Assembly (NCBI RefSeq): GCF_028368935.1
Contig: NZ_JAQNDK010000006.1
Coordinates: 975,501-1,039,500, forward strand
Direction: 5' to 3'
Origin: Sorangium aterium
GTDB lineage: Bacteria; Myxococcota_A; Polyangia; Polyangiales; Polyangiaceae
DNA length: 64,000 nt
Shown: piece by piece, positions 1 through 64,000 of the stretch
How the letters are laid out: each line of letters opens with the position of its first letter
Position numbering within the stretch: position 1 is the first letter of the stretch
Program-made: the position numbers and the translations under genes
The notes under the pieces: generated by a model
The model's input: the letters and a program-made list of their open reading frames with translations, nothing else
What the model was told of the DNA's origin: nothing
The model's database searches: none

Positions 1-1
1 G

Positions 2-418
2 GCCGTGCGGCTCATCCGGCTCGACCGCGCGGCGCCCCACGTCCGGGTGGACCAGGCCTGTCCCGACTCGCTCGTCGTCATCGGCGACCGGCGCGAGCTC
101 GTCCAGGTCTTCGTCAACCTGCTCGCGAACGCCCGCGACGCGTCCGAGGCCGGCGCGCTCATCGCCGTCCGAGGGTGGATCGAGGCCGGCCAGATCGTTG
201 TCGAGGTCGAGGACCACGGCAGCGGCATCCCCGAGGAGCTCCTCGCCGCGGTGCTGGAGCCGTTCGTGACGACGAAGCGCGACCCGAGCGGCACGGGGCT
301 CGGCCTGCCGCTCTCGCGCTCGATCGTCGAGGATCACGGCGGGACCCTCGCGCTGCGGAGCGCGGTGGGGCGGGGGACGACGGTCGTCGTCCGGCTGCCG
401 CTCGCGGGCGCGGGGTGA
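2..418 (+). CDS. Sensor histidine kinase, C-terminal ATPase part (5' truncated by window)
   Basis: The reading frame is open from the window edge, so the N-terminal sensor and phospho-acceptor parts lie outside. What remains is a GHKL/HATPase_c domain. The N box reads ELVQVFVNLLANARDAS, the G1 box VEDHGSGIP and the G2 box GTGLGLPLS, followed by the usual terminal strand VRLPL. It binds ATP and phosphorylates the conserved His of its own DHp domain. No response regulator follows in the window, so its partner is either upstream or unlinked. The GTG at position 5 is not a credible start because the fold would be incomplete. Confidence 0.93.
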   Translation, partial: AVRLIRLDRAAPHVRVDQACPDSLVVIGDRRELVQVFVNLLANARDASEAGALIAVRGWIEAGQIVVEVEDHGSGIPEELLAAVLEPFVTTKRDPSGTGLGLPLSRSIVEDHGGTLALRSAVGRGTTVVVRLPLAGAG

Positions 419-737
419 AGCGGTCGGCGCGGGACGTCGGGTGTTACCGATCGTAACGAGACGTGGCCGAACGAGCCCGCCAACGTGCTTGCCCCGTGGA
501 CGAACAGGTATTCTCAAGGCTGCTTGCGTGGTATTCAGATCAAAGAGAGCAGCATTCCGCGAGCCGGGGGTGACAGGGGCATCGCCCCACGCGCTGCCCG
601 GCCCCTCCTCCTCCTTCGTGTGCGAGGGAGGACGGGTCATGAACAACACTCTGGCTGCCTCTTTCCGCTCGGCGCGCCTGTAAGCCCGTCTCCGGCCCTC
701 TCGACAAGCGCTGGAACTCCTCCGAGGAACCGTTCTC
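419..737. other. Intergenic region, possible MFS promoter
   Basis: No coding sequence is credible in this 319-bp gap between the kinase end and the MFS gene. It holds a small hyphenated palindrome at 443-457 and a GAGGA ribosome binding site at 724-728. I cannot place a promoter with confidence. Confidence 0.5.
443..457. promoter_or_regulatory. Small palindrome GTTAC-N5-GTAAC
   Basis: A perfect 5-bp inverted repeat (gttac/gtaac) lies 25 bp after the kinase stop codon. It could be an operator or the base of a weak hairpin; nothing else supports a specific role. Confidence 0.3.
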
Positions 738-2117
738 ATGGCACAGACGTCTCCCCAAACCTTCGCCGTGACCCCCACGAGCAATGCCCCCGCGGCCGGG
801 CGTGAGGTTGTCAGCAGCTCCACGCTCTGGAAGGTCATCTTCGCGTCCGCTGGCGGCACGATGATCGAGTGGTACGACTTCTATATCTTCGGGAGTCTCG
901 CCGCGATCATCTCGACCCACTTCTTCCCGAAGGACAACCCGACCGCGAGCTTCCTCTTGACGCTCGGCACGTTCGCAACGGGCTTCGTCGTCCGCCCGTT
1001 CGGCGCGCTCGTGTTCGGGCGCATCGGCGATATCGTCGGTCGGAAGTACGCGTTCCTCGTGACGCTGCTGCTCATGGGCGGCGCGACGGCGCTCATCGGC
1101 TTCTTGCCGACGTACGACAAGATCGGGCTCCTCGCCCCGATCGCGCTCGTCCTGATACGCCTCGTTCAGGGCCTCGCGCTCGGCGGCGAGTACGGCGGCG
1201 CGGCGGTGTACGTCGCCGAGCACGCGCCCGACGAGAAGCGCGGCTTCTACACCTCGTTCATCCAGATCACGGCGACGCTCGGTCTGTTCATCTCGCTGGC
1301 GGTGATCCTCAGCACCCGCCTCCTCGTGGGCGAGGAGGCCTTCAAGGAATGGGGCTGGCGCATCCCGTTCCTCCTGTCGGTCCTCCTCGTCGGCGTGTCC
1401 TTCTACGTGCGTTCCCGCCTCAAGGAGTCGCCGATCTTCAGCAAGCTCAAGGCCGAGGGGAAGACGTCGACCGCTCCCATCAAGGACAGCCTCGGCAACA
1501 AGCGCAACTGGAAGGTCATCCTGGTCGCCCTCTTCGGCGCCACGGCCGGCCAGGGTGTGGTCTGGTACACGGGGCAGTTCTATGCCCTCTACTTCCTGCA
1601 GAACACGCTGAAGGTCCCGTTCATCACGGCCACCATCGTGATCGCCTCCGCGCTTGCCCTCGGCATGCCGTTCTTCGTGTTCTTCGGCGCGCTCTCGGAC
1701 CGCATCGGCCGCAAGAAGATCATGCTCGCGGGCAACCTGTGCGGCGCGATCGGCTTCTTCCCCGTGTTCTGGGCGATGAAGCAGAACGCGGACAACCCGG
1801 TCGTGCTCACCGCGCTCGTGTTCGTGCTCGTGCTGTTCGTCACGATGGTCTACGGCCCGATCGCGGCCTACCTTGTCGAGGCCTTCCCCGCGAAGGTGCG
1901 TTACACGTCGCTCTCGATCCCGTACCACGTCGGCAACGGCGTGTTCGGCGGGCTCTTGCCGCTCATCGCCTCGTCGGTGACGGTCGCGACGGGCAACATC
2001 TACGCGGGGCTCCTCTATCCGATCGCGGTGGCGCTCATCACCGTGGTCGTCGGCGGGATCTTCCTGAAAGAGCGCAGCGACGTGCGCCTCTGGGACGAGC
2101 TCGATCGCGCGGCTTGA
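738..2117 (+). CDS. MFS transporter, metabolite:H+ symporter (MHS) family
   Basis: This 459-residue inner-membrane protein has about 12 hydrophobic segments and the MHS-type start of TM1, IEWYDFYIFGSLA. Both copies of the MFS loop motif A are present: GRIGDIVGRK after TM2 and GALSDRIGRKK after TM8. The segment RLVQGLALGGEYGGA is typical of the ProP/KgtP/ShiA group of proton-coupled carriers for organic acids, osmolytes or aromatic acids. The substrate cannot be told from sequence. The ATG at 738 has GAGGA at 724-728. It is monocistronic, with a hairpin terminator directly after the stop codon. Confidence 0.93.
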   Translation: MAQTSPQTFAVTPTSNAPAAGREVVSSSTLWKVIFASAGGTMIEWYDFYIFGSLAAIISTHFFPKDNPTASFLLTLGTFATGFVVRPFGALVFGRIGDIVGRKYAFLVTLLLMGGATALIGFLPTYDKIGLLAPIALVLIRLVQGLALGGEYGGAAVYVAEHAPDEKRGFYTSFIQITATLGLFISLAVILSTRLLVGEEAFKEWGWRIPFLLSVLLVGVSFYVRSRLKESPIFSKLKAEGKTSTAPIKDSLGNKRNWKVILVALFGATAGQGVVWYTGQFYALYFLQNTLKVPFITATIVIASALALGMPFFVFFGALSDRIGRKKIMLAGNLCGAIGFFPVFWAMKQNADNPVVLTALVFVLVLFVTMVYGPIAAYLVEAFPAKVRYTSLSIPYHVGNGVFGGLLPLIASSVTVATGNIYAGLLYPIAVALITVVVGGIFLKERSDVRLWDELDRAA

Positions 2118-2129
2118 CCGCGATCTCCC

Positions 2130-2162
2130 GGCGGACGGAGCGCCGCTCGCGCACCGTCCGCC
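2130..2162 (+). terminator. Hairpin after MFS gene
   Basis: A perfect 9-bp stem (ggcggacgg/ccgtccgcc, 2130-2138 and 2154-2162) with a 15-nt loop starts 13 bp after the MFS stop. No U-tract follows, as is common in high-GC genomes. Confidence 0.5.
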
Positions 2163-2414
2163 GCCTCCCGCTCCTTGCAGATCCGTGAGATACGGGCTCA
2201 GCCGCCAGGCTCCGGAGCGAGGCATACGAAGGTACGCCGCCGCGAGCCGAACGACGCGGATGAGCCTGTAGAGCTGAGGCTCCTCCTCGAATTCCCGCGC
2301 TCACCTTGTCTCCGTCATATACCTGCCATTTCAGCTCCTAGGCGCCGCGCATCGTCCACGCAGAGCTGGTAGGGGCTCGGCCCCGGTGGCGCGGGAGGCC
2401 TCGGCGAACCGCCC

Positions 2415-2574
2415 GGCCCCCGTGGCGTGTGGTCGTCGCGCGCGGCACGGACGGGCTGAACTCGCCTGGGACGTCCTGTGCCCGACGTGCTGCGCACGCC
2501 GGACACAGGACGTCATTGGGGCTCAAACATCAGCCCGTCCGTGCCGCGCGCGACGACCACACGCCACGGGGGCC
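2415..2574. repeat. Perfect 44-bp inverted repeat (nested palindrome)
   Basis: The arm at 2415-2458 is the exact reverse complement of 2531-2574 over 44 bp. Inside the 72-bp spacer lies a second exact inverted repeat of 11 bp (2470-2480 and 2504-2514), and a third gtgc/gcac pair inside that. The whole 160-bp block can fold into one long stem with an inner stem-loop, as RNA or as a cruciform. There is no open frame of note and no transposase nearby. It could be a MITE-like element, a structured non-coding RNA or a terminator-like element. Confidence 0.9.
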
Positions 2575-2697
2575 TACGGGATGTGGGACGGCATGGGGTG
2601 AGCCTGGGCGATGAGGCGATTCAGCTGAGAGGCGCTCTGTTACCGCGTCGCTCGAGCGCGGCCCTGATTTCGAGCACGAGCCACAGCGGCCGCGAGG

Positions 2698-2731
2698 GCA
2701 CAGAGAGGTGCACCCGTGTGCTCTGTGCACC
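2698..2731. repeat. Hairpin with two alternative stems
   Basis: gcacagag (2698-2705) pairs with ctctgtgc (2721-2728). The overlapping ggtgcac (2707-2713) pairs with gtgcacc (2725-2731), so two mutually exclusive stems are possible. Function unknown. Confidence 0.35.
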
Positions 2732-3039
2732 CATGGTTCAAATAGTTTCTCTCGAAGGAACCTGGATGGTCATGGGAGACGCGATGTTGGTGAATCGCGT
2801 CGATGAATAGTTTTGTTGCTACTGATGGGCTTCAAGGCCTCCGATGTGCACTGTGCTTCTTCGTTACATCGAACCACAGCATGGTATTGACGCATCGCCT
2901 GCTTGAGAGAGCAATTGTGCTTGACTCGGTACGTGGTGTGATCGAAGGGTCTCTCGTCGGGAATCTGGAAATCGGGGGCTGCGAAACAAAGATAGGTTGA
3001 GCGCGCCGTGTCATCTGCTTTGCGCGCGGCGCGTCGGCG

Positions 3040-3093
3040 TGGCATCTTACGGCACTTGCTTGCGGCCGTCCGGCCGCTCCTAGGAGAAAATTT
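3040..3093 (+). promoter_or_regulatory. Leader conserved with the paralogue at 4948
   Basis: The 54 bp before the ATG match the 55 bp before the paralogous gene at 5003. Shared elements in order are tggcatctta, ttgcttgcggcc, a GC-rich stem (gcggccg/cggccgc, 3062-3077) and an aggaga ribosome binding site (3082-3087). Similarity stops upstream of 3040, so this was the 5' limit of a duplication. The block probably carries the promoter and translation start shared by both genes. Confidence 0.6.
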
Positions 3094-4599
3094 ATGCGCT
3101 TTGCTAGCTCGCTGAGCTTCGGCTTGGTTTCGATCGCTTGCTGCCTGGCTGCCTGCATCGCTGCGTCTCCAGACGACGAGGAGATCCTGTCGCTGGAGGG
3201 CGAGCTGCTCAGCTCGGACGGGACGATGTCGGCGGAGCTGTCGTACCAGTCGCAGTGGCCGACGGGGTACTGCGCCAACGTGACCGTGAAGAACGCGAGC
3301 TCGAAGGCGAGCACGTCGTGGGGAGTGGCGATCGGGCTCAACGGCGCGACGCTGGCCAACTCGTGGAACGCGCGGATCACACAATCGAACGGGACGCTGA
3401 ACGCGGCCAACGAGAGCTACAACGGCTCGCTGGGAGCAGGAGCGTCGACGACCTGGGGGTTCTGCGCGAACGGCACGGGGAAGCCCTCGATCACGTCGGT
3501 CAACGGCAACGGGAACGGAGGCTCGACGTCGGTGAGCTCGAGCAGCAGCGCTTCGAGCAGCTCCAGCAGCGCTTCTAGCAGCTCCAGCAGCAGCACCTCG
3601 GCCAGCTCTGGCGCAGGGGGCAGCGGCGGCTCGGGCGGGAGCGGCGGCTCGGGCGGCAGCGGTGGAGGCCCGGTGGTCAACTCCGGCCTTCCGACGCCCC
3701 CAGGCCCCAGCAACGTGGCGAAGCCGTCGGGCGCGGCCGGTGGGTTCAGGGTCATCAACTGGGCCGGCTTCACGGGCGCCGTGTCGTATACGTTCGACGA
3801 CTCGAACTCGAGCCAGATCCAGAACTACGACACGCTGAACGCGCTCGACGTTCCGTTCACCTTCTACCTCCAGACCGGCAAGACCGAATCGACGAATTCG
3901 GTGTGGCAAAGGGCGCTGAACGACGGGCACGAGCTCGGCAACCACACGAAGAGCCATTCGAGCAACGACAGCGGCGCCGATACGGACGCCGCGACGCAGT
4001 TCATCGAGAGCAGGTTCGGCACCAAGGTGTGGACGATGGCGGCTCCGAACGGCGCGTCCGTGTACTCGAGCATCGCCAGGACGCGCTTCCTCATCAACCG
4101 CGGAGTGTCCAACAACCTCATCGGCCCGAACGACTCGACCGATCCGTTCACGCTGCCCTGCTACATCCCGCCGACCGGCGCCTCCACGGCGACGCTGGAT
4201 CAGCAGGTCACGAGCGCGCGGGACGCCAAGAAGTGGCGCACCGTCCTGGTGCACGGCTTCACCGGCGGCTCCGATGGCGCCTATCAGCCCGTACAGCTCC
4301 AGGCCTTCGTCGACCACGTCAAGCACTCCAAGGCGCTCGGCGACATGTGGCTCGACAGCGTGGTCAACGTCGGCGCTTACTGGCGCGGCCAGAAGGCGGT
4401 CTCCTCCGCCAGCACCTCGACGTCCGGCGGCGCAACGACCTACACGTGGCAGCTGCCCGACCACTTCCCGCCGGGTAGGTACCTGCGCGTGACGGTCAAC
4501 GGCGGCACGCTCAAGCAGAACGGCGTTCCGCTGAGCTGGGATCCGCACGGCTACTACGAAGTGGCGCTCGACGCGAAGTCCGTGACGCTGTCGCCGTGA
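3094..4599 (+). CDS. Lipoprotein with CBM2 and NodB-type polysaccharide deacetylase domain
   Basis: 501 residues. The signal peptide ends in the lipobox LAAC with lipidated Cys21, so the protein should be membrane-anchored outside the cytoplasm. Residues about 45-133 form a family 2 carbohydrate-binding module (QWPTGYCANVTVKN, then SYNGSLGAGASTTWGFCANG), which usually binds cellulose or chitin. A poly-Ser and Gly-Ser linker spans about 147-192. The catalytic part, about 218-420, is a NodB-homology esterase: TFDD (D235, D236) and HTKSH (H284, H288) supply the catalytic Asp and metal ligands. The expected reaction is removal of N- or O-acetyl groups from a polysaccharide such as xylan or chitin. 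The start at 3094 follows AGGAGA at 3082. The first 170 residues are almost identical to those of the next gene. Confidence 0.88.
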   Translation: MRFASSLSFGLVSIACCLAACIAASPDDEEILSLEGELLSSDGTMSAELSYQSQWPTGYCANVTVKNASSKASTSWGVAIGLNGATLANSWNARITQSNGTLNAANESYNGSLGAGASTTWGFCANGTGKPSITSVNGNGNGGSTSVSSSSSASSSSSSASSSSSSSTSASSGAGGSGGSGGSGGSGGSGGGPVVNSGLPTPPGPSNVAKPSGAAGGFRVINWAGFTGAVSYTFDDSNSSQIQNYDTLNALDVPFTFYLQTGKTESTNSVWQRALNDGHELGNHTKSHSSNDSGADTDAATQFIESRFGTKVWTMAAPNGASVYSSIARTRFLINRGVSNNLIGPNDSTDPFTLPCYIPPTGASTATLDQQVTSARDAKKWRTVLVHGFTGGSDGAYQPVQLQAFVDHVKHSKALGDMWLDSVVNVGAYWRGQKAVSSASTSTSGGATTYTWQLPDHFPPGRYLRVTVNGGTLKQNGVPLSWDPHGYYEVALDAKSVTLSP

Positions 4600-4605
4600 C
4601 GAAGC

Positions 4606-4626
4606 GGGCCCGCGCCCGGCGGGCCC
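4606..4626 (+). terminator. GC hairpin after deacetylase gene
   Basis: A perfect 8-bp stem (gggcccgc/gcgggccc) with a 5-nt loop begins 7 bp after the stop codon. Confidence 0.5.
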
Positions 4627-4802
4627 CCTCCCGCCGCGACGCGGCCCGAGCAACCCGGACCCGAGTCAGCCGCGGAGCGCTCTGTCGCCGAGCGGCTGGA
4701 GCTCGCTTCTGGCCTCGTGAGAGCAGGAATCGACGAGGCACAGAGGGCACGGACGAGAGCGCGCAGGGGTGGTGGGGGCTTTGGCCGAAGGTGGGGATGT
4801 TG

Positions 4803-4873
4803 AACCGCCAAGACGCCAAAAGACGCCAAGAAAAATCTTAGAACTCTTGGCGTCTTTTGGCGCCTTGGCGGTT
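4803..4873. repeat. 28-bp near-perfect inverted repeat built of GACGCCAA units
   Basis: Arms 4803-4830 and 4846-4873 are complementary at 27 of 28 positions, with a 15-nt AT-rich loop. Each arm is itself made of direct repeats of the type (a)gacgccaa. It lies in the 403-bp spacer between the two CBM2 genes. It may act as a bidirectional terminator or be a dispersed palindromic repeat; the rest of the spacer shows nothing recognisable. Confidence 0.8.
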
Positions 4874-4947
4874 TCATCGTTCCGGCATGGCAGGGGAGTT
4901 CCCCCGCCTCCCCGCGAAGGAGCTCTGTGTCCTCCGCGGGTCCAACG

Positions 4948-5002
4948 TGGCATCTTATGGAGTTTGCTTGCGGCCCGCTCGGCCGCTTTCAGGAGAAGAA
5001 TT
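4948..5002 (+). promoter_or_regulatory. Duplicated leader of the second CBM2 gene
   Basis: This is the counterpart of 3040-3093, with the same order of elements. The stem here is gcggcc/ggccgc (4970-4986) and the ribosome binding site is aggaga (4991-4996). Confidence 0.6.
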
Positions 5003-6862
5003 ATGCGCTTTGCTAGCTTGCTGAGCTGGGGCTCCGTCTCGATCGCTTGCTGCCTGGCCGCCTGCATCGGCGCGTCTTCCGACGACGAAGAGATCCTGTC
5101 GCTGGAGGGCGAGCTGCTCAGCTCGGATGGGACGATGTCGGCGGAGCTGTCGTACCAGTCGCAGTGGCCGACGGGGTACTGCGCCAACGTGACCGTGAAG
5201 AACGCGAGCTCCAAGGCGAGCACCGCCTGGGGACTGGCGATCGGGCTCAACGGCGCGACGCTGGCCAACTCGTGGAACGCGCGGATCACGCAGTCGAACG
5301 GGACGCTGAACGCGACCAACGAGAGCTACAACGGCTCGCTGGGAGCGGGAGCGTCGACGACCTGGGGGTTCTGCGCGAACGGCACGGGGAAGCCCTCGAT
5401 CACGTCGGTCAACGGCAACGGGAACGGAGGCTCGACGTCGGCGAGCTCCAGCAGCGCTTCGAGCAGCTCGAGCAGCGCTTCGAGCAGCTCCAGCAGCAGC
5501 GCTTCGAGTAGCTCCAGCAGCAGCACCTCGGCCAGCTCTGGCGGAGGCGGCGCAGGCGGCAGCGGCGGCGCGGGCGGTAGCGGCGGCGCAGGTGGCAGCG
5601 GCGGCGCGGGCGGCAGCGGCGGCGCGGGCCCTGGCTGGGACTGGGCCGGTATCATCGGGACCGGTCAGAGCCTGTCGGTCGGGGCACAGGCCTCGCCGGC
5701 CAGGGCGACCACCCAGCGCCGTCACAACCTCAAGCTCTCGCTGGGCAACGCCTCGGTGCCTCCCTTCGATCCGAAAAACAGCTCGCTCTCGATGGTGCCG
5801 CTGGTCGAGCCGATCCGCGCGCTGGCCACGGGCTACCCGAGCGCGTATCCGCGCAACATCTATGGCGAGTCGCCGCATACGGCCATGGGGGACCAGATCA
5901 CGGCGCTCGTGCAGGCGGCGACGGGCGGCGATTACATCAGCGTTCACACGGTCGTCGGCGAGAGCGGACAGGCCATGTCGGTCATCCGGAAGGGCGCCAC
6001 CGACACCGGCTCGACGGGTCGGGCCTACGCGGCGTCGCTGTTCGAGGCCGCGGCGATCGCCCGCCTCGCCGGCGCGGCGGGCAAGACGTACGGCGTCGGC
6101 GCGATCGTGATCACCCACGGCGAGTCGGACGCCGGCAGCTCCAGCTACAAGAACGACCTCATCAAGCTCTGGTCGGACTACAACGCCGATATCAAGCCGC
6201 TGACCGGGCAGACCCGGTCGATCCCGATGTTCGTGTCGCAGCAGCACGCCTATCCGAGCGGCTCGAACCAGCGGTCGGCGGCCACGCTCGCGCAGTGGCA
6301 GGCCGGGATCGACCGCCCGGGCGACATCATCTGCTCCGGGCCGAAGTACCAGTACCCGTACGCGAGCGACAACATCCACATGACCGCGATCGGCTACGAG
6401 CGGCTCGGCGAGAAGCTCGGGCAGATCTATAGCGAGAAGGTCGTGCAGGGCCGTGACTGGCAGCCCCTGCAGCCGACGCGGGTCGAGCGCAGCGGTCGCG
6501 TCATCACGGTGCACTTCCACGTGCCCGTGCCGCCGCTCGCCTGGGACAGCTCGCTCCCCGCGCCGCACCAGAGCGCGCTCACCGAGTGGGCGCAGGGGCG
6601 CGGCTTCGAGGTCCGCACGGCGAGCACAAGGATCCCGATCAGCTCCGTCGCGATCTCGGGCGACACCGTGCGCATCACGGTCGGCAACGATCTCCCCGCG
6701 ACGGGCGTCTGGGTCGGCTACGCCATGACCAGCGACGGCACGGCGTTCTCCGGCCGGACGTGGCGCTCGGGCCAGCTGCGCGACTCCGATCCCTTCGTCG
6801 GATCGATGACGGGGACCGCACAGCCGAACTACGCGGTGGCGTTCGAGATGGCCGTGCCCTGA
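5003..6862 (+). CDS. Lipoprotein with CBM2 and SGNH-type acetylesterase domain
   Basis: 619 residues from the ATG at 5003. An upstream in-frame ATG at 4769 would put the lipobox 78 residues inside the protein, so I rejected it. The lipobox LAAC, the CBM2 module and the Ser-rich linker copy those of the preceding gene. After the Gly-Ser linker comes an SGNH hydrolase of the sialate O-acetylesterase/CE6-like type. Block I is IGTGQSLS (nucleophile Ser). VGESG and ITHGESDA follow, and the final block is DNIHMTAIGYERLG with the Asp-His pair. A beta-rich C-terminal part (about 490-619) is unassigned. It probably removes acetyl groups from plant or microbial polysaccharide and works with its neighbour on the same polymer. 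Confidence 0.85.
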   Translation: MRFASLLSWGSVSIACCLAACIGASSDDEEILSLEGELLSSDGTMSAELSYQSQWPTGYCANVTVKNASSKASTAWGLAIGLNGATLANSWNARITQSNGTLNATNESYNGSLGAGASTTWGFCANGTGKPSITSVNGNGNGGSTSASSSSASSSSSSASSSSSSSASSSSSSSTSASSGGGGAGGSGGAGGSGGAGGSGGAGGSGGAGPGWDWAGIIGTGQSLSVGAQASPARATTQRRHNLKLSLGNASVPPFDPKNSSLSMVPLVEPIRALATGYPSAYPRNIYGESPHTAMGDQITALVQAATGGDYISVHTVVGESGQAMSVIRKGATDTGSTGRAYAASLFEAAAIARLAGAAGKTYGVGAIVITHGESDAGSSSYKNDLIKLWSDYNADIKPLTGQTRSIPMFVSQQHAYPSGSNQRSAATLAQWQAGIDRPGDIICSGPKYQYPYASDNIHMTAIGYERLGEKLGQIYSEKVVQGRDWQPLQPTRVERSGRVITVHFHVPVPPLAWDSSLPAPHQSALTEWAQGRGFEVRTASTRIPISSVAISGDTVRITVGNDLPATGVWVGYAMTSDGTAFSGRTWRSGQLRDSDPFVGSMTGTAQPNYAVAFEMAVP

Positions 6863-6923
6863 GGCTCGCCGGCGCGGCGCCTATCTCGGGATCACAGCCA
6901 AGGGAGGACGCTCGCTCAGCCGT

Positions 6924-9900
6924 TCACCGCTCCGAATGCTGGCCGAAAGCACTGGCGAGCAGCGCACGGCACTCTTCGGCGATCTGACGGTGTTCGCCCT
7001 CGCGGAAGTGCGCTTCGAACGACGCCTCGAGGGGCGCCGATGCATCCAGCGCTGATGCGCGCAGCGCCGCGTCCGCCGACGATGCCGCCTGCACGATCAC
7101 CCGCGTCAGCGTCTTCGCGACATCGCCTAGATAGATTTGCCCGCGCGTCTCTGCGATGACGAGCGCCCTCTGGCCCGCCGCGAGCGCCGCGCGGAGATCG
7201 CGGGTCCCGAGCTCTGCCTCGGCCAGGTTCCGGTACATCTCCGCCAGATCCGAGCCGGCGCGGCTCTGCTCCCCGATTCGCACCGCGCGCCGCGCATGAT
7301 CACGCGCCGCGTTCATCTCCTTCATGGCGCGCTCGGTCTCGGCCAGATTGCTGTATCCGATCGCGATCTGATGCAGATCGCCCGAGCGCTCCTTGAGCCG
7401 GATCGCCCGGAGGAACGTCTCGCGCGCCCCCGCCAGATCGCCCGCGCGGAGGCGCATCGCCGCCACGCCGTTCACGGCCAGGCTGACGAGGTGAGGGTGG
7501 GAGGCGTCCGAGACCAGGCGCGTAACCTGGCGGTACGTCCGCTCCGCGCTGATCGTCCGGCCACGCGCGGCGAGCGCGAGCGCGACGCCGAGCAGGATCG
7601 ACGCGACGTCCTCCTGCCAGCGCTCGTCGCGCTGGCGTATCGTCCGGCAGATCCGGAGCCCCATCCGGGCGGCCCGCCAGCTCTCGTCGCGCCGCCCTTC
7701 GCGGCGGTGTAGGTACGTGAGCAGCGCGTACATCGCCGGCGTCTCGCGGAGCTCCCCCGTCTCCGTAGCGCGGGTGATCGCCCGCTCGGCGAGCGTCCGC
7801 GCCTCGGGGAGCGCGCCGCGGACCTTCGCTATCAGCGCGAGCCGCGCGTCGATGCGCGCGTCCCAGCTGATCGCTTCGGTCCGATCTCCCCTCGCTCCCG
7901 CGCGGCGCTCCACCCCGCGAATCAGCGCTCGCGCCTCCTCGTACACGCGCTCGGCGTCGTCGAGCCGACCGACTCGGCGCAGCGCGTCCCCGAGGTCGAA
8001 GCGCACGCGAAGGCGCTCCCCAGCGGCGGCGCTCTGCCGCTCCTCTGCGTCGTCGCCGCTGCGCTCGCCGTCGCTGGTCTCGGCGTCCAGGTCCTGCAGG
8101 GCGCGCGCCCGCTCGAGGTGGCGGATCGCCTCGGCGTTTTCGCCGAAGGACAAGGCTCGCGCCGCCGCCAGCGCATAGGACGATGCCGCGCGCGCTGCGT
8201 CCCCTGCGCGGTCGTACTGCACGGCCAGGAGCGCCATGGAGATCCCTGGCTCCGCCCGTCGCTCGATCCATGCGGCCGCCTCGAGGTGCAGCGCGCGGCG
8301 GAGCTTCGCGCTCAGCATCTCGTACGCCACCTCGTGGGTGGCTGCGTCGGCGAAAACCATCTCGCGCTCGCCCCGCAGCGTGGACGGCTCGCGCGGGCGG
8401 ACGAGCCGCCGCTGCCGGAGCTTTCCGAGCAGTGCCTCCACCGAGGCGCCTGTGCCGGACGTCGCGCTCGCCTGCCGTAGGTGGTCGACGGCCCCTTGCC
8501 AGAACGTACGACCGACGACGGCTGCGTGCATGAGCACCTCGCGGACCTCGGGCTCGAGCCGGTCGAGCCGCGCCTGAACGATTCCCTGGATCGTCGCGGG
8601 CAATCGCAGCGCCCCGAGCCGCTCCTCGTGCAGCACCCACGCCTCCGCCCCTCGCGCCTCGATTGCGCCGGCGTCCACGAGCAGGTGGAGCAGCTCCTCG
8701 ACGATGAGCGGGCTCCCCTCGGCGCGCTCGGCGAGCGCCCTCACGACGTCCGCGGACAGGCCCGGCACGCGGCGGAGCCAGTCCCTGATCATGTCCTCGA
8801 TGTGACGGCGCGCGAGCGGCGTGATCTCCTGGCGGTGGTGCGCCTCGACGTCAGCACCGAAGCCGGGGCGGCGCTCGAGCAGCTCGGTGCGCGCGCTGCA
8901 CACGAACAGGAGCGGCAGGTCCGCCATGCCCTGGACGAGGCTCTCCAGGAGGTCGAGGCTGGCGTCGTCGGCCCACTGGAGGTCGTCGCAGATCACCACG
9001 AGCGGCAGCTGCCGCGCGGCGAGGCGGGCGAGGCGCGTGAAGGCGGCGGTGATCCGCTGCTTCATGAGCGCCCCAGATTCCTCGGGTCCGAGCGAGGCGA
9101 CGGTGGCGTTCAGCCCGGCTGCCTCTCCGAGGATCCCCTCGACCTGAGCGAGCGCGGCGTCGATGTCCGCGACGTCGATCTCCTCTCCGGTCGCGTGGCC
9201 CATCCAGCGGTCGTCATCCGGCGGCGGCGCCTGATTTTCGTGGCGTTCCCGGAGCCAGCGCAGGCCGAAGCGCAGCTTCCGGCGGATCGCGCGCTGGCTG
9301 TCGCGCGGGCGGATCCGGAAGCGTTGACGGAGCAGTGCCGAGGCGAGGCTGTAGCTGATGTCGGCGGTGAGCGGCGAGCACTGCGCGGTCAGCCCCAAGA
9401 CCTCGCCGGGCCGGGCGGCGAGGCTCGCGAAGAGCTCCGCGAGGAGGCGGCTCCGCCCGGCGCCAGGCGGCCCGACGAGCGTCAGCAGCTGGGCCCGCCT
9501 CTCGGAGAGCACGGTCTCGAGCGCGTCGAGCGTGCGCTGGGTCTCGGCGCCGCGTCCCACGAGCTTCGTCACGAGGCCGAGGAAATCGGTCCGGCTGAAC
9601 GCGACGTGACCGTGGATCGCGCCCTTGACCTGGTAGCAAAAGAGTGGCTCGGTTCGGCCGGCGACAGCGACGGGGGCGAGCGGCATCACGTTGAATCTGC
9701 CCGCGACCTGCCGGTACGTGTCCCGCGTGACGGCGATGACCCCGGCGGCCGCGGCCGCCTGCAGCACGGTGGCGAGCCGCACGGCCTCTCCGGCCACCAC
9801 GAGTAGCCCCGGGCGCTGCGGCTCGCCGCTCGCCCGCGCGAAGACACGCCCGGTGGCGATCCCGAACGACGCGGCGAGGAGCGCAGGGGCCGCCGAATGC

Positions 9901-11276
9901 CGAGGCGTGGGGCTCACGCGCGCGGCGGTGATGCGGAGCGCGGCGACGACGGCACGCTCCGCGTCGTTGTCGGTCGCGCGCGGAACGCCGAAGACTGCGA
10001 CCACGCTTGCGTCGCCGGAGCGCGTGATCACGCCCCCCATGCGCTCGACCTCCGCGACGGCAATTTCGCGGCTGCGCTCGGTGAGCTCGGCGATTTCCTC
10101 GTCATCGAGGTGCGAAGAGCGCGCGGCAGCGCTAGAGAGGTCGATACACAGGACCGTGCAGATGCGGTTCTCTCCCGATGCACGGAGAAATGCACCCGCC
10201 AGCGCGGAGGGCGGGGCAGGAGACCGGCGCAGCCGGTCGTCCACGGTTTGAGCGGAGCGCCGCGCTGGATCCGTCGGGAGCGTCGGCGCAAAACCCTGTC
10301 CCTGATCCGCCGCACGGCCCGTCGCAGCGAGCGCCTCCTCCGCCGGGGTGGAGCGCGCCTTCAGCAGGCTCGACCAGAGCTCTCGCATGCTGCGAAAGCG
10401 GGCGCCAGGCTCGACCGCAAGCGCGCGGCGGAGGACGGAGGCCACGCCGGGGTGCACGGAGGCGATGCCGGAGAGCAGATCCGGACGGCACCACGCGGTG
10501 CTCGCGGACATGAGAAGATCGACGAGGGACTCGCCCTGCAGCACGCGCTGGCCCGTTGCCACCTCGATCAGGACGAGCGCCATGGCGAAGACGTCGGTCC
10601 ATGGCCCTGTGGCGCCGTACTCCCGGACGAATTGCTCCGGGGCCGCGTAGACGGGGGTGAACGCGCGTTGCCCCTCGTTCGTCGCGGTGCGAGCCGCTTC
10701 GAACGGGGTTGTCTCCTCAAAGACCTTGGCAATCCCGAAATCGAGCACCTTGATCCCGACGTTGCTGCCGCGTAGACGCGCACAGAACAGGTTGGCGGGC
10801 TTGAGGTCCCGGTGCGATACGTGGTTTTCGTGGGCGACGGCGAGCGCCTCGGCAGCCGGGGAGAGGAGCGCTATTGCCTCGTCGAGGCCCATGGGCTCGA
10901 GCCCTGAGCCGCGGCGCGCTGCCAGCGCGGCGGAGAGCGTCTCTCCCTCGAGCCATTCCATGACCAGGTAGGGTGTCCACACGCCGCTCGGAGAGGTGGT
11001 GGCACCGATATCGAGGGCCTGCACGATGCTGGCAGTCTGCCGCGAGAGCTGGTGGAGGAGCTGGCCTTCCCCCCGGAGCTTGGCGAGGAAGCCGTTCCGT
11101 CCGGCGGGGGGCATGTCGAGCGGCACCTGGAGGCACTTGACGGCGACAGGGACGTCGAGCCCGAGGTGGCGGCCGCGGTAGACGACGCCGAACCCCCCCT
11201 CGCCGACGACCGCCTCGACGGTGAACTGGCCGTCAAGCGTGGCGCCCACCCAGCCGAAGGGGTCCATCAAGGTCAT
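6924..11276 (-). CDS. Ser/Thr protein kinase fused to class III cyclase-like domain, AAA ATPase and TPR array
   Basis: About 1450 residues from the ATG at 11276; 53 extra codons upstream lack a fold. Kinase at about 14-305: Gly loop VGEGGFGVV, VAVK with Lys47, HRDLKPAN (155-164) and DFG (179-181). A nucleotide-cyclase-like domain follows at about 371-547, with Asp in CIDLSS and in SGDASVVAVFG at the two metal positions. Next is a MalT/STAND-like ATPase with Walker A GPPGAGRS (about 601-608) and Walker B VVICDDLQWADD. The last 450 or so residues are Ala/Arg-rich TPR helices. It is a cytoplasmic signalling hub phosphorylating unknown targets. It is convergent with the esterase gene and divergent from the beta-helix lipoprotein gene. 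Relics of a paralogue's 3' end lie at 17193 and 21278. Confidence 0.92.
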   Translation of the reverse strand: MTLMDPFGWVGATLDGQFTVEAVVGEGGFGVVYRGRHLGLDVPVAVKCLQVPLDMPPAGRNGFLAKLRGEGQLLHQLSRQTASIVQALDIGATTSPSGVWTPYLVMEWLEGETLSAALAARRGSGLEPMGLDEAIALLSPAAEALAVAHENHVSHRDLKPANLFCARLRGSNVGIKVLDFGIAKVFEETTPFEAARTATNEGQRAFTPVYAAPEQFVREYGATGPWTDVFAMALVLIEVATGQRVLQGESLVDLLMSASTAWCRPDLLSGIASVHPGVASVLRRALAVEPGARFRSMRELWSSLLKARSTPAEEALAATGRAADQGQGFAPTLPTDPARRSAQTVDDRLRRSPAPPSALAGAFLRASGENRICTVLCIDLSSAAARSSHLDDEEIAELTERSREIAVAEVERMGGVITRSGDASVVAVFGVPRATDNDAERAVVAALRITAARVSPTPRHSAAPALLAASFGIATGRVFARASGEPQRPGLLVVAGEAVRLATVLQAAAAAGVIAVTRDTYRQVAGRFNVMPLAPVAVAGRTEPLFCYQVKGAIHGHVAFSRTDFLGLVTKLVGRGAETQRTLDALETVLSERRAQLLTLVGPPGAGRSRLLAELFASLAARPGEVLGLTAQCSPLTADISYSLASALLRQRFRIRPRDSQRAIRRKLRFGLRWLRERHENQAPPPDDDRWMGHATGEEIDVADIDAALAQVEGILGEAAGLNATVASLGPEESGALMKQRITAAFTRLARLAARQLPLVVICDDLQWADDASLDLLESLVQGMADLPLLFVCSARTELLERRPGFGADVEAHHRQEITPLARRHIEDMIRDWLRRVPGLSADVVRALAERAEGSPLIVEELLHLLVDAGAIEARGAEAWVLHEERLGALRLPATIQGIVQARLDRLEPEVREVLMHAAVVGRTFWQGAVDHLRQASATSGTGASVEALLGKLRQRRLVRPREPSTLRGEREMVFADAATHEVAYEMLSAKLRRALHLEAAAWIERRAEPGISMALLAVQYDRAGDAARAASSYALAAARALSFGENAEAIRHLERARALQDLDAETSDGERSGDDAEERQSAAAGERLRVRFDLGDALRRVGRLDDAERVYEEARALIRGVERRAGARGDRTEAISWDARIDARLALIAKVRGALPEARTLAERAITRATETGELRETPAMYALLTYLHRREGRRDESWRAARMGLRICRTIRQRDERWQEDVASILLGVALALAARGRTISAERTYRQVTRLVSDASHPHLVSLAVNGVAAMRLRAGDLAGARETFLRAIRLKERSGDLHQIAIGYSNLAETERAMKEMNAARDHARRAVRIGEQSRAGSDLAEMYRNLAEAELGTRDLRAALAAGQRALVIAETRGQIYLGDVAKTLTRVIVQAASSADAALRASALDASAPLEASFEAHFREGEHRQIAEECRALLASAFGQHSER

Positions 11277-11654
11277 GGCGGGCGAGGGTACCGGCGATCG
11301 GATGCCGTGAGAAGGGGGCGTCTTTCCGCGGACTTGCCTCCGTCGCGTCGCGGTTGCGGCCCGCATGGGGCGGTGCGGCGAGGCTGGCGTCACCTCGATC
11401 GGGATGTTGCCCCAGGCCTGGCCCTGGCCGGCCATCGGCCGGCAACAGCACGCCAGCGACCCGGGCTGCGCTCAAGGCAGGAAGCGTCGAGCGCGCGGTT
11501 CCGACGCGCTGAGGGCTGCGGAGAGCGGAGGGACGGCCGTTTGCCATGACGCCGCTCCGCAGGGACACGCGGCGGCTGTGGGTGCGCTCGTTTTTGCATA
11601 TCCGTGCTGCGCGCCGACGAGCTACGGTCCGCGGCGAATTATGGAGGGAAAATC
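11277..11654. other. Divergent intergenic region
   Basis: 378 bp between the kinase gene (leftward) and the beta-helix lipoprotein gene (rightward). It must hold both promoters. I see no clear palindrome or -35/-10 pair. A GGAGGG ribosome binding site for the right-hand gene lies at 11643-11648. Confidence 0.5.
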
Positions 11655-13145
11655 ATGACGAGTCGGTTCTGGGCCGCGTTGTCGGCGGCGACGATGGGCG
11701 GTGCCATGTGTGCAACCGTCGCTGGATGCGGTAGTGACGAGCCCGTGTCAGCGACATGCCCGGAAGACCACCTGGTCCGGGGTGTCTGCGCGGGCGTGCC
11801 GGCCGGGGACGTCTGCGACGGCGGGACCTGCACCAAGGGGGTCGAGTGCACCTCGGTGGTCGATGTCGAGAGCGATGAGGCGCTTGCGTCTGCCGCTGCG
11901 GCCGCCTCGGCAGGCGCCTGCATCGCGCTCCGAGAGGGCCGGTACGGAAGCGTGGTCAGCGTCCCCGGCGGCGTGAGCCTCCTCGGGCGCTCGGCGGCCG
12001 CGGTGCAGGTTGAGGGGATCGTGCTCGCCGCGGGCGAGGGCGCCGTGGTGCGCGGGCTCAAGGTCGGACGAGAGGGTGTGAGCGTACAGGGGGCGATTGG
12101 CGTGCGTATTGAGTCAGTCCGGATCGTCGGGGAGAGGGGATTTGAGCGCGCTGGCGTCGAACTCCACCCGGGCTCCAGCGCCGCGATCGTAGACTCCGAG
12201 ATCATCGATTCGGGACACGTTGGCATCTTCGCAGAGAACGCCGATGTGACCCTTGAGCGGAGCGTCATTTCGGGCGCCCAGCGCGGCGGGATCGTGATCC
12301 AGGGGATCCCGGAGAACGATTGCGATTCGGACTGCACCTGCGTGAGCCGCCCTGCGCTCGTCGTGAAGAGCAGCGTCATCCACCGGAACCACATCATTGG
12401 CATCTCGCTACGCGGCGCCATCGCCAGCCTGGAGGGCGTGGACGTGATTGACACAGAGCATGGCGACGCCATCGAGACGGGCTACTTCGGAGGCGGCATC
12501 TCGGCCGCAGAGTGCTCGAGCGTCACCGGCGCGATCAAGGTGCGGGTGCTCGACAGCAGGTCGTTTGGCATCCTTGTCGACCGGTCGACGGCCGCGCTGG
12601 GGGACGAGGAGGAGGCAGACTCCGTGGAGATCAGCGGGAATACACGGGGGCTATGGATCCAGAATGTGGCGCTCCAGAACGGCTGCCATGACCACGGGGA
12701 CCACGGGCCGGGCTGCGTCATGCTGCACAACGGGAAGCTCGACGGCAACTTCGGCGTCGGCATTGGCGTCACCGGGCAGTCACGAGGGATCATTCTGTGC
12801 AAGTCGGCGATCACGGCGACTGCGCTCGAGCGGCTGCCTGTCTTTGACGGGGGGAATGAGCCGTCGGTCGACGACGTGGGCGACGGCGTCGACTGGCTCG
12901 ACGGCTCGGAGGTGACGATCGAAGAACTGACCCTGCGCGGAAATGAGCGGCAAAGCCTGCTGATCGACGGTCCTGCGAGCGGGGTCATTACAGACCTCGA
13001 TTTCACGGGTGACGCGGACAAGTCTCCCGTGCAGCAGAACTTCACGACGGGAGATAGGCCAGTAACCGACGGCATCACGCTGACAACCAACCCTGAACGC
13101 GGGCTCTCGATCCCTCAGCCGACTGGAGGCCTGCCGGCGGAGTGA
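11655..13145 (+). CDS. Right-handed parallel beta-helix lipoprotein
   Basis: 496 residues. The ATG at 11655 follows GGAGGG at 11643 and gives a signal peptide ending in VAGC; the in-frame start 17 codons earlier was rejected for that reason. A short Cys-rich segment after the lipobox (CPEDHLVRGVCAG...) resembles the heads of the three large paralogues downstream. The rest is a series of short Val/Ile-rich strands with Gly and Asn turns, such as GVELHPGSSAAIVDSEI and VTLERSVISG, typical of parallel beta-helix (PbH1/DUF1565-like) proteins. No catalytic residues can be assigned. It lacks the 58-residue repeats of the paralogues, and could be the less-expanded member of the family. Confidence 0.8.
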   Translation: MTSRFWAALSAATMGGAMCATVAGCGSDEPVSATCPEDHLVRGVCAGVPAGDVCDGGTCTKGVECTSVVDVESDEALASAAAAASAGACIALREGRYGSVVSVPGGVSLLGRSAAAVQVEGIVLAAGEGAVVRGLKVGREGVSVQGAIGVRIESVRIVGERGFERAGVELHPGSSAAIVDSEIIDSGHVGIFAENADVTLERSVISGAQRGGIVIQGIPENDCDSDCTCVSRPALVVKSSVIHRNHIIGISLRGAIASLEGVDVIDTEHGDAIETGYFGGGISAAECSSVTGAIKVRVLDSRSFGILVDRSTAALGDEEEADSVEISGNTRGLWIQNVALQNGCHDHGDHGPGCVMLHNGKLDGNFGVGIGVTGQSRGIILCKSAITATALERLPVFDGGNEPSVDDVGDGVDWLDGSEVTIEELTLRGNERQSLLIDGPASGVITDLDFTGDADKSPVQQNFTTGDRPVTDGITLTTNPERGLSIPQPTGGLPAE

Positions 13146-13820
13146 GCGCGGCGAGAGCAGCGCGAACGGGTGCAGCGCAGCGGACCATGGATGCAAGGCT
13201 CGCCGTGGAGAGCGGAGGCGTTACATTGAGATCGTAGCGACTATCGTTGCCTCAGGGCTGGAACTCGCGATCCCAGCGCGTTGTGCTGCAGCAGCTGGCC
13301 GACGGCACCAGCCAGAACGTCCGCGCGACGACGGCTCCGTGACGATGCACTTCACGGAGATTCGGCACGAGCGGTTCACGCTATGTATGCACCATCCCCG
13401 AACTGCCGTGGGCAGATGCAGCGCCTCCATCAGCTCCTTCGCGCCGCACCTATACCTCGTTCTCCCGCGCCTCGCTCGCGCCGACCTCCACAAGCAGATA
13501 GCGCAATTCATCGGTCATGCGCGAACTCCCCTCGGCGAGGGCGAGCTCGACGTGCCGACTCCGCAGGTGCGTTTCTCGACGAACGCCTCGCCGCCGAGCC
13601 GGCCGTCGAGGCCCGAGCCGGCCCAGCCCGAAGGGGCTGGCGACGCCCGATCGTCAACGTACAGGAGGGCGGCCGGGCGAGAAGGCGACCGCGTCCTCCC
13701 CAAATGCGGGAGCGCGGGCAAGGTAACGGCCGGAGTGTGTCGGGCTATAGCAGTGCGGAAGCGCACGCATTCAGTGGGCGTGTATAATACCGCGAGCGCG
13801 GACGGCGGCACGCCGTGGCG
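13146..13820. other. Spacer with no intact gene
   Basis: 675 bp between two convergent beta-helix genes. Both strands contain only short, broken frames. I could not match any of them to a family; it may be a decayed gene. Confidence 0.5.
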
Positions 13821-16775
13821 TCAAGGCGGTGGGAGCGGCGGGAACGGCGGGAGCTGCTCTACCGGCGGCGGGGGTTCCAGATTGGCAGTCTCCACATGGC
13901 AGCGGTCGTCGGTCTCGACACAGTCCTCGGCGCCGCGGCGGGTACACCGCCAGCCGCTGCTGCCATCGAAGGAGGCGCGGGATCCGCCAACGTTCTCGCC
14001 GTTGAGATCGAAGGCGTTGCAGGCGAGGGTCGTGGCGAGAATTGTGACCTCGGAGCCAAAATTTGCGATCCCGGCGCGGGGGTTGTTGGTGATCGTCGCA
14101 TTTTGGATTGTGGCCGTACCGAGAATTGTCACAATCCCATCCCCAAAGGTGTTGTTGTGGCGTGCCGTCGTGGTGCGCACGATGGTGGCCTCGATCGTCG
14201 CATCCGAGTCAATTACGACCACGCCGACCTCATGGTTCTGCTCAACGAGGCTGGCGCGAATGGTCACGCTCCCGCGCTCACCTCTGTCAAGGATACCCTC
14301 GACGCCGATGCCCTTCCCTCCCGTTCCATCCGCGCTCGGCTGGGTGGCACGGACCACGGTGGCCTCGATCGTCGCCTCCGAGCCAACGACCAACACGCCC
14401 ACGTCATGGTTCTGCTCGACGACGCAGGCGCGAACGGTCACGCCCGCGCGCCCGCTTGTGTTACGGCCAGCCTGGACCACGATGCCGCTTCCCCATTCCC
14501 CATCTGCGTTCAGCTGGGTGGCGCGGACCACGGTGGCCTCGATCGTCGCGTCCGAGCCAACGACCAACACGCCCACGTCATGGTTCTGCTCGACGACGCA
14601 GGCGTGAACGGTCACGCTCGCGCGCTCGTCTGTGTCAGCATCATTCTGGACCACGATGCCCCTTCCGAACTCCCGATCTGCGTTCGGCTGGGTGGCGCGA
14701 ACCACGGTGGCCTCAATCGCCGCGTCCGAGCCATAGACGAACACGCCCTCGTCATGGTTCCGCTCGACGACGCAGGCGCGAACGGTCACGCCCGCGCGCT
14801 CGCCTGTGCGAGGGTTTTTCTGGACGCCGATACCCCATCCTCCCGTCCCATCTGCTTGGGGCTGGGTGGCGCGGACCACGGTGGCTTCGATCTTCGCGTC
14901 CGATCCAGAGACGATCACGCCCAGATCATGGTTCTGCTCGACGACGCAGGCGCGGATGGTCACGCTCGCGCGCTCGTTGATGTCATGGCCAGCCTGGACA
15001 CCGATGCCCCGCCCCGCTGTCCCATCTGCTTGGGGCTGGGTGGCGCGAACCACGGTGGATTCGATCGCCGCGTTCGAGCCAGCGACCAACACGCCCAGCT
15101 CATGGTTCTGCTCGACGACGCAGGCGCGGATGGTCACGCTCGCGCGCCCGCCTCTGTCAGGGTCATCCTCGACGTTGATGCCCCGCCCTGCCGTCCCATC
15201 TGCGCTCGGCTGGGTGGCGCGGACCACGGTGGCTTCGATCGTCGCGTCTGAGCCAATTACGATCACGCCCAAGTCATGGTTCTGCTCGACGACGCAGGCG
15301 CGGATGGTCACGCGCGCGCGCTCGCCTGTGTCAGGGGCATTCTCGATGTTGATGCCCCGCCCTGCCGTTCCATCTGCGCGCGGCTGGGTTGCGCGGACCA
15401 CGGTGGCCTCGATCATCGCGTCCGAGCCAATTACGAACACGCCCTCGTCATGGTTCTGCTCGACGAGGCAGGCGCGGATGGTCACGCTCGCGAGCTCGCC
15501 TGTGTCAGGGTCATCCTGGACGCCGATGCCCCGCCCTACCGTTCCATCTGGACTCGGCTGGGTGGTGCGGACCACGGTGGATTCGATCGTCGCGTCCGAG
15601 CCAATTACGATCACGCCCACGTCATGGTTCTGCTCGACGAGGCTTGCGCGGACTGTCACGCTCGCGCGCTCGCCTGTGTCAGAGTCATCTTGGACGCCGA
15701 TGCCCCATCCGAACTCCCCATCTGCTCTCGGCTGGGTGGTGCGGACCACGGTGGATTCGATCGTCGCGTCCGAGCCATTTACGATCACGCCTATCTCACG
15801 GTTCTGCTCAACGAGGGAGCCCTTCAGCACCATGCTCGTCCGGTGACGCGTCGCTGTTTGGGCAAATATCGCCTGAGACCCTGTGTTGTGCACCCACACC
15901 TGCTCGATCGTGACGTCATGCGCACCCGCCATGAACAGTCCGGCGCCCTCACCGGTCACGGCAAGGCGTCGGATCTCGGTCCCAGTCGCGGCGTTTCCGT
16001 CCACCTCAATGGCCTGGGCACTCGGGTCCGTCCCTCGGATCTCCACCAACGCAGGACATCGTCCCCACAGGCGCACCGCCTTGCCCCGGATCTCCACGTC
16101 TTCGGGGTAGGAGCCGTCCGCCACCGCGACGATGGCCCCGTCCACCGCTTCGTCGATCCCCCTCTGGATCTTCGTCCACGGCTTCGTCCTCGTCCCGTCG
16201 CTGTCGCCGCCCGCATAGGCCTGGTCGACGAACTGGGTGTTCGCCTCGACCGGAATGTCGCCCCACGGCTCATTGCCGCAGGGGGCGACCTCACGGCAGC
16301 TCGTTTCCCCAGGGATAGCCATTTGTCCCTCGGGACACCCGTTTTCCGGGAGGATCGCCTTACAGCCGCCGTTGCCATCGCCGGCGAACCCCGTTCCACA
16401 CGCCTCAGGCGGCACCCCCGCCGGCTGGCATTCGCCGCTCTCCAGCGCAAGCTCACCAGGCGGGCACGGCATGTCCGGCGGAACCCCAGCCGGGTGGCAT
16501 TCGCTGCTCTCCAGCGCAAGCTCGCCCGGCGGGCACGACATATCCGGCGGAAGCCCCGCCGGCTGACATACACCCGTCTCCAGCGTGTTCTCCCCTGGGC
16601 TGCACGGCCTCGGCTCGCAGGTCCCATCCTCCCGCGCCGCCTCGCCGGGCGCGCACGCCTTCGCCGCTGCGTCCACCTGATCACCACAGCCCATCACCAC
16701 GAGCGCGGTGACGAGCGCCCACGTCCAGGCCACCGCGAGGGGCCATCGGACGATCCAGTCTCGAAAGTTCACCAT
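13821..16775 (-). CDS. Repeat-built beta-helix lipoprotein A (10 x 58 aa)
   Basis: 984 residues from the ATG at 16775, which has AGGAG at 16786-16790. The signal peptide ends in LVVMGC, so it is a lipoprotein. Next come three Cys-rich 23-residue units of the type CPPGELALESGECQPAGVPPDMP and an adaptor region with CGTGFAGDGNGGC. A short DUF1565-like segment (GGDSDGTRTKPWTKIQRGID) opens the beta-helix. The core is ten copies of a 58-residue repeat with the frame VRAcvVEQNHdvGV-GSDATIEaTVVRaTQP-ADG. The C-terminus is a Cys-containing cap (FDGSSGWRC). It is likely displayed on the cell surface. Ligand or enzymatic role is unknown. It is the first of three tandem paralogues on this strand. Confidence 0.88.
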   Translation of the reverse strand: MVNFRDWIVRWPLAVAWTWALVTALVVMGCGDQVDAAAKACAPGEAAREDGTCEPRPCSPGENTLETGVCQPAGLPPDMSCPPGELALESSECHPAGVPPDMPCPPGELALESGECQPAGVPPEACGTGFAGDGNGGCKAILPENGCPEGQMAIPGETSCREVAPCGNEPWGDIPVEANTQFVDQAYAGGDSDGTRTKPWTKIQRGIDEAVDGAIVAVADGSYPEDVEIRGKAVRLWGRCPALVEIRGTDPSAQAIEVDGNAATGTEIRRLAVTGEGAGLFMAGAHDVTIEQVWVHNTGSQAIFAQTATRHRTSMVLKGSLVEQNREIGVIVNGSDATIESTVVRTTQPRADGEFGWGIGVQDDSDTGERASVTVRASLVEQNHDVGVIVIGSDATIESTVVRTTQPSPDGTVGRGIGVQDDPDTGELASVTIRACLVEQNHDEGVFVIGSDAMIEATVVRATQPRADGTAGRGINIENAPDTGERARVTIRACVVEQNHDLGVIVIGSDATIEATVVRATQPSADGTAGRGINVEDDPDRGGRASVTIRACVVEQNHELGVLVAGSNAAIESTVVRATQPQADGTAGRGIGVQAGHDINERASVTIRACVVEQNHDLGVIVSGSDAKIEATVVRATQPQADGTGGWGIGVQKNPRTGERAGVTVRACVVERNHDEGVFVYGSDAAIEATVVRATQPNADREFGRGIVVQNDADTDERASVTVHACVVEQNHDVGVLVVGSDATIEATVVRATQLNADGEWGSGIVVQAGRNTSGRAGVTVRACVVEQNHDVGVLVVGSEATIEATVVRATQPSADGTGGKGIGVEGILDRGERGSVTIRASLVEQNHEVGVVVIDSDATIEATIVRTTTARHNNTFGDGIVTILGTATIQNATITNNPRAGIANFGSEVTILATTLACNAFDLNGENVGGSRASFDGSSGWRCTRRGAEDCVETDDRCHVETANLEPPPPVEQLPPFPPLPPP
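14100..15833 (-). repeat. Ten tandem 174-bp coding repeats in gene A
   Basis: Each unit encodes 58 residues. The stretch around VVRATQP and the segment VEQNH are nearly invariant in DNA, whereas the residues at the turns differ between units. Limits are approximate; the last unit is partial. Confidence 0.85.
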
Positions 16776-17192
16776 ACGAAGCACGCTCCTTTCGATTCGC
16801 GAGCCACATCGCGGCCGCTGGCGATCTCGAGCACGCGCACGTGCTGACCACGCGCTGATTCTCCCCGCGAGCGGCGGGCGCCGGCTGACTGCGCTCAAGC
16901 ACGGAGGGTACCAAGCCCACGGGGCCACCATCTCCCTAAAACTCGCGCGCCGCCGCAATTCCGCCTCGATCCGCCGAGGGCCGGAGGCGGCCACGGCCGG
17001 CCCCCGGCCGGCCAGGGGATGCCAGCGTGATATCGAGATCGCCTCGACGAGCCAGCCCTCCCAGGCGACGAGTTGAGCCAGCTCTCACCTCCGCCATCGA
17101 GGAGAGTAGCCGGCCGTGCTTGTCGGCCTGCGGCGCGAGCGCGAGCCCGAACGTCCCACGGGCATTCCTGCGTGGACCGTTCCCGAAGCAGC
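16776..17192 (-). other. Upstream region of gene A, duplicated before gene B
   Basis: This 417-bp stretch matches 20848-21277 before gene B at high identity with scattered indels. It holds the AGGAG site at 16786-16790 and presumably the promoter. An alternating frame encoding ALAPQADKHGRLLSSMAEVRAG (17030-17160, minus) is partly conserved in copy B but is broken by indels, so I do not call it a gene. Confidence 0.6.
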
Positions 17193-17306
17193 TCACCGCT
17201 CCGAGTCATGGCTCGCGGCATCGGCGAGGAGCGCACGGCTCGCCTCGGCTTTCCGGCGAAAGTCCCCCTCGCAGAAGTGCGCCCTGGCTGCGGTTGTCGC
17301 ATCCGA
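17193..17306 (-). pseudogene. 3' remnant of a kinase-TPR gene (copy A)
   Basis: Minus-strand translation gives ARAHFCEGDFRRKAEAS then RALLADAASHDSER and a stop at 17193-17195. This parallels the C-terminus of the giant kinase at 6924: FEAHFREGEHRQIAEEC then RALLASAFGQHSER-stop. Upstream similarity (GSAESAAAL against ASSADAALR) continues only in another frame, and the rest of the gene is gone. It lies directly upstream of, and in the same direction as, gene A. Confidence 0.75.
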
Positions 17307-17397
17307 GTGAGCGCGGCGGCGCTCTCGGCGGATCCCGGCGCTGCATGCCAGGCGCCGGAGCACCGATAACGGTCCGGGCTGCGCACTCCACCCTCCC
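17307..17397. other. Junction between kinase remnant and IS630 element
   Basis: Short non-coding stretch that continues the homology with 21392-21490 in copy B up to the IS target dinucleotide TA at 17398-17399. Confidence 0.6.
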
Positions 17398-18545
17398 TAG
17401 TGCGCTGACACGATTCTGTTGAACCGGTCGGACCCGAAGATTCGCTCGGCGTCGCGAACGGTGAACGTCCAGTTGATCTTGCGGCGAGCTCGATCCGCAG
17501 CTGCGTTCCACTGCCGTACGCGAGCCCGGAGCGCCGCGAGCGTTGGGATGCGGTTGCGGCCGAGGCACTCCCTGGACACGAGGCTGGCCTCGAGCTCCGC
17601 AGCGTTCAGCCAGCTCGCGTGCTTTGGCGTATGATGAAACGCGAAACGGGAGGCAAGTGCGTGGCCCCGCTTGGCCCGAAGGCCTTGATGAGCGATGCAA
17701 GGGTGTGAGTGTTGAGGTTGTCCAGGACCAGATGAATCCGACACGCCCGCGGGTAGGCACGGGCAATACGCTCGACGGCGAGGGCGAAGGACGGACGCGT
17801 CCGGTCCTCCGTCGCATGGGTGAGATGGCGCCCGGTCTTCGGCTCGACAATGCAGAAGATGTTGGCCGTTCCCCGACGCACGTACTCGTAGTCGATGCGA
17901 CGTGGCTTTCCCGGGCGCATCGGCCTGTCGGGCCTTGCGTTGTCGTGCAGGACGACTGGGCGCTCATCGAGCGCTACGACCGGCTCGCTCGGGTCGTGGG
18001 GCCGGGCGTACAGCTCCAGCACGTCCTTCATCCGCTCGACGAACGGCTCGTCGATCTTCGGAACGCACCACATTTTTTTCCCGCCAGGGCTTGATGTCCT
18101 GGTCGGCGAGGGCTCTGCGGATGGTCTCCCGGCTGACCGAGCGAACGATTTTTCTGCGCTCAACTTCGTCGGCAATCAAGGCGATGGTCCATCGCGCCCG
18201 CCCCTCAGGCGGCGGACCGCAGACCATCGCTATGAGCGCAGCAGTCTGCGCGCTGTCGAGCTGCTTGGAGCGGCGCCGCCGGGGCTCCTCGCTCAGCGCG
18301 TGCTCGACGCCGCCTTCCAGGAAGCGGTTGGCTACACGCCGCACTCCACGGCGGTATGTACCCGTCGCTTCCGCTGCCTGCGTGATCGTCCAGCCTTTGT
18401 CAAGCAGGCGTAGCGCCTGGATTCGCCGTGCGACGAGCATGCCCAGGGGGCCCTCCCGCTCGCGTTGGCGCAATGCCCGCTGGTCCTCCTGGCTGAGCTG
18501 GAGCCCCTTGGACCTGGGCCTCGGCTGCGTTCGTTCGTCGCTCAC
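17397..18545 (-). pseudogene. IS630-type transposase broken by two single-base frameshifts
   Basis: Three overlapping minus-strand frames join into one DDE transposase. The first (from 18545) has the N-terminal helix-turn-helix (WTITQAAEATGTYRRGVRRV). The second carries VALDERPV (first Asp) and LVLDNLNTHT (second Asp). The third has HTPKHASWLNAAELEASL (catalytic Glu). The first break is at a run of seven A near 18075, where six would keep WREKMWCVP in frame. The second is near 17665, where one base is missing in AFGP(K)RGHAL. The shifts cancel. The final stop codon TAG uses the target-site TA at 17398-17399. Confidence 0.85.
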
Positions 18546-18603
18546 GCCCGCCTAGACGCACGAGCCGGGCGAAACGGATCGTCAAAACTGAGCGGCGGCA
18601 CTA
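17398..18603 (-). mobile_element. IS630-family insertion sequence with TA target duplication
   Basis: The element occupies 17400-18601 (1202 bp) and is flanked by TA at 17398-17399 and 18602-18603, as expected for IS630/Tc1 elements. Both ends start TAGTGC when read inward, but the terminal repeats are otherwise poorly matched. Removing the element and one TA restores ctccctagcgagccgcgcc, almost identical to ctccctgacgagccgcgcc at the equivalent gene B/C junction (about 21478-21496), which serves as an empty site. Confidence 0.85.
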
Positions 18604-18663
18604 GCGAGCCGCGCCAGGCCGCTGTGCGCGCCGCCAGGCCAGGCACGGCGAGGCGCCGTGGGA
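18604..18663. other. Short spacer after gene B stop
   Basis: The first bases, gcgagccgcgcc, continue the target site of the IS element and match the corresponding stretch before gene C's stop codon. Confidence 0.5.
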
Positions 18664-20847
18664 TCAAGGCTGCGGGAGCGGCGGGAGCGGCTCCACCCGG
18701 GGCGGGGGTTCCAGGTTGGCAGTTTCCACATCGCAGCGGTCGTCGGTTTCAGCGCAGTCCTCGGTGCCGGGACGGGTGCACTGCCAGCCGCTGCTGCCAT
18801 CAAAGGAGGCGCCGGATCCGTCATCGGTCTCGCCGTTGAGATCGACGGCGTTGCAGGCGAGGATCGTGCCGAGAATCGTGACCTCGGAGCCGAAATTCGC
18901 CACCCCGGCGCGGGCGTTGTTGGCGATCGTGGAGTTCTGGATCGAGGCTGTGCCGTTCTCAATCATAATCCCATCCCCAAAGGTGTTGTTGTCGCGTGCC
19001 TTCGTAGTGCGCACGATGGTGGCATCGATCGTCACGTCCGAGCCATAGACGAACACGCCCACCTCACGGTTCTGCTCAATCAGGCAGGCGCGGACGCTCA
19101 CGCGCGCGCGCTCGCCTGCGCCACGGCTATCCTGGACGCCAATGCCTCCCCCTCTCGTCCCATCTGCGCGCGGCTGGGTGGCGCGGACCACGGTGGACTC
19201 GATCGTCGCATCTGAGCCACTGACCAATACGCCCACCACATGGTTCTGCTCAACGAGGCAGGCGCGGACGGTCACGCTCGCGCGCTTGTCTGTGCCAACG
19301 CCAGAGTGGACATCGATGCCCCGCCCTTCAAGCCCATCTGCTGCGCTCGGCTGGGTGGCGCGGACCACGGTGGATTCGATCGTCGCATCCGCGCCAAAGA
19401 CAATCACGCCCACGTCGTGGTTCTGCTCAACGACGCAAGCTCGGACGGTCATGCCCGCGCGCTCGCCTGTGTCAGGGTCATCCTGGACGGAGATACCCCA
19501 TCCTCCCGTTCCATCTGCGCTCGGCTGGGTGGCGCGGACCACGGTGGATTCGATCGTCGCGTCCGAGCCAGAGATATACACGCTCACCTCATGGTTCTGC
19601 TCGATGACGCAAGCTCGGACGGTCACGCTCGCGCGCTCGCCTGTGTCAGGGTCAGCTTGGACCTCGATGCCCCGTCCGTGCGTCCCATCTGCGTTCGGCT
19701 GGGTGGCGCGGACGACGGTGGATTCGATGGTCGCGTCCGAGCCAAAGACATACACGCCCACCTCATGGTTTTGCTCGACGAGGCTGGCGCGAACGGTCAC
19801 GCCCGTGCGCGCGCCTCTGCCACGGTCATCCTGGATGCCGATGCCCCATCCGAACGCACCATCTGCGCTCGGCTGGGTGGCGCGAACCACGGTGGATTCG
19901 ATGGTCGCGTCCGAACCAGAGACAATCACGCCTATGTCACGGTTCTGCTCAACGAGGGAGCCCTTCAGCACCATGCTCGTGTGGCCACGCAGCGCTTTTA
20001 CGGCAGCGATCCCCAAAGACCCTGTGCCGTGCACCCACACCTGCTCGATCGTGACGTCGCGCACACCCGCCATGAACAATCCGACGCCCTCACCGGTCAC
20101 GGCAAGGCTTCGGATCTCGGTCCCCGTCGCGGCGGTTCCGTCCACCAGAATGGCCTGGGCACTCGGCGCCAGCCCTCGGATCTCCACCAACCCAGGACAT
20201 CGTCCCCTCAGGCGCACCGCCTTGCCCGCGATCTCCACGTCTTCGGCATAGGACCCGTCCGTCACCGCGACGATGGCACCGTCCACCGCTTCGTCGATCC
20301 CCCTCTGGATCGTCGTCCACGGTTTCGTCATCGTCCCGTCGCTATCGCCGCCCGCATAGGCCTGGTCGACAAACTGGGTGTTCGGCTCGACCGGAATGTC
20401 GCCCCAAGGCCCATCGCCGCAGGGGGCGACCTCATGGCAGCGCGTTTCCTCGGGGATGGCCATCTGCCCCTCGGGACACTCGTCTTCCGGGAGGATCGCC
20501 TCGCAACCGCCGTTGCCATCGCCGGCGAACCCCGTTCCGCACGCCTCAGGCGGCACCCCTGCCGGCTGGCATTCGCCGCTCTCCAGCGCTAGCTCACCAG
20601 GCGGGCACGGCATGTCCGGCGGAAGCCCCGCCGGCTGACACGCGCCCGTCTCCAAGGCGATCTCCTCCGGGCCGCACCGTTGCCGCTCGCAGGTCCCATC
20701 CTCCCGCGCCACCTCGCGGGCCGCGCACGCCTTCCCATCCGCGTCCACCTGATCACCACAGCCCATCACCACGAGCGCGGTGACGAGCGCCCACGTCCAG
20801 GCCACTGCGAGGGGCCATCGGACGATGCATTCTCGAAAATTCACCAT
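18664..20847 (-). CDS. Repeat-built beta-helix lipoprotein B (6 x 58 aa)
   Basis: 727 residues from the ATG at 20847, aligned with the start of gene A (MVNFRECIVRW against MVNFRDWIVRW). It has the same signal peptide and LVVMGC lipobox, then two Cys-rich 23-residue units instead of three. The same adaptor and DUF1565-like opening (GGDSDGTMTKPWTTIQRGID) follow. There are six 58-residue repeats; the fourth has one extra residue (SAADGLEG). The C-terminal cap FDGSSGWQCTRPGTEDC matches gene A. It probably differs from A and C mainly in the length of the helix. Surface location is inferred from the lipobox. Confidence 0.88.
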   Translation of the reverse strand: MVNFRECIVRWPLAVAWTWALVTALVVMGCGDQVDADGKACAAREVAREDGTCERQRCGPEEIALETGACQPAGLPPDMPCPPGELALESGECQPAGVPPEACGTGFAGDGNGGCEAILPEDECPEGQMAIPEETRCHEVAPCGDGPWGDIPVEPNTQFVDQAYAGGDSDGTMTKPWTTIQRGIDEAVDGAIVAVTDGSYAEDVEIAGKAVRLRGRCPGLVEIRGLAPSAQAILVDGTAATGTEIRSLAVTGEGVGLFMAGVRDVTIEQVWVHGTGSLGIAAVKALRGHTSMVLKGSLVEQNRDIGVIVSGSDATIESTVVRATQPSADGAFGWGIGIQDDRGRGARTGVTVRASLVEQNHEVGVYVFGSDATIESTVVRATQPNADGTHGRGIEVQADPDTGERASVTVRACVIEQNHEVSVYISGSDATIESTVVRATQPSADGTGGWGISVQDDPDTGERAGMTVRACVVEQNHDVGVIVFGADATIESTVVRATQPSAADGLEGRGIDVHSGVGTDKRASVTVRACLVEQNHVVGVLVSGSDATIESTVVRATQPRADGTRGGGIGVQDSRGAGERARVSVRACLIEQNREVGVFVYGSDVTIDATIVRTTKARDNNTFGDGIMIENGTASIQNSTIANNARAGVANFGSEVTILGTILACNAVDLNGETDDGSGASFDGSSGWQCTRPGTEDCAETDDRCDVETANLEPPPRVEPLPPLPQP
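18941..19974 (-). repeat. Six tandem 174-bp coding repeats in gene B
   Basis: Same unit as in gene A. Limits are approximate and the last unit is partial. Confidence 0.85.
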
Positions 20848-21277
20848 ACGAAGCACGCTCCTTTCGATTCGCCAGCCACAAGGCGGCTGCTGGCGATCAC
20901 GAACACACGCACGTGCTCGCCACGCGCTGATGCTCCCCGCGAGCGATGGGCGCCGGCAGACCGCGCTCAAGCACGGAGGGGACCAAGCCCACGGGGCCAC
21001 CATCTCCTTAAAACATCGTGAAAACCTCGCGCGCCGCCGCGATTCCACCTCGGTTCACCGACAACCGGAGGCGGCCACGGCCGGCCGCCGGCCGGCCAGG
21101 GATGCCAGCATGGTATTGAGGTCGCTTCAGGGAGCGGGCCCTCCCAGTCGACGACTTAGCCAGCTCTTACGTCCGCTATCGAGGAGAGCAGCCAGCCGAG
21201 CGTGTCGGTGTGCGGCGCGAGCGCAGCCCCGAACATCCCCACAGGCATTCCCGCGCGTGGACCGCTCCCGAAGCAGC
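20848..21277 (-). other. Upstream region of gene B, duplicated from that of gene A
   Basis: Homologous to 16776-17192. It holds the presumed promoter and the ribosome binding site AGGAG just upstream of 20847. Confidence 0.6.
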
Positions 21278-21391
21278 TTACCGTTCCGCGTCATGGCTCG
21301 TGGCATCGGCGAGGAGTGCGTGGCACGCCTCGGCTTTCTGGCGGAGCTTCCCCTCGCGGAAGTGTGCCTCGGCTGCGGTCGTAGCCGCCGC
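21278..21391 (-). pseudogene. 3' remnant of a kinase-TPR gene (copy B)
   Basis: Minus-strand translation gives TTAAEAHFREGKLRQKAEAC then HALLADATSHDAER and a TAA stop at 21278-21280. It is the closest of the two relics to the giant kinase C-terminus. The frame breaks upstream, and the gene is cut about 110 bp before the stop codon of gene C. Confidence 0.78.
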
Positions 21392-21502
21392 ATGAGCGCG
21401 GCGGCGCTCTCGGCGGACCCCGGCGCCGCATAGCAGGCGAGGGAGCACCGAGAGCAGCCCGGGCTGCATGCTGCCCGCTCCCTGACGAGCCGCGCCATGG
21501 CG

Positions 21503-24500
21503 TCAAGACGGCGGGAGCGGCGGGAGCGGCTCCACCTTGGGCGGGGGCTCCAGGTTGCCAGACACCGCATTGCAGTGGTCGTCGGTCTCGGTGCAGTCCT
21601 CGGCGCTGTGGCGGGTGCACTGCCAGCCGCTGCTGCCATCGAAGGAGGCGCGGGATCCGTCAATGGTCTCGCCGTTGAGATCGATGCCGTTGCAGGCGAG
21701 GGTCGTGGCGAGAATCGTGACCTCGGAGCCGAAATTTGCGACGCCGGCGCGAGCGTTGTCGGTAATCGTGGCGTTTTGGATCGTGGCCGTGCCGTTCGCT
21801 ATCGCAATCCCGTCCCCAAAGGTGTTATCGTCGCGTGCCTTCGTGGTGCGCACGATCGTGGTCTCGATCGTCGCGTCCGAGCCAAAGACAACCACGCCCC
21901 CCTCATGGTTCTGCTCAACGAGGCTGGCGCGGACGGTCACGCGCGCGCGCTCGCCTGTGTCAGGGTGAAGCTGGACGTCGATGCCCCGTCCGAACTCCCC
22001 ATCTGCGCTCGGTTGGGTGGCGCGGACCACGGTGGCGTCGATCGTCGCGTCCGAGCCGCCGACGAACACACCCATCTCATGGTTCTGCTCAATGAGACTG
22101 GCGCGGACGATCACAACGGCGCGCTCGCCTGTATCGACGTCATCCTGGACGTTAATACCCCTTCCTCCCGTCCCATCTGCGCTCGGTTGGGTGGCGCGGA
22201 CCACGGTGGCCTCGATCGTCGCGTCCGAGCCAACGACAAACACGCCCACGTCGTGGTTCTGCTCAACGAGGCTGGCGCGGACGGTCACGCTCGCGCGCTC
22301 GCCTGTATCGACGTCATCCTGGACGCCGATACCCAATCCGAACTCCCCATCTGCGCTCGGCTGGGTGGCGCGGACCACGGTGGCCTCGATCGTCGCGTCC
22401 GAGTCAATTACGACCACGCCCCCCTCATGGTTCTTCTCAACGAGGCTGGCGCGGACGGTTACACGCGCGCGCTCGCCTGTGTCACCGTCAGCCAGGACGC
22501 TGATGCCCCACCCGTGCGTCCCGTCTACGTTCGGCTGAGTGGCGCGGACCACGGTGGCCTCGATCGTCGCATCCGAGCCTTCGACATACACGCCCCCCTC
22601 ATGGTTCTGCTCAACGAGGCTGGCGCGGACGGTCACACGCGCGCGCTCGCCTGTATTGACGTCATCCTGGACGCCGATACCCCTTCCTGCCATCCCATCC
22701 GCGTTCAGCTGGGTGGCGCGGACCACGATGGCCTCGAACGTTGCATCCGAGCCTTCGACAAACACGCCCATTTCATGGTTTTGCTCAACGAGGCTGGCGC
22801 GGACAATCACGCTCGCGCGTTCGCGTCTGTTAGCGTCAACCTGGACCTCGATACCCCATCCTCCCGTCCCATCTGTGCGCGGATGGGTGGCGCGGACCAC
22901 GGTGGCCTCGATCGTCGCTTCTGAGCCCCTGATGAACACGCCCACCTCGTGGTTTTGCTCAACGAGGCTGGCGCGGACGGTCACGTTCGCGCGCTCGCGT
23001 GTGTCAGCGTCAACCTGGACGCGGATACCCCTTCCCCCCATCCCATCTGCGCTCGGCTGGGTAGCGCGGACCACGGTGGCCTCGATCGTCGCGTCCGAGC
23101 CACCGACTAACACGCCCACGTCGTGGTTCTGCTCAACAAGGCTGGCGCGGACGGTCACGCTCGCGCGCTCGCCTGTGTCAGCGGCAACTTGGACGCCGAT
23201 ACCCCATCCTCCCGCCCCATCTGCGCGCGGCTGGGTGGCGCGGACCACGGTGGCCTCGATCGTCGCGTCCGAGCCAACGACAAACACGCCCACGTCGTGG
23301 TTCTGCTCAACGAGGCTGGCGCGGACGGTCACGCTCGCGCGCTCGCCTGTGTCGACGTCATCCTGGACGCCGATACCGCAGTCTACCGGCCCATCTGCGC
23401 GCGGCTGGGTGGCGCGAACCACGGTGGATTCGATCGTCGCGTCCGAGCCGCCGACGAACACACCCATCTCGTGGTTGTGCTCGACGAGGCAGGCGCGGAC
23501 GACCGCGCTCGCGCGCGCGCCTCTGCCACGGGCGTCCTGAACGGCGATGCCCCATCCGAACTCCCCATCTGCGCTCGGCTGGGTGGCGCGGACGACGGTG
23601 GATTCGATCGTCGCGTCCGAGCCAGAGACAAGCACGCCTGCGACACGGCTCTGCTCAACGAGGGAGCCCCGCAGCGCCATGCTCGTCTGGCCATGTGTCC
23701 CCTTTTTGGCAGCGATCCCAAGGTCCCCCGTATCGTGCACCCATACCTGCTCGATCGTGACGTCGCGCGCACCCGACACGCGCAGTCCGGCGCCTTCACC
23801 GGTCACGGCAAGGCTTCGGATCTCGGTCCCCGTCGCGGCGTCTCCGTCCACCAGAATGGCGTCGGCACTCGGGTCCGTCCCTCGGATCTCCACCAACCCA
23901 GGACATCGTCCCCGCAGGCGCACCGCCTTGCTCTGGATCTTCACGTTTTCGGCATAGGAGCCGTCCGTCACCGCGACGATGGCACCGTCCACCGCGTCGT
24001 CGATCGCCTCTTGGATCGTCGTCCACGGTTTCGTCATCGTCCCGTCGCTGTCCCCGCCCGCATAGGCCTGGTCAACGAACTTGGTGTTCGTCTCGATCGG
24101 AATTGTGGCCCACGGGCCATCGCCGCAGGGGGCGACTTCACGACAGCTCGTTTCTCCGGGGATGGCCATCTGCCCCTCGGGACACTCGTCTTCCGGAAGG
24201 ATCGCCTTGCAACCGCTGTTCCCATCGCTGGCGAACGCCGTTCCGCACGCCTCAGGTGGCACCCCTGCCGGCTGGCATTCCCCGGTCTCCAGCGCAAGCT
24301 CGCCCGGTGGGCACGGCATGTCCGGCGGAAGCCCCGCCGGCTGGCATTCCCCGGTCTCCAGCGCAAGCTCGCCCGGTGGGCACGGCATGTCTGGCGGAAG
24401 CCCGACCGGCTGACACGCGCCCGTTTCCGGGGTGATCTCCTCAGGGCCGCACGGCTTCCGCTCGCAGGCCCCATCCTCCCGCGCCACCTCGCCGGGCGCG

Positions 24501-24628
24501 CACTCTTTCGCGGCCGCGTCCGCCTGGTCACCACAGCCCATCACCACCAGCGTGGTCACGAGCGCCCACGTCCAGGCCATTACGAGGGTCCATCGGGCGA
24601 TTCGTTTCCGAAATCTCACCATCACCAT
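21503..24628 (-). CDS. Repeat-built beta-helix lipoprotein C (11 x 58 aa)
   Basis: 1041 residues. The ATG at 24628 is favoured over the one at 24622 because AGGAGG lies 9 nt upstream of it. The signal peptide ends in LVVMGC. Three 23-residue Cys-rich units follow, two of them nearly identical in DNA (69-bp tandem repeat, 24267-24404). Eleven copies of the 58-residue repeat form the longest helix of the family, followed by the cap FDGSSGWQCTRHSAEDC. Its upstream DNA is unrelated to that of genes A and B and lacks a kinase remnant. Function is unknown, as for the paralogues. Confidence 0.88.
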   Translation of the reverse strand: MVMVRFRKRIARWTLVMAWTWALVTTLVVMGCGDQADAAAKECAPGEVAREDGACERKPCGPEEITPETGACQPVGLPPDMPCPPGELALETGECQPAGLPPDMPCPPGELALETGECQPAGVPPEACGTAFASDGNSGCKAILPEDECPEGQMAIPGETSCREVAPCGDGPWATIPIETNTKFVDQAYAGGDSDGTMTKPWTTIQEAIDDAVDGAIVAVTDGSYAENVKIQSKAVRLRGRCPGLVEIRGTDPSADAILVDGDAATGTEIRSLAVTGEGAGLRVSGARDVTIEQVWVHDTGDLGIAAKKGTHGQTSMALRGSLVEQSRVAGVLVSGSDATIESTVVRATQPSADGEFGWGIAVQDARGRGARASAVVRACLVEHNHEMGVFVGGSDATIESTVVRATQPRADGPVDCGIGVQDDVDTGERASVTVRASLVEQNHDVGVFVVGSDATIEATVVRATQPRADGAGGWGIGVQVAADTGERASVTVRASLVEQNHDVGVLVGGSDATIEATVVRATQPSADGMGGRGIRVQVDADTRERANVTVRASLVEQNHEVGVFIRGSEATIEATVVRATHPRTDGTGGWGIEVQVDANRRERASVIVRASLVEQNHEMGVFVEGSDATFEAIVVRATQLNADGMAGRGIGVQDDVNTGERARVTVRASLVEQNHEGGVYVEGSDATIEATVVRATQPNVDGTHGWGISVLADGDTGERARVTVRASLVEKNHEGGVVVIDSDATIEATVVRATQPSADGEFGLGIGVQDDVDTGERASVTVRASLVEQNHDVGVFVVGSDATIEATVVRATQPSADGTGGRGINVQDDVDTGERAVVIVRASLIEQNHEMGVFVGGSDATIDATVVRATQPSADGEFGRGIDVQLHPDTGERARVTVRASLVEQNHEGGVVVFGSDATIETTIVRTTKARDDNTFGDGIAIANGTATIQNATITDNARAGVANFGSEVTILATTLACNGIDLNGETIDGSRASFDGSSGWQCTRHSAEDCTETDDHCNAVSGNLEPPPKVEPLPPLPPS
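21768..23680 (-). repeat. Eleven tandem 174-bp coding repeats in gene C
   Basis: Same unit as in genes A and B; limits approximate. Confidence 0.85.
24267..24404 (-). repeat. Two near-identical 69-bp repeats in the head of gene C
   Basis: Units 24267-24335 and 24336-24404 differ at very few positions. Each encodes one 23-residue Cys-rich unit (CQPAGLPPDMPCPPGELALE + TGE). The near identity points to a recent duplication. Confidence 0.8.
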
Positions 24629-24737
24629 ATGAAGCAGCCTCCTTCCTCCGCCGGCTTCCAGTGATCGCGGAGGGGCACCGCGCCTCGACCACGCTCTGAC
24701 TCTAAGAGATTGTTGTAAAGAACACAAATCGTTGGTG

Positions 24738-25004
24738 CTATGGACAGCCTTGTCCATAATTCTGAAGGATGACGAAGCGATCCCCGATGTTGATGACGCT
24801 GTCCCGCGTCAGGTCCAACGCCGGCGACGCCGGTGGGATAGCCTGTCCGAACGACGCGACGAGGAGGCGCTCGTCCTCTGGGTTCACGCAGCCGTTGCCG
24901 CTGAAATCTCGGAGACGTTGATGGGGCCTGTGAAACCACGGATCCAAGGGGCAACATGCTGACACGCCCGAACACGGTGTAGCTGCTGCACCACACCCTA
25001 CACC
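24738..25004 (-). pseudogene. Dockerin-like C-terminal fragment
   Basis: Minus-strand frame ending at 24738 encodes two EF-hand-like loops spaced as in dockerin I: DFSGNGCVNPEDERLLVASFG and, about 20 residues later, DLTRDSVINIGDRFVILQNYG. The second loop has lost acidic and Gly positions (DLTRDSVIN). The frame opens only about 13 codons upstream of the GTG at 24965, after a stop near 25005, so the rest of the protein is missing. It looks like the 3' end of a lost secreted-enzyme gene. Confidence 0.6.
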
Positions 25005-25931
25005 TTAACTCACGACGCCGAGCTGCTCCCAACCGCCACTGAACTGCGAGTTCGCGAGGAGCCGAGCTCGTCCAGCCGCACCGGTTGACCGATTCACGTG
25101 ACCAGTTCTTCGTAACTCGATTCATATCCAGAAGTCGTCCCTTGCGTTGCGCTGTTGTCATGGCAAGAAGGCGGACGGTGTGCCTGATAACCACGCCGAA
25201 AACGCTAACCTGCCGGCACGCCACGGCGCACTACCACAAAAGTGGTATTCACGTTGCCCGTTCGCGGATCCATGCTGGGCCATCGAGCACGGATTGCCGC
25301 ACGCCTAATGCGCGAGCTGGTTTGCCCGTCCTCAGCATAACCGAATCGTCTATGCCGCATCGGAGGGGGCTCGTGCAAGGCTCTCCTGCTTCCGAACGGC
25401 GCGTGCTGGAGGCGGGCGGAGCACCGGATCCCAGAGAAAATCACGCCGTAGTGACGCCAGGATGGCCACGAACGAGGGGAGTTCTGCTGAGCGCGCTCAT
25501 CCCGGGCTGTGCGCCAGGGTGCGCCTCGGATGTCCGCCGCGCGCAACTGGCGCTGCCTCCGTCCGATGGCGGTGCGGACGCGAGCGGGTTGCTGGAATAC
25601 GATGAGCTCATCGGTATCGACTGGAACGGCGATGGACGGGGCAATGACCAAGGTCCCCGCTCGGGGAAAGATAACTGGCCCCAACCCCACCGATCGGCCC
25701 AAGAGGGGTGCCAAGCGTAGCGTGCTGACGGAGGCGTCGGGCGTCCCCGCGGGCGTCGTCTGCGGGTCATCACCTGGCGCGCGGCCGGCCTGCTGGAATG
25801 GGTTCTAAGTAGAATTAAGAAGACTTGTCGATGGCTTTGCTGGCACTCCCTGGGCGTGGCGCCGCACGAGCCATGCTCGTCGCGCTGCATCTCAGCCGTA
25901 CAATGTCACAAGGGAAGGAGAACGAGATGAT
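25005..25931. other. Lower-GC non-coding spacer
   Basis: About 930 bp with no convincing gene. It has a small hairpin taccac-aaaa-gtggta at 25232-25247. Open frames on both strands lack family resemblance and signal sequences. The AAGGAG at 25915-25920 belongs to the next gene. Confidence 0.5.
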
Positions 25932-28900
25932 ATGACTCTCATACACGTCGACACCCAAAGTACTGCACATGGCTACGTCGCTCTCTTGCTGCGTCGCATC
26001 TGCCTCGCAATTGTCGATCAGTCTGCGAGCCACCGGACACCGAGCAGCCGGATCCCAACTCCCGGCATTAGCAAGATTCGACCAAGGCAGGCGCACTTCG
26101 GTCGGCCCCACTCAGATCGACTGGTCGCGCTCGCGTCAACTGCCGTATCGTTCGTCGTTGGCGCATGTAGTACACCCCCCCCGGAGTCATCAGGACAGGA
26201 TAGTTCTCCGCCGTCGTTCATTGAGGACGTCCACGTCACAAATGCGACACCTTGCGTCAACGAGCCTTTTACCGTTGAGGCGGCGATGGCCCACGTCGAT
26301 GGGCTCGCAGAGAGCGCGCCGTGGGTCTCGCTCAACGGCATTCCCGGCGCCAAACGCGTGTTTCAGTTCCCTTCTCCAGGCGAGTACCTCATTCGCGCCA
26401 GCGCATTTTTCAACGGCATGGCTTCCGGACAGACCGTCCGAATCGATGTGCGCGAGTGCGCGGAAGCTGCCACACACGCTCGGCTTTCAGTGGACGTGAG
26501 CCCATATTCGCCGTATCTGACAAATTTTCGTGTTCTGAACGCGGCGGACTTTCCCGGCCCGAGCCGGCGCTTTCTCTGGGACTTTGGCGACGGCACAACC
26601 GAAGAGACTAACGTGCCGTACATCGAGCATTCCTACCTGAGCTCGCTGGATGCAACGACCGAAACCCTTTCATTCGACGCCGTGCTCAAGATTAGACGTG
26701 ATGGTCATGAAGACATCGTAACCCCAAAGACAGTAACTATGTCGAACTTCTACGCCGAAACCCGTGTGCGCGGGTTTGTCCGGCCGCCGGTCGTCGCAAA
26801 CGAACGCATGGTGAGAGATGGCCGAGCGCTACGGGGTTCGTTCACGATCTCCAATCTTGAGCCCACGCCACTCACGCTTCGAACTAGACGGCTTCAGCGA
26901 CACTTCTGTGATCCTGATCTGGATCCTGTCACTATCGGAGAGGATCCCAGCGCATGGCGTATTGGCACGTTTTCCACGGGGGAGGCGCTCACTGTCGCCT
27001 CGAACGGAACGACTTCGCAGGAGTTGGTGCTCGATAATACGCAGTTCGGAAGCAACGTCTGTGCAGTGACATTGCTATTCGAGGGCTCGACCGGCAGTGG
27101 TGTCGCAGCCCGCGTAGCAGTGCACTTCGAGACCCCAGAGCCTGGGCTATTTACAGCACAGGTCAATAATCCAGGGCTTCGGAACGTCCTGAACTACGTT
27201 GCTTCTTCGGGGCTCGTCTCCGATCGCGACCACCTGAACGAGCGCGACCTGGAGCGACTGTGGCAGCAGGACTACATCGGTGAACCGCCTGGCATCGGCG
27301 ACATCGATGCCGGCGCACTGCAGGCGGGCGGCACGCTTGGCGCACGATGCGACCCGGAGCAGGCGCCCCCAGAGGCCGGGATATCATGTCAGGCCACGGA
27401 AGACTGGACGGTTACGCCGCCGCTCATTCGCAATGCACTCAAGGGCGACATCTTTATCGTGGCGGGCTGCGGTCCGATCGGTCAGCTGTTTCGCGTACTC
27501 CTTCCGCGTCAGACATATACGCACGAAGGGATCATGACTCGTAATTACTACGCGCTCAGTCACACGACAGTTGAACCCGGACGCATAATCGACTCCGTCG
27601 GGCATGGCCTTAGGAAAAACATGGATGAAAACATACTTCGCTATGGATGGCCCGGCGCTGTTCACGCCTCCGTAAACGCTGCGTTCAACGGGCGCCCGGA
27701 GATCGATCCAGACGGGAAGGTGTGGAAAGTTAGCGGATTTCGCGCTTCTGGAACCCAGTGTCAAGGCGACGCGGCTCTCAATCCTCCGATCGTTATTCGT
27801 CCGCCGCCAGGAGCGGACTCTTCGATCCGCAGCCAGCTTCATGCTGCCGCGGATTTTGCTGCGGGCGTACAGTCACATTATCGATTCTTCGCCTACACCC
27901 AGGCAAACATCGCTTTTGGACCGGATGGCAACTTCGACGGAGGGAACTATGTCGGCCCGACGGACGGCGAGATTGCTCAGGTGTCCACTAGCTTTATCTG
28001 GCACGCGCTCAAGTCGGTCGGCGTCAATCTGGAGGGGACGAATCAACTCGAAGACGCTGACGTGAGGCGCGGGGCGGCGGCCCCTCCGACGGATGGAGGT
28101 ATCGTTGATGGCCTCTATCTCTACTCTGAATCGGACCGCCGAGAAGGCGCCATGCAGATATATTCGTCGACCTACAATAGTGTCAAAGCCGCGCAGGGGG
28201 GATTTGGTGTATTTAACGTATTTACGGATCAGGCGGACGATATCGCTTCGCAGTTTACGAACTGCTTCGGGAGCGACCAATGTGGTGAAGATGGAGCCCA
28301 AAGCCGCGACTATGAAAGTCCCGGTGCCGGTGTCGCGGTGAGTCCCGACGACTTTCGGTTCTGGGATGGGCCCGACACTGGGGGGGTCTTCGGTGATGAG
28401 GAGCTCCTCATCTATCGATCGGCCGATTATCGACGAATCTATCGATGGGCCCCGTCCGGCGGTACTGGATCCGTGAGCGGAACGGTGAAGTTCGCTGACG
28501 GTACTCCGGTCCAGGGAGCGACAATCACGGTGGCGGGCAAAGACGATGGCTCGAGCGCTCTGGGTGAGTTCGACATTCGAGCAGTACCTGCAGGGATTTT
28601 CGAGGTACGTGCAGAGAAATCTGTGCTGCGCGCGGACCATTCGCAGCCATGTCCTCCGGACGGTTCCGACCTTTGCGATCACCTCATCGACGTCGAGCGA
28701 ATCACGGTTGCGGCGGACGCAGATACATCCGTGGAGTTTGTTCTCGAAGTCGAGCGCGCTATCCCTCCACCGACGCTCAAGCTGCACAGTCGACGCGTCG
28801 AGTTCTCGGGGACTGCTCACCTCGTCGATCACGAGGCGGTTCGTGCCAATGAAGTGGGAGATTTTGCGCTTCTGGGAGCATGTGAGGTGAGTCCGCTCCA

Positions 28901-29654
28901 GCGAAGTGCCACCACGGCAATCCCGGGCACCCGCATGTGCGTGGGAGGCGAGCTGGTTGTCGAAATTATTGCCCATTGCGATATTCGAGATGATAACGAG
29001 ACTGTTGACGTCACCATTGAGACTGTGATGAGGGAGGGGAGAAATTGTGGCACAAACGACGTCGCTGACCGGAAGGCAGTCGGTCCCATCGCCGCGTGCG
29101 CGGCGCCAGCGGGTTGCGGCGGCACCGTCTCGATCCATCTCTACAACGGCGAACGATTCGGCGGCGATACTGCAGACATTCAGCTCGCGTTTCGGAACGT
29201 TTCAGGCGCGCAAGAAATTACGCTCCCGAATGTGAGGCCGGAAAACATGCGTCGTGTGACGCTTTCGGGTGACATAGAGATCGAGGACGACGATGTCTTC
29301 GATCTGGAGAGCGACCGTTTCGTGCTCGGTGAGGAGTGTCTTGTCGATCCGTACCATCGTGAGGACACGGTTTCTTGGTCCCGGTGCGTTGCCGGCGAAG
29401 TGCGCCTCGAGATCGACATTGATTGTGAGCTTATGTACGACAATGTGGGTGTGAATGCCGATGTGCATGCTAGATTGTATGAAGGAGTGAGCTGTGGCTC
29501 CGATGACGAGGATGGCAATCAGAACCGCAGCTTCGTCGTGGCGCCGTGTGATGGAAGCTGCGTGCCGGTCACCTCCGACTTTAAAGTGGAAAATACTGAC
29601 GAGAGAGGTGACTGGGCGCGCGTCGTGCTCAGGATGGTGAATGAGCGGCGCTAG
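25932..29654 (+). CDS. Large multidomain lipoprotein with PKD, papain-like and regulatory-like domains
   Basis: 1240 residues from ATG 25932, which has AAGGAG at 25915-25920. The lipobox-like VVGAC lies unusually far in (about residue 80), so the true start or an upstream frameshift is uncertain. A PKD-type domain follows (FLWDFGDGTTEE). The middle contains GDIFIVAGCGPIGQLF and YTHEGIM, then STSFIWHALKSVG, which together resemble a YiiX/NlpC-like papain fold; Ser stands where the nucleophilic Cys is expected. A carboxypeptidase-regulatory-like domain (GSVSGTVKFADGTPVQGATI) comes next, then two copies of an unassigned Cys-containing repeat of about 140 residues. Codon use is less GC-biased than in neighbouring genes, suggesting transfer. 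Confidence 0.72.
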   Translation: MTLIHVDTQSTAHGYVALLLRRICLAIVDQSASHRTPSSRIPTPGISKIRPRQAHFGRPHSDRLVALASTAVSFVVGACSTPPPESSGQDSSPPSFIEDVHVTNATPCVNEPFTVEAAMAHVDGLAESAPWVSLNGIPGAKRVFQFPSPGEYLIRASAFFNGMASGQTVRIDVRECAEAATHARLSVDVSPYSPYLTNFRVLNAADFPGPSRRFLWDFGDGTTEETNVPYIEHSYLSSLDATTETLSFDAVLKIRRDGHEDIVTPKTVTMSNFYAETRVRGFVRPPVVANERMVRDGRALRGSFTISNLEPTPLTLRTRRLQRHFCDPDLDPVTIGEDPSAWRIGTFSTGEALTVASNGTTSQELVLDNTQFGSNVCAVTLLFEGSTGSGVAARVAVHFETPEPGLFTAQVNNPGLRNVLNYVASSGLVSDRDHLNERDLERLWQQDYIGEPPGIGDIDAGALQAGGTLGARCDPEQAPPEAGISCQATEDWTVTPPLIRNALKGDIFIVAGCGPIGQLFRVLLPRQTYTHEGIMTRNYYALSHTTVEPGRIIDSVGHGLRKNMDENILRYGWPGAVHASVNAAFNGRPEIDPDGKVWKVSGFRASGTQCQGDAALNPPIVIRPPPGADSSIRSQLHAAADFAAGVQSHYRFFAYTQANIAFGPDGNFDGGNYVGPTDGEIAQVSTSFIWHALKSVGVNLEGTNQLEDADVRRGAAAPPTDGGIVDGLYLYSESDRREGAMQIYSSTYNSVKAAQGGFGVFNVFTDQADDIASQFTNCFGSDQCGEDGAQSRDYESPGAGVAVSPDDFRFWDGPDTGGVFGDEELLIYRSADYRRIYRWAPSGGTGSVSGTVKFADGTPVQGATITVAGKDDGSSALGEFDIRAVPAGIFEVRAEKSVLRADHSQPCPPDGSDLCDHLIDVERITVAADADTSVEFVLEVERAIPPPTLKLHSRRVEFSGTAHLVDHEAVRANEVGDFALLGACEVSPLQRSATTAIPGTRMCVGGELVVEIIAHCDIRDDNETVDVTIETVMREGRNCGTNDVADRKAVGPIAACAAPAGCGGTVSIHLYNGERFGGDTADIQLAFRNVSGAQEITLPNVRPENMRRVTLSGDIEIEDDDVFDLESDRFVLGEECLVDPYHREDTVSWSRCVAGEVRLEIDIDCELMYDNVGVNADVHARLYEGVSCGSDDEDGNQNRSFVVAPCDGSCVPVTSDFKVENTDERGDWARVVLRMVNERR

Positions 29655-29664
29655 GTGATAGTAT

Positions 29665-30294
29665 ATGCGACGTGAATGCTACATTGCGGCAGCGGAGCGA
29701 TCTGTGTTTCGGGCGCTTTCTGCGCGTCTTTTGCACGGAGGAGCTCGTCTGGCTTGCCAAGCAAGCTTGGCAGCGACTGTGATCGTGCTCGGGTCGTGTC
29801 ACGCGGAAGAATCATCGTCTGTTGGCGGCGAGCCCGATGCCGATTTCTGCGCGTCAGATAATCACCAGACCGCGATCGAAGGTGAGTTGCTTGCCGAGGT
29901 CAACCGTTTGCGTAAAAGCGGGATGTCGTGCCCCACCTCAACATTCGAGCCAAAATTCCCGATTGAGGCGTCACCAAGTCTGGGTTGTACTGCGCGGCGT
30001 CAGGCCGAGGACATGTCGATCCGCGGCTTCTTCTCCCACCGGAACCCCGACGGGGATGGTCCGCTCGAGCGAGCAGGTCAAGCAGGTTTTCGCGGTATCG
30101 TCGGCGAGAACCTAGCGTGGGGACAGGCCACGGTAGCCGACGTCATCTCCGCATGGCTCGCGAGCCCGGAACATTGCGAAGCGATGGCATCCGACAGGTA
30201 CCGGCTCGGGGGTGCTGGGCGCGCAGTCAGCGCGAGGGGCCGGAACTACTGGACGCTTATGCTTGGAGCGGAGGGACAAGCCTCTGGCCCCTAG
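29665..30294 (+). CDS. CAP-domain (SCP/YkwD-like) lipoprotein
   Basis: 209 residues, starting 10 bp after the preceding gene, so probably co-transcribed. A hydrophobic segment ends in VLGSC, a plausible lipobox. The CAP domain is clear: LLAEVNRLRKSG, then GFFSHRNPDGDGPLERAGQAGF, GENLAWG, WLASPEHCEAMASDRYRLGGAGR and NYWTLMLG. The His in FSH and the Glu in GEN match the conserved pocket of secreted bacterial CAP proteins. These proteins are extracytoplasmic; their activity is mostly unknown. Like its neighbour it has lower GC than the surrounding genes. Confidence 0.85.
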   Translation: MRRECYIAAAERSVFRALSARLLHGGARLACQASLAATVIVLGSCHAEESSSVGGEPDADFCASDNHQTAIEGELLAEVNRLRKSGMSCPTSTFEPKFPIEASPSLGCTARRQAEDMSIRGFFSHRNPDGDGPLERAGQAGFRGIVGENLAWGQATVADVISAWLASPEHCEAMASDRYRLGGAGRAVSARGRNYWTLMLGAEGQASGP

Positions 30295-30396
30295 GTCAAG
30301 CTTGCAGAGCTCGCGCCTGGTGGGATCGTATCACCTCCATCGCAGCACAGAGACACGTCTCGTCCGCAGCTGTCGCTTGAGGGCCGGCAGCGGCTC

Positions 30397-30543
30397 CTAC
30401 TTGAGAAGATCCACGAGCGCGGCCGATAGTGTTGTGAACCGCACGGTGTAGCCGCGCTGGAGCGCGAGCGTGCCGAGGCTCTGGGCGAGCATCGTCTAGC
30501 CGACGCCGCTCGGACCCCGGAGCAGGACGTTGTCCGCGGTCCC
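30397..30543 (-). pseudogene. Relic of an IS21-type istB ATPase gene
   Basis: Minus-strand translation reads TADNVLLRGPSGVG-stop-TMLAQSLGTLALQRGYTVRF then TTLSAALVDLLK-stop. This is the Walker A region of IstB, with the essential Lys codon changed to TAG (30496-30498). Nothing else of the IS21 element is recognisable nearby. Confidence 0.7.
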
Positions 30544-30559
30544 CATCGGCGGTGACGCC

Positions 30560-30785
30560 CTCTGTGCACGCCTCCGGCGTCAACCCCGGCCGGCAGGTAT
30601 CGGCCGGCCTCCACCGCAAGCTGTCCGGGCGGGCAAGGGCGCGTCCGGCGGCACCCCCACCGGCTGGCCCACGCCCGTCTCCAGGGCGACCTCGGCCGGG
30701 CCGCTCGGCGAGGGCTCGCACACCCCACCGTCGCGCGCCACCTCGCCAGGAGCGCAGGCCGTCGCGGCGTCGAAACGTGAGGAAG
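30560..30785 (-). pseudogene. Fragment of a fourth beta-helix lipoprotein gene (head region)
   Basis: Minus-strand frame encodes AATACAPGEVARDGGVCEPS then ETGVGQPVGVPPDAPLPA, parallel to AAAKACAPGEAAREDGTCEP and ETGVCQPAGLPPDMPCPP in the head of gene A. Two of the Cys codons are lost. No signal peptide, helix repeats or cap remain. Confidence 0.7.
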
Positions 30786-31081
30786 TGAGCACCGGCAGCG
30801 CCGACTGGCCACGGTCACCGGCCACCTGGATCACCTCACCCAGCGCTGTTTCCTGCCGGAGCCACGTGCGGCCCTCCCGCAGTCCCTCGTGTTTCCAGCT
30901 GGAGCCATTTCTGGACGCCCTCGCCTAAAGATTGCGCCCAGTCCCCGACGGATCCTACGGCACGCCCATTGCGATGACCCGCTGCACACGCTGCGAGCTC
31001 CCGCCGGAGCGAGCCTTCGATGGCGCTGCGAGCCCGCAACCCTTCCCAGAATGCCTGCGCACCGGGCCGGAGGAGCCGAAC

Positions 31082-31879
31082 ATGACCTCGATTCAATGCC
31101 GTATTGCGCATACACGCAAGGATCTCGACGACGCGCTTCGCGTCCGCTGGGCCGTCTTTGGCCGGGAGCTCGATCTCCTCGCGGCCGCCCCCGCTGCACC
31201 GCGTGAGGTGGACCCGTACGACACCCTGGACACCACGCTCCATTTCGTCGCCTACGCGGAGAGTCAGCCCATCGCGACCACCCGGCTGCTGCTGCCCAAT
31301 CCGGAGGTTGCGTGCGCCCGCGGCGTCCGTCTCGGGGTGGACCTCGAATCCAGGTTCGATCTCGGTGCCCTCAAGCTCCCGGGGCTCTCGCTCGCGGAGG
31401 TCACCCGCTTCTGCATCCTTTCGCAGCATCGGAGCAGCGGCGCCTTGGAGGCGCTCCATGCGGCCATGGTCGAGGAGAGCCACCGTCGCGGCATCACGCA
31501 CTGGATCGCCGCGGTGAACGCAGAGACCGACCATGCCGGGGACGCCGCGATCATGCTCCAGCTGGCCGCCGCGCTCGGGCTCGTGAGCCCCCGGGTCCGG
31601 GTCTCCCCGCTCGGCGGCGACCTCCCGCCGACCTCACCGGGCTTCCCCTTCTATGGTGAGGAGGAGCGCGCGTGGGCCCGCGCCGGCGATCTCGCCGCGT
31701 TGCAGCTTCCCCGGCCGCTCGGTGCGTTCACTCGCCGGATGGCCGCGCGTTTCATCGGTCCAGCGCGCTACGACGGCCGCTTCCGCCGGTTCGCCATGCC
31801 CCTGTTCGCCTCGGTGGAGGAGCAGGCGAGGGCGCCGCGACCCGTGAGGACCACACCCGTGACGCGCAATGCCGCGTGA
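31082..31879 (+). CDS. N-acyl amino acid synthase FeeM-like (autoinducer-synthase/GNAT fold)
   Basis: 265 residues from the ATG at 31082 with AGGAG at 31071-31075; 50 upstream in-frame codons lack similarity. The N-terminal half has the pattern shared by FeeM and LuxI-type synthases: LRVRWAVFGRELDLL, REVDPYDTLDTTLHFVAY and PIATTRLLLP, then EVTRFCILSQHRSSGALEAL. FeeM-type enzymes transfer a long acyl chain from acyl-ACP to an amino acid; LuxI relatives make homoserine lactones. Similar proteins are also found with exosortase systems, but no PEP-CTERM gene is seen here. It is followed after 37 bp by a diiron-protein gene, probably in one operon, and a LuxR regulator lies convergent. Confidence 0.7.
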   Translation: MTSIQCRIAHTRKDLDDALRVRWAVFGRELDLLAAAPAAPREVDPYDTLDTTLHFVAYAESQPIATTRLLLPNPEVACARGVRLGVDLESRFDLGALKLPGLSLAEVTRFCILSQHRSSGALEALHAAMVEESHRRGITHWIAAVNAETDHAGDAAIMLQLAAALGLVSPRVRVSPLGGDLPPTSPGFPFYGEEERAWARAGDLAALQLPRPLGAFTRRMAARFIGPARYDGRFRRFAMPLFASVEEQARAPRPVRTTPVTRNAA

Positions 31880-31916
31880 GCGAATGCGACCCATCCATTT
31901 CGAACGGAGGAACACG

Positions 31917-32717
31917 ATGGCAACCGAAACAACGGACTGGATCACCACCCTCGATCAAGAGGTCGCGGCCCTGGTCATCCGCCTGGACGCAGATCCTGCA
32001 GCCCGCCGGCTGTATGACGGCACCACGACAGCCACGGAGTACATAGCCTTCCTCGAGCAGATCTATCACTACGTGCGCTGGACCCGCCCTTTGTGTGCCT
32101 ACGCCGGCGCGCGGCTCGCGGCCACGTGCATCGGAGGCCCGGGCGAGGCGCGTGGTGCGGACGGACGAGCCGTTCTCGCGGCCCTCCTGCTCCGCAAGGC
32201 GGAGGAGGAGTCCGGGCACGAGCAATGGGCCCTCGATGATCTCGCCGCCCTCGGGCGCGACCCGGAGGTGGTGATGCGCGCCGAGCCCGCGCCGGCGACA
32301 CAGGCCTATATCGCCTGGAGCCGCTACACCGCCGAGGCGGGCGCGCCCGAGGCATTCCTGGGCACGGCGTATGTGCTGGAGGCGCTATCGGCCCACCGCG
32401 CTGGAGACGCCGCCGCGCGTCTTGTGGCACGCGCCGGGATCCTGGGCATCGAGGGCGCGGTGCGGTTCCTGCGGGGGCACGCCGACGCCGACGAGGGACA
32501 TGTGCGTGAGCTCGCGGAGCTGCTCGCGACGATCCCCGGGCCGGAGGCGCGGGAGGCCATCCTCCTGTCGGCGCGGGTCACGCGGACGGTCTATCCGGAC
32601 ATGATTGCCGGCGCGCTGGCCGGCGCGGCCTTGCTGACCGCGGCCTCACCCATCATGGCGGTGGCGAAGCGGGCGGCGCCGGGCCGACTCAGCACCGCTG
32701 CGCCGCATAAGCCATGA
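31917..32717 (+). CDS. Haem-oxygenase-like diiron protein (iron-containing redox enzyme family)
   Basis: 266 residues from the ATG at 31917 with GGAGG at 31906-31910. It is all-helical. Candidate metal ligands occur in the order expected for haem-oxygenase-like diiron oxidases: FLEQIYHYV, KAEEESGHEQW, and HADADEGHVREL. Members of this fold carry out oxidations such as desaturation, decarboxylation or N-oxygenation of amino-acid or fatty-acid substrates. Position directly after the FeeM-like gene suggests it modifies the acyl amino acid product; this is inference. Its 3' end overlaps the convergent LuxR gene by 29 bp. Confidence 0.72.
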   Translation: MATETTDWITTLDQEVAALVIRLDADPAARRLYDGTTTATEYIAFLEQIYHYVRWTRPLCAYAGARLAATCIGGPGEARGADGRAVLAALLLRKAEEESGHEQWALDDLAALGRDPEVVMRAEPAPATQAYIAWSRYTAEAGAPEAFLGTAYVLEALSAHRAGDAAARLVARAGILGIEGAVRFLRGHADADEGHVRELAELLATIPGPEAREAILLSARVTRTVYPDMIAGALAGAALLTAASPIMAVAKRAAPGRLSTAAPHKP

Positions 32718-33765
32718 GCGCTGTCCGGCTCGGCACCCCCAGCGCGTCGTAGACCCGCTGCAGGTGCTTCTTGACGGTCGCTTGCGCGCACCCGAGATCC
32801 TCGGCGATCAGCGCGTTGTCCCAGCCGCGCATCACGCGCTCCGCCACCTCGACCTGCCGGTCTGTCAGGCGTCCTCTCCACGCAGCAGGAGCCGCTGCAA
32901 CCGCTGCCTCGCGCAGCTCGACCACCCAGAACGTCCGCCCCCGATCGACGAACGGCACAAAGTCGGCGCGCAGCTCGCCGCGCGATGTGCGTCGCACCCA
33001 GGGGGCAGCCCAGGCGCCCGCAGCAGGTTCTGCCGCGGCGGCACCGAGCGCGCCAGCAAGCGGTACCGGGAGAGCACCGGCGCTCCGCTCCACAGCCGTG
33101 AACCAGCGCTCGAGCAGCGCCTCGGCCTCCGCGCTGCGCGCGAGCACGGACGCAGGCGGGGCGACCACCAGGACCTCGATGCCCTCGCGGCGAAGCGCCG
33201 CCTCCAGCGCGTCGCCGCGCCGCACCGAATCTCCAAAGCGCCGGCAGCTTCGCGTCGCGGCCGCGATAGAAGGGGCAAGGCGGTGCAGGAGGGCCCGGTC
33301 ACGGTCCGAGAACGGGCGACGTCGATCGCGGTAGAGGGTGATCCCGCCGTGCCAGCCCGGCTCGACCGCGAGCAGGACCGCCATGGCCTGCTCCAATCGC
33401 ATCCCGAGCTCCCGGCTGCGCCGGTACATCACGCTGCCCTCGATGGACCTGCGGGGTAGCATCTCGCTGTCGCGCAGCACCACGTTCGGCCGCGCGATGA
33501 CCGCGCTCCGGACGAAGTCGTGCCGCGCGAGCTCGGCGTATCCCGCGAAGAGCTCCGGAGGCAGATCGGCGACGGCCCAGTCGTACGCCGTAGGATCCCC
33601 GGGGAGCGAGACGCAGAGCGCGCCGTGATCCGCCGGCACCAACTGGCAGAGCGCGCCGTACGCCCCGCGCAGGACTTCGTGGAGATCCAAGGAGCTGTGC
33701 AGGATTTCGAGGAGTTCCCACGTGATCCGCTGCTCCCGCGCCGTCAGGTGAATGGAGGCTCGCAT
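32689..33765 (-). CDS. GAF-type sensor LuxR family transcription regulator
   Basis: 358 residues from the ATG at 33765. The frame stays open for 172 codons further upstream, but these lack recognisable structure, so I use this ATG; no strong Shine-Dalgarno is visible. The N-terminal half (about 20-200) looks like a GAF-type sensor (LEILHSSLDLHEVLRGAYGAL, then DRDRALLHRLAPSIAAA). The C-terminal 60 residues are a LuxR/GerE helix-turn-helix: RLTDRQVEVAERVMRGWDN then LIAEDLGCAQATVKKHLQRVY. It lacks an acyl-homoserine-lactone domain. It is convergent with, and probably controls or reads out, the FeeM-like/diiron operon. Confidence 0.85.
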   Translation of the reverse strand: MRASIHLTAREQRITWELLEILHSSLDLHEVLRGAYGALCQLVPADHGALCVSLPGDPTAYDWAVADLPPELFAGYAELARHDFVRSAVIARPNVVLRDSEMLPRRSIEGSVMYRRSRELGMRLEQAMAVLLAVEPGWHGGITLYRDRRRPFSDRDRALLHRLAPSIAAATRSCRRFGDSVRRGDALEAALRREGIEVLVVAPPASVLARSAEAEALLERWFTAVERSAGALPVPLAGALGAAAAEPAAGAWAAPWVRRTSRGELRADFVPFVDRGRTFWVVELREAAVAAAPAAWRGRLTDRQVEVAERVMRGWDNALIAEDLGCAQATVKKHLQRVYDALGVPSRTALMAYAAQRC

Positions 33766-34284
33766 CGGGGGTGGAGAATACCCGAAAGCGCGGCTCTCCA
33801 ACCTCGTGCGTACCACTAAAGGAGTACGCGACGCGACCGGTCCAGCGGTCTGGGAGTTGGCGATCGAGGCTCCTCTGGCCGATCCGTCTGGCGCACAGCC
33901 GTCATGTCCGGGCCGGTTCCCATGCGCGATGTCCTTTCTTTTCTGGCCCGGCCAGCCGGGGGCGAGCGGCCCTCGCATTGCGACGGTGCGCTTCTTCAAA
34001 TCACCCGTTCCGTCCACCCGGAATTCCGCTGCGGCGATCCCCGCAACGTAGCTCCTTCCGTCCCGCGTCCGGAATGGGACGTCGCGCACAGCCTGAAGCG
34101 CTGGAAGAGGGGTCATATCGCGCCGCGGCTGGCGGCTGCGCTCGACTCCTGACCGAACGGGCCGTCCTTCCAACGGTGACCCATGTCGTCGGAAGCGGTA
34201 CTCCGTCTCAGAACCTGTCCGCGGCGTCCCGAGATGGTCCCATGACCCTGCAAACGTGTACGGTGATGCCCTGGTCTTCAACCA
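33766..34284. other. Spacer upstream of the luxR-type gene
   Basis: 519 bp. An open minus-strand frame (to 34281) continues from the LuxR gene and includes RDVPFRTRDGRSYVAGIAAA, which reads like protein but matches nothing I recognise; it could be a decayed gene. The gcgtac palindrome at 33808-33829 is the only regulatory-looking element. Confidence 0.45.
33808..33829 (-). promoter_or_regulatory. Operator-like inverted repeat gcgtac-N10-gtacgc
   Basis: A perfect 6-bp inverted repeat with one helical turn between half-sites, 43 bp upstream of the LuxR start codon. Position and spacing fit an autoregulatory site of a dimeric regulator. Inference only. Confidence 0.4.
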
Positions 34285-35652
34285 TCAAATCGGCTCCGAC
34301 GACCCTTCGACGCTTTCGCGCAACCCGAACCGCTGGATCAGCGTATAGGCGAACTTCCTCCCGATCCCCGCCAGCTCCGCGGCCTGCGACACGTTGCCCC
34401 CGGTCTGCTTGAGCGCGAGTTCCATATAGGCCTTCTCGTACTCCCTTGCGACGCGGCTCCGGCCGGCGAGCAGCGGCTCGTCGAGCCGCACGTCGAGCCC
34501 ACCAGAATCACCGGAACCCGAAGGCGGCTGCGCCTCCGAGCCGGCAGGTGCCGGCGCGCCAAGCGCCAGAGCACGCGCCACCGCATTGCGTAGCTCCCTT
34601 ACGTTGCCATGCCACGACTGCTCGCCGAACAGGCTGACGACGTGCTCAGAGAGCGGCGCAGCGCCGGGGATACGGCTGGCCAGTTGCTGCTCCAGGTGCC
34701 GCACCAGGAGCGGGATGTCTTCGAGCCGCTCGCGGAGTGGGGGGAGGCGGATCGGCACCACGGCGAGGCGGTAGTAGAGATCCTCCCGGAATGCACCCAG
34801 GTCGACCGCGCGGGCCAGCGAACGGTTTGTTGCGGCGATCACCCGCACGTCCACGCGGCGCGGCTTGTTCGAACCGACGCGCCGCACCTCACCGCTCTCC
34901 AGCACTCGAAGCAGCTTGGGCTGTAAATCTGGAGGGAGCTCCCCGAGCTCGTCCAGGAAGAGCGTGCCACCGTCGGCTTCCTCGAACATCCCCACGCGGT
35001 CGTCCAGGGCGCCGGTGAACGCGCCCTTCTTGTGCCCGAAGAGTTCGCTTTCGAGCAGCGTCGACGATGCCGTCGAGCAATCGAAGACGACGAACGGCCC
35101 GTCCGCCCGCGTGCTCGCCTCGTGGACTCCGCGCGCGGCGAGCTCTTTGCCGGTGCCGCTCTCCCCTTCGATGAGCAGCGTGGTGTCCGTGGGCGCCACG
35201 CGCTCCAGAACCGCGAAGAGCCGGCGCATGGCGACGCTCCTGCCGAGCAGGCCGCCGAATCGATCCCGCGTGGATATCGGCAGCTCCACGATCGTGCTCA
35301 GCATCCGGAGCCGTAGAGCCGAGCTCCCGATCGTGATCGACGAGTCGGGCCGCGCGTAGGCGTCGCGTACCTGGACGCCATCCACGGTCGTCCCGTTGCG
35401 GCTGCCGGGATCGATGACGCGGATCCGGTCCCGCTCGATGCGCAAAACAAGGTGCTGCCGGCTGACCTTCCGGTCCTTGAGCTGAAGATCGCAACCGGCA
35501 TCGCTTCCGACCCTCGCCTCGGGACCGGGGAGCTCGATGACAGACCCGGCGTCGGGCCCGTGGACGATCTCCACGCGGATCTTGTTGGAGCGCAGCATCA
35601 GCCGGTCTGCGGGTGGCTGAGCGGTGATGGTGCCGTCATCGGAGCGGGACAT
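34285..35652 (-). CDS. FHA domain sigma54-dependent transcription activator
   Basis: 455 residues from the ATG at 35652. An N-terminal FHA domain (about 20-115: ARVGSDAGCDLQLKDRKVSRQH, then DPGSRNGTTVDG) binds phosphothreonine. The AAA+ domain (about 135-375) has Walker A GESGTGKE, the sigma54-contact loop GAFTGA, Walker B GGTLFLDELGEL and the arginine-finger region YRLAVVPIRLPPLRERLEDI. A Fis-type helix-turn-helix closes the protein (GGNVSQAAELAGIGRKFAYTLI). FHA-sigma54 activators are common in myxobacteria and are usually coupled to Ser/Thr kinases. The gene lies downstream of pnkp on the same strand but 303 bp away, so it likely has its own promoter. Confidence 0.93.
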   Translation of the reverse strand: MSRSDDGTITAQPPADRLMLRSNKIRVEIVHGPDAGSVIELPGPEARVGSDAGCDLQLKDRKVSRQHLVLRIERDRIRVIDPGSRNGTTVDGVQVRDAYARPDSSITIGSSALRLRMLSTIVELPISTRDRFGGLLGRSVAMRRLFAVLERVAPTDTTLLIEGESGTGKELAARGVHEASTRADGPFVVFDCSTASSTLLESELFGHKKGAFTGALDDRVGMFEEADGGTLFLDELGELPPDLQPKLLRVLESGEVRRVGSNKPRRVDVRVIAATNRSLARAVDLGAFREDLYYRLAVVPIRLPPLRERLEDIPLLVRHLEQQLASRIPGAAPLSEHVVSLFGEQSWHGNVRELRNAVARALALGAPAPAGSEAQPPSGSGDSGGLDVRLDEPLLAGRSRVAREYEKAYMELALKQTGGNVSQAAELAGIGRKFAYTLIQRFGLRESVEGSSEPI

Positions 35653-35825
35653 GGAAGGAGCGAGCCGATCCGCCGGTTGTTCGCCGGCGGACCTGGACGG
35701 AGCGATGCCATGCTGGCCGGGGCGGGGGCGCAGGTACAAGCGTGCCAGCCAGCATGCCGAGGGGACAATATTTCGGGGGTAGGGCGGTCCAGAGGTGGTT
35801 CTTACCCTACACGTCAAGGAGGATT

Positions 35826-35863
35826 TCGCCTCCTCATCCAGGTAGTCCCGCCTGAGGAGGCGA
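35826..35863 (-). terminator. 11-bp stem hairpin downstream of Pnkp gene
   Basis: tcgcctcctca (35826-35836) pairs exactly with tgaggaggcga (35853-35863) across a 16-nt loop. On the minus strand it lies about 90 bp after the pnkp stop. Confidence 0.5.
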
Positions 35864-35887
35864 TATCTGTCCCGGCGTAAAGGGGAC

Positions 35888-35950
35888 GGCCGGGCGTCTG
35901 GCCATGGACAGCCAGACGTCTGGCGATGGATAGCCAGGCGTCTGGCCGAC
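35888..35950. repeat. Three tandem 22-bp repeats around CCAGACGTCTGG
   Basis: Units start at 35888, 35910 and 35932; the last is incomplete. The core of the middle unit, ccagacgtctgg, is a perfect 12-bp palindrome; the others differ from it at one or two positions. Even spacing of two helical turns suggests a regulator-binding array or an expanded repeat. Confidence 0.7.
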
Positions 35951-35955
35951 CCCCG

Positions 35956-38523
35956 TCACAGCCGCGGATCGATCGGCTCGCTCTCCAGCGCCAGCACCCC
36001 GAACACACACTCGTGCACGCGGTGGAGCGGCTCGCCCTCCACGAAGCGGTGGAGCGCCTCCAGGCCGAGCGCGTACTCCCGCAGCGCGAGCGCGCGCTTC
36101 CCTGACACGCTGCGGCTCCGCAGCCGCGCGAGGTGCTGCGGCATCAGGTACTCCGGCCCGTAGATGATGCGCAGGTACTCCGGCCCGCGGCACTTGATCG
36201 CCGGCTGGACGAGCCCGCGCGGGCCGCGGACCACCCACTCCCACGACTTCACCACCATGCCCTCGCCGCCGCGCTCGACCATCTCCGTCCAGAAGGCCAC
36301 CGCCTGCGCCTCGCTCTGCGGGTCCGAGAGGTCGACCACGCGGTGCGGGGTCTCCACGAAGAACGCCGGATCGACCTCGGCGAGCCGCGCGAGCTGCCGC
36401 AGGTGGAAGCCGTGGTCCCGCGCCGCGTGCACCGCGCCCTCGCTCGCGAGCAGGTGGAACGGCGCCAGGCGGAGGTCCGCCAGCGACCGCACCGGCCAGC
36501 AGTAGCGCCGGTAGGCCGCCACGTACCCGTCCATCGCCGCCTTCCGGGCCGCGTGGCGCTCGAGCAGCACCCGCGCGCTCTCGTCGCGCGCGGCGGCCTT
36601 CTCCAGCGCGCGCACCGTCGCGTCGAGCGACGCGCGGCCCGACGAGCCGACGGCGGCGTACTGGCCGCGCAGGAGATCCTGGGCCTTCGCCGACCAGGGC
36701 AGGAGCTCCGCGTCGAGGCAGACCCAGTCCGTGCGCAGCTCGGCCCACAGATCCGCCCGATCCATCGCCGCCCGCACCCGGTCGATGAGCTCCCGGCTCC
36801 GCGCCTCGTCCGAGAAGAACGGCCTGCCCGTGCGCGTCGTGCACACGCCGAGCGGCCCCTCGTCGAGGCGGAACCGCCGCCGCCGCGCGGTCTCGTCGCG
36901 GCACACGACGAGCACCGCGCGCGACCCCATGTGCTTCTCCTCGCAGACCACGCGGCCCACGCCGTTCTGCCGGAAGTACGCGAACGCCTCGCGCGGGTGC
37001 TCGAGCAGGCCCCCGTCCTTCGACGTCTCGCTCGGCGACATCGTCGGCGGCAGGTAGATGAGCCACCGAGGATCCACGGCGAAGCGGCTCATCGCCTCGA
37101 GCGCCGCCGCCGCGTTCTCCTCGCGGATCGTCACCATGCCGTGCACCCGCGTCCGGATCGCGCGCCGGCCGCGCACGTCGTCGATGTCGAGCACGTCGTA
37201 GGCCTGCCCGCGCGATCCGGCCTTCGGCTCGCCCGCGAGCGGCGCGAGCGGCTTCGCGGGCTCGTAGTACACGCGGCGCGCCTTGACCTCGACGAGCTCG
37301 CGCTCCGGGTAGCGGAGCGCCGTGAGCGCGCCGCCGAACACGCACCCCGTGTCGATGCAGATCGTGCGGTTCTCCCACTCGGCCACCGTCGTCGGCGTGT
37401 GGCCGTAGACCACCATCGCCTTGCCGCGGTACTCCGAGGCCCAGTTGTACCGCACGGGCAGGCCGTACTCGTCGGTCTCGCCCGTGGTCTCGCCGTACAG
37501 GCAGAACTCGCGCACCGCGCCCGAGCCACGGCCCTGGAACGCCTCCTTCACCCCCGCGTGCGCGACCGCGAGGTTGCCGTCGTCGAGCACGTAGTGGCTG
37601 ACGAGCCCGTCGATGAAGTCCGCCGCCTTCGCCTTGAACGCGTCCGTCTCCGCCTCGAGCTGCTCGAGCGTCCGCTCGAGCCCGTGCGTCGGCTTCACGT
37701 CGCGCCCGCGCAGCTTCTTCAGCAGCTTCACGTCGTGGTTGCCGGGCACGCAGAGCGCGGCGCCCGACTCGACCATCGCCATCGCGAGGCGCAGCACGTC
37801 GGGCGAGCGCGGCCCGCGGTCCACGAGGTCGCCGAGGAAGATCGCGCGCCGGCCCTCGGGGTGCGACGCGCGCGGCGCGTCCGGCAGCCCCTCCAGCTTG
37901 TAGCCGAGCGCCTCGAGCAGCTCGACCAGCTCGTCGAAGCAGCCGTGGACGTCGCCGATGATGTCGAACGGCCCGCGCTCGTCGCGGCGGTCGGTCCACA
38001 GGCGCTGCCGCTCGATCGTGGCCGCCGCCACCTCCTCGGGCGAGGAGAGCACGTGCACGTAGCGGAAGCCCTCGCGCCGGAGCTCCTTGAGCGAGCGGCG
38101 CAGCTCGCGGCTCTGGCCCCGCACGACGTGGGGGCCGAACTGCCGGTCCGGCCGGCCGGCGTTGCGCGCGTGGCAGAGCTTCTCCGGCATGTCGAGCACG
38201 ATGGCCACCGGCAGCACGTGGTGCTCGCGCGCGAGCGCGACGAGCGGCCTGCGCGCGTCCGCCTGCACGTTGGTCGCGTCGACAACGGCGAGCCGCCCCG
38301 ACGCGAGCCGCTTGCCCGCGATGAAGTGCAGCACCTCGAAGGCGGCCGCGCTGGCGGCCTGGTCGTTCTCGTCGTCGGACACGACGCCGCGGTAGTGGTC
38401 CGACGAGAGGATCTCGGTCGGCTTGAAGTGCGCCCTCGCGAACGTGCTCTTGCCGGAGCCGGACGCGCCGACGAGCACGACCAGCGAGAGGGAAGGGACG
38501 ATGAGGGGGGCCTGCTCGCTCAC
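35956..38523 (-). CDS. pnkp: Bacterial polynucleotide kinase-phosphatase-ligase (Pnkp)
   Basis: 855 residues from the GTG at 38523, which overlaps the hen1 stop by 3 bases (gtga), implying coupled translation. Three catalytic modules are visible in order. The 5' kinase has P-loop GASGSGKST (19-27). The metallophosphatase has GDVHGCFDELV, FLGDLVDRGPRSPD and CVPGNHD. The C-terminal nucleotidyltransferase has motif I EKHMGSR with the Lys that is adenylylated. Pnkp heals and, together with Hen1, seals cleaved RNA such as ribotoxin-cut tRNA. Some similar enzymes need Hen1 for full ligase activity. The start is GTG, not a long upstream extension of the same frame through hen1. Confidence 0.93.
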   Translation of the reverse strand: MSEQAPLIVPSLSLVVLVGASGSGKSTFARAHFKPTEILSSDHYRGVVSDDENDQAASAAAFEVLHFIAGKRLASGRLAVVDATNVQADARRPLVALAREHHVLPVAIVLDMPEKLCHARNAGRPDRQFGPHVVRGQSRELRRSLKELRREGFRYVHVLSSPEEVAAATIERQRLWTDRRDERGPFDIIGDVHGCFDELVELLEALGYKLEGLPDAPRASHPEGRRAIFLGDLVDRGPRSPDVLRLAMAMVESGAALCVPGNHDVKLLKKLRGRDVKPTHGLERTLEQLEAETDAFKAKAADFIDGLVSHYVLDDGNLAVAHAGVKEAFQGRGSGAVREFCLYGETTGETDEYGLPVRYNWASEYRGKAMVVYGHTPTTVAEWENRTICIDTGCVFGGALTALRYPERELVEVKARRVYYEPAKPLAPLAGEPKAGSRGQAYDVLDIDDVRGRRAIRTRVHGMVTIREENAAAALEAMSRFAVDPRWLIYLPPTMSPSETSKDGGLLEHPREAFAYFRQNGVGRVVCEEKHMGSRAVLVVCRDETARRRRFRLDEGPLGVCTTRTGRPFFSDEARSRELIDRVRAAMDRADLWAELRTDWVCLDAELLPWSAKAQDLLRGQYAAVGSSGRASLDATVRALEKAAARDESARVLLERHAARKAAMDGYVAAYRRYCWPVRSLADLRLAPFHLLASEGAVHAARDHGFHLRQLARLAEVDPAFFVETPHRVVDLSDPQSEAQAVAFWTEMVERGGEGMVVKSWEWVVRGPRGLVQPAIKCRGPEYLRIIYGPEYLMPQHLARLRSRSVSGKRALALREYALGLEALHRFVEGEPLHRVHECVFGVLALESEPIDPRL

Positions 38524-40037
38524 GACGCCACCTCCGTCGCCTGCGCGAGGGCGCCGCCCGCGCCGCCCGCGCCGCCGCCCTGGGCCTCTCCGCCGCCCGC
38601 GCCGTTGGTGCTGCCGGCGCCGCCCGCGCTGCCCCCGCCGCCCTCGCGCGTGAAGATCGCCATCTGCGTCGGCGCGCCGAGCGAGGGATCCATCGGGCCG
38701 ATGGGCAGGTGCTCGACGGCGTAGCCGTGCGCGGCCGCGACCCCCTCGCAGAAGGCGTGGAACTCGGCGCGCGTCCACTCGAAGCGGTGGTCGCCGTGGC
38801 GGAGCGCGCCGCGCGGGAGCCCCTCGAACAGCGCGTTGTACTCGGCGTTCGGGGTGGTCACGAGGACGACGCGCGGCCGCGCGTGCTCGAAGACGCTGCG
38901 CGTGAGCGCGCCGAGCCGCGAGAGGTCCACGTGCTCGATGACCTCGACGAGGGTCGCGGCGTCGTAGCCCGAGAAGCGCGCGTCGCGGTAGGTGACCGAC
39001 GCCTGGAAGAGCTGGATGCGCCGCCGCTGCTTGTCGGGCAGGTCGTCGAGGCGCAGCCGGTTCCTGGCGATCTCGAGGCTGCGCATCGAGACGTCGGCGC
39101 CCGCCACGCGCTCGAAGACGCGCTCGTCGACGAGGCGCTTCAGCAGCTTGCCCTCGCCGCAGCCGAGGTCGAGCACGCTCCTCGCCTCGGCCCGGCGGAG
39201 CGCCGCGACCACGGCCTCGCGCCGCGCCTCGTCGAGGCTCATCCGCGCCTCGCCGCGGTCCTCGGGCGCGGCCTTCTCGTCCTCGGCCTCCTCGGGGCTC
39301 GCCTCGTCGTCGGCCACGAGCCGCGCGAGCGCGGCCCGGAAGAGCGGCCGGCTGTGCTTGAGGTAGCGGAGCGCGATCGCCTCGCGCTCCGGGTGCTCGG
39401 CGAGCCACCCCTTGCCCTTGGCGAGGAGGTTGTCGACCTCGGCGTCGCCCACGTAGTAGTGCTTCTTGTCGTCGAGCACGGGCACGAGCACGTAGAGGTG
39501 CGCGAGCAGCTCCCTGAGCCGGCACGTCCTCGCGAGCGAGACGCGCAGGTACGCGCTCTGGCCCCACTCCGGGAACGTCTCGTCGAGCGGGAGGCGCTCG
39601 GCCGCGATCTCGTAGCCCAGCGGCTCGAAGAGCCGCCGGAGCAGCGCCTCTCCGCCGCGGCACGGCAGCGCCTCGATCGTGGCGGAGAGCGGGATCGGCG
39701 CGTCGGCGAGCTCCGGGCGGTCGCGGCACTTGCCGCCGAGCGCCGAGCCGAAGACCTGCGCGATCGCCACCGAGAGGAACGACGAGGCGACGTAGGGCCG
39801 GTCGTTCACGTACTGCGCGAGCGTCCCGGGCTCGCCCGCGCCGCGCCCGCGCACGAGGTCCACGGGGTCGACGTCGAGCAGCAGCGCCGCGGTGCACCGC
39901 TCCTCGGTCGCCTCGGGATAGAACACGTGCGCCTTGCCGAACGACAGCGGGAACGACTGCGTGTACGCAGGGTTCTTGACGAGCAGGTAGCCAAGATCGG
40001 TCGCCGGCCTGTGCGTGGTGGTGAGCGTGAGGAGCAT
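38520..40037 (-). CDS. hen1: 3' terminal RNA ribose 2'-O-methyltransferase Hen1
   Basis: 505 residues from the ATG at 40037. The N-terminal half (about 1-245) is the bacterial Hen1 N-terminal domain that partners Pnkp (LTLTTTHRPATDLGYLLVKNP, then GKAHVFYPEA). The methyltransferase domain has SAM motif VLDLGCGEGKLLK and the metal and catalytic signature EVIEHVDLSRLGAL, VLVTTPNAEYN and HRFEWTRAEF. It marks the 3' end of a cut RNA before ligation so that the repaired RNA resists a second cut. The tail is Gly/Ala-rich low complexity, unusual for the family. The gene is divergent from the sensor kinase gene. Confidence 0.94.
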   Translation of the reverse strand: MLLTLTTTHRPATDLGYLLVKNPAYTQSFPLSFGKAHVFYPEATEERCTAALLLDVDPVDLVRGRGAGEPGTLAQYVNDRPYVASSFLSVAIAQVFGSALGGKCRDRPELADAPIPLSATIEALPCRGGEALLRRLFEPLGYEIAAERLPLDETFPEWGQSAYLRVSLARTCRLRELLAHLYVLVPVLDDKKHYYVGDAEVDNLLAKGKGWLAEHPEREAIALRYLKHSRPLFRAALARLVADDEASPEEAEDEKAAPEDRGEARMSLDEARREAVVAALRRAEARSVLDLGCGEGKLLKRLVDERVFERVAGADVSMRSLEIARNRLRLDDLPDKQRRRIQLFQASVTYRDARFSGYDAATLVEVIEHVDLSRLGALTRSVFEHARPRVVLVTTPNAEYNALFEGLPRGALRHGDHRFEWTRAEFHAFCEGVAAAHGYAVEHLPIGPMDPSLGAPTQMAIFTREGGGGSAGGAGSTNGAGGGEAQGGGAGGAGGALAQATEVAS

Positions 40038-40242
40038 CGGGGGCCGCAGTCTACGTGAGCGGAGCGACTCGCCACAATCGCGGCCGCTGTGCGCCCGCCG
40101 CGCGGCGAGCGCCGCTCCCGAGCGCGGCAGACAGGGAATCTGTCGCCGCCCGGGGACCGGTGATGGAGCGAGATCGCGGCGAGCGGCGCGCGACCGCTCG
40201 GTCCGCGACACGGGGGGGCCCGGCGCTGCTAGTGTCGAACGG

Positions 40243-41277
40243 GTGGCGCAGGAGCCCGCAAGCGAGGGAAAGGCCCACGTCGGCAAGGCCGTGGTGATCA
40301 CCACGGCCGTGCTCTGGCTCCTCGGCTGGATCGACCAGGGAAGCTTCGAACCCTGGCACGGGCTGGGCATCGCGGTGTGGGTGGCGGCGGTCCTCGGCGC
40401 GCTCACGCTGGTGGCGCGCCGCATCGGACCGCAGCGCGCGCCGATCTGGCGTCAGCTCGTCGTGCTCGCGTTCACCGCCGGGATCGCCAGCTCCATCGCC
40501 AACACCTTCTTCTTCCTCGTCGCCACGGCGCTTCCCGAGGTGTTTCCAGAGGGACCGCGACGGCCGCTCGTGGCCACCGCCGTCGTGGGCTTCTTCGACG
40601 GCGACGCCTTGTTCGGCTTCTGGGCCCTCCTGATCGAGCTGCCTCGACAGATCGGCGCCGAGCGGCGGCTCGAGCACGAGCGGCGCGCGCTGCGCCAGGA
40701 GGTCGAGCTCGCGCACATCCGCGCCGCGCTCGAGCCTCACTTCGTGTTGAACACGCTCAACACGATCGCCGGCCTGGTGACCGAAGAGCCGGCCGAGGCG
40801 CGCACCCTGATCGCGACGCTCGGGGACCTGCTGCGGGACATCATGCAGGGATCGCGGCGATCCCATCACACGGTCCGCGAGGAAGTGAGCTGGCTGCGGG
40901 GCTTCGCGCGCATCCTGGAGTCTCGGCACTTCGGGCGGCTCGCGTTCGAATGGGACGTGGACGCTTCGGTGGAGGACTGCGTGCTCCCGGTGATGCTTCT
41001 TCAGCCCCTGCTGGAGAACGCGGTGCACCACGGCGCGCTGCGCCGACGGGAGCGCGGCCGTGTCGTCCTGCAGATCACCGGGGAGGCAGGACACCTGCGC
41101 TGCGCCGTCGAGGACGAGGGTCCCGGCTTCGACCTGGCCGCTGTCCCGCCGGAGGGGCGAGGGCTCGCGCTGGTGCGGCGCCGCGTCGCCCTGGAATCGG
41201 CCGACGCGTCGCTGCGCATCGACTCGAAGCCCGGCCGGACGCGCCTGGAGGTCACGCTGCCCAGGAGGACCGCATGA
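40243..41277 (+). CDS. LytS/YehU-family sensor histidine kinase
   Basis: 344 residues. No ATG precedes the first membrane segment; the GTG at 40243 is the best start. Three or so transmembrane helices (VVITTAVLWLLGW, GIAVWVAAVLGALTLV, QLVVLAFTAGIASSIANTFFFL) are followed by a His_kinase domain with the phospho-acceptor motif LEPHFVLNTLNTIAGL and an ATPase domain (QPLLENAVHHGAL, EDEGPGFDL). The stop overlaps the start of the next gene (ATGA), so kinase and regulator form a coupled two-component operon. Confidence 0.88.
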   Translation: MAQEPASEGKAHVGKAVVITTAVLWLLGWIDQGSFEPWHGLGIAVWVAAVLGALTLVARRIGPQRAPIWRQLVVLAFTAGIASSIANTFFFLVATALPEVFPEGPRRPLVATAVVGFFDGDALFGFWALLIELPRQIGAERRLEHERRALRQEVELAHIRAALEPHFVLNTLNTIAGLVTEEPAEARTLIATLGDLLRDIMQGSRRSHHTVREEVSWLRGFARILESRHFGRLAFEWDVDASVEDCVLPVMLLQPLLENAVHHGALRRRERGRVVLQITGEAGHLRCAVEDEGPGFDLAAVPPEGRGLALVRRRVALESADASLRIDSKPGRTRLEVTLPRRTA

Positions 41278-42029
41278 AACCGCTCTCTGCTCTCGTCGTC
41301 GAGGACGAGTGGCCGGCGCGCAACTTCCTCGTGGAGCTGCTGCGCGATACCGGGAGATTCGGAACGATCGCCGCGGTGACGAACGTCGAGGCTGCTCGAG
41401 AGGCGCTCGATCGCGTCGAGCTCGGCATCGACGCCGTCTTCGTCGATGTCCGGCTCGTCGATCGCCCTGGAGACACGTCGGGCCTCGACTTCGCCCGCTC
41501 CCTCTCGGATCTCGCGAGCCCGCCGGCGGTGGTGCTCGCCACCGCGCTGGCGCATCACGCGCTCGATGGGTTCGAGATGGGCGCTGTCGACTATCTGCTC
41601 AAGCCGTTCACGCTCGACCGCGTCACCACGTGTGTGGCGCGGCTCCTCGAGCGACGCCGGGCGCCGTCCCCGAGCGCGGGAGAGCCGCGCCTGGTCGCGC
41701 GACACGACAACCGCCTGGTCTTCCTGGACCTCGACGGCATGCTGGCGTTTCAGGCGGCGGAGCGGCTCACCTCTCTCCACCACGTCGATGGCGTGTTCTC
41801 GGTGGACCTCTCGCTCAACGCGCTCGGGGCCACGCTGGGCGATCGTGTGCTTCGCGTGCACCGCAACTGGCTCGTCGCCCCGGCGCACGTGCACGGGCTC
41901 GGCCGGCTCGACGGGGAGCTGGTCCTCGAGGTCGGTCCACGGCTCCGCGTGCCCGTCTCGCGCGATCGCGCGCGAGAGGTCCGGCAGCGGCTCCTGGAGA
42001 ACACCGTCGGCATCACTCTGCCCGACTGA
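41274..42029 (+). CDS. LytTR-type response regulator
   Basis: 251 residues from the ATG at 41274, with AGGAGG at 41263-41268. The receiver domain has VVEDEWPARNFL (acidic pocket), FVDVRL (phosphorylated Asp) and DYLLKPF (conserved Lys). The C-terminal LytTR DNA-binding domain includes the typical HVDGVFSVDLSLNALGATLG and LRVHRNWLV. It acts with the overlapping kinase. Its 3' end overlaps the convergent hydrolase gene by 17 bp. Confidence 0.9.
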   Translation: MKPLSALVVEDEWPARNFLVELLRDTGRFGTIAAVTNVEAAREALDRVELGIDAVFVDVRLVDRPGDTSGLDFARSLSDLASPPAVVLATALAHHALDGFEMGAVDYLLKPFTLDRVTTCVARLLERRRAPSPSAGEPRLVARHDNRLVFLDLDGMLAFQAAERLTSLHHVDGVFSVDLSLNALGATLGDRVLRVHRNWLVAPAHVHGLGRLDGELVLEVGPRLRVPVSRDRAREVRQRLLENTVGITLPD

Positions 42030-43104
42030 GCTCGCCTCTCTCGGCCGAGAGGACCAGCTTCCCCAGCTCGAGCCCGAAGCCCTCGATGTCGAACACGTCG
42101 TACGTGTTCGTCCCGAGGATCACGCGCGTGTTCGCCGCCGGGCAGTCGATCGCGACCCCTCCAAGGCCATAGTCGCCGGCTCCGGCCGCGGCGTAGACCG
42201 TCTTGCCCTCGAGGTCGTGGGCGCCGCCCGAGAGGTAATGCGCCTCGTACGACTCGAACGCGGCCGGACCGAGCACCTCCCCCTTCCAGACGGCGACCAG
42301 CCAGCGCTCGAGGTCGGAGACGGTCGTCACCAGCCCGCCATTGCCGACGAGCGACCAGGTGTACGGCCATCCGGCGGGGTCGTTCTCCCCGAAGGTCGAG
42401 GCGTCGTATCCGATCGCGGTGTCGACCCGCTCCCAGAGCGGGTCACCGAAGAACCCGCTCTGTTGCATGTGGGCGGGAGCGAAGAGCTCGTCGCGCACGT
42501 AGTCCGTGAACGCTCGCCCCGAGACGGTCTCCACGACGTCGGCGAGCAGCGTGTAGCCGGAGTTGGAGTATTCCTCGTCGCTCCCCGGCTCGAACAGCAG
42601 CTCCTGCGCGAAGATCCGCTGGCGCGCTTCGAGCCGCGTCATCGGCTCGAAGTCACCCTCCGTGTCGTGGTACTCGTCGAACCCGGCGCGGTGCTGGAGG
42701 ATCTGAACGAGCGTGATCTCGGCCTTGTCGGCCGGCACGTCATCGAAGAGGGTCGCGAGCGAGTCGGTGACGGCGAGCTTGTGGTCGCCTTCGAGCTTGA
42801 AGATGGCCGTTGCGGTCAGGTCCTTCATCACGGAGCCGAAGTCGTACGCCGTGCCGGCGACATTGGGGATGTCGTGGTCTCGATCCGCCAAGCCGTAGCC
42901 GCGCGCGAGCACCTCGGCCCCGTCGACCGTGACCAGCACCGACCCGGAGAACCCGGCCGCGGCCGCGTCCGAGAGGCGACGCTCGAGCTCCTCGCGGAGC
43001 TCGTCCCGCTCGGGAAGTGCGGGCGACTCCCCGCTGCACCCAGTTTGTGGGACAGCCAGCGTGACCAGGCCGGCTGCCGTCAGCCACTGCGAGATTGGTT
43101 TCAT
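42013..43104 (-). CDS. Class C beta-lactamase-family serine hydrolase lipoprotein
   Basis: 363 residues with a signal peptide ending in the lipobox-like QTGC (Cys23). The Ser nucleophile motif is SVMK within DFGSVMKDL, and the Tyr motif is YSN within EEYSNSGYTLL. The third box (usually HTG/KTG) is not obvious. This family includes D-aminopeptidases, esterases and beta-lactamases, so substrate is open. It is extracytoplasmic. It is divergent from the V4R-STAS gene across 248 bp. Confidence 0.87.
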   Translation of the reverse strand: MKPISQWLTAAGLVTLAVPQTGCSGESPALPERDELREELERRLSDAAAAGFSGSVLVTVDGAEVLARGYGLADRDHDIPNVAGTAYDFGSVMKDLTATAIFKLEGDHKLAVTDSLATLFDDVPADKAEITLVQILQHRAGFDEYHDTEGDFEPMTRLEARQRIFAQELLFEPGSDEEYSNSGYTLLADVVETVSGRAFTDYVRDELFAPAHMQQSGFFGDPLWERVDTAIGYDASTFGENDPAGWPYTWSLVGNGGLVTTVSDLERWLVAVWKGEVLGPAAFESYEAHYLSGGAHDLEGKTVYAAAGAGDYGLGGVAIDCPAANTRVILGTNTYDVFDIEGFGLELGKLVLSAERGELSRAE

Positions 43105-43352
43105 GCCGCGCCAGACTGCCAGCCGAGCTCGCGACGATCAGGGGCGAATCGACGAGCGCCAGGTTCTCGGCCACGAGCGGCGGGTTCTGCGGGACGAGCA
43201 CGTGGGGGCGGCGGCAGCGCGTCCCGGGCCCCAGAGCGCCGTCTTGGCCGGATCGAGGCCAGCCGTGGCTCGCCCGTCGAGGGCGACGCGCGCCGGGTCG
43301 AGCCGGTACACTGCGGCGGGCGCGCGGGCGCGCTCGTGGACTCGGAGAATTT

Positions 43353-44468
43353 ATGAGCACAAGCTCTGAGCTTCTGGACAAGAGGATCCGCGTCGTCGTC
43401 GAGGGGATGGCGATCGAGTGGGATCTCGAGAACGGGCAGTGCACCTGGGCCGGCGTCCCTTCGGTGTCGATGTTCCTGCCGAGCAGCGTGGTTGGCCTGA
43501 TGTCGGGCTTCCAGCGGATGGCGGGGACCGAGCGCTTCAACCTCGCCGTGGAGAGCGGGGGGCGGCTCAGCATCGATGACGACTGGAAATACATCTCGGG
43601 TTATCCGACGTTCGAGGAGGGCTTCAAGGCGCTCGGGCTCGGCGCGGCCACGGCGGGCTGGGGCGTGTGGCACGTGCTCTCCCTGGACCGGGAGCGGAAG
43701 GAGGCCCGCTTCCGCGTGGTGAACGGGTGGGAGTCGGTCTACCAGAAGGAGCTCGATGTCTGCTGGGGCAGCAGCATGATCGCGGGCAAGCTGGCCGGGT
43801 TCTGCACCCGGCTCTTCGGGGAGGAGTGCGACGTCGAGCAGACGTCGTTCGCCGCGCGGGGCGACGCCCACGACGAGTTCACGGTGCGCCCCTCCACGAC
43901 AAGCCTGGAGGACCGGCTGCAGAGCCTGCTCGACGAGGAGCGGGCGACGAAGACGGATCTGGCCATCGCGCTGCACAAGCTGAAGCGCGAGGTCGAGGAG
44001 CGCGCCCGCATCGCCGAGGAGCTCCAGAGGACCGAGCAGGAGCTCCGCGACAAGCTGTCGTTGATCGAGCGGCAGCAGCACGAGCTCCGCGCGCTCGCCA
44101 CCCCGATCATCCAGGTGTGGGACGGCGTGCTGACGCTCCCGTTGATCGGCACGCTCGACGGCGTGAGGGCCGGGGTGATCACCGAGGAGCTGCTCGACGC
44201 CATCGTCAGGACAGGCTCCCGCTATGCGATCCTCGACATGACCGGCGTGGACAGCATCGACGGCGAGACCGCCGATCACGTGATCCGGATCATCCGCGCG
44301 GTCGAGCTGCTCGGCGCCAAGGGGGTCATCACCGGCGTGCGCCCCGCCGTGGCCGCGCTGATCACGTCGCTCGGCCTGGAGCTGTCCGCCGTGACCACGC
44401 TGCGGAACCTCCGCGAGGGGCTGCGGATGTGCATCCAATCGCTCTCGGACAAGGCTGCAGGGGTGTGA
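43353..44468 (+). CDS. V4R-coiled coil-STAS signalling protein
   Basis: 371 residues from the ATG at 43353 with GGAGA just upstream. The N-terminal 175 or so residues resemble heme/vinyl-reductase-like V4R sensors, ending in the characteristic AGKLAGFCTRLFGEE then FAARGDAHDEFTV. A coiled coil (about 190-250) links it to a C-terminal STAS domain (PIIQVWDGVLTLPLIGTLD, then ILDMTGVDSIDGETADHV). This is the plan of RsbR-type stressosome proteins, with V4R in place of the globin-like sensor. No RsbS, RsbT or anti-sigma kinase is adjacent. Confidence 0.8.
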   Translation: MSTSSELLDKRIRVVVEGMAIEWDLENGQCTWAGVPSVSMFLPSSVVGLMSGFQRMAGTERFNLAVESGGRLSIDDDWKYISGYPTFEEGFKALGLGAATAGWGVWHVLSLDRERKEARFRVVNGWESVYQKELDVCWGSSMIAGKLAGFCTRLFGEECDVEQTSFAARGDAHDEFTVRPSTTSLEDRLQSLLDEERATKTDLAIALHKLKREVEERARIAEELQRTEQELRDKLSLIERQQHELRALATPIIQVWDGVLTLPLIGTLDGVRAGVITEELLDAIVRTGSRYAILDMTGVDSIDGETADHVIRIIRAVELLGAKGVITGVRPAVAALITSLGLELSAVTTLRNLREGLRMCIQSLSDKAAGV

Positions 44469-44521
44469 AGACGGCGGGCGGTGGGGAGCCGCCCTCCGGC
44501 GATGGCTCTGCCCGCCAGTGA

Positions 44522-44541
44522 TCCGGCCAGGGATGGCCGGA
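44522..44541 (+). terminator. Hairpin after V4R-STAS gene
   Basis: tccggcca/tggccgga forms a perfect 8-bp stem with a 4-nt loop, 54 bp after the stop codon. Confidence 0.55.
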
Positions 44542-44669
44542 CCTCGTCCCCACCCCGCGCTCTACGCTTGCGGCCAGGGTCAGCGGCGGTAACGGTGGTG
44601 GCGGTGCGCCGGCGCGCGCCCGAGGCGCTTCCGTCGCGTGACGTCGCGAACAACCAAGAGAAAAGGCCC

Positions 44670-44999
44670 ATGAAGCTTCGTTCCATCTCGGTCCTGATCT
44701 GCGTCTTCGCCCTCGGCGCCGCGTCGTGCTCGAAGGAGGCGCCGAGCGCCGGCAAGGCCGCGCCTGAGCAGACGCAGGCGAACGCGGCGCACGCCCCCGC
44801 GGACGTGAAGCCCGGCTCCCACGAGGACTGGTGCGGAGAGCACCAGGTGCCCGAGTCGCAGTGCACCCGCTGCAACCCGGATCTGATCCCGGCCTTCAAG
44901 GCCACGGGGGACTGGTGCGCCGAGCACGGCCTGCCCGAGTCGCAGTGCCTCAAGTGCAATCCCGATCTGAAGATCGTCCGGCCGCCGAAGGAGAGCTGA
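44670..44999 (+). CDS. Small lipoprotein with two Cys/His repeat motifs
   Basis: 109 residues from the ATG at 44670 (AAAGG upstream). The lipobox is AASC. After an Ala-rich spacer it has two copies of DWCxEHxxPESQCxxCNPDL: one at about 53-71 and one at about 78-96. The invariant Cys, His and Glu suggest metal binding. The same motif recurs in the N-terminus of the adjoining RND adaptor, so this protein may be a periplasmic metal shuttle or sensor for the pump. It begins an operon that runs to 50089. I know no named family for it. Confidence 0.75.
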   Translation: MKLRSISVLICVFALGAASCSKEAPSAGKAAPEQTQANAAHAPADVKPGSHEDWCGEHQVPESQCTRCNPDLIPAFKATGDWCAEHGLPESQCLKCNPDLKIVRPPKES

Positions 45000-45000
45000 C

Positions 45001-46365
45001 GTGCCAGGCCGCGTTGGCATCGCGGTGCTCCTGCTCCTCGCCGCGCTCCCGGGCTGCGGAGGCAAGGCGACCGACAACGCCGCGGCGGAGAAGGCCGGGG
45101 CGAAGCGGAGCGCGGCGTCGGCCGTCGAGGGCGCCATGTGCAAGGAGCACGGCGTGCTGGAAGCCCTCTGCACGAAGTGCAATCCGAAGCTCGTCCCCGT
45201 CTTCCAGGCCAAGGGAGACTGGTGCAAGGAGCACCAGTTCCCGGAGTCCATCTGTCCCATCTGCCACCCCGAGCGCGGAGGCAAGCCGGCGGCCGACGTG
45301 GCGAGCGACGGCGCGCCGGCGGACGGGACGAAGGTCAAGTTCAAGACCAAGGACACGGCCCGGCTCGCCGGGATCCTCACCGCGAAGGCCGTCGAGCGTC
45401 AGGGCGGCGGCGGCATCCCCGTGACCGCCAGGATCGTCTACGACGCGCTCAAGGTGGCGGAGATCAACGCCCGCGCCCCGGGGGTCGTCCGGCAGCTTCA
45501 CGTGGACGTGGGCGCGGAGATCAAGAAGGGCGCGCCGCTCGCGATCATCGACAGCGCCGACGTGGGCGCCGATCGCTCGCGGCTGGCCAGCGCGCAGTCG
45601 CGCCTCACGATCGCCGAGGAGAACCTGAAGCGCGAGGAGCAGCTCGAAAAGGAGGGGATCTCGTCGCGCCGGAGCGTGCTCGCCGCGCAGCAGGAGCTCG
45701 ACGCCGCCCGCGCCGAGCGCGCCTCCTTCGCGGCCTCGCTGGCCGTCGTGGGCGCGAGCGCGGGCGGGGGCGGGGGCTACACGCTCACGACCCCGCTCGC
45801 CGGCGTCGTGACGCAGCGGAAGGCGACGGTGGGCAGGCTCGTCGGCGTCGAGGAGACCCTGTTCGAGGTGGTCGACGTCTCGAGCATGTGGGCCGAGCTC
45901 GACGTCCCCGAGACCGATCTACCGGCCGTCTCGCTGAAGCAGCCGGTGGTCATCGAGGTCGACGGCATCGAGGGGCGCGAGCTCAGAGGGGAGATCACGT
46001 ACGTCGCGCCGGCCATCGATCCGGCCACGCGCACGGCCAAGGCGCGCGTCCCGCTCGCGAACCCGGGCGGCGCGCTGCGGGCCAACATGTTCGGCCGGGC
46101 GCGCATCCTCGCCCCATCCCGCGCGGCGGTCGTGGTGCCCCGCGCCGCGGTGCAGCGCGCGAAGACCGTGAAGCTCGTGTTCGTGCGGCTCGCGGAGGAC
46201 CAGTTCGAGGCGCGGCGGGTCGAGATCGGGGCGACCGAGGGCGACCTGGTCGAGGTGACCAAGGGCGTGCGCCCGGGCGAGGAGGTCGCGACCGAGGGGA
46301 GCTTCCTGCTCAAGACCGAGACGCTCAAGGAGAGCATCGGCGCAGGCTGCTGCGGCGAGGACTGA
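45001..46365 (+). CDS. RND efflux periplasmic adaptor (CusB/HlyD type) with N-terminal Cys/His motif
   Basis: 454 residues from the GTG at 45001, one base after the previous stop. The lipobox is LPGC. Residues about 45-95 hold two Cys/His motifs (MCKEHGVLEALCTKCNPKL and DWCKEHQFPESICPICHPE) like those of the small lipoprotein. The rest is a membrane-fusion protein: barrel-sandwich halves around ARAPGVVRQLHVDVGAEIKKG and TPLAGVVTQRKATVG, an alpha-hairpin (ASAQSRLTIAEENLKREEQL), and a beta-barrel (WAELDVPETDL). It should bridge the inner-membrane RND pump to an outer-membrane channel. No outer-membrane factor gene is in this operon. Confidence 0.9.
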   Translation: MPGRVGIAVLLLLAALPGCGGKATDNAAAEKAGAKRSAASAVEGAMCKEHGVLEALCTKCNPKLVPVFQAKGDWCKEHQFPESICPICHPERGGKPAADVASDGAPADGTKVKFKTKDTARLAGILTAKAVERQGGGGIPVTARIVYDALKVAEINARAPGVVRQLHVDVGAEIKKGAPLAIIDSADVGADRSRLASAQSRLTIAEENLKREEQLEKEGISSRRSVLAAQQELDAARAERASFAASLAVVGASAGGGGGYTLTTPLAGVVTQRKATVGRLVGVEETLFEVVDVSSMWAELDVPETDLPAVSLKQPVVIEVDGIEGRELRGEITYVAPAIDPATRTAKARVPLANPGGALRANMFGRARILAPSRAAVVVPRAAVQRAKTVKLVFVRLAEDQFEARRVEIGATEGDLVEVTKGVRPGEEVATEGSFLLKTETLKESIGAGCCGED

Positions 46366-46375
46366 GGCGCGGGCC

Positions 46376-49300
46376 ATGCTGAACGCCGTCATCACCTGGT
46401 CGCTCCGCCACCGGTTCCTCGTGATCCTTGCCTCGATCGGCCTCTCCCTGGCGGGCATCCTCGCCTTCCGCCGCCTGCCGATCGACGCCTTCCCGGACAC
46501 GACGCCTGTGCAGGTGCAGATCAACACCGTCGCGCCTGCCCTCTCCCCCGTCGAGATCGAGCGCCAGATCACCGCCCCCGTCGAGCAGGCGATCTCGGGC
46601 CTGCCCAGGCTCGAGGAGGTCCGCTCGCTCTCCCGCTTCGGCCTCTCCCAGGTCACCGCCCGCTTCGAGGACGACACGGACATCTACCTGGCCCGCCAGG
46701 TCGTCATGGAGCGGCTCCAGACCGTGACGCTGCCGCCGGGGATCCATCGCCCTGAGCTCGGCCCGGTCGCCACAGGGCTCGGCGAGGTGTTCCACTACGT
46801 GGTCACGGGCAAGGGCAAGTCGCTGAGCGAGCTGCGGACGGTCCACGACTGGGTCATCGCGCCGCAGCTCCGCTCGGTGCGAGGCGTGGCCGAGGTCAAT
46901 GCGTGGGGCGGCGATGAGCGGCAGATCCAGGTGCTCGTCGACCCGGCGGAGCTCACAGCGCGGGGGCTCTCGCTCCACGACCTCTCCGACGCCCTGGAGC
47001 GCAACAACGCCAACGTGGGCGGGGGCAACCTGGACCAGGCCGGCGAATCCAGCCTGATCCAGGGCATCGGCATCGCCACGCGCGTGAGCGACATCGAGGA
47101 CATCGTGGTCGCCGCCAAGGGCGGGGCGCCCATCCGCGTGCGCGACGTCGCCCGGGTGGTCGAGGGGCGCGAGATCCGGCGGGGCGCGGTCACCGCCGAC
47201 GGCCAGGGCGAGGTCGTGCTCGGCCTCGGCTTCATGCTGATGGGCGAGAACAGCCACGAGGTCACGACGCGGCTCAAGGCGCGCCTGGAGGAGGTCAAGA
47301 AGAGCCTCCCGAGAGGCGTCGACGTCGCCGTCGTCTACGACCGCACCGAGCTCATCGACAAGGTGCTCGGCACCGTCGAGAAGAACCTGCTCGAGGGCGC
47401 GCTCCTCGTCGTCGCGGTGCTCTTCGCCTTCCTCGGCAACCTCCGCGCCGGGCTCATCGTGGCCTCGGCCATCCCGCTGTCGATGCTCTTCGCCTTCGAT
47501 CTGATGCTGCGCGCGGGCGTCGCGGGCAGCCTCATGAGCCTCGGCGCGATCGACTTCGGCCTCGTCGTCGACAGCTCGGTGATCATGGTCGAGAACTCGG
47601 TCCGGCGGCTCTCGGAGGATACGAGCGACCGGAGCACGACCGACGTCGTGCGCGACGCCTCGATCGAGGTGCGCAAGCCGACGATGTTCGGCGAGCTGAT
47701 CATCATGATCGTCTACCTGCCGATCCTCGCGCTCGAGGGGGCGGAGGGGAAGCTGTTCCGGCCGATGGCGCTCACCGTCATCTTCGCGCTCATCGGCTCG
47801 ATGATCCTGTCGCTCACGCTCATGCCGGCGCTCGCGAGCCTGCTCTTGCCGCGGCGCATGAAGGAGCGCGAGAACGTGCTCGTCCGCCTCCTCAAGCGGG
47901 CCTACCGGCCCGCGCTGCAGCTCGCGCTGCGGTGGCGCTGGGCGGTGCTCGCCGGGGCCGCGCTGCTCCTCGGCAATGCGGCCTTCCTCGCGACGCGGCT
48001 CGGCGCCGAGTTCGTGCCGCGGCTCCGTGAGGGGACGATCGTCGCCAACACCGTGCGGCTCTCGGGGGTCTCGGCGGGCGAGTCGATCCGCTACGGCACC
48101 CAGCTCGAGCGGGTCCTCCTCGACAGGTTTCCGGACGAGATCGAGCGCGTCTGGACGCGCACGGGCACGGCGGAGGTGGCGACGGACCCGATGGGGCTCG
48201 AGCTGTCCGACATGTTCATCACGCTCAAGCCGCGAGAGGCATGGAAGCGCGCCGCCACGCAGGACGAGCTCGTCCAGGCGATGGAGTCGGAGCTCTCGGG
48301 GATGCCGGGCATGCGCGTCATCTACACGCAGCCGATCGAGATGCGGGTCAACGAGATGGTCGCGGGGATCCGGGCCGATCTGGGGGTGAAGCTGTTCGGC
48401 GACGACTTCGACACGCTCAAGCAGAAGGCGCGCGAGATCGAGGCGGCCCTCAAGAAGATCCCCGGCGCCGCGGACGTGGTGACCGAGCAGGTGACAGGCC
48501 AGCCCGTGCTCGAGATCGAGGTCGACCGCGCCGCCATCGCCCGCCACGGCATCGCGGCCGCCGACGTCCTGGATGTCGTCGAGGCCCTCGGCGCGCGGGA
48601 GGTGGGGCAGCTCCAAGAGGGCGAGCGCCGCTTCCCCGTGGTGCTGCGCATCGACGATCGCTACCGGGAGGACCCGGCCTCCATCGGCCGCATCCTGGTC
48701 ACCGCGGCCGGCGGTGAGCGCATCCCGCTCGCACGGCTCGCGAAGATCCGCACGACCGAGGGGCCGGCCGCGATCAACCGCGAGTGGGCCAAGCGCCGGA
48801 TCGTCGTGCAGGCGAACGTCCGGGGCCGCGACGTGGGCACCTTCGTCGAGGAGGCGAGGGCGAGGCTCGATGAGGTCGAGCTCCCGCCCGGCTACTACGT
48901 CCGCTTCGGCGGGCAGTTCGAGCACCTCGAGCGGGCGCAGGCGCGCCTGCTCGTCGTCGTGCCCATCGCGCTCGGGCTGATCCTGCTGCTGCTCTACTTC
49001 ACGTACGGGCGGCTCCTGGATGCGGTCCGCGTCTTCACAGGCGTCCCGTTCGCCGCGATCGGCGGCGTCGTCGCGCTCTGGCTTCGCGACCTGCCGTTCA
49101 GCATCTCCGCGGGCGTCGGGTTCGTGGCGCTCTCAGGCGTCGCGGTGCTCGGGGACATGGTGCTCGTCTCGACCATCCGGCAGCTCACGGCGGCCGGGAT
49201 GCCGGTGCGGGATGCCATCGAGCTCGCGGCCGAGCGGCGCCTCCGCCCGGTCCTCATGACGGCGCTGGTCGCCTCCCTGGGCTTCGTGCCGATGGCGCTG

Positions 49301-49507
49301 AACACGGGCGTCGGCGCCGAGGTCCAGCGCCCGCTCGCGACCGTCGTGATCGGCGGCGTGATCTCCTCCACGCTGCTCACGCTGCTCGTCCTGCCGGCGC
49401 TCTACAGCGTGGTCGGCGGGAGGCTCCGCGCGGACGCCGCCGGCGAGACGGGCGCCTCCGAGTCTCCGCGGCCCGCTGGCCCGGCCCTATCGCCTGCGGC
49501 GGAGTAG
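46376..49507 (+). CDS. Heavy-metal RND efflux pump (CzcA/CusA type)
   Basis: 1043 residues, starting 10 bp after the adaptor. The N-terminus (RRLPIDAFPDTTPVQVQINT) is typical of HME-RND proteins. TM4 carries AIDFGLVVDSSVIMVEN with the two Asp and the Glu used for proton relay in CzcA. Twelve transmembrane segments flank two large periplasmic loops. It exports divalent or monovalent metal ions from periplasm or cytoplasm using the proton gradient. The metal cannot be decided by eye. Confidence 0.93.
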   Translation: MLNAVITWSLRHRFLVILASIGLSLAGILAFRRLPIDAFPDTTPVQVQINTVAPALSPVEIERQITAPVEQAISGLPRLEEVRSLSRFGLSQVTARFEDDTDIYLARQVVMERLQTVTLPPGIHRPELGPVATGLGEVFHYVVTGKGKSLSELRTVHDWVIAPQLRSVRGVAEVNAWGGDERQIQVLVDPAELTARGLSLHDLSDALERNNANVGGGNLDQAGESSLIQGIGIATRVSDIEDIVVAAKGGAPIRVRDVARVVEGREIRRGAVTADGQGEVVLGLGFMLMGENSHEVTTRLKARLEEVKKSLPRGVDVAVVYDRTELIDKVLGTVEKNLLEGALLVVAVLFAFLGNLRAGLIVASAIPLSMLFAFDLMLRAGVAGSLMSLGAIDFGLVVDSSVIMVENSVRRLSEDTSDRSTTDVVRDASIEVRKPTMFGELIIMIVYLPILALEGAEGKLFRPMALTVIFALIGSMILSLTLMPALASLLLPRRMKERENVLVRLLKRAYRPALQLALRWRWAVLAGAALLLGNAAFLATRLGAEFVPRLREGTIVANTVRLSGVSAGESIRYGTQLERVLLDRFPDEIERVWTRTGTAEVATDPMGLELSDMFITLKPREAWKRAATQDELVQAMESELSGMPGMRVIYTQPIEMRVNEMVAGIRADLGVKLFGDDFDTLKQKAREIEAALKKIPGAADVVTEQVTGQPVLEIEVDRAAIARHGIAAADVLDVVEALGAREVGQLQEGERRFPVVLRIDDRYREDPASIGRILVTAAGGERIPLARLAKIRTTEGPAAINREWAKRRIVVQANVRGRDVGTFVEEARARLDEVELPPGYYVRFGGQFEHLERAQARLLVVVPIALGLILLLLYFTYGRLLDAVRVFTGVPFAAIGGVVALWLRDLPFSISAGVGFVALSGVAVLGDMVLVSTIRQLTAAGMPVRDAIELAAERRLRPVLMTALVASLGFVPMALNTGVGAEVQRPLATVVIGGVISSTLLTLLVLPALYSVVGGRLRADAAGETGASESPRPAGPALSPAAE

Positions 49508-49510
49508 CCG

Positions 49511-50089
49511 ATGCGCGCGCGCTCCCGCCTCCGCGCGATCGCCGCCGCCGCGGGCGTCCTGGTCCTCGTCCAGGCGCTTGCGGCGGGGCTCTACTGGGCC
49601 GTGGAGCGTCGCCGCGGCGCCGAGCGGCCGGGTCGCCCTTTCGCGCACGAGCGGCTCCACGACGGCCAGCGCATGCCGGACGCCACCTTCGAGCAGCCGG
49701 ACGGGACCTTGCTCGACGCGGCCGCCTTGCGCGGCCGGCCGGTGCTGCTCCACTTCTGGGCCACGTGGTGCGCCCCCTGCCGCGCCGAGCTCCCGCGCTT
49801 GCTGGAGCTCGGCCGGCAGCTGGAGAAGGCCGGGAGGCTCCAGCTCGTGGCCGTGAGCGTCGACGAGAACTGGGACGTCGTGCGCGCCTTCTTCGGGGGC
49901 GAGGTCCCTCCCGGCGTCGTGCGGGCCGGATCTGCTGCGGTGCAGCGGCGGTTCGGGGTCTCGATGTTGCCCGACACCTTCCTGGTGGAGGCGGACGGCC
50001 GGATGTCCCTCCGCTTCACGGGCGCGAGGGACTGGCGTGCGCCCGAAGCGACGACGCTGCTCCTTGGACAGGAGCGGCCAGCGCCCTGA
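49511..50089 (+). CDS. TlpA-like periplasmic thioredoxin
   Basis: 192 residues, 3 bp after the pump gene and so probably the last gene of the operon. A single N-terminal membrane anchor (IAAAAGVLVLVQALAAGLYW) precedes a redoxin domain with active site WCAPC in LLHFWATWCAPCRAELP. The cis-Pro region MLPDTFLV is present. Members reduce periplasmic disulfides; in this setting the Cys-rich motifs of the small lipoprotein and adaptor are plausible targets, which is inference. Confidence 0.9.
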   Translation: MRARSRLRAIAAAAGVLVLVQALAAGLYWAVERRRGAERPGRPFAHERLHDGQRMPDATFEQPDGTLLDAAALRGRPVLLHFWATWCAPCRAELPRLLELGRQLEKAGRLQLVAVSVDENWDVVRAFFGGEVPPGVVRAGSAAVQRRFGVSMLPDTFLVEADGRMSLRFTGARDWRAPEATTLLLGQERPAP

Positions 50090-50182
50090 TCGCGCTTCCC
50101 CCGGGAAATCCCTGGCGAGGGCCACGCCGCCTGCTGCGTGAGGACGGAGCGTCTCTCTGCCGGGTCCTGGCATCAAATGAAA

Positions 50183-50197
50183 GTAATTAGCAATTAC
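50183..50197. promoter_or_regulatory. AT-rich palindrome gtaatt-agc-aattac
   Basis: A perfect 6-bp inverted repeat in an AT-rich patch within otherwise GC-rich DNA, in the gap between the convergent tlpA-like gene and the Cys-rich lipoprotein gene. It may be an imperfect terminator or a protein site. Confidence 0.35.
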
Positions 50198-50287
50198 AAA
50201 CGCCTGCGCGCAGCGCACGTACGCTGGCCGAGCGTTCGCCGGGCGGCCTAGCGGGAAGGCTCCACGAGAAAGGTGCCCAACCCGAGG

Positions 50288-51871
50288 CTACTCGGCGCCC
50301 CCGGCAGACACCGACGACCCATCGAGGGAGCCGCCTGCGCCACCCGAGGCATCCGTGCCGCCGATGCCATCCGTGCCGCCTGCGCCATGGGTGCCGCCTG
50401 CGCCGCCCGCGGCATCCGTGCCGCCTGCGCCACCCGCGCCGCTCGTACTGCTCGCGGCATCCGTGCCGCCCGCGCCGCTCGTGCTGCTCGCGGCATCCGT
50501 GCCGCCCGCGCCGCTCGTGCTGCTCGCGGCATCCGCGCCGCCCGCGCCGCTCGTGCTGCTCGCGGCATCCGCGCCGCCCGCGCCGCTCGTGCTGCTCGCG
50601 GCATCCGCGCCGCCCGCGCCGCTCGTGCTGCTCGCGGCATCCGCGCCGCCCGCGCCGCTCGCGGCACCCGCGCCGCCCGCGCCGCCCGCGCCGCTCGTGC
50701 TGCTCGCGGCATCCGCGCCGCCCATTCCACCGGCGCCGCCGCCGCCACCCGCACCGCCTGTGCCCGGGTCCTCCAGGGGGTAATTCTCGTCGAGGCACAG
50801 ACGGCCCTTGGGCGTCAGGGTGCAGACCTCGCCGTCCGCGCAGGACGACTGGCCTCTCGGGCACTTCGTCACGCCGAAGAGACAGAATCCATTGGTCTCC
50901 ACGCCAAGGAACACGCACGAGGAGGTCGGCAGCAAGCAGTCGCTGTGGCTCGTGCACGCGTTGGTGCACATACCGACGTCGCCGACCCCGGGCTCGTCCG
51001 CGAAAGGATACGCACAGAGGCCCTTCTCCAGGCCTCCGCAGTCCTCGTTGGCGATGTCCCCGCCGAGCCCGCACAGGCCGGCGCACACGCCCAGGTTGGT
51101 GCCGACTTCGATGCACCACCCCGCGCAGGGATCCGTGCCGTCGGCCTTGATCGCGCACTGGGCCCCTGTGGGCAGCCCTCGCGTGGGCTCGTCGACGCAA
51201 ACGTTCATCCGGGGGTCGCACACCCGGTCGCCGCCGCACTGGCTGTCGGAGCCGCAGTTCGGCAGGCACACGTACACGTCATCGATGTCCTCGCAGCGCA
51301 GCTCCTCGCGGCCGCGGCACTTCGCCGGATCGAGCTTGTCGACGATGCTCATGAGCGGGGGCTCGCCCGCGGCGCAGCCCAGAAAGCAGAGGCCGCCGAA
51401 GCACGCGCTGCCTTCGCCCTCGCAGTCGCTGTCTTGCTCGCACGCGGTCGTGCAGTACCCGCCCGCCGGGCCTCCGCCGAAGAGGTCGTCGCCTGATTCC
51501 GTGAAGCAGTGGCCGCGCGGGCCGCAGTCCGCGTCCTTCGCGCACCGGGCGCCGAGCCCGCGCGCTTCACCGGAGCCGCCGTCGCCGGAGCCGCCGTCGC
51601 CGGAGCCGCCGTCGCCGCCCCCGGCGCCGCTGTGGGCGCTGGAGCCGCCGTCGCCGCTGCCGGAGCCCCCGTCGCCAGGGCCCCCGTCGCCGGAGCCGCC
51701 GTCGCCGGAGCCGCCATTGCCCGCCGAGCCCGCGCCGTCGCTCCCCGCGCCCGCGCCGTCGCTCGTCGATGTTCCTCCCGCGCCTGCGTCGGAGTCGTCA
51801 GAGCAGCCGAGAAATCCCGTCGAGACGGCGACCGTGGTGAGCAAAGCCGCCGCAATTCTTCGCACTCTCAT
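50288..51871 (-). CDS. Cys-rich lipoprotein with low-complexity repeats
   Basis: 527 residues from the ATG at 51871; a GTG three codons earlier is an alternative. Lipobox FLGC. A Gly/Asp/Ser repeat (GDGGSGDGG) covers about 30-100. The centre, about 100-375, has some 36 Cys in units such as CAKDADCGPRGHCF and CEQDSDCEGEGSACF, typical of secreted myxobacterial proteins with many disulfides. The C-terminal 130 residues are a repeat DAASSTSGAGGA/T. No enzymatic motif is visible. It may be a structural or adhesive surface protein. Confidence 0.8.
   Translation of the reverse strand: MRVRRIAAALLTTVAVSTGFLGCSDDSDAGAGGTSTSDGAGAGSDGAGSAGNGGSGDGGSGDGGPGDGGSGSGDGGSSAHSGAGGGDGGSGDGGSGDGGSGEARGLGARCAKDADCGPRGHCFTESGDDLFGGGPAGGYCTTACEQDSDCEGEGSACFGGLCFLGCAAGEPPLMSIVDKLDPAKCRGREELRCEDIDDVYVCLPNCGSDSQCGGDRVCDPRMNVCVDEPTRGLPTGAQCAIKADGTDPCAGWCIEVGTNLGVCAGLCGLGGDIANEDCGGLEKGLCAYPFADEPGVGDVGMCTNACTSHSDCLLPTSSCVFLGVETNGFCLFGVTKCPRGQSSCADGEVCTLTPKGRLCLDENYPLEDPGTGGAGGGGGAGGMGGADAASSTSGAGGAGGAGAASGAGGADAASSTSGAGGADAASSTSGAGGADAASSTSGAGGADAASSTSGAGGTDAASSTSGAGGTDAASSTSGAGGAGGTDAAGGAGGTHGAGGTDGIGGTDASGGAGGSLDGSSVSAGGAE
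50436..50725 (-). repeat. 36-bp tandem repeats encoding DAASSTSGAGGA
   Basis: Six consecutive units and one separate unit, nearly identical in DNA, within the C-terminal part of the Cys-rich lipoprotein gene. Such arrays change length easily by slippage. Confidence 0.85.
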
Positions 51872-52027
51872 CGCTGTCACCCGAACCAGGAGGCCGCGCC
51901 CCCATCGGGCGCGCCATCGACTGATTCACAGACGGTACCGGAATCGGCGCCTCTCCAACATCGGCAAACCGCCTTGTGCCGGCGTCCGCCGTCCTCCCGC
52001 GCCGGGCCAGCCGGGCGCGGCCCCGCC

Positions 52028-53158
52028 TCAGAGCCGCACGAGCAGCCCAAGAAACCCGGCGAATGTCGGTCTCCCCGCGGTGCCGAGCCGCTCGCCGCCG
52101 AGCGTCACGACGGCGCGGGGCTCGGCGAAGATCGCGTGTACATCCACCAGGAGGGTCGCGCGGTCGGTCAGGCGCAGACCGGCGCCCCCGCCCAGGGCCG
52201 CGGCGACCGACCAGACATCGCCCGTCGCGCTCCGCAGCGGCGGCAGGGGATCACCGCTGACGAACAGGTGAATTCCGCCCACGCCGGCCGAGAGCACAGG
52301 CGAGAGCGCGCCCCCCGTGTCCAGCGCCCATACCGCCTCCAGAAAGGCCATCTCCTGACGGACGGACACCGTGCCGAGCTCGCCCTCGAGCGTGGGCCCC
52401 AGCGTCGGCCCAGCGAACGTCAGCCGCGCCGCGAGCCCCGCGGGCAGCGCGCCGCCGTGGCCGTCCGCGCCGGCACCGTACGACAGCCGCAGCGCGGGCC
52501 CCAGCGCCGGCCCGATGCCATCCACGCTCAGGAGCGCCGCGAAGCCGGCCTCGACGCCGACGCCCGCGAGCACCCCGGCCCGCCCAGGCGCAGGGGTCAT
52601 CCCGGCGGCCCGCCTCCGGACCGGCGCCATCCACCGCTGCACGTCGTCCGGAACGGCGGCGCTGCCGCCCTCCGCGGCGCGCCGGGGCGGCTCCTGAAGG
52701 CTCGCCTCCAGCAGGCTCGCCTGCAGGAGCTCGACCGCGCGCACGGCCATCACCGAGGGCGCCGACGCGCCGGCCGCCTCCACGGCGCGCACCACCGTCT
52801 TCTGCGTCACCCGGTCGACGATCCAGAGGTCGGCGGTCGCGCCCGTCCGCGAGCGGACGATCGTCGCGGCCGCGAACGCGCCGGCCTCCTTCGCGGCGCG
52901 CTCCAGCCCTGCGCGCGGATCGCCCTCGGGCGCTCGCACGACGCGCACCACCTCGAACCCCGCCGCGCCGAGCTCGGCCCGCAGCCGCGTGGCTGCTTCG
53001 AGCACGAGCGCATCGTCCACGCCGGCCTCGACGATCACCACCCGCGACGCGGCCGCCTCCGCCTTCTGCGAAGGCGCGCCAGGCGGCGCCGCGTCGGCCC
53101 GCGCCGCGGCGGGCGCCGACGCGAGGAGGACCCAGAGCAGGAGAGTGGGGGAGCGCAC
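52028..53158 (-). CDS. Secreted protein of unknown function, beta-barrel-like C-terminus
   Basis: 376 residues from the GTG at 53158, chosen because it starts a good signal peptide (SPTLLLWVLLASAPAAARA). The first 150 residues alternate strands and helices (VVIVEAGVDDALVLEAATRLR, then VVRVVRAPEG), and the second half is Gly-rich alternating strands ending in FLGLLVRL. The terminal residue is Leu rather than Phe or Trp, but the pattern resembles an outer-membrane barrel. I cannot name a family. It is divergent from the M23 peptidase gene. Confidence 0.6.
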   Translation of the reverse strand: MRSPTLLLWVLLASAPAAARADAAPPGAPSQKAEAAASRVVIVEAGVDDALVLEAATRLRAELGAAGFEVVRVVRAPEGDPRAGLERAAKEAGAFAAATIVRSRTGATADLWIVDRVTQKTVVRAVEAAGASAPSVMAVRAVELLQASLLEASLQEPPRRAAEGGSAAVPDDVQRWMAPVRRRAAGMTPAPGRAGVLAGVGVEAGFAALLSVDGIGPALGPALRLSYGAGADGHGGALPAGLAARLTFAGPTLGPTLEGELGTVSVRQEMAFLEAVWALDTGGALSPVLSAGVGGIHLFVSGDPLPPLRSATGDVWSVAAALGGGAGLRLTDRATLLVDVHAIFAEPRAVVTLGGERLGTAGRPTFAGFLGLLVRL

Positions 53159-53844
53159 GCGCCAGGGGTCTATCAGATCGCGGGCGGGCGTGGAGCCGTA
53201 TCCCAGCGAGCGGAGAGCGGGCAGGGGAGAGAAGGCAGGGGGCCCGGCGACGTGCCCGAGCCGCTGAACCCTGCGGAGCCGGGGGCGACCGTCCGGGCTG
53301 GCCGCGTTCCGGAGGACCTCTGTCCTCCGGCGCGAGCCTGTGCGCTCTCCGCGGATGCAGGGCCCTATGACGGCGGATCGCGCTCGCCGCGCGTTGTCAT
53401 GTGACATGTCACGGCCTCGCAGCGCGATGTCACGCGACATGTCACGGCCCTGGCGTGAAAGGCGCGACGCGCGCCGCCGACGAGCCCACGGCGGGATGGG
53501 GCCCACGCGCTGAGAATGGGCCCTTTTCCCCGCTGGGCCCACGGAGCGTGCGCCGCCGAGACCCCTCCGCGACGTGGAACGACGGCGGGGCTGGCGCCCG
53601 CGTCGGCTGGTACGCGACCTGCTTATCAATCGTCGTGGACGTGCATCGACACACCTAGCCATGGATCGGTCGTCTCTGGGAGCCGGCGGCTCATGAGGTC
53701 GTGCGCGCTGCATTGCCGTCGCCTGGTTCGACGTCCGCTCCGGCTCGTCCTCGGCGCGTGACCTGCGCCCCGAGGCTCGCCGCGCGCGCTGCGTGCCTGT
53801 TCACCGCCGCATCACCCACGGGAACGCCCCCGAGACAACAGCCT
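53159..53844. other. Divergent intergenic region
   Basis: 686 bp between the secreted-protein gene and the M23 peptidase gene. It contains the paired GACATGTCAC repeat (53395-53449). No gene is credible; the long open frames here reflect GC bias. Confidence 0.5.
53395..53449. promoter_or_regulatory. Two 22-bp direct repeats containing GACATGTCACGGCC
   Basis: Units 53395-53416 and 53428-53449 match as TGTCAYGYGACATGTCACGGCC, 33 bp apart start to start (three helical turns). The first includes the perfect 12-bp palindrome gtgacatgtcac. This fits a pair of operator sites in the divergent promoter region; the regulator is unknown. Confidence 0.5.
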
Positions 53845-55803
53845 ATGATGAAGACACCTTTCTTGGTTCCTCTCTTCGCCGGCGCCGCGCTCCTCCATGT
53901 CGCAGGAGGCTGCAGCGTCCCCGATGACCTGCCGGGAGATCCTGGCGACACGCGTGGATCGATCGACGTGGACGAGCCGATCGCCGAGGCCGGATCGGCC
54001 CTGTCCACGCCCATCGACAACGTGTGCACCGCGGTCCCCTCGTACGCCCTGGTCGACAGGACCGTCGCGACGAAGAAGACCCGCTATAGCTCGACCGAGT
54101 ATCCCAATGGCATGGACCTGTTCAGCATCGGTGTCACCGGTCCCACATGCCAGATCTCCACGGCGGGCTTCTTCAATGCCAGCTGCTGCCCCAGCAACCA
54201 AGGGACGACGCCCTACTCGAACTGCAAGTCGGCCCAGGACGACAGCGCAAGGGCCTTTCTGAACGATCTCCGCGTCAGGACGCCGCTCGTGCTGCCGTTC
54301 TACATCACCCAGGCCGAGAGGATCAAAATCTCCACGGCGTACTACAAAAACAACAACGCAGATCACGCCGGCGCTATCGACTTCTACAAGTCGAACCTCG
54401 CTCCCGGGGAGTCGCCCAGCTTCCAGCTCGTCGCTCCCGCCGCCAGCGTGGTCGTGTTTGCGGGCTGGTGGGGAGCGACCGGAGGCAACCTGATCATGCT
54501 GCGCCACACGGCGCCGAACGGAGAGAACTACTTCACCGAGTACCGCCACGTGAGGGGCGGGGTCGCCCACGACAAGAAGGCTGCCTGCAGTTGCATCGAT
54601 CCCGCCGTCGCGACGGCGGCGGACCGGCTGGCCGGCTGCACAACGGAGCAGCAGAATGAGCCCATCTGCAAGTACGCGGCGAACCCGACATACGACCACC
54701 TCTGGGGGCTCACCGGCTACTCGCTTCCGGCGGTGGGGACCGTGCTGGCCCGCGGCGAGGCGTTCGGCTATGCCGGCAACACGGGCACCATTCGCGACAA
54801 CATCGACGTCAACGGTATTCCGGATGATCCGACCGGCAACACGCACCTGCACTTCGCGACCTGGGTGGAGCGCCCGGACGGCAACAACGACGGTGTCCCC
54901 GATCAGGATGGTGCCCAGGGACACGACATCGTCGCCGTCGATCCGTTCGGCGTCTACTCCAAGCTGGGCGGAACCCTCAACGGCAAGGGCTGCTACGACC
55001 CCGCGAACACGAGCACGTTCCGGCGCATCATGGCGCCGCACTACCCCGAGACGGTCAATCTCCCGGATACCGTCGCGTACGCGAACAACCACGACAAGTA
55101 CTACCCGGACGCCGGGTGGTATCCGCAGACGTTCAATATCTACAACAAGGATGGTGCGCGCTTCGTGGCGCTCGGGTACAGCCCCGACGCGCCGTCGCAG
55201 TCGACGCGGTGGTTCAACCTCAGCAAGACCTCCATGAACAACAAGATCGCCGAGCTCGACCCCCTGGGGTGGAAGGTCCGGCAGATCTCGGTGCGGCTCG
55301 AGTCGGGCGCCCCCCGGTACACCGCCATCTGGGAGAAGAAGGCGCCCGGCGAGACCTCCGAGGTTCATCTCGACATCACGGACGCCCAGTACACCCAGCT
55401 CTGGAACGACGAGGTCGTCCCCGGCAACCTGTACGTCCTGGACCATTCCACCCACACCTCGTCGAGCGGGCGGCGCCACAACGTCGTGCTCACGAGCGCC
55501 GTCTCGTACATGGTTGACTATTACGACATGACCGGCACGCAGCTGCGCGACACGGACGATGATCTCCAGGACCTCGGGTGGAAGCCCTACTCGATCAGCG
55601 CCCAGGAGGGCACCTCGGGGAGCGGCGTCCGGTTCTCCGGCGTCTGGCGCTGGCTCCCCGGCGAGTATGAGGTCGAGTTCGCTCAGTCGGAGTCGACGTT
55701 CAAGGCCGAGCAGCTGACGCGCAGCGAGGATGGCTGGCGTCTCCACCGCGTCCAGGGCTACGACAACGGAACGATGTTCGTCTCCATCTGGCACAAGCCG
55801 TAG
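53845..55803 (+). CDS. M23-type metallopeptidase lipoprotein with tandem-repeat C-terminus
   Basis: 652 residues from the ATG at 53845. Lipobox-like AGGC follows the signal peptide. The M23/LytM fold is present with both zinc motifs: DHAGAIDF (HxGxD-like) and HLHFATW, and YAGNTGT between them. M23 enzymes cut peptidoglycan cross-links or Gly-rich peptides. From about residue 425 on there are repeats of about 45 residues, ending in RYTAIWEKK, RFSGVWRWL and TMFVSIWHK, similar to bacterial tandem repeat domain 1. It may act on the envelope of prey or of the cell itself; this is inference. Confidence 0.8.
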   Translation: MMKTPFLVPLFAGAALLHVAGGCSVPDDLPGDPGDTRGSIDVDEPIAEAGSALSTPIDNVCTAVPSYALVDRTVATKKTRYSSTEYPNGMDLFSIGVTGPTCQISTAGFFNASCCPSNQGTTPYSNCKSAQDDSARAFLNDLRVRTPLVLPFYITQAERIKISTAYYKNNNADHAGAIDFYKSNLAPGESPSFQLVAPAASVVVFAGWWGATGGNLIMLRHTAPNGENYFTEYRHVRGGVAHDKKAACSCIDPAVATAADRLAGCTTEQQNEPICKYAANPTYDHLWGLTGYSLPAVGTVLARGEAFGYAGNTGTIRDNIDVNGIPDDPTGNTHLHFATWVERPDGNNDGVPDQDGAQGHDIVAVDPFGVYSKLGGTLNGKGCYDPANTSTFRRIMAPHYPETVNLPDTVAYANNHDKYYPDAGWYPQTFNIYNKDGARFVALGYSPDAPSQSTRWFNLSKTSMNNKIAELDPLGWKVRQISVRLESGAPRYTAIWEKKAPGETSEVHLDITDAQYTQLWNDEVVPGNLYVLDHSTHTSSSGRRHNVVLTSAVSYMVDYYDMTGTQLRDTDDDLQDLGWKPYSISAQEGTSGSGVRFSGVWRWLPGEYEVEFAQSESTFKAEQLTRSEDGWRLHRVQGYDNGTMFVSIWHKP

Positions 55804-56108
55804 CGGAGATCGCTCCTCGCGGCCGCCGCCGGCAGAGCGCGGCGGCCGCCTTCTGACCGATCCGATCGATCCACCCCGCCCCCACGACCCCGCGGCTGCG
55901 CGGCTGCGCGGCACCCTGAGGCTGCGCCGGCGCACCCCTGCCGGCGCGCCTTCGCGCTCGCTCCGGCGCGCTCGCCTCGACGCCAGCGATCCTGGACGCG
56001 CGATGGCAGATGGGCTTCCATGTGGATGAGCTCGAATAGGCCCGAACCTGCCGGCGAGACGCCGCCGCAGGGATCAGGGGCGACCGCGCGGACCGAGGGG
56101 GAAACGCC
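55804..56108. other. Spacer with terminator
   Basis: 305 bp containing the hairpin at 55819-55849 and the ribosome binding site GAGGGG (about 56096) of the next gene. Nothing else is visible. Confidence 0.5.
55819..55849 (+). terminator. GC hairpin after M23 peptidase gene
   Basis: gcggccgccgc (55819-55829) pairs exactly with gcggcggccgc (55839-55849) across a 9-nt loop, 16 bp after the stop codon. Confidence 0.6.
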
Positions 56109-58007
56109 ATGGCGGATGGGGAACTCGAGGATCTGCAGCAGCTGCCGTCGCGCCAACACAGCGGCTCGGAGTCGAAGCGCGACGACGCTCCGCCGGTGCT
56201 CGTGAGTCCGACGGCCGGCGGGCGGCAGGCGCGGTCAGGCCCCACGGAGGCCTCGCCGGAGGCAGGGCAGCCGCCCTCCAGGCGAGAGAAGGCACGGCCG
56301 CCGCCCTGCGGGCGAGGGGACCTACGGCGGTCGCCGCCCGCCGAGGAGATCGAGCTCGTCAACAAGACGGCCCGCCGGATCTGCATCAGGCGCGATGGCA
56401 GCGACCTCGTCGTGGCGCCTTTCGACGTGGTGCGCACGACCGAGGCGGCGGCGCAGGGGCTGGATCTCAGCGTCTGGCTCGAGCGTGGTTATGTGGAGAA
56501 GCGCGCCCCGCTCCATGTCGAGGAGCCGAGCCTCGACGCCGCGGCCATCGCGGGGGTGCTGCTCCTCGGGGGGCTCACGTTGCTGTTCATGGTCACCCTG
56601 GACGGCTGGGCCCGCTTGACCTTCGGCGCGGTCGGCGTCGGGATGATCGCGTTCACCGTGTTCCCGTCGCTGGAGCGCTGGGCCCAGCATCGCCACCGCA
56701 GCACCGCGCTGATGTTGCGCGACCAGTTCTGGCGCGCGATCGGCATGCTGGCGGTGTGCCTGATGGGGCTCGGCATCCCCGCCGCCACGGTCCTCTTGCA
56801 GGCCGAGAAGCAGCTTCACGAGATCTTCAAGCAATCGATGCGCAGCATGGCATTGCTGCTCCTCTTCGCGCTGTTCATCGGCACCGCGGCGACGTTGCCC
56901 GCGCTCCTGTTCTTCCTGTTCGCCGAGCAGCGCCGGAACGTGGTGAAGGAGCAGTTCCACCGCGACGTGCTGCGGCTCGACCCCGCGCTCCGCACGATCG
57001 ACGAGGCGGAGCGGGCCTACTCGCCGCTGATGAAGGACGCGCTGGACACCCGGCGCGGTCCGCTGTTCTTCGTCCCGATCATCCTCAGCACGTTCCTCCT
57101 CTCGGTCGGCTGGGTGATCTCGGCGCTGCCGACGGTGGCGTCCGTGGCCGAGACGCTGGGCGACAAGCCGGTCGAGCTCCATACCCTGTTCATCCCCAAC
57201 CGGACCGCGTTCACATTCGCGTTCCTCGGTACGTATTTCTTCGCGCTCAACATGGTATTTCGCCGCTATGTGCGGGCGGATCTCGGGCCCAAGGCGTACA
57301 GCCACATCTCCGTGCGCATCATCATCGCGACGATCCTGGCCTGGGTCATGAGCAAGACGTTCGAGGGCGCCTCGCCCTCGGGCGGCGCGGCGCCCATCGA
57401 CAACGCGCCCTGGCATCTGCTCGTGCTCGCCTTCTTCATTGGCATCGTCCCGGACACGGGGCTCGCCGTGCTCCATGACCTGCTCAAGACGCGCATGGTC
57501 ACCTTCTTCGTCCCTACCCTGAAGGACCGCGACCCGCTGACCCACCTCGAGGGCATCACGCTCTACGACAAGGCGCGCCTGCTCGAGGAGGGCATCGAGA
57601 ACATCGAGAACCTCGCGCACCACAACCTCATCGAGCTGATCCTGCGCACGCGCATCCCGGCCCCGCGCCTTGTCGACCTCGTGGACCAGGCGATCCTGTA
57701 TCTCCACGCGCGAGACGAGGCCGAGCCGGCCCGGAACGCGCCGTCGAGCATCCTCTTGAGGCTCAAGGCGCATGGCATCCGCACGGCGACCGATCTCGAG
57801 CTCTGCATGGCCGTGAAGGAGACGCGCGACGCCGTGGTACGGCTGTCCTCCGAGTCGCGCATCCTGCTCCTGCTGAGCGCGCTGCGGGACGACGAGTGGA
57901 TGCCGCAGCTCCGGAGCTGGCGCGAGTTCCGCAAGACCTACGAATACGCGTACACCGTCGAGCAGCTCACTCCGCCCTCGCTCGAGGCGAGGCCCCGGGC
58001 GGCGTGA
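56109..58007 (+). CDS. Polytopic membrane protein of unknown function
   Basis: 632 residues; the ATG follows GAGGGGG. The first 75 residues are polar and disordered-looking. Residues about 75-135 form a small soluble domain (IELVNKTARRICIRRDGSDLV). Six or more membrane helices follow between about 140 and 470 (AAIAGVLLLGGLTLLFMVTL, FFVPIILSTFLLSVGWVI, LLVLAFFIGIVPDTGLAVL). The C-terminal 160 residues are a helical cytosolic part (LTHLEGITLYDKARLLEEGIE) that may be a degenerate helix-hairpin-helix region. I do not recognise a family. It is convergent with the MBL-fold gene, 57 bp away. Confidence 0.75.
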   Translation: MADGELEDLQQLPSRQHSGSESKRDDAPPVLVSPTAGGRQARSGPTEASPEAGQPPSRREKARPPPCGRGDLRRSPPAEEIELVNKTARRICIRRDGSDLVVAPFDVVRTTEAAAQGLDLSVWLERGYVEKRAPLHVEEPSLDAAAIAGVLLLGGLTLLFMVTLDGWARLTFGAVGVGMIAFTVFPSLERWAQHRHRSTALMLRDQFWRAIGMLAVCLMGLGIPAATVLLQAEKQLHEIFKQSMRSMALLLLFALFIGTAATLPALLFFLFAEQRRNVVKEQFHRDVLRLDPALRTIDEAERAYSPLMKDALDTRRGPLFFVPIILSTFLLSVGWVISALPTVASVAETLGDKPVELHTLFIPNRTAFTFAFLGTYFFALNMVFRRYVRADLGPKAYSHISVRIIIATILAWVMSKTFEGASPSGGAAPIDNAPWHLLVLAFFIGIVPDTGLAVLHDLLKTRMVTFFVPTLKDRDPLTHLEGITLYDKARLLEEGIENIENLAHHNLIELILRTRIPAPRLVDLVDQAILYLHARDEAEPARNAPSSILLRLKAHGIRTATDLELCMAVKETRDAVVRLSSESRILLLLSALRDDEWMPQLRSWREFRKTYEYAYTVEQLTPPSLEARPRAA

Positions 58008-58064
58008 CTGCGCGTGACGTGGCGCGACGCGGCCTTCCGGGTGAACGGGGTTGGCCGCCGTCCG

Positions 58065-59108
58065 TCACCGCGGGCTGGCGACCGATCGCCACCACGGGGT
58101 CGGCGCGCCGACGCGCTCGGGCTCGAACGCCGCGCCGATCTGGGGGGTCACGACGCGCGCGCCGCGCTCGGTGGCCAGGGAGAGCAGCGTCTCCGCCGGC
58201 TCGTCCCAGTCGTGGAGGGCGAGGTTGAAGGTGCCCCAGTGGACGGGCAGGAGCGTGCCGCCGCCGAGCATCTCGAGCGCGGTCAGCGCGTTCTCGGGGC
58301 CGAGGTGGATGGTCCCCCACGCAGGGTGATACGCGCCGACCTCGAGCATCACCAGGTCGAAGGGGCCGTGTTGCTTGCCGATGTCCTCGAACCCGGGGAA
58401 CAGCCCGGTGTCGCCGGAGAAGAAGACCTTGCGCCGCTCCGTCTCGATGACCCATGAAGCCCAGAGCGTCGCGTTGCGGCTGGTCGGCCCGCGGCCCGAG
58501 AAGTGCTGAGAGGGCGTCGCGGTGAAGCGGACGCCGCCGATCTCCGCGCGCTCGTGCCAGTCGAGCTCGGTGATCCGCGCCGGGTCGACGCCGAGCGCCT
58601 CGAGGAGCGCGCCCACGCCGAGGGGCGTGACGATGGGGACGCGCGTGCGGGCCAGCGCCTCGATCGTCGGAGCGCAGAGGTGATCGAAGTGGTCGTGGGA
58701 GAGCAGGACCGCGTCGAGCGGCGGCAGCTCGTCGAGCGCGGCCGGGACCGGGTGGAAGCGCAGCGGGCCGGCAAAGGAGACCGGCGAGGCGCGCTCGCCG
58801 AACACCGGATCGGTGAGGACCCGGCGGCCATCGAGCTCGAGGAGGACGGTGCTGTGGCCGAGCCAGGTGACCCGCAGGCCGGTGTCGCTCTGCCGGGCCC
58901 AGGTCTCGTGGGGTCTCACGACGGGCAGCGGCGCGGGCGGCTCCCGCCGGCCGCGGCGGAAGAAGAACTCGCCGAGCACGGGAAGCGTCGAGCCCTTGGT
59001 CATGGTGGGGCCGGCGCCCGAAGGGTTCTCGAACTTGCCGTCCTTGAACTGAGCTGAAGCGCGCGCCCGCTCGAGCCGCAGCCCTTTGCGACGCCGTGAA
59101 TCGTTCAT
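58065..59108 (-). CDS. MBL-fold metal-dependent hydrolase (UlaG/NAPE-PLD-like)
   Basis: 347 residues from the ATG at 59108, with AGGAGG about 10 nt upstream. The metallo-beta-lactamase motif is LSHDHFDHL (HxHxDH), preceded by the family strand VTWLGHSTVLLELDG and followed by FSGDTGLFPGF (metal-bridging Asp) and VHWGTFNLALH. This matches the UlaG-like L-ascorbate-6-P lactonase/NAPE-hydrolysing phospholipase D branch. It has no signal peptide, so a cytoplasmic or membrane-associated lipid or lactone substrate is likely. Confidence 0.9.
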   Translation of the reverse strand: MNDSRRRKGLRLERARASAQFKDGKFENPSGAGPTMTKGSTLPVLGEFFFRRGRREPPAPLPVVRPHETWARQSDTGLRVTWLGHSTVLLELDGRRVLTDPVFGERASPVSFAGPLRFHPVPAALDELPPLDAVLLSHDHFDHLCAPTIEALARTRVPIVTPLGVGALLEALGVDPARITELDWHERAEIGGVRFTATPSQHFSGRGPTSRNATLWASWVIETERRKVFFSGDTGLFPGFEDIGKQHGPFDLVMLEVGAYHPAWGTIHLGPENALTALEMLGGGTLLPVHWGTFNLALHDWDEPAETLLSLATERGARVVTPQIGAAFEPERVGAPTPWWRSVASPR

Positions 59109-59296
59109 GAGAGGACGACCTCCTGCCAGGCGCGGTGCCTGGCGAGACAGAACACGACCTTGAAGGCGACCATCCTGCGGCCCGGTCGCCGGAGGAGGCG
59201 TGGGCTCCGCCTGGCAGCGCGCGCGCTCGGCCAGGGTGGCTCGCTCACGCACCGGACGAGCTTTGCGATCGGCGTGCAGACCGTCAAGGCCTGAAC

Positions 59297-59322
59297 TTGA
59301 CAAATTGTTCTTAACTTGTCAA
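59297..59322 (-). promoter_or_regulatory. Operator-like inverted repeat ttgacaa-N12-ttgtcaa
   Basis: A perfect 7-bp inverted repeat with an AT-rich centre, 189 bp upstream of the MBL-fold gene. On either strand ttgaca also resembles a -35 box. It may be a regulator site for that gene. Confidence 0.4.
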
Positions 59323-59731
59323 TGTTGACCATCGCCCGAGACCTTCTCCTCGCCCTGGCCCCGCGGCGATTCGCCCCGTGCCCCTCCCGGGTACCGCCTC
59401 GGGGGAGCGGCCTGCCTGGATTTGTGCAGGAATCGACGCACGGCGAAGCCCTGGTCATCCGCTGATCCAAGGGAGCCGCGGCGACTCTCGTTCAGGCGAG
59501 ACTCGACCCGTTCAGTGACACGGGCGAAAAGGGCGCGAGAAGCCAAATGTCTCGGTCGATGTAGGACATCGCGGCACAGGCTATTGGCCAGCAACTGCCG
59601 TTGTCGTGGCTTCGTAAATAGTCGTTCATAAATGCCGGCAAATTGGACGAGATGGACAGATGCGCGGCAAAGTGAAGAGAGTCGGCGGCGGGAGACCGGC
59701 GCAGAGAGGCGCAGATTTGTGTGTGTTTGCG

Positions 59732-59839
59732 CGGACTTGTGAACGACCACGCAAACGATCGTGTGAACGCTCATGCGAGCGACCACGCAAGCGATCATGT
59801 GAACGTTCACGCGAACTACCATGCAAACGAACGTGCAAA
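59732..59839. repeat. Nine 12-bp tandem repeats, consensus CGAYCAYGYRAA
   Basis: Units such as cgaccacgcaaa, cgatcatgtgaa and cgttcacgcgaa follow each other without spacers. The first unit (59732) is the most divergent. The octamer cgaccacg is shared with the array downstream of the next gene. Confidence 0.8.
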
Positions 59840-60106
59840 TGACGCGGCGGGACGCATGATTGGCTTGACTCGCAACCCGATACGCGACAAGAGTAATCCT
59901 CTTAGCGGTGCCTGACCGCCTGTCGAACGAGTCCTCCAGCTCCGCACCTCGTGATCGAGATCCCGTGGCGGGACGATGACCGATGACCACCGCGGCCGTC
60001 CCTCCGGAGCCTCCATCGCGCATCGCGTGTCGAGAGCCCCTGACCAGCGCAAGGGCAGCGTCGAGCTGTAGATAGACCGTATTCTTACTTGACAGAGGAG
60101 AACAAC

Positions 60107-62899
60107 ATGAGATTCGCATCAAGGAGCGCCTTGCTTGCCTCCGCGACGAGCCTTCTCGCCGTCTCATGCATCGCTGGTCTGGACGACACCGGCAGCGAGG
60201 AAGGCGACGCGCTCGGGGAGAGCCTTACGATCGATCCGAACGCGGTCTACACGCTCGTCGGCGTGCAGAGCAACAAGTGCGTCGAGATACGCGGGGGCAG
60301 CACGGCGAGCTCGGCAGCTGCGCAGATCGCGACGTGCAATGGCTCCACGCGACAGCAGTTCCGGGCGGAGTCCGCGGGGGGCGGATACTTCCGGCTGAAG
60401 AACGTGAACAGCGGTCTCTGCCTCGGGATCAACGGTGGATCGACGGCGAACGGTGCCACCGTCGTCCAATCCAGCTGCGGCAACGCCACGAGCCAGCAAT
60501 TCTCGTTCGTGGATGTCGGCAACAACGCCCAGCGGATCACGGCCCGAAACAGCAACAAGGCGCTCGACGTCGTCGGGCGGTCGACCGCAGATGGCGCCGG
60601 CCTCCAGCAGTACAGCTGGGCGAACGGCGACAACCAGAAGTTCACGTTCAAGGTCGTGGGGGGCAGCTCAAGCAGCTCGAGCAGCACCACGAGCAGCAGC
60701 TCGAGCAGCGCGAGCACCGGCGTCCGTGGTTCGGGCGGCGCGGGCGGCGCTGGTGGCGCTGGCGGCTCGACCAGCTCAAGCAGCTCGACCAGCTCAAGCA
60801 GCTCGACCAGCTCAAGCAGCGCGAGCACCGGCGTCGGTGGCTCGGGCGGTGCGGGCGGCTCCGGCGGTGCTGGCGGCTCGGGCGGCTCCGGTGGCGCTGG
60901 CGGCGGCGACGCCGACACGGGGGTCAACCCGGCGTCGGGCTGCACGCTCGGCTATAGCCAGATCCCGGACGGGAAGGGCGGCAAGAACGTCGAGGCCGTC
61001 TGTCTTCCGAAGGAGATGAACTTCAACATGGCCGCGTCGCTGGAGGCCTTCAAGACGACGGTCTACCCGCTCTTGACCGCCAACTGCTCCGGCTGCCACA
61101 GCTCGACCGGCAAGGCCCAGGCGCCCATGCACTCCGACGTCGATCCGGCGCTGGCCCACGAGTACGCGCTCACGCGCGTCAACTTCAAGAAGCCGGCGGA
61201 CTCCAAGCTCGTCGTCCGGATGGGCATCGATCGGCACAACTGCTTCGGAACGAGCTGCAAGGACGCAAACACGCAGATGCTCAACGCCGTCACGGCGTGG
61301 GCGAACGCCGTCGCGCCGACCCTGCCGGCCACCCCGCGCCCCGTCGCGGCCGGCGAGAAGGTCACCGAGGACCAGGTCAAGGCGTGGATCGCGACGGACA
61401 AGGCCACCGTCGCCGCGGCGGACGCGGAGTTCATCAAGTACGCCTCGCTGCACGAGCTCCACAACGCGGGAGTCAGCGCAGAGGAGCTCAACGTGGCCCG
61501 CGTGGGTCTGTCGAAGGCCCTGAACTCGACCGCGCGCTGGGCCCCCACGATCGTCAATCCGGTGGACATCAACGGCAAGGGCATGGTCTACCGCTTCGAT
61601 ACCCGCAACTACTGGGGCTACAACAAGGGGGTCACGAAGCTCCACTTCGGCGGATCGGACGACGACGTCTTCTTCGGGAGGACCTCCGTCAACTACCTGG
61701 GTGAGCCCGTCGGCTCCGACGTCACGTTCAGGGAGCGCTACAGGTACACCTCGACGGTCCAGGTGGATCCGAGCTTCGCCAGGCTCGTCTGGGGGCGCGT
61801 GCTCGCCGGCAATGTGGAGGGCGCCACGGACAGCCAGGTGCTCCCGCCCAACGTCAACGGCTTCAAGACCGATTACATCGAGGCGAGTCAGCTCGTCTAC
61901 ACGCTGACGCGCCCGGACGTCTACAACTCCATCATGGCGATCCCCTGGTACGCGCAGGATCTCGAGGCCGAGCTCGGCGTCAACCACGACGCGGGGGTGA
62001 AGTCGTACGAGTACATGCTCACGAAGCAGGCCATCACCGTCGATTCCCGCATGTACTTCAGGGCCAAGACGAAGAGCGGCGGGTACTACTGGAAGACGTG
62101 GGACGTCTTCAGCGGGCAGCTCGACGCCGGCGTGAACACCATCGAGCAGGCGTACGAGGTGGGCCAGATCCGGTTCCCCTTCTGGGCGCACCCGATCCCC
62201 AAGTTCATCAGCGGCGCCGGCGGCTCGGCGAACAACTTCAGCTTCATCGCGACGCTGGCTCAGCCGAACGGCACGGAGCCGGCGGGGTGCGAAGGGCAGC
62301 CGAGCTACGCCGGCGGCAGTTACCTGAACTGCCGCTACTACACCGGGACCGACGGTCTCCAGCAGTCGGCGGAGGAGGTGATCTGGGATCTGCCGAACGG
62401 CCTGCAGGGGTACTCCCTCTGGGGCGGCATCAACCAGCGCCGCGTCGACGCCTTCGTCAACATCGTGCGTGATCCGCGCCTCCAGAAGACTGCATCGGAC
62501 GCGCAGATCAACAGCAACGTGGGCTTCGCCACCCAGGACCGCCGCCTGAACACCGGCAGCTCCTGCATCGGTTGCCATGCCGACGGCATGAACCGAGGCA
62601 ACAACGATCTGCGCGACTGGCTCGACGCCGGCGGCTCCCGCCTCCCGAAGGGCGAGCACGGGGTCGACGGGTGGATCAACGACGCGGCGACGGTGGCTCA
62701 GGTCAAAGAGCTCTATCCGCCGTCGACCGTGATGCGGCCGCGCATGGAGGACGATCGCAAGGTCTTCCTGACGGCGATGGGGAAGATCAAGCGGGGGATG
62801 GCCCTCGGCGCGGACAAGAACGTGTACGTGGAGCCGACGATCTGGACCATCGAGTGGGCGCAGAACTTCTACAAGTACCCGCTGAGCCGCTCGAACTAG
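60107..62899 (+). CDS. Lipoprotein with ricin-type lectin domain and two c-type haem motifs
   Basis: 930 residues from the ATG at 60107, with GAGGAG just upstream. The signal peptide ends in AVSC. Residues about 45-185 form a ricin B/CBM13 beta-trefoil (VYTLVGVQSNKCVEIRGGS, then LCLGINGGST and ALDVVGRSTADGAGLQQYSW). Two Ser-rich and two Gly-Ser linkers follow (about 190-270). The C-terminal 640 residues carry two CXXCH haem sites: CSGCH at 327-331 and CIGCH at 820-824. It should be a membrane-anchored, sugar-binding electron-transfer or oxidoreductase protein. The large body between the haem sites matches no family I can name. The linker style and MRFAS start resemble the CBM2 lipoproteins at 3094 and 5003. 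Confidence 0.82.
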   Translation: MRFASRSALLASATSLLAVSCIAGLDDTGSEEGDALGESLTIDPNAVYTLVGVQSNKCVEIRGGSTASSAAAQIATCNGSTRQQFRAESAGGGYFRLKNVNSGLCLGINGGSTANGATVVQSSCGNATSQQFSFVDVGNNAQRITARNSNKALDVVGRSTADGAGLQQYSWANGDNQKFTFKVVGGSSSSSSSTTSSSSSSASTGVRGSGGAGGAGGAGGSTSSSSSTSSSSSTSSSSASTGVGGSGGAGGSGGAGGSGGSGGAGGGDADTGVNPASGCTLGYSQIPDGKGGKNVEAVCLPKEMNFNMAASLEAFKTTVYPLLTANCSGCHSSTGKAQAPMHSDVDPALAHEYALTRVNFKKPADSKLVVRMGIDRHNCFGTSCKDANTQMLNAVTAWANAVAPTLPATPRPVAAGEKVTEDQVKAWIATDKATVAAADAEFIKYASLHELHNAGVSAEELNVARVGLSKALNSTARWAPTIVNPVDINGKGMVYRFDTRNYWGYNKGVTKLHFGGSDDDVFFGRTSVNYLGEPVGSDVTFRERYRYTSTVQVDPSFARLVWGRVLAGNVEGATDSQVLPPNVNGFKTDYIEASQLVYTLTRPDVYNSIMAIPWYAQDLEAELGVNHDAGVKSYEYMLTKQAITVDSRMYFRAKTKSGGYYWKTWDVFSGQLDAGVNTIEQAYEVGQIRFPFWAHPIPKFISGAGGSANNFSFIATLAQPNGTEPAGCEGQPSYAGGSYLNCRYYTGTDGLQQSAEEVIWDLPNGLQGYSLWGGINQRRVDAFVNIVRDPRLQKTASDAQINSNVGFATQDRRLNTGSSCIGCHADGMNRGNNDLRDWLDAGGSRLPKGEHGVDGWINDAATVAQVKELYPPSTVMRPRMEDDRKVFLTAMGKIKRGMALGADKNVYVEPTIWTIEWAQNFYKYPLSRSN

Positions 62900-62928
62900 C
62901 TAGCGCCTCCACTCCTGAGCTCATCGGT

Positions 62929-62956
62929 GCTCGCCGCGCGAGAGGGCGCGGCGAGC
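62929..62956 (+). terminator. GC hairpin after cytochrome lipoprotein gene
   Basis: gctcgccgcgc pairs exactly with gcgcggcgagc (11-bp stem) across a 6-nt loop, 30 bp after the stop codon. Confidence 0.6.
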
Positions 62957-63049
62957 TGACCGGCCCGAGGTGGGCAGCGCGGCGCGCGAGAGGGCGCGCC
63001 GAAGTGCCTCCCTCGGGCCTCCGCCTTCCACCACACCATTGGTCACCAA

Positions 63050-63212
63050 CGTGAACGTGAACGTGAACGTGAACGTTTACGTGGTCGTGGTCGTGGTCGT
63101 GGTCGTCAACGGTATGCCGTGAACGACCACGACCACGACCACGTAAACGACCACGACCACGTAAACGACCACGACCACGTAAACGACCACGACCACGACC
63201 ACGTAAACGTTC
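63050..63212. repeat. Hexanucleotide array forming a long palindrome
   Basis: The left side is (GTGAAC)5 then GTTTAC then (GTGGTC)4. The right side is (GACCAC)3, (GACCAC)2, (GACCAC)2 and (GACCAC)3 separated by GTAAAC. The arm 63071-63100 is the exact reverse complement of 63183-63212 (30 bp), and 63074-63100 also matches 63123-63149 (27 bp). The centre, acggtatgccgt, is a small stem. Several alternative long hairpins can form. Confidence 0.9.
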
Positions 63213-63335
63213 GGATGTAGGAGAACGCGGCGCGAAGCCTGGGTAACGCTTATGGGGGTAAGCTCCCACCAGCGAACGTTCTCCCGATCAGATCAGACGA
63301 TGGCTGCCAGACCGGCGTTCGTCTTCCGCCGGGCT

Positions 63336-64000
63336 TCACGGCGTGAGGAGATCGCGCGCCACGGGCTCGTGCGCGCCGCGCGGGTGGCGCTTCAGGTAGA
63401 GCTCCGCGATGGGGCGCGCCGCCGCCCGGCCGGCCGTGCGCTCGACCGCCACCATCTTGCGGCCGAGCGCCTCGGCCGCGAACGGGCCGCCCGGCGACTC
63501 GGCGACGTACGTGTCGTACCAGGCGACGGCCGCCTCGGGCGAGCCGCCATCGTCGATCAGGCGGCCGAGCAGGAAGGCCGCCGCCTTGCCCTGGCTCGTC
63601 CCCGGGAACCGCTTGCGCGTCGCCGAGAGCGCGCGCTGCGCCACGTCGCCGCGCCGCGCGTACCGCGCCGCGTCCCCGAGGGCGACCAGGTCGTCCAGCG
63701 AGCCGCGCTCCAGCACCCCCCCGAGGCCGCGCTGCTCGGCTTCGGCCAGGACCGCCCGGAAATCCCCCGCCGCCACGCGCTGGGCCCAGCTCGGCGCCGC
63801 CGCCGCGCCGGCCGGCGCCGCCGGCCCCGCACCGTCCGTCGGAGGGCTCGCGGGCGCCCCCTCTGCCCGCGAGCCCTCCGGCCGTACGGCCCCGGCGTCG
63901 CCGACCGCGGCGTCGCCAGGTCCGATGATCTTCTCCTCCCGGGGCTGCGCCGCCGTGCCCGCGGGCGGCAGCCCCTTCGGCGCCGGGTCCGCCGCGCTCG
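63336..64000 (-). CDS. TPR-containing protein, FecR/anti-sigma-like C-terminus (truncated by window)
   Basis: The frame is open to the window edge, so the start is missing. The part nearest the edge is Ala/Pro-rich linker. The last 150 residues are helical repeats (AGDFRAVLAEAEQRG, ARRGDVAQRALSATRKRFPG, SPEAAVAWYDTYVAESPGG) that look like TPR or tol-pal YbgF-like repeats. In myxobacteria such C-termini are often joined to FecR or anti-sigma domains; that part is outside the window, so this link is inference. Confidence 0.7.
   Translation of the reverse strand, partial: SAADPAPKGLPPAGTAAQPREEKIIGPGDAAVGDAGAVRPEGSRAEGAPASPPTDGAGPAAPAGAAAAPSWAQRVAAGDFRAVLAEAEQRGLGGVLERGSLDDLVALGDAARYARRGDVAQRALSATRKRFPGTSQGKAAAFLLGRLIDDGGSPEAAVAWYDTYVAESPGGPFAAEALGRKMVAVERTAGRAAARPIAELYLKRHPRGAHEPVARDLLTP

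What the first reader, a model, noticed from the sequence alone, without database searches (positions are those of the whole stretch)
31082..33829. FeeM/LuxI-fold synthase, diiron enzyme and LuxR regulator: candidate signalling system
A single-gene acyl amino acid synthase with an autoinducer-synthase fold, a haem-oxygenase-like diiron enzyme right after it, and a convergent GAF-LuxR regulator (3' ends overlapping by 29 bp) with an operator-like palindrome before it. Together they resemble a quorum-sensing circuit that would make an oxidised N-acyl amino acid. Neither the classical AHL domain nor a PEP-CTERM/exosortase context is present.
Basis: partly seen in the sequence, partly recalled or inferred. 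Interest (0 to 1): 0.7.

Follow-up and report, generated by a model that had tools for sequence, protein, structure and literature searches.

The report
Myxobacterial acyl-amino-acid signal module, candidate
Three neighbouring genes, one that should join a fatty acid to an amino acid, one that should oxidise the product and one that switches genes on, stay together across distantly related predatory soil bacteria, so they probably make and sense an unknown small molecule, possibly a chemical message.

Summary
A FeeM-type synthase (31082-31879), a haem-oxygenase-like diiron oxidase (HDO, 31917-32717) and a convergent LuxR-type regulator (32689-33765, 29-bp overlap) form a module that travels together in myxobacteria. 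All 25 distinct FeeM loci compared carry the HDO within 127 bp; 23 of 25 carry the regulator, in three layouts. Reverse searches with the HDO and the regulator return nearly the same loci. The window's own genome has a second, diverged copy. Folds and catalytic residues fit an N-acyl amino acid synthase and a 3H/3C HDO. New here: in 12 of 14 loci of the window's order the operon is preceded by a sigma-54-like promoter, and a sigma-54 activator ORF adjoins 10 of 25 loci. This argues against a simple LuxR-autoinduced circuit. The palindrome before luxR is real but is not found before the synthase. Best reading: the two enzymes make an oxidised N-acyl amino acid that the LuxR protein senses. Chemistry is well supported by homology; signalling is inferred. 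Nine searches of an open-access library turned up no description of this set.

The parts
30958..30973 (+). sigma-54-like -24/-12 promoter element CGGCACGCCCATTGCG before the feeM-HDO operon
   Evidence: Score 13.2 of 15.2 (weights chosen by me); Markov-shuffle P 0.007; 3 sites this good, itself included, in both strands of the 64-kb window; falls in a 14-base run plus TTGC kept in So ce26, where the whole upstream stretch is 87% identical. Consensus recalled, not from a call.
31082..31879 (+). FeeM-like N-acyl amino acid synthase (GNAT/LuxI fold), 265 aa
   Evidence: Pfam PF21926 40.8 bits; AlphaFold2 pLDDT 88.5, best PDB match FeeM 2g0b; R22, R68, E106 in 25 of 25 and D47, R109 in 24 of 25 sequences
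31917..32717 (+). haem-oxygenase-like diiron oxidase (HDO), 266 aa
   Evidence: Pfam PF14518 64.5 bits; pLDDT 90.5, best PDB 3dde, CADD, UndA; E98 H101 H188 D192 H195 in 25 of 25, E155 in 24 of 25
32689..32717 (.). 29-bp overlap of the 3' ends of the HDO and luxR genes
   Evidence: Same 29-bp overlap in the window and six loci of another genus (L009, L043-L047)
32689..33765 (-). LuxR-type regulator with weakly GAF-like N-terminal domain, 358 aa
   Evidence: GerE 46.4 bits; GAF_2 23.2 bits, below cut-off; GerE in 14 of 14 members scanned; present in 23 of 25 loci
33808..33829 (.). inverted repeat GCGTAC-N10-GTACGC before luxR, possible operator
   Evidence: function not shown
34285..35745 (-). 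FHA-domain sigma-54 activator (bEBP) directly upstream of luxR; possible fourth member in the Sorangium group (start codon uncertain)
   Evidence: Pfam Sigma54_activat 226 bits, FHA 50.1 bits; activator ORF beside 10 of 25 loci, none of them Myxococcaceae

Best explanation
A self-contained small-molecule module. Step 1 (inferred from family and fold): the FeeM-like enzyme moves a fatty acyl group from acyl-ACP or acyl-CoA to the amino group of an amino acid or related amine. Step 2 (inferred from family and ligands): the HDO uses a diiron centre and O2 to oxidise, desaturate or decarboxylate the amino-acid part or the acyl chain. Step 3 (inferred from linkage): the LuxR-type protein senses the product through its N-terminal domain and changes transcription, so the product acts as a signal. 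In the Sorangium group the enzymes are probably switched on by a sigma-54 promoter and a neighbouring FHA-type activator, which would tie signal production to Ser/Thr-kinase signalling, with LuxR acting as the receiver and not as the direct activator of the synthase.
For: 25 of 25 FeeM loci have the HDO within 127 bp and 23 of 25 have the LuxR gene, in three layouts (loci). Reverse search of 183 genomes with the HDO: 15 places at E<1e-70, 14 beside FeeM, the 15th (G005) 46 bp from a contig end. Reverse search with LuxR: 14 places at E<=1e-30, 13 in the set. Distances correlate, r 0.83-0.96 (22 loci) and 0.93-0.98 without two outliers. dN/dS against So ce26 0.25, 0.39, 0.23. FeeM is the best fold match; HDO 3H/3C set (set described in PMC13108848, passages). 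Sigma-54-like element in 12 of 14 loci of the order at shuffle P<=0.06 and in 0 of 23 luxR upstream regions. In 4-10 kb of flank no gene family other than the sigma-54 activator recurs in three lineage groups.
Against: No substrate, product or ligand is known. The LuxR sensor domain has no confident family. No DNA motif shared by luxR and synthase promoters was found. LuxR is missing beside the set in Pyxidicoccus (8 kb each side) and in the Byssovorax MAG, where no LuxR relative was found in the whole assembly at E<=1e-30; it occurs without the enzymes in G159 and is shortened by about 100 aa in the window genome's own second copy. G005 has an HDO at a contig end but neither FeeM nor LuxR was found in its assembly of 1270 contigs. 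The sigma-54 element is absent from 11 of 11 Myxococcaceae loci and 2 of 14 in the order, so it is not part of the core. Distance correlation does not exclude shared species history. The divergent G163b HDO has lost E155. The module is patchy: 6 of 377 genomes drawn from the phylum.
Confidence: 0.5

Rival explanations
1. A minimal secondary-metabolite or membrane-lipid operon with a pathway-specific LuxR regulator. The product is a defence compound, surfactant or lipid, and LuxR senses an upstream cue, not the product.
For: N-acyl amino acid plus oxidase operons that make oxazolone lipids are known (oxz, tyz, trz; PMC12856293, first of seven parts read); that part does not describe them as LuxR circuits. 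LuxR sensor domain unassigned. Sigma-54-like control of the enzymes, not shared with luxR. LuxR not found beside 2 of 25 sets.
Against: No further enzyme, transporter or resistance family recurs in three lineage groups beside the set (two unidentified or kinase families recur in two groups each). The regulator is kept with the two enzymes in three layouts.
Confidence: 0.33
2. A true AHL system in disguise: the synthase uses S-adenosylmethionine and makes acyl-homoserine lactones.
For: LuxI-type R22, D44, D47, R68, E106 and R109 align with BjaI; LasI and BjaI are among the fold matches; 4 of 17 family members match PF00765 weakly, best E 5.5e-4.
Against: Window protein does not match PF00765 at E<=1 and reaches 15.2 bits against a cut-off of 250 for the NCBIfam TraI-type AHL synthase. 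D44 is kept in only 17 of 25. Regulator has no PF03472 match. Best fold match is FeeM.
Confidence: 0.08
3. Chance neighbours: the regulator is a general LuxR protein unrelated to the two enzymes.
For: Convergent orientation in 19 of 25 loci, so no shared transcript there; solo LuxR in G159.
Against: 23 of 25 loci keep it in three different layouts; 13 of 14 order-wide LuxR places lie in the set.
Confidence: 0.05

Closest known systems
FeeM N-acyl amino acid synthase (PDB 2g0b)
   Same: PF21926 above cut-off; best fold match of the model, TM normalised by target 0.71-0.76 and by query 0.51-0.53
   Different: Only 10-11% identity in the structural alignment; paired with an HDO and LuxR gene, and no acyl carrier protein was recognised among the neighbours scanned
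LuxI/LuxR AHL quorum sensing, including myxobacterial AgpI and VitI (PMC7862692)
   Same: LuxI-like catalytic residues and fold; a LuxR-type HTH regulator next door
   Different: Neither window protein matches the defining AHL domains; an HDO is added; AgpI and VitI are solo, and complete LuxR/LuxI systems are stated not to be documented in myxobacteria (PMC13293253, passages)
Oxazolone operons oxz, tyz and trz (N-acyltransferase plus ThiF-like cyclase and flavin-dependent oxidase; PMC12856293, first part read)
   Same: Same logic: N-acylation of an amino acid, then O2-dependent oxidation by a neighbouring enzyme
   Different: Flavin oxidase and ThiF cyclase there, HDO and no cyclase here
Haem-oxygenase-like dimetal oxidases (UndA, CADD, SznF; review PMC13108848, passages)
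   Same: Fold and 3H/3C ligands
   Different: Closest structure is 3dde, a protein of unknown function; the substrate class is not known

Membership tests
FeeM N-acyl amino acid synthases | Match to PF21926 above the curated cut-off | tested here: met
   40.8 bits against 27; 17 of 17 members of alignment A3 match at E<=0.1
FeeM N-acyl amino acid synthases | FeeM fold | tested here: met
   Best Foldseek match 2g0b, E 3.2e-8
FeeM N-acyl amino acid synthases | Acyl transfer to an amino acid | not testable with these tools
   Needs enzyme assay
LuxI AHL synthases | PF00765 match | tested here: not met
   No match at E<=1 for the window protein; 4 of 17 members match weakly, best 5.5e-4
LuxR AHL receptors | PF03472 Autoind_bind domain | tested here: not met
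   Not matched by the window protein at E<=1, and not among the 13 families matched at E<=0.1 by the 14 members
LuxR/GerE-type regulators | GerE HTH | tested here: met
   46.4 bits against 23.5; 14 of 14 members
GAF-domain sensors | GAF match above cut-off | tested here: inconclusive
   23.2 bits against 28.6; 5 of 14 members match GAF_2 at E<=0.1
HDO superfamily | HO-like fold with three His and three carboxylate ligands | tested here: met
   Fold; E98 H101 E155 H188 D192 H195, complete in 24 of 25; metal binding itself not tested
PEP-CTERM/exosortase-associated acyltransferases | TIGR03694 above cut-off | tested here: not met
   34.4 bits against 111.95
PEP-CTERM/exosortase-associated acyltransferases | Exosortase gene in the genome | not tested
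   No search was made
OlsB ornithine acyltransferases | NCBIfam OlsB models above cut-off | tested here: not met
   31.7 against 350 and 26.9 against 320 bits
Quorum-sensing systems | Secreted product that changes gene expression with cell density | not testable with these tools
   Needs cultures, LC-MS and reporters

The most novel reading that the evidence does not exclude
A previously undescribed family of myxobacterial signalling circuits, present twice in at least two genomes, in which a FeeM-type synthase and a diiron oxidase make a non-AHL oxidised N-acyl amino acid sensed by a LuxR protein with a new ligand domain, with signal production gated by sigma-54 and an FHA activator in the Sorangium lineage.
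Probability: 0.4. Interest if true: 0.82.

Novelty: new variant of a known kind. Interest (0 to 1): 0.63.

Why it matters
[quoted passage not shown] A compact three-gene set that is kept together in Sorangium, Corallococcus and relatives is directly testable: two enzymes to express, one regulator to assay. It could also add a new substrate class to the HDO enzymes, of which about a dozen have been functionally validated (PMC13108848, passages).

Tried and rejected
AHL synthase membership: rejected on domains, although the LuxI residues are largely kept.

LuxR operator shared by both promoters: looked for dyads upstream of 23 luxR genes and 25 operons. There are more exact 6-base dyads than in Markov samples before luxR (57 against a mean of 35, maximum 50), driven in part by the long inverted repeat of ten related Corallococcus-type loci, but not clearly before the operon (39 against 27, maximum 43); I saw no motif common to both.

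Fourth core gene: the FHA activator was tested. Its best match in G019 (64%) is not the gene beside the set (57%). The one beside the window genome's second set is a remote subfamily without FHA, 74th of 76 matches. No Myxococcaceae locus has an ORF in the activator group. So it is an adjunct, not core.

Viral contigs: no relative of the FeeM protein. Plasmids: weak FeeM hits in 2 records, and HDO hits at <60% identity in 23 records, several of the 20 listed annotated AMP-binding. The genome-contig scan gave 15 loci, all myxobacterial by title, but it relies on short peptide patterns and can miss relatives. The profile searches of whole genomes scored only the best 6-16 first-look candidates of each genome, so weaker relatives can be missed there too.

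Rows dropped: L012, L023, L024 and L026 duplicate L008, L011, L010 and L049. L051 and L052, the two weakest FeeM hits in the order (E about 1e-11), have no HDO or LuxR hit at E<=0.01 and were left out of the 25, so in the order the linkage is 14 of 16 places. The window genome's second set and the two sets without LuxR were left out of the distance correlation. The lone HDO of G005 and the solo LuxR of G159 are not among the 25. The structure alignments used 17 (synthase, HDO) and 14 (LuxR) of the available sequences.
Full report
What is there. The window comes from a 13.5-Mb genome of the same genus-level group as Sorangium cellulosum So ce26 and So0157-2. The three genes are as described: FeeM-like 31082-31879 (+), HDO-like 31917-32717 (+) and LuxR-type 32689-33765 (-), the last two overlapping by 29 bp at their 3' ends. 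Both enzyme genes have good ribosome-binding sequences, GGAGGAG before 31082 and CGGAGGA before 31917 (read), and 37 bp lie between them, so they look like one operon.

Is it more than chance? Yes. I collected 25 distinct loci with a FeeM relative: 14 in the window's order (Polyangiales; order name recalled) and 11 from titled Myxococcaceae records (nine Corallococcus, one Pyxidicoccus, one Myxococcaceae MAG). All 25 have the HDO within 127 bp. Twenty-three have the LuxR gene: 22 of them within 0.8 kb and So ce26 2.2 kb away. The layouts differ: FeeM-HDO with convergent LuxR in 19, HDO-FeeM-LuxR in one direction in 3, LuxR-HDO-FeeM in 1, and no LuxR seen in 2 (Pyxidicoccus within 8 kb each side; a Byssovorax MAG whose set lies at a contig end and whose assembly gave no LuxR relative at E<=1e-30). 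The exact 29-bp overlap recurs in six loci of another genus at 43-54% protein identity of HDO and LuxR. Two further weak FeeM hits in the order (E about 1e-11) have no HDO and no LuxR.

Reverse searches of the 183 genomes of the order give the same picture. The HDO profile has 15 places with E below 1e-70, 14 of them beside FeeM and one (G005) 46 bp from a contig end; no FeeM or LuxR was found in the G005 assembly of 1270 contigs. The next HDO hits fall to E 1e-37 and weaker. The LuxR profile has 14 places at E<=1e-30, 13 of them in the set. The exception, G159, is a solo regulator on an 8.3-kb contig. These searches scored only the best 11-16 first-look candidates of each genome. In an even draw of 377 genomes of the phylum 6 had the synthase at E<=1e-15, so the module is patchy. 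Pairwise distances of the three proteins correlate (FeeM-HDO 0.96, FeeM-LuxR 0.90, HDO-LuxR 0.83; Mantel 0 of 2000 each, 22 loci; 0.95, 0.98, 0.93 without the two most divergent loci). Shared species history may explain part of this. The genes are under purifying selection against So ce26 (dN/dS 0.25, 0.39, 0.23).

Second copy. The window genome carries a second set on contig C1 (3032068-3034458) at 45-46% identity, in the other layout, with a LuxR protein that lacks about 100 residues between the N-terminal domain and the HTH. G163 also has two sets. Two diverged sets in one cell would suit two signals with different specificity; this is inference.

Synthase. All 17 members scanned match FeeM (PF21926) and Acetyltransf_5 at E<=0.1. 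The AlphaFold2 model (pLDDT 88.5) is closest to FeeM 2g0b, then to GNATs, LasI and BjaI. The residues that align with the LuxI core in BjaI are mostly kept: R22, R68 and E106 in 25 of 25, D47 and R109 in 24 of 25, but D44 in only 17 of 25. It is not a member of the AHL synthase, exosortase-associated or OlsB families by their models.

Oxidase. The model (pLDDT 90.5) is closest to 3dde (unknown function), CADD and UndA. E98, H101, H188, D192 and H195 are invariant in 25 sequences and E155 in 24. They align with UndA residues of the same kind, and apart from E98 with CADD ones, and make the 3H/3C set of the HDO superfamily described in PMC13108848 (passages). Which UndA and CADD residues are the ligands is recalled.

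Regulator. GerE HTH in all 14 scanned. The N-terminal half matches GAF weakly and below cut-off. It is not a PF03472 AHL receptor. A ligand pocket is not shown. In the whole genome PF03472 gave two matches, both below cut-off.

Promoters. Upstream of feeM, at 30958-30973, there is a sigma-54-like element, CGGCACGCCCATTGCG. Three sites as good, itself included, occur in both strands of the window. It falls in a 14-base run plus TTGC kept in So ce26, but that whole upstream stretch is 87% identical, so this pair says little. More telling, GGCACG-N4-CTGCAATC is strictly kept in six loci of genus g15 (mean identity 83%), and a weaker form is conserved in the second-copy type (mean identity 75%). 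Against Markov samples, 12 of 14 operons of the order reach P<=0.06 (Byssovorax 0.16 and PMG095 0.80 do not; in G163b the site is 181 bases upstream), 0 of 11 Myxococcaceae operons do (lowest 0.16; two of these had only about 150 bases of sequence), and 0 of 23 luxR upstream regions do (lowest 0.31). These P values are not corrected for relatedness and the weights are my own. A sigma-54 activator ORF adjoins 10 of 25 loci; in So ce26 its 90% ortholog is 5.2 kb away in the same order. The genome has 76 such matches, so adjacency alone is weak, and the activator beside the second-copy type is a different subfamily without FHA. I read this as sigma-54 control of signal production in the Sorangium group, not in Corallococcus.

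Neighbours. Across 4-10 kb of flank at the 25 loci, only ORFs of the activator group recur in three lineage groups. The window's PNKP region is shared with genus g15 alone, and two more families recur in two groups each, one of them holding a protein kinase. So no further pathway gene travels with the set.

What it does. The synthase chemistry is the best-supported step (about 0.75), HDO oxidation of the product or a precursor is likely (about 0.6), and product sensing by LuxR is plausible from linkage (about 0.5). All three are inferred; none is shown.

Literature. Nine searches of the library listed no paper that I recognised from its title and abstract start as describing this set; only the top 2-20 titles of each were shown. 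Read: the first of five parts of PMC7862692 and the first of seven parts of PMC12856293; passages of PMC13293253, PMC7694542, PMC13108848, PMC13232832 and PMC6616573; PMC12479983 was searched for six terms with no hit. [quoted passage not shown] some of those calls may be this gene, which I could not check. Most subscription papers are not held.

Noticed in passing
G000 contig C1 3032068-3034458 (L007:8769-11159): Second, diverged copy of the three-gene set in the window's own genome, with the order HDO-FeeM-LuxR and a LuxR protein shortened by about 100 aa.
   Followed up: partly
window 34285-35745: FHA-domain sigma-54 activator next to luxR; the genome holds 76 matches to it at E<=1e-20, itself included.
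   Followed up: partly
window 35956-38409: PNKP-type kinase-phosphatase-ligase (RNA repair) gene; relatives of this stretch also lie near the set in genus g15.
   Followed up: no
L008:6565-8547: In So ce26 a 660-aa ORF lies between the HDO and luxR genes, which are overlapping convergent neighbours in the window.
   Followed up: no
L020:9666-10292: In Corallococcus sp. CA053C a 208-aa lipoprotein-like ORF lies between the HDO and luxR genes; gaps of about 560-790 bp in five further Myxococcaceae loci may hold the same.
   Followed up: no
L014-L022 and L025, upstream of luxR: Inverted repeat GGACGGG...CCCGTCC about 80-140 bp before luxR in the ten Corallococcus-type loci.
   Followed up: no
L010:11088-11338, L048:8184-8434: Perfect dyad TGCTGCA-N3-TGCAGCA 80 bp upstream of the sigma-54-like element, a candidate activator site; g15 loci carry two GGATCCACC repeats upstream of theirs.
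   Followed up: no
L112:1911-2999: Solo LuxR relative (47% identity) without the enzymes on its 8.3-kb contig.
   Followed up: partly
window 25932-29654: 1240-aa protein with PKD and carboxypeptidase-regulatory-like domains, followed by a CAP-domain protein at 29665-30291.
   Followed up: no
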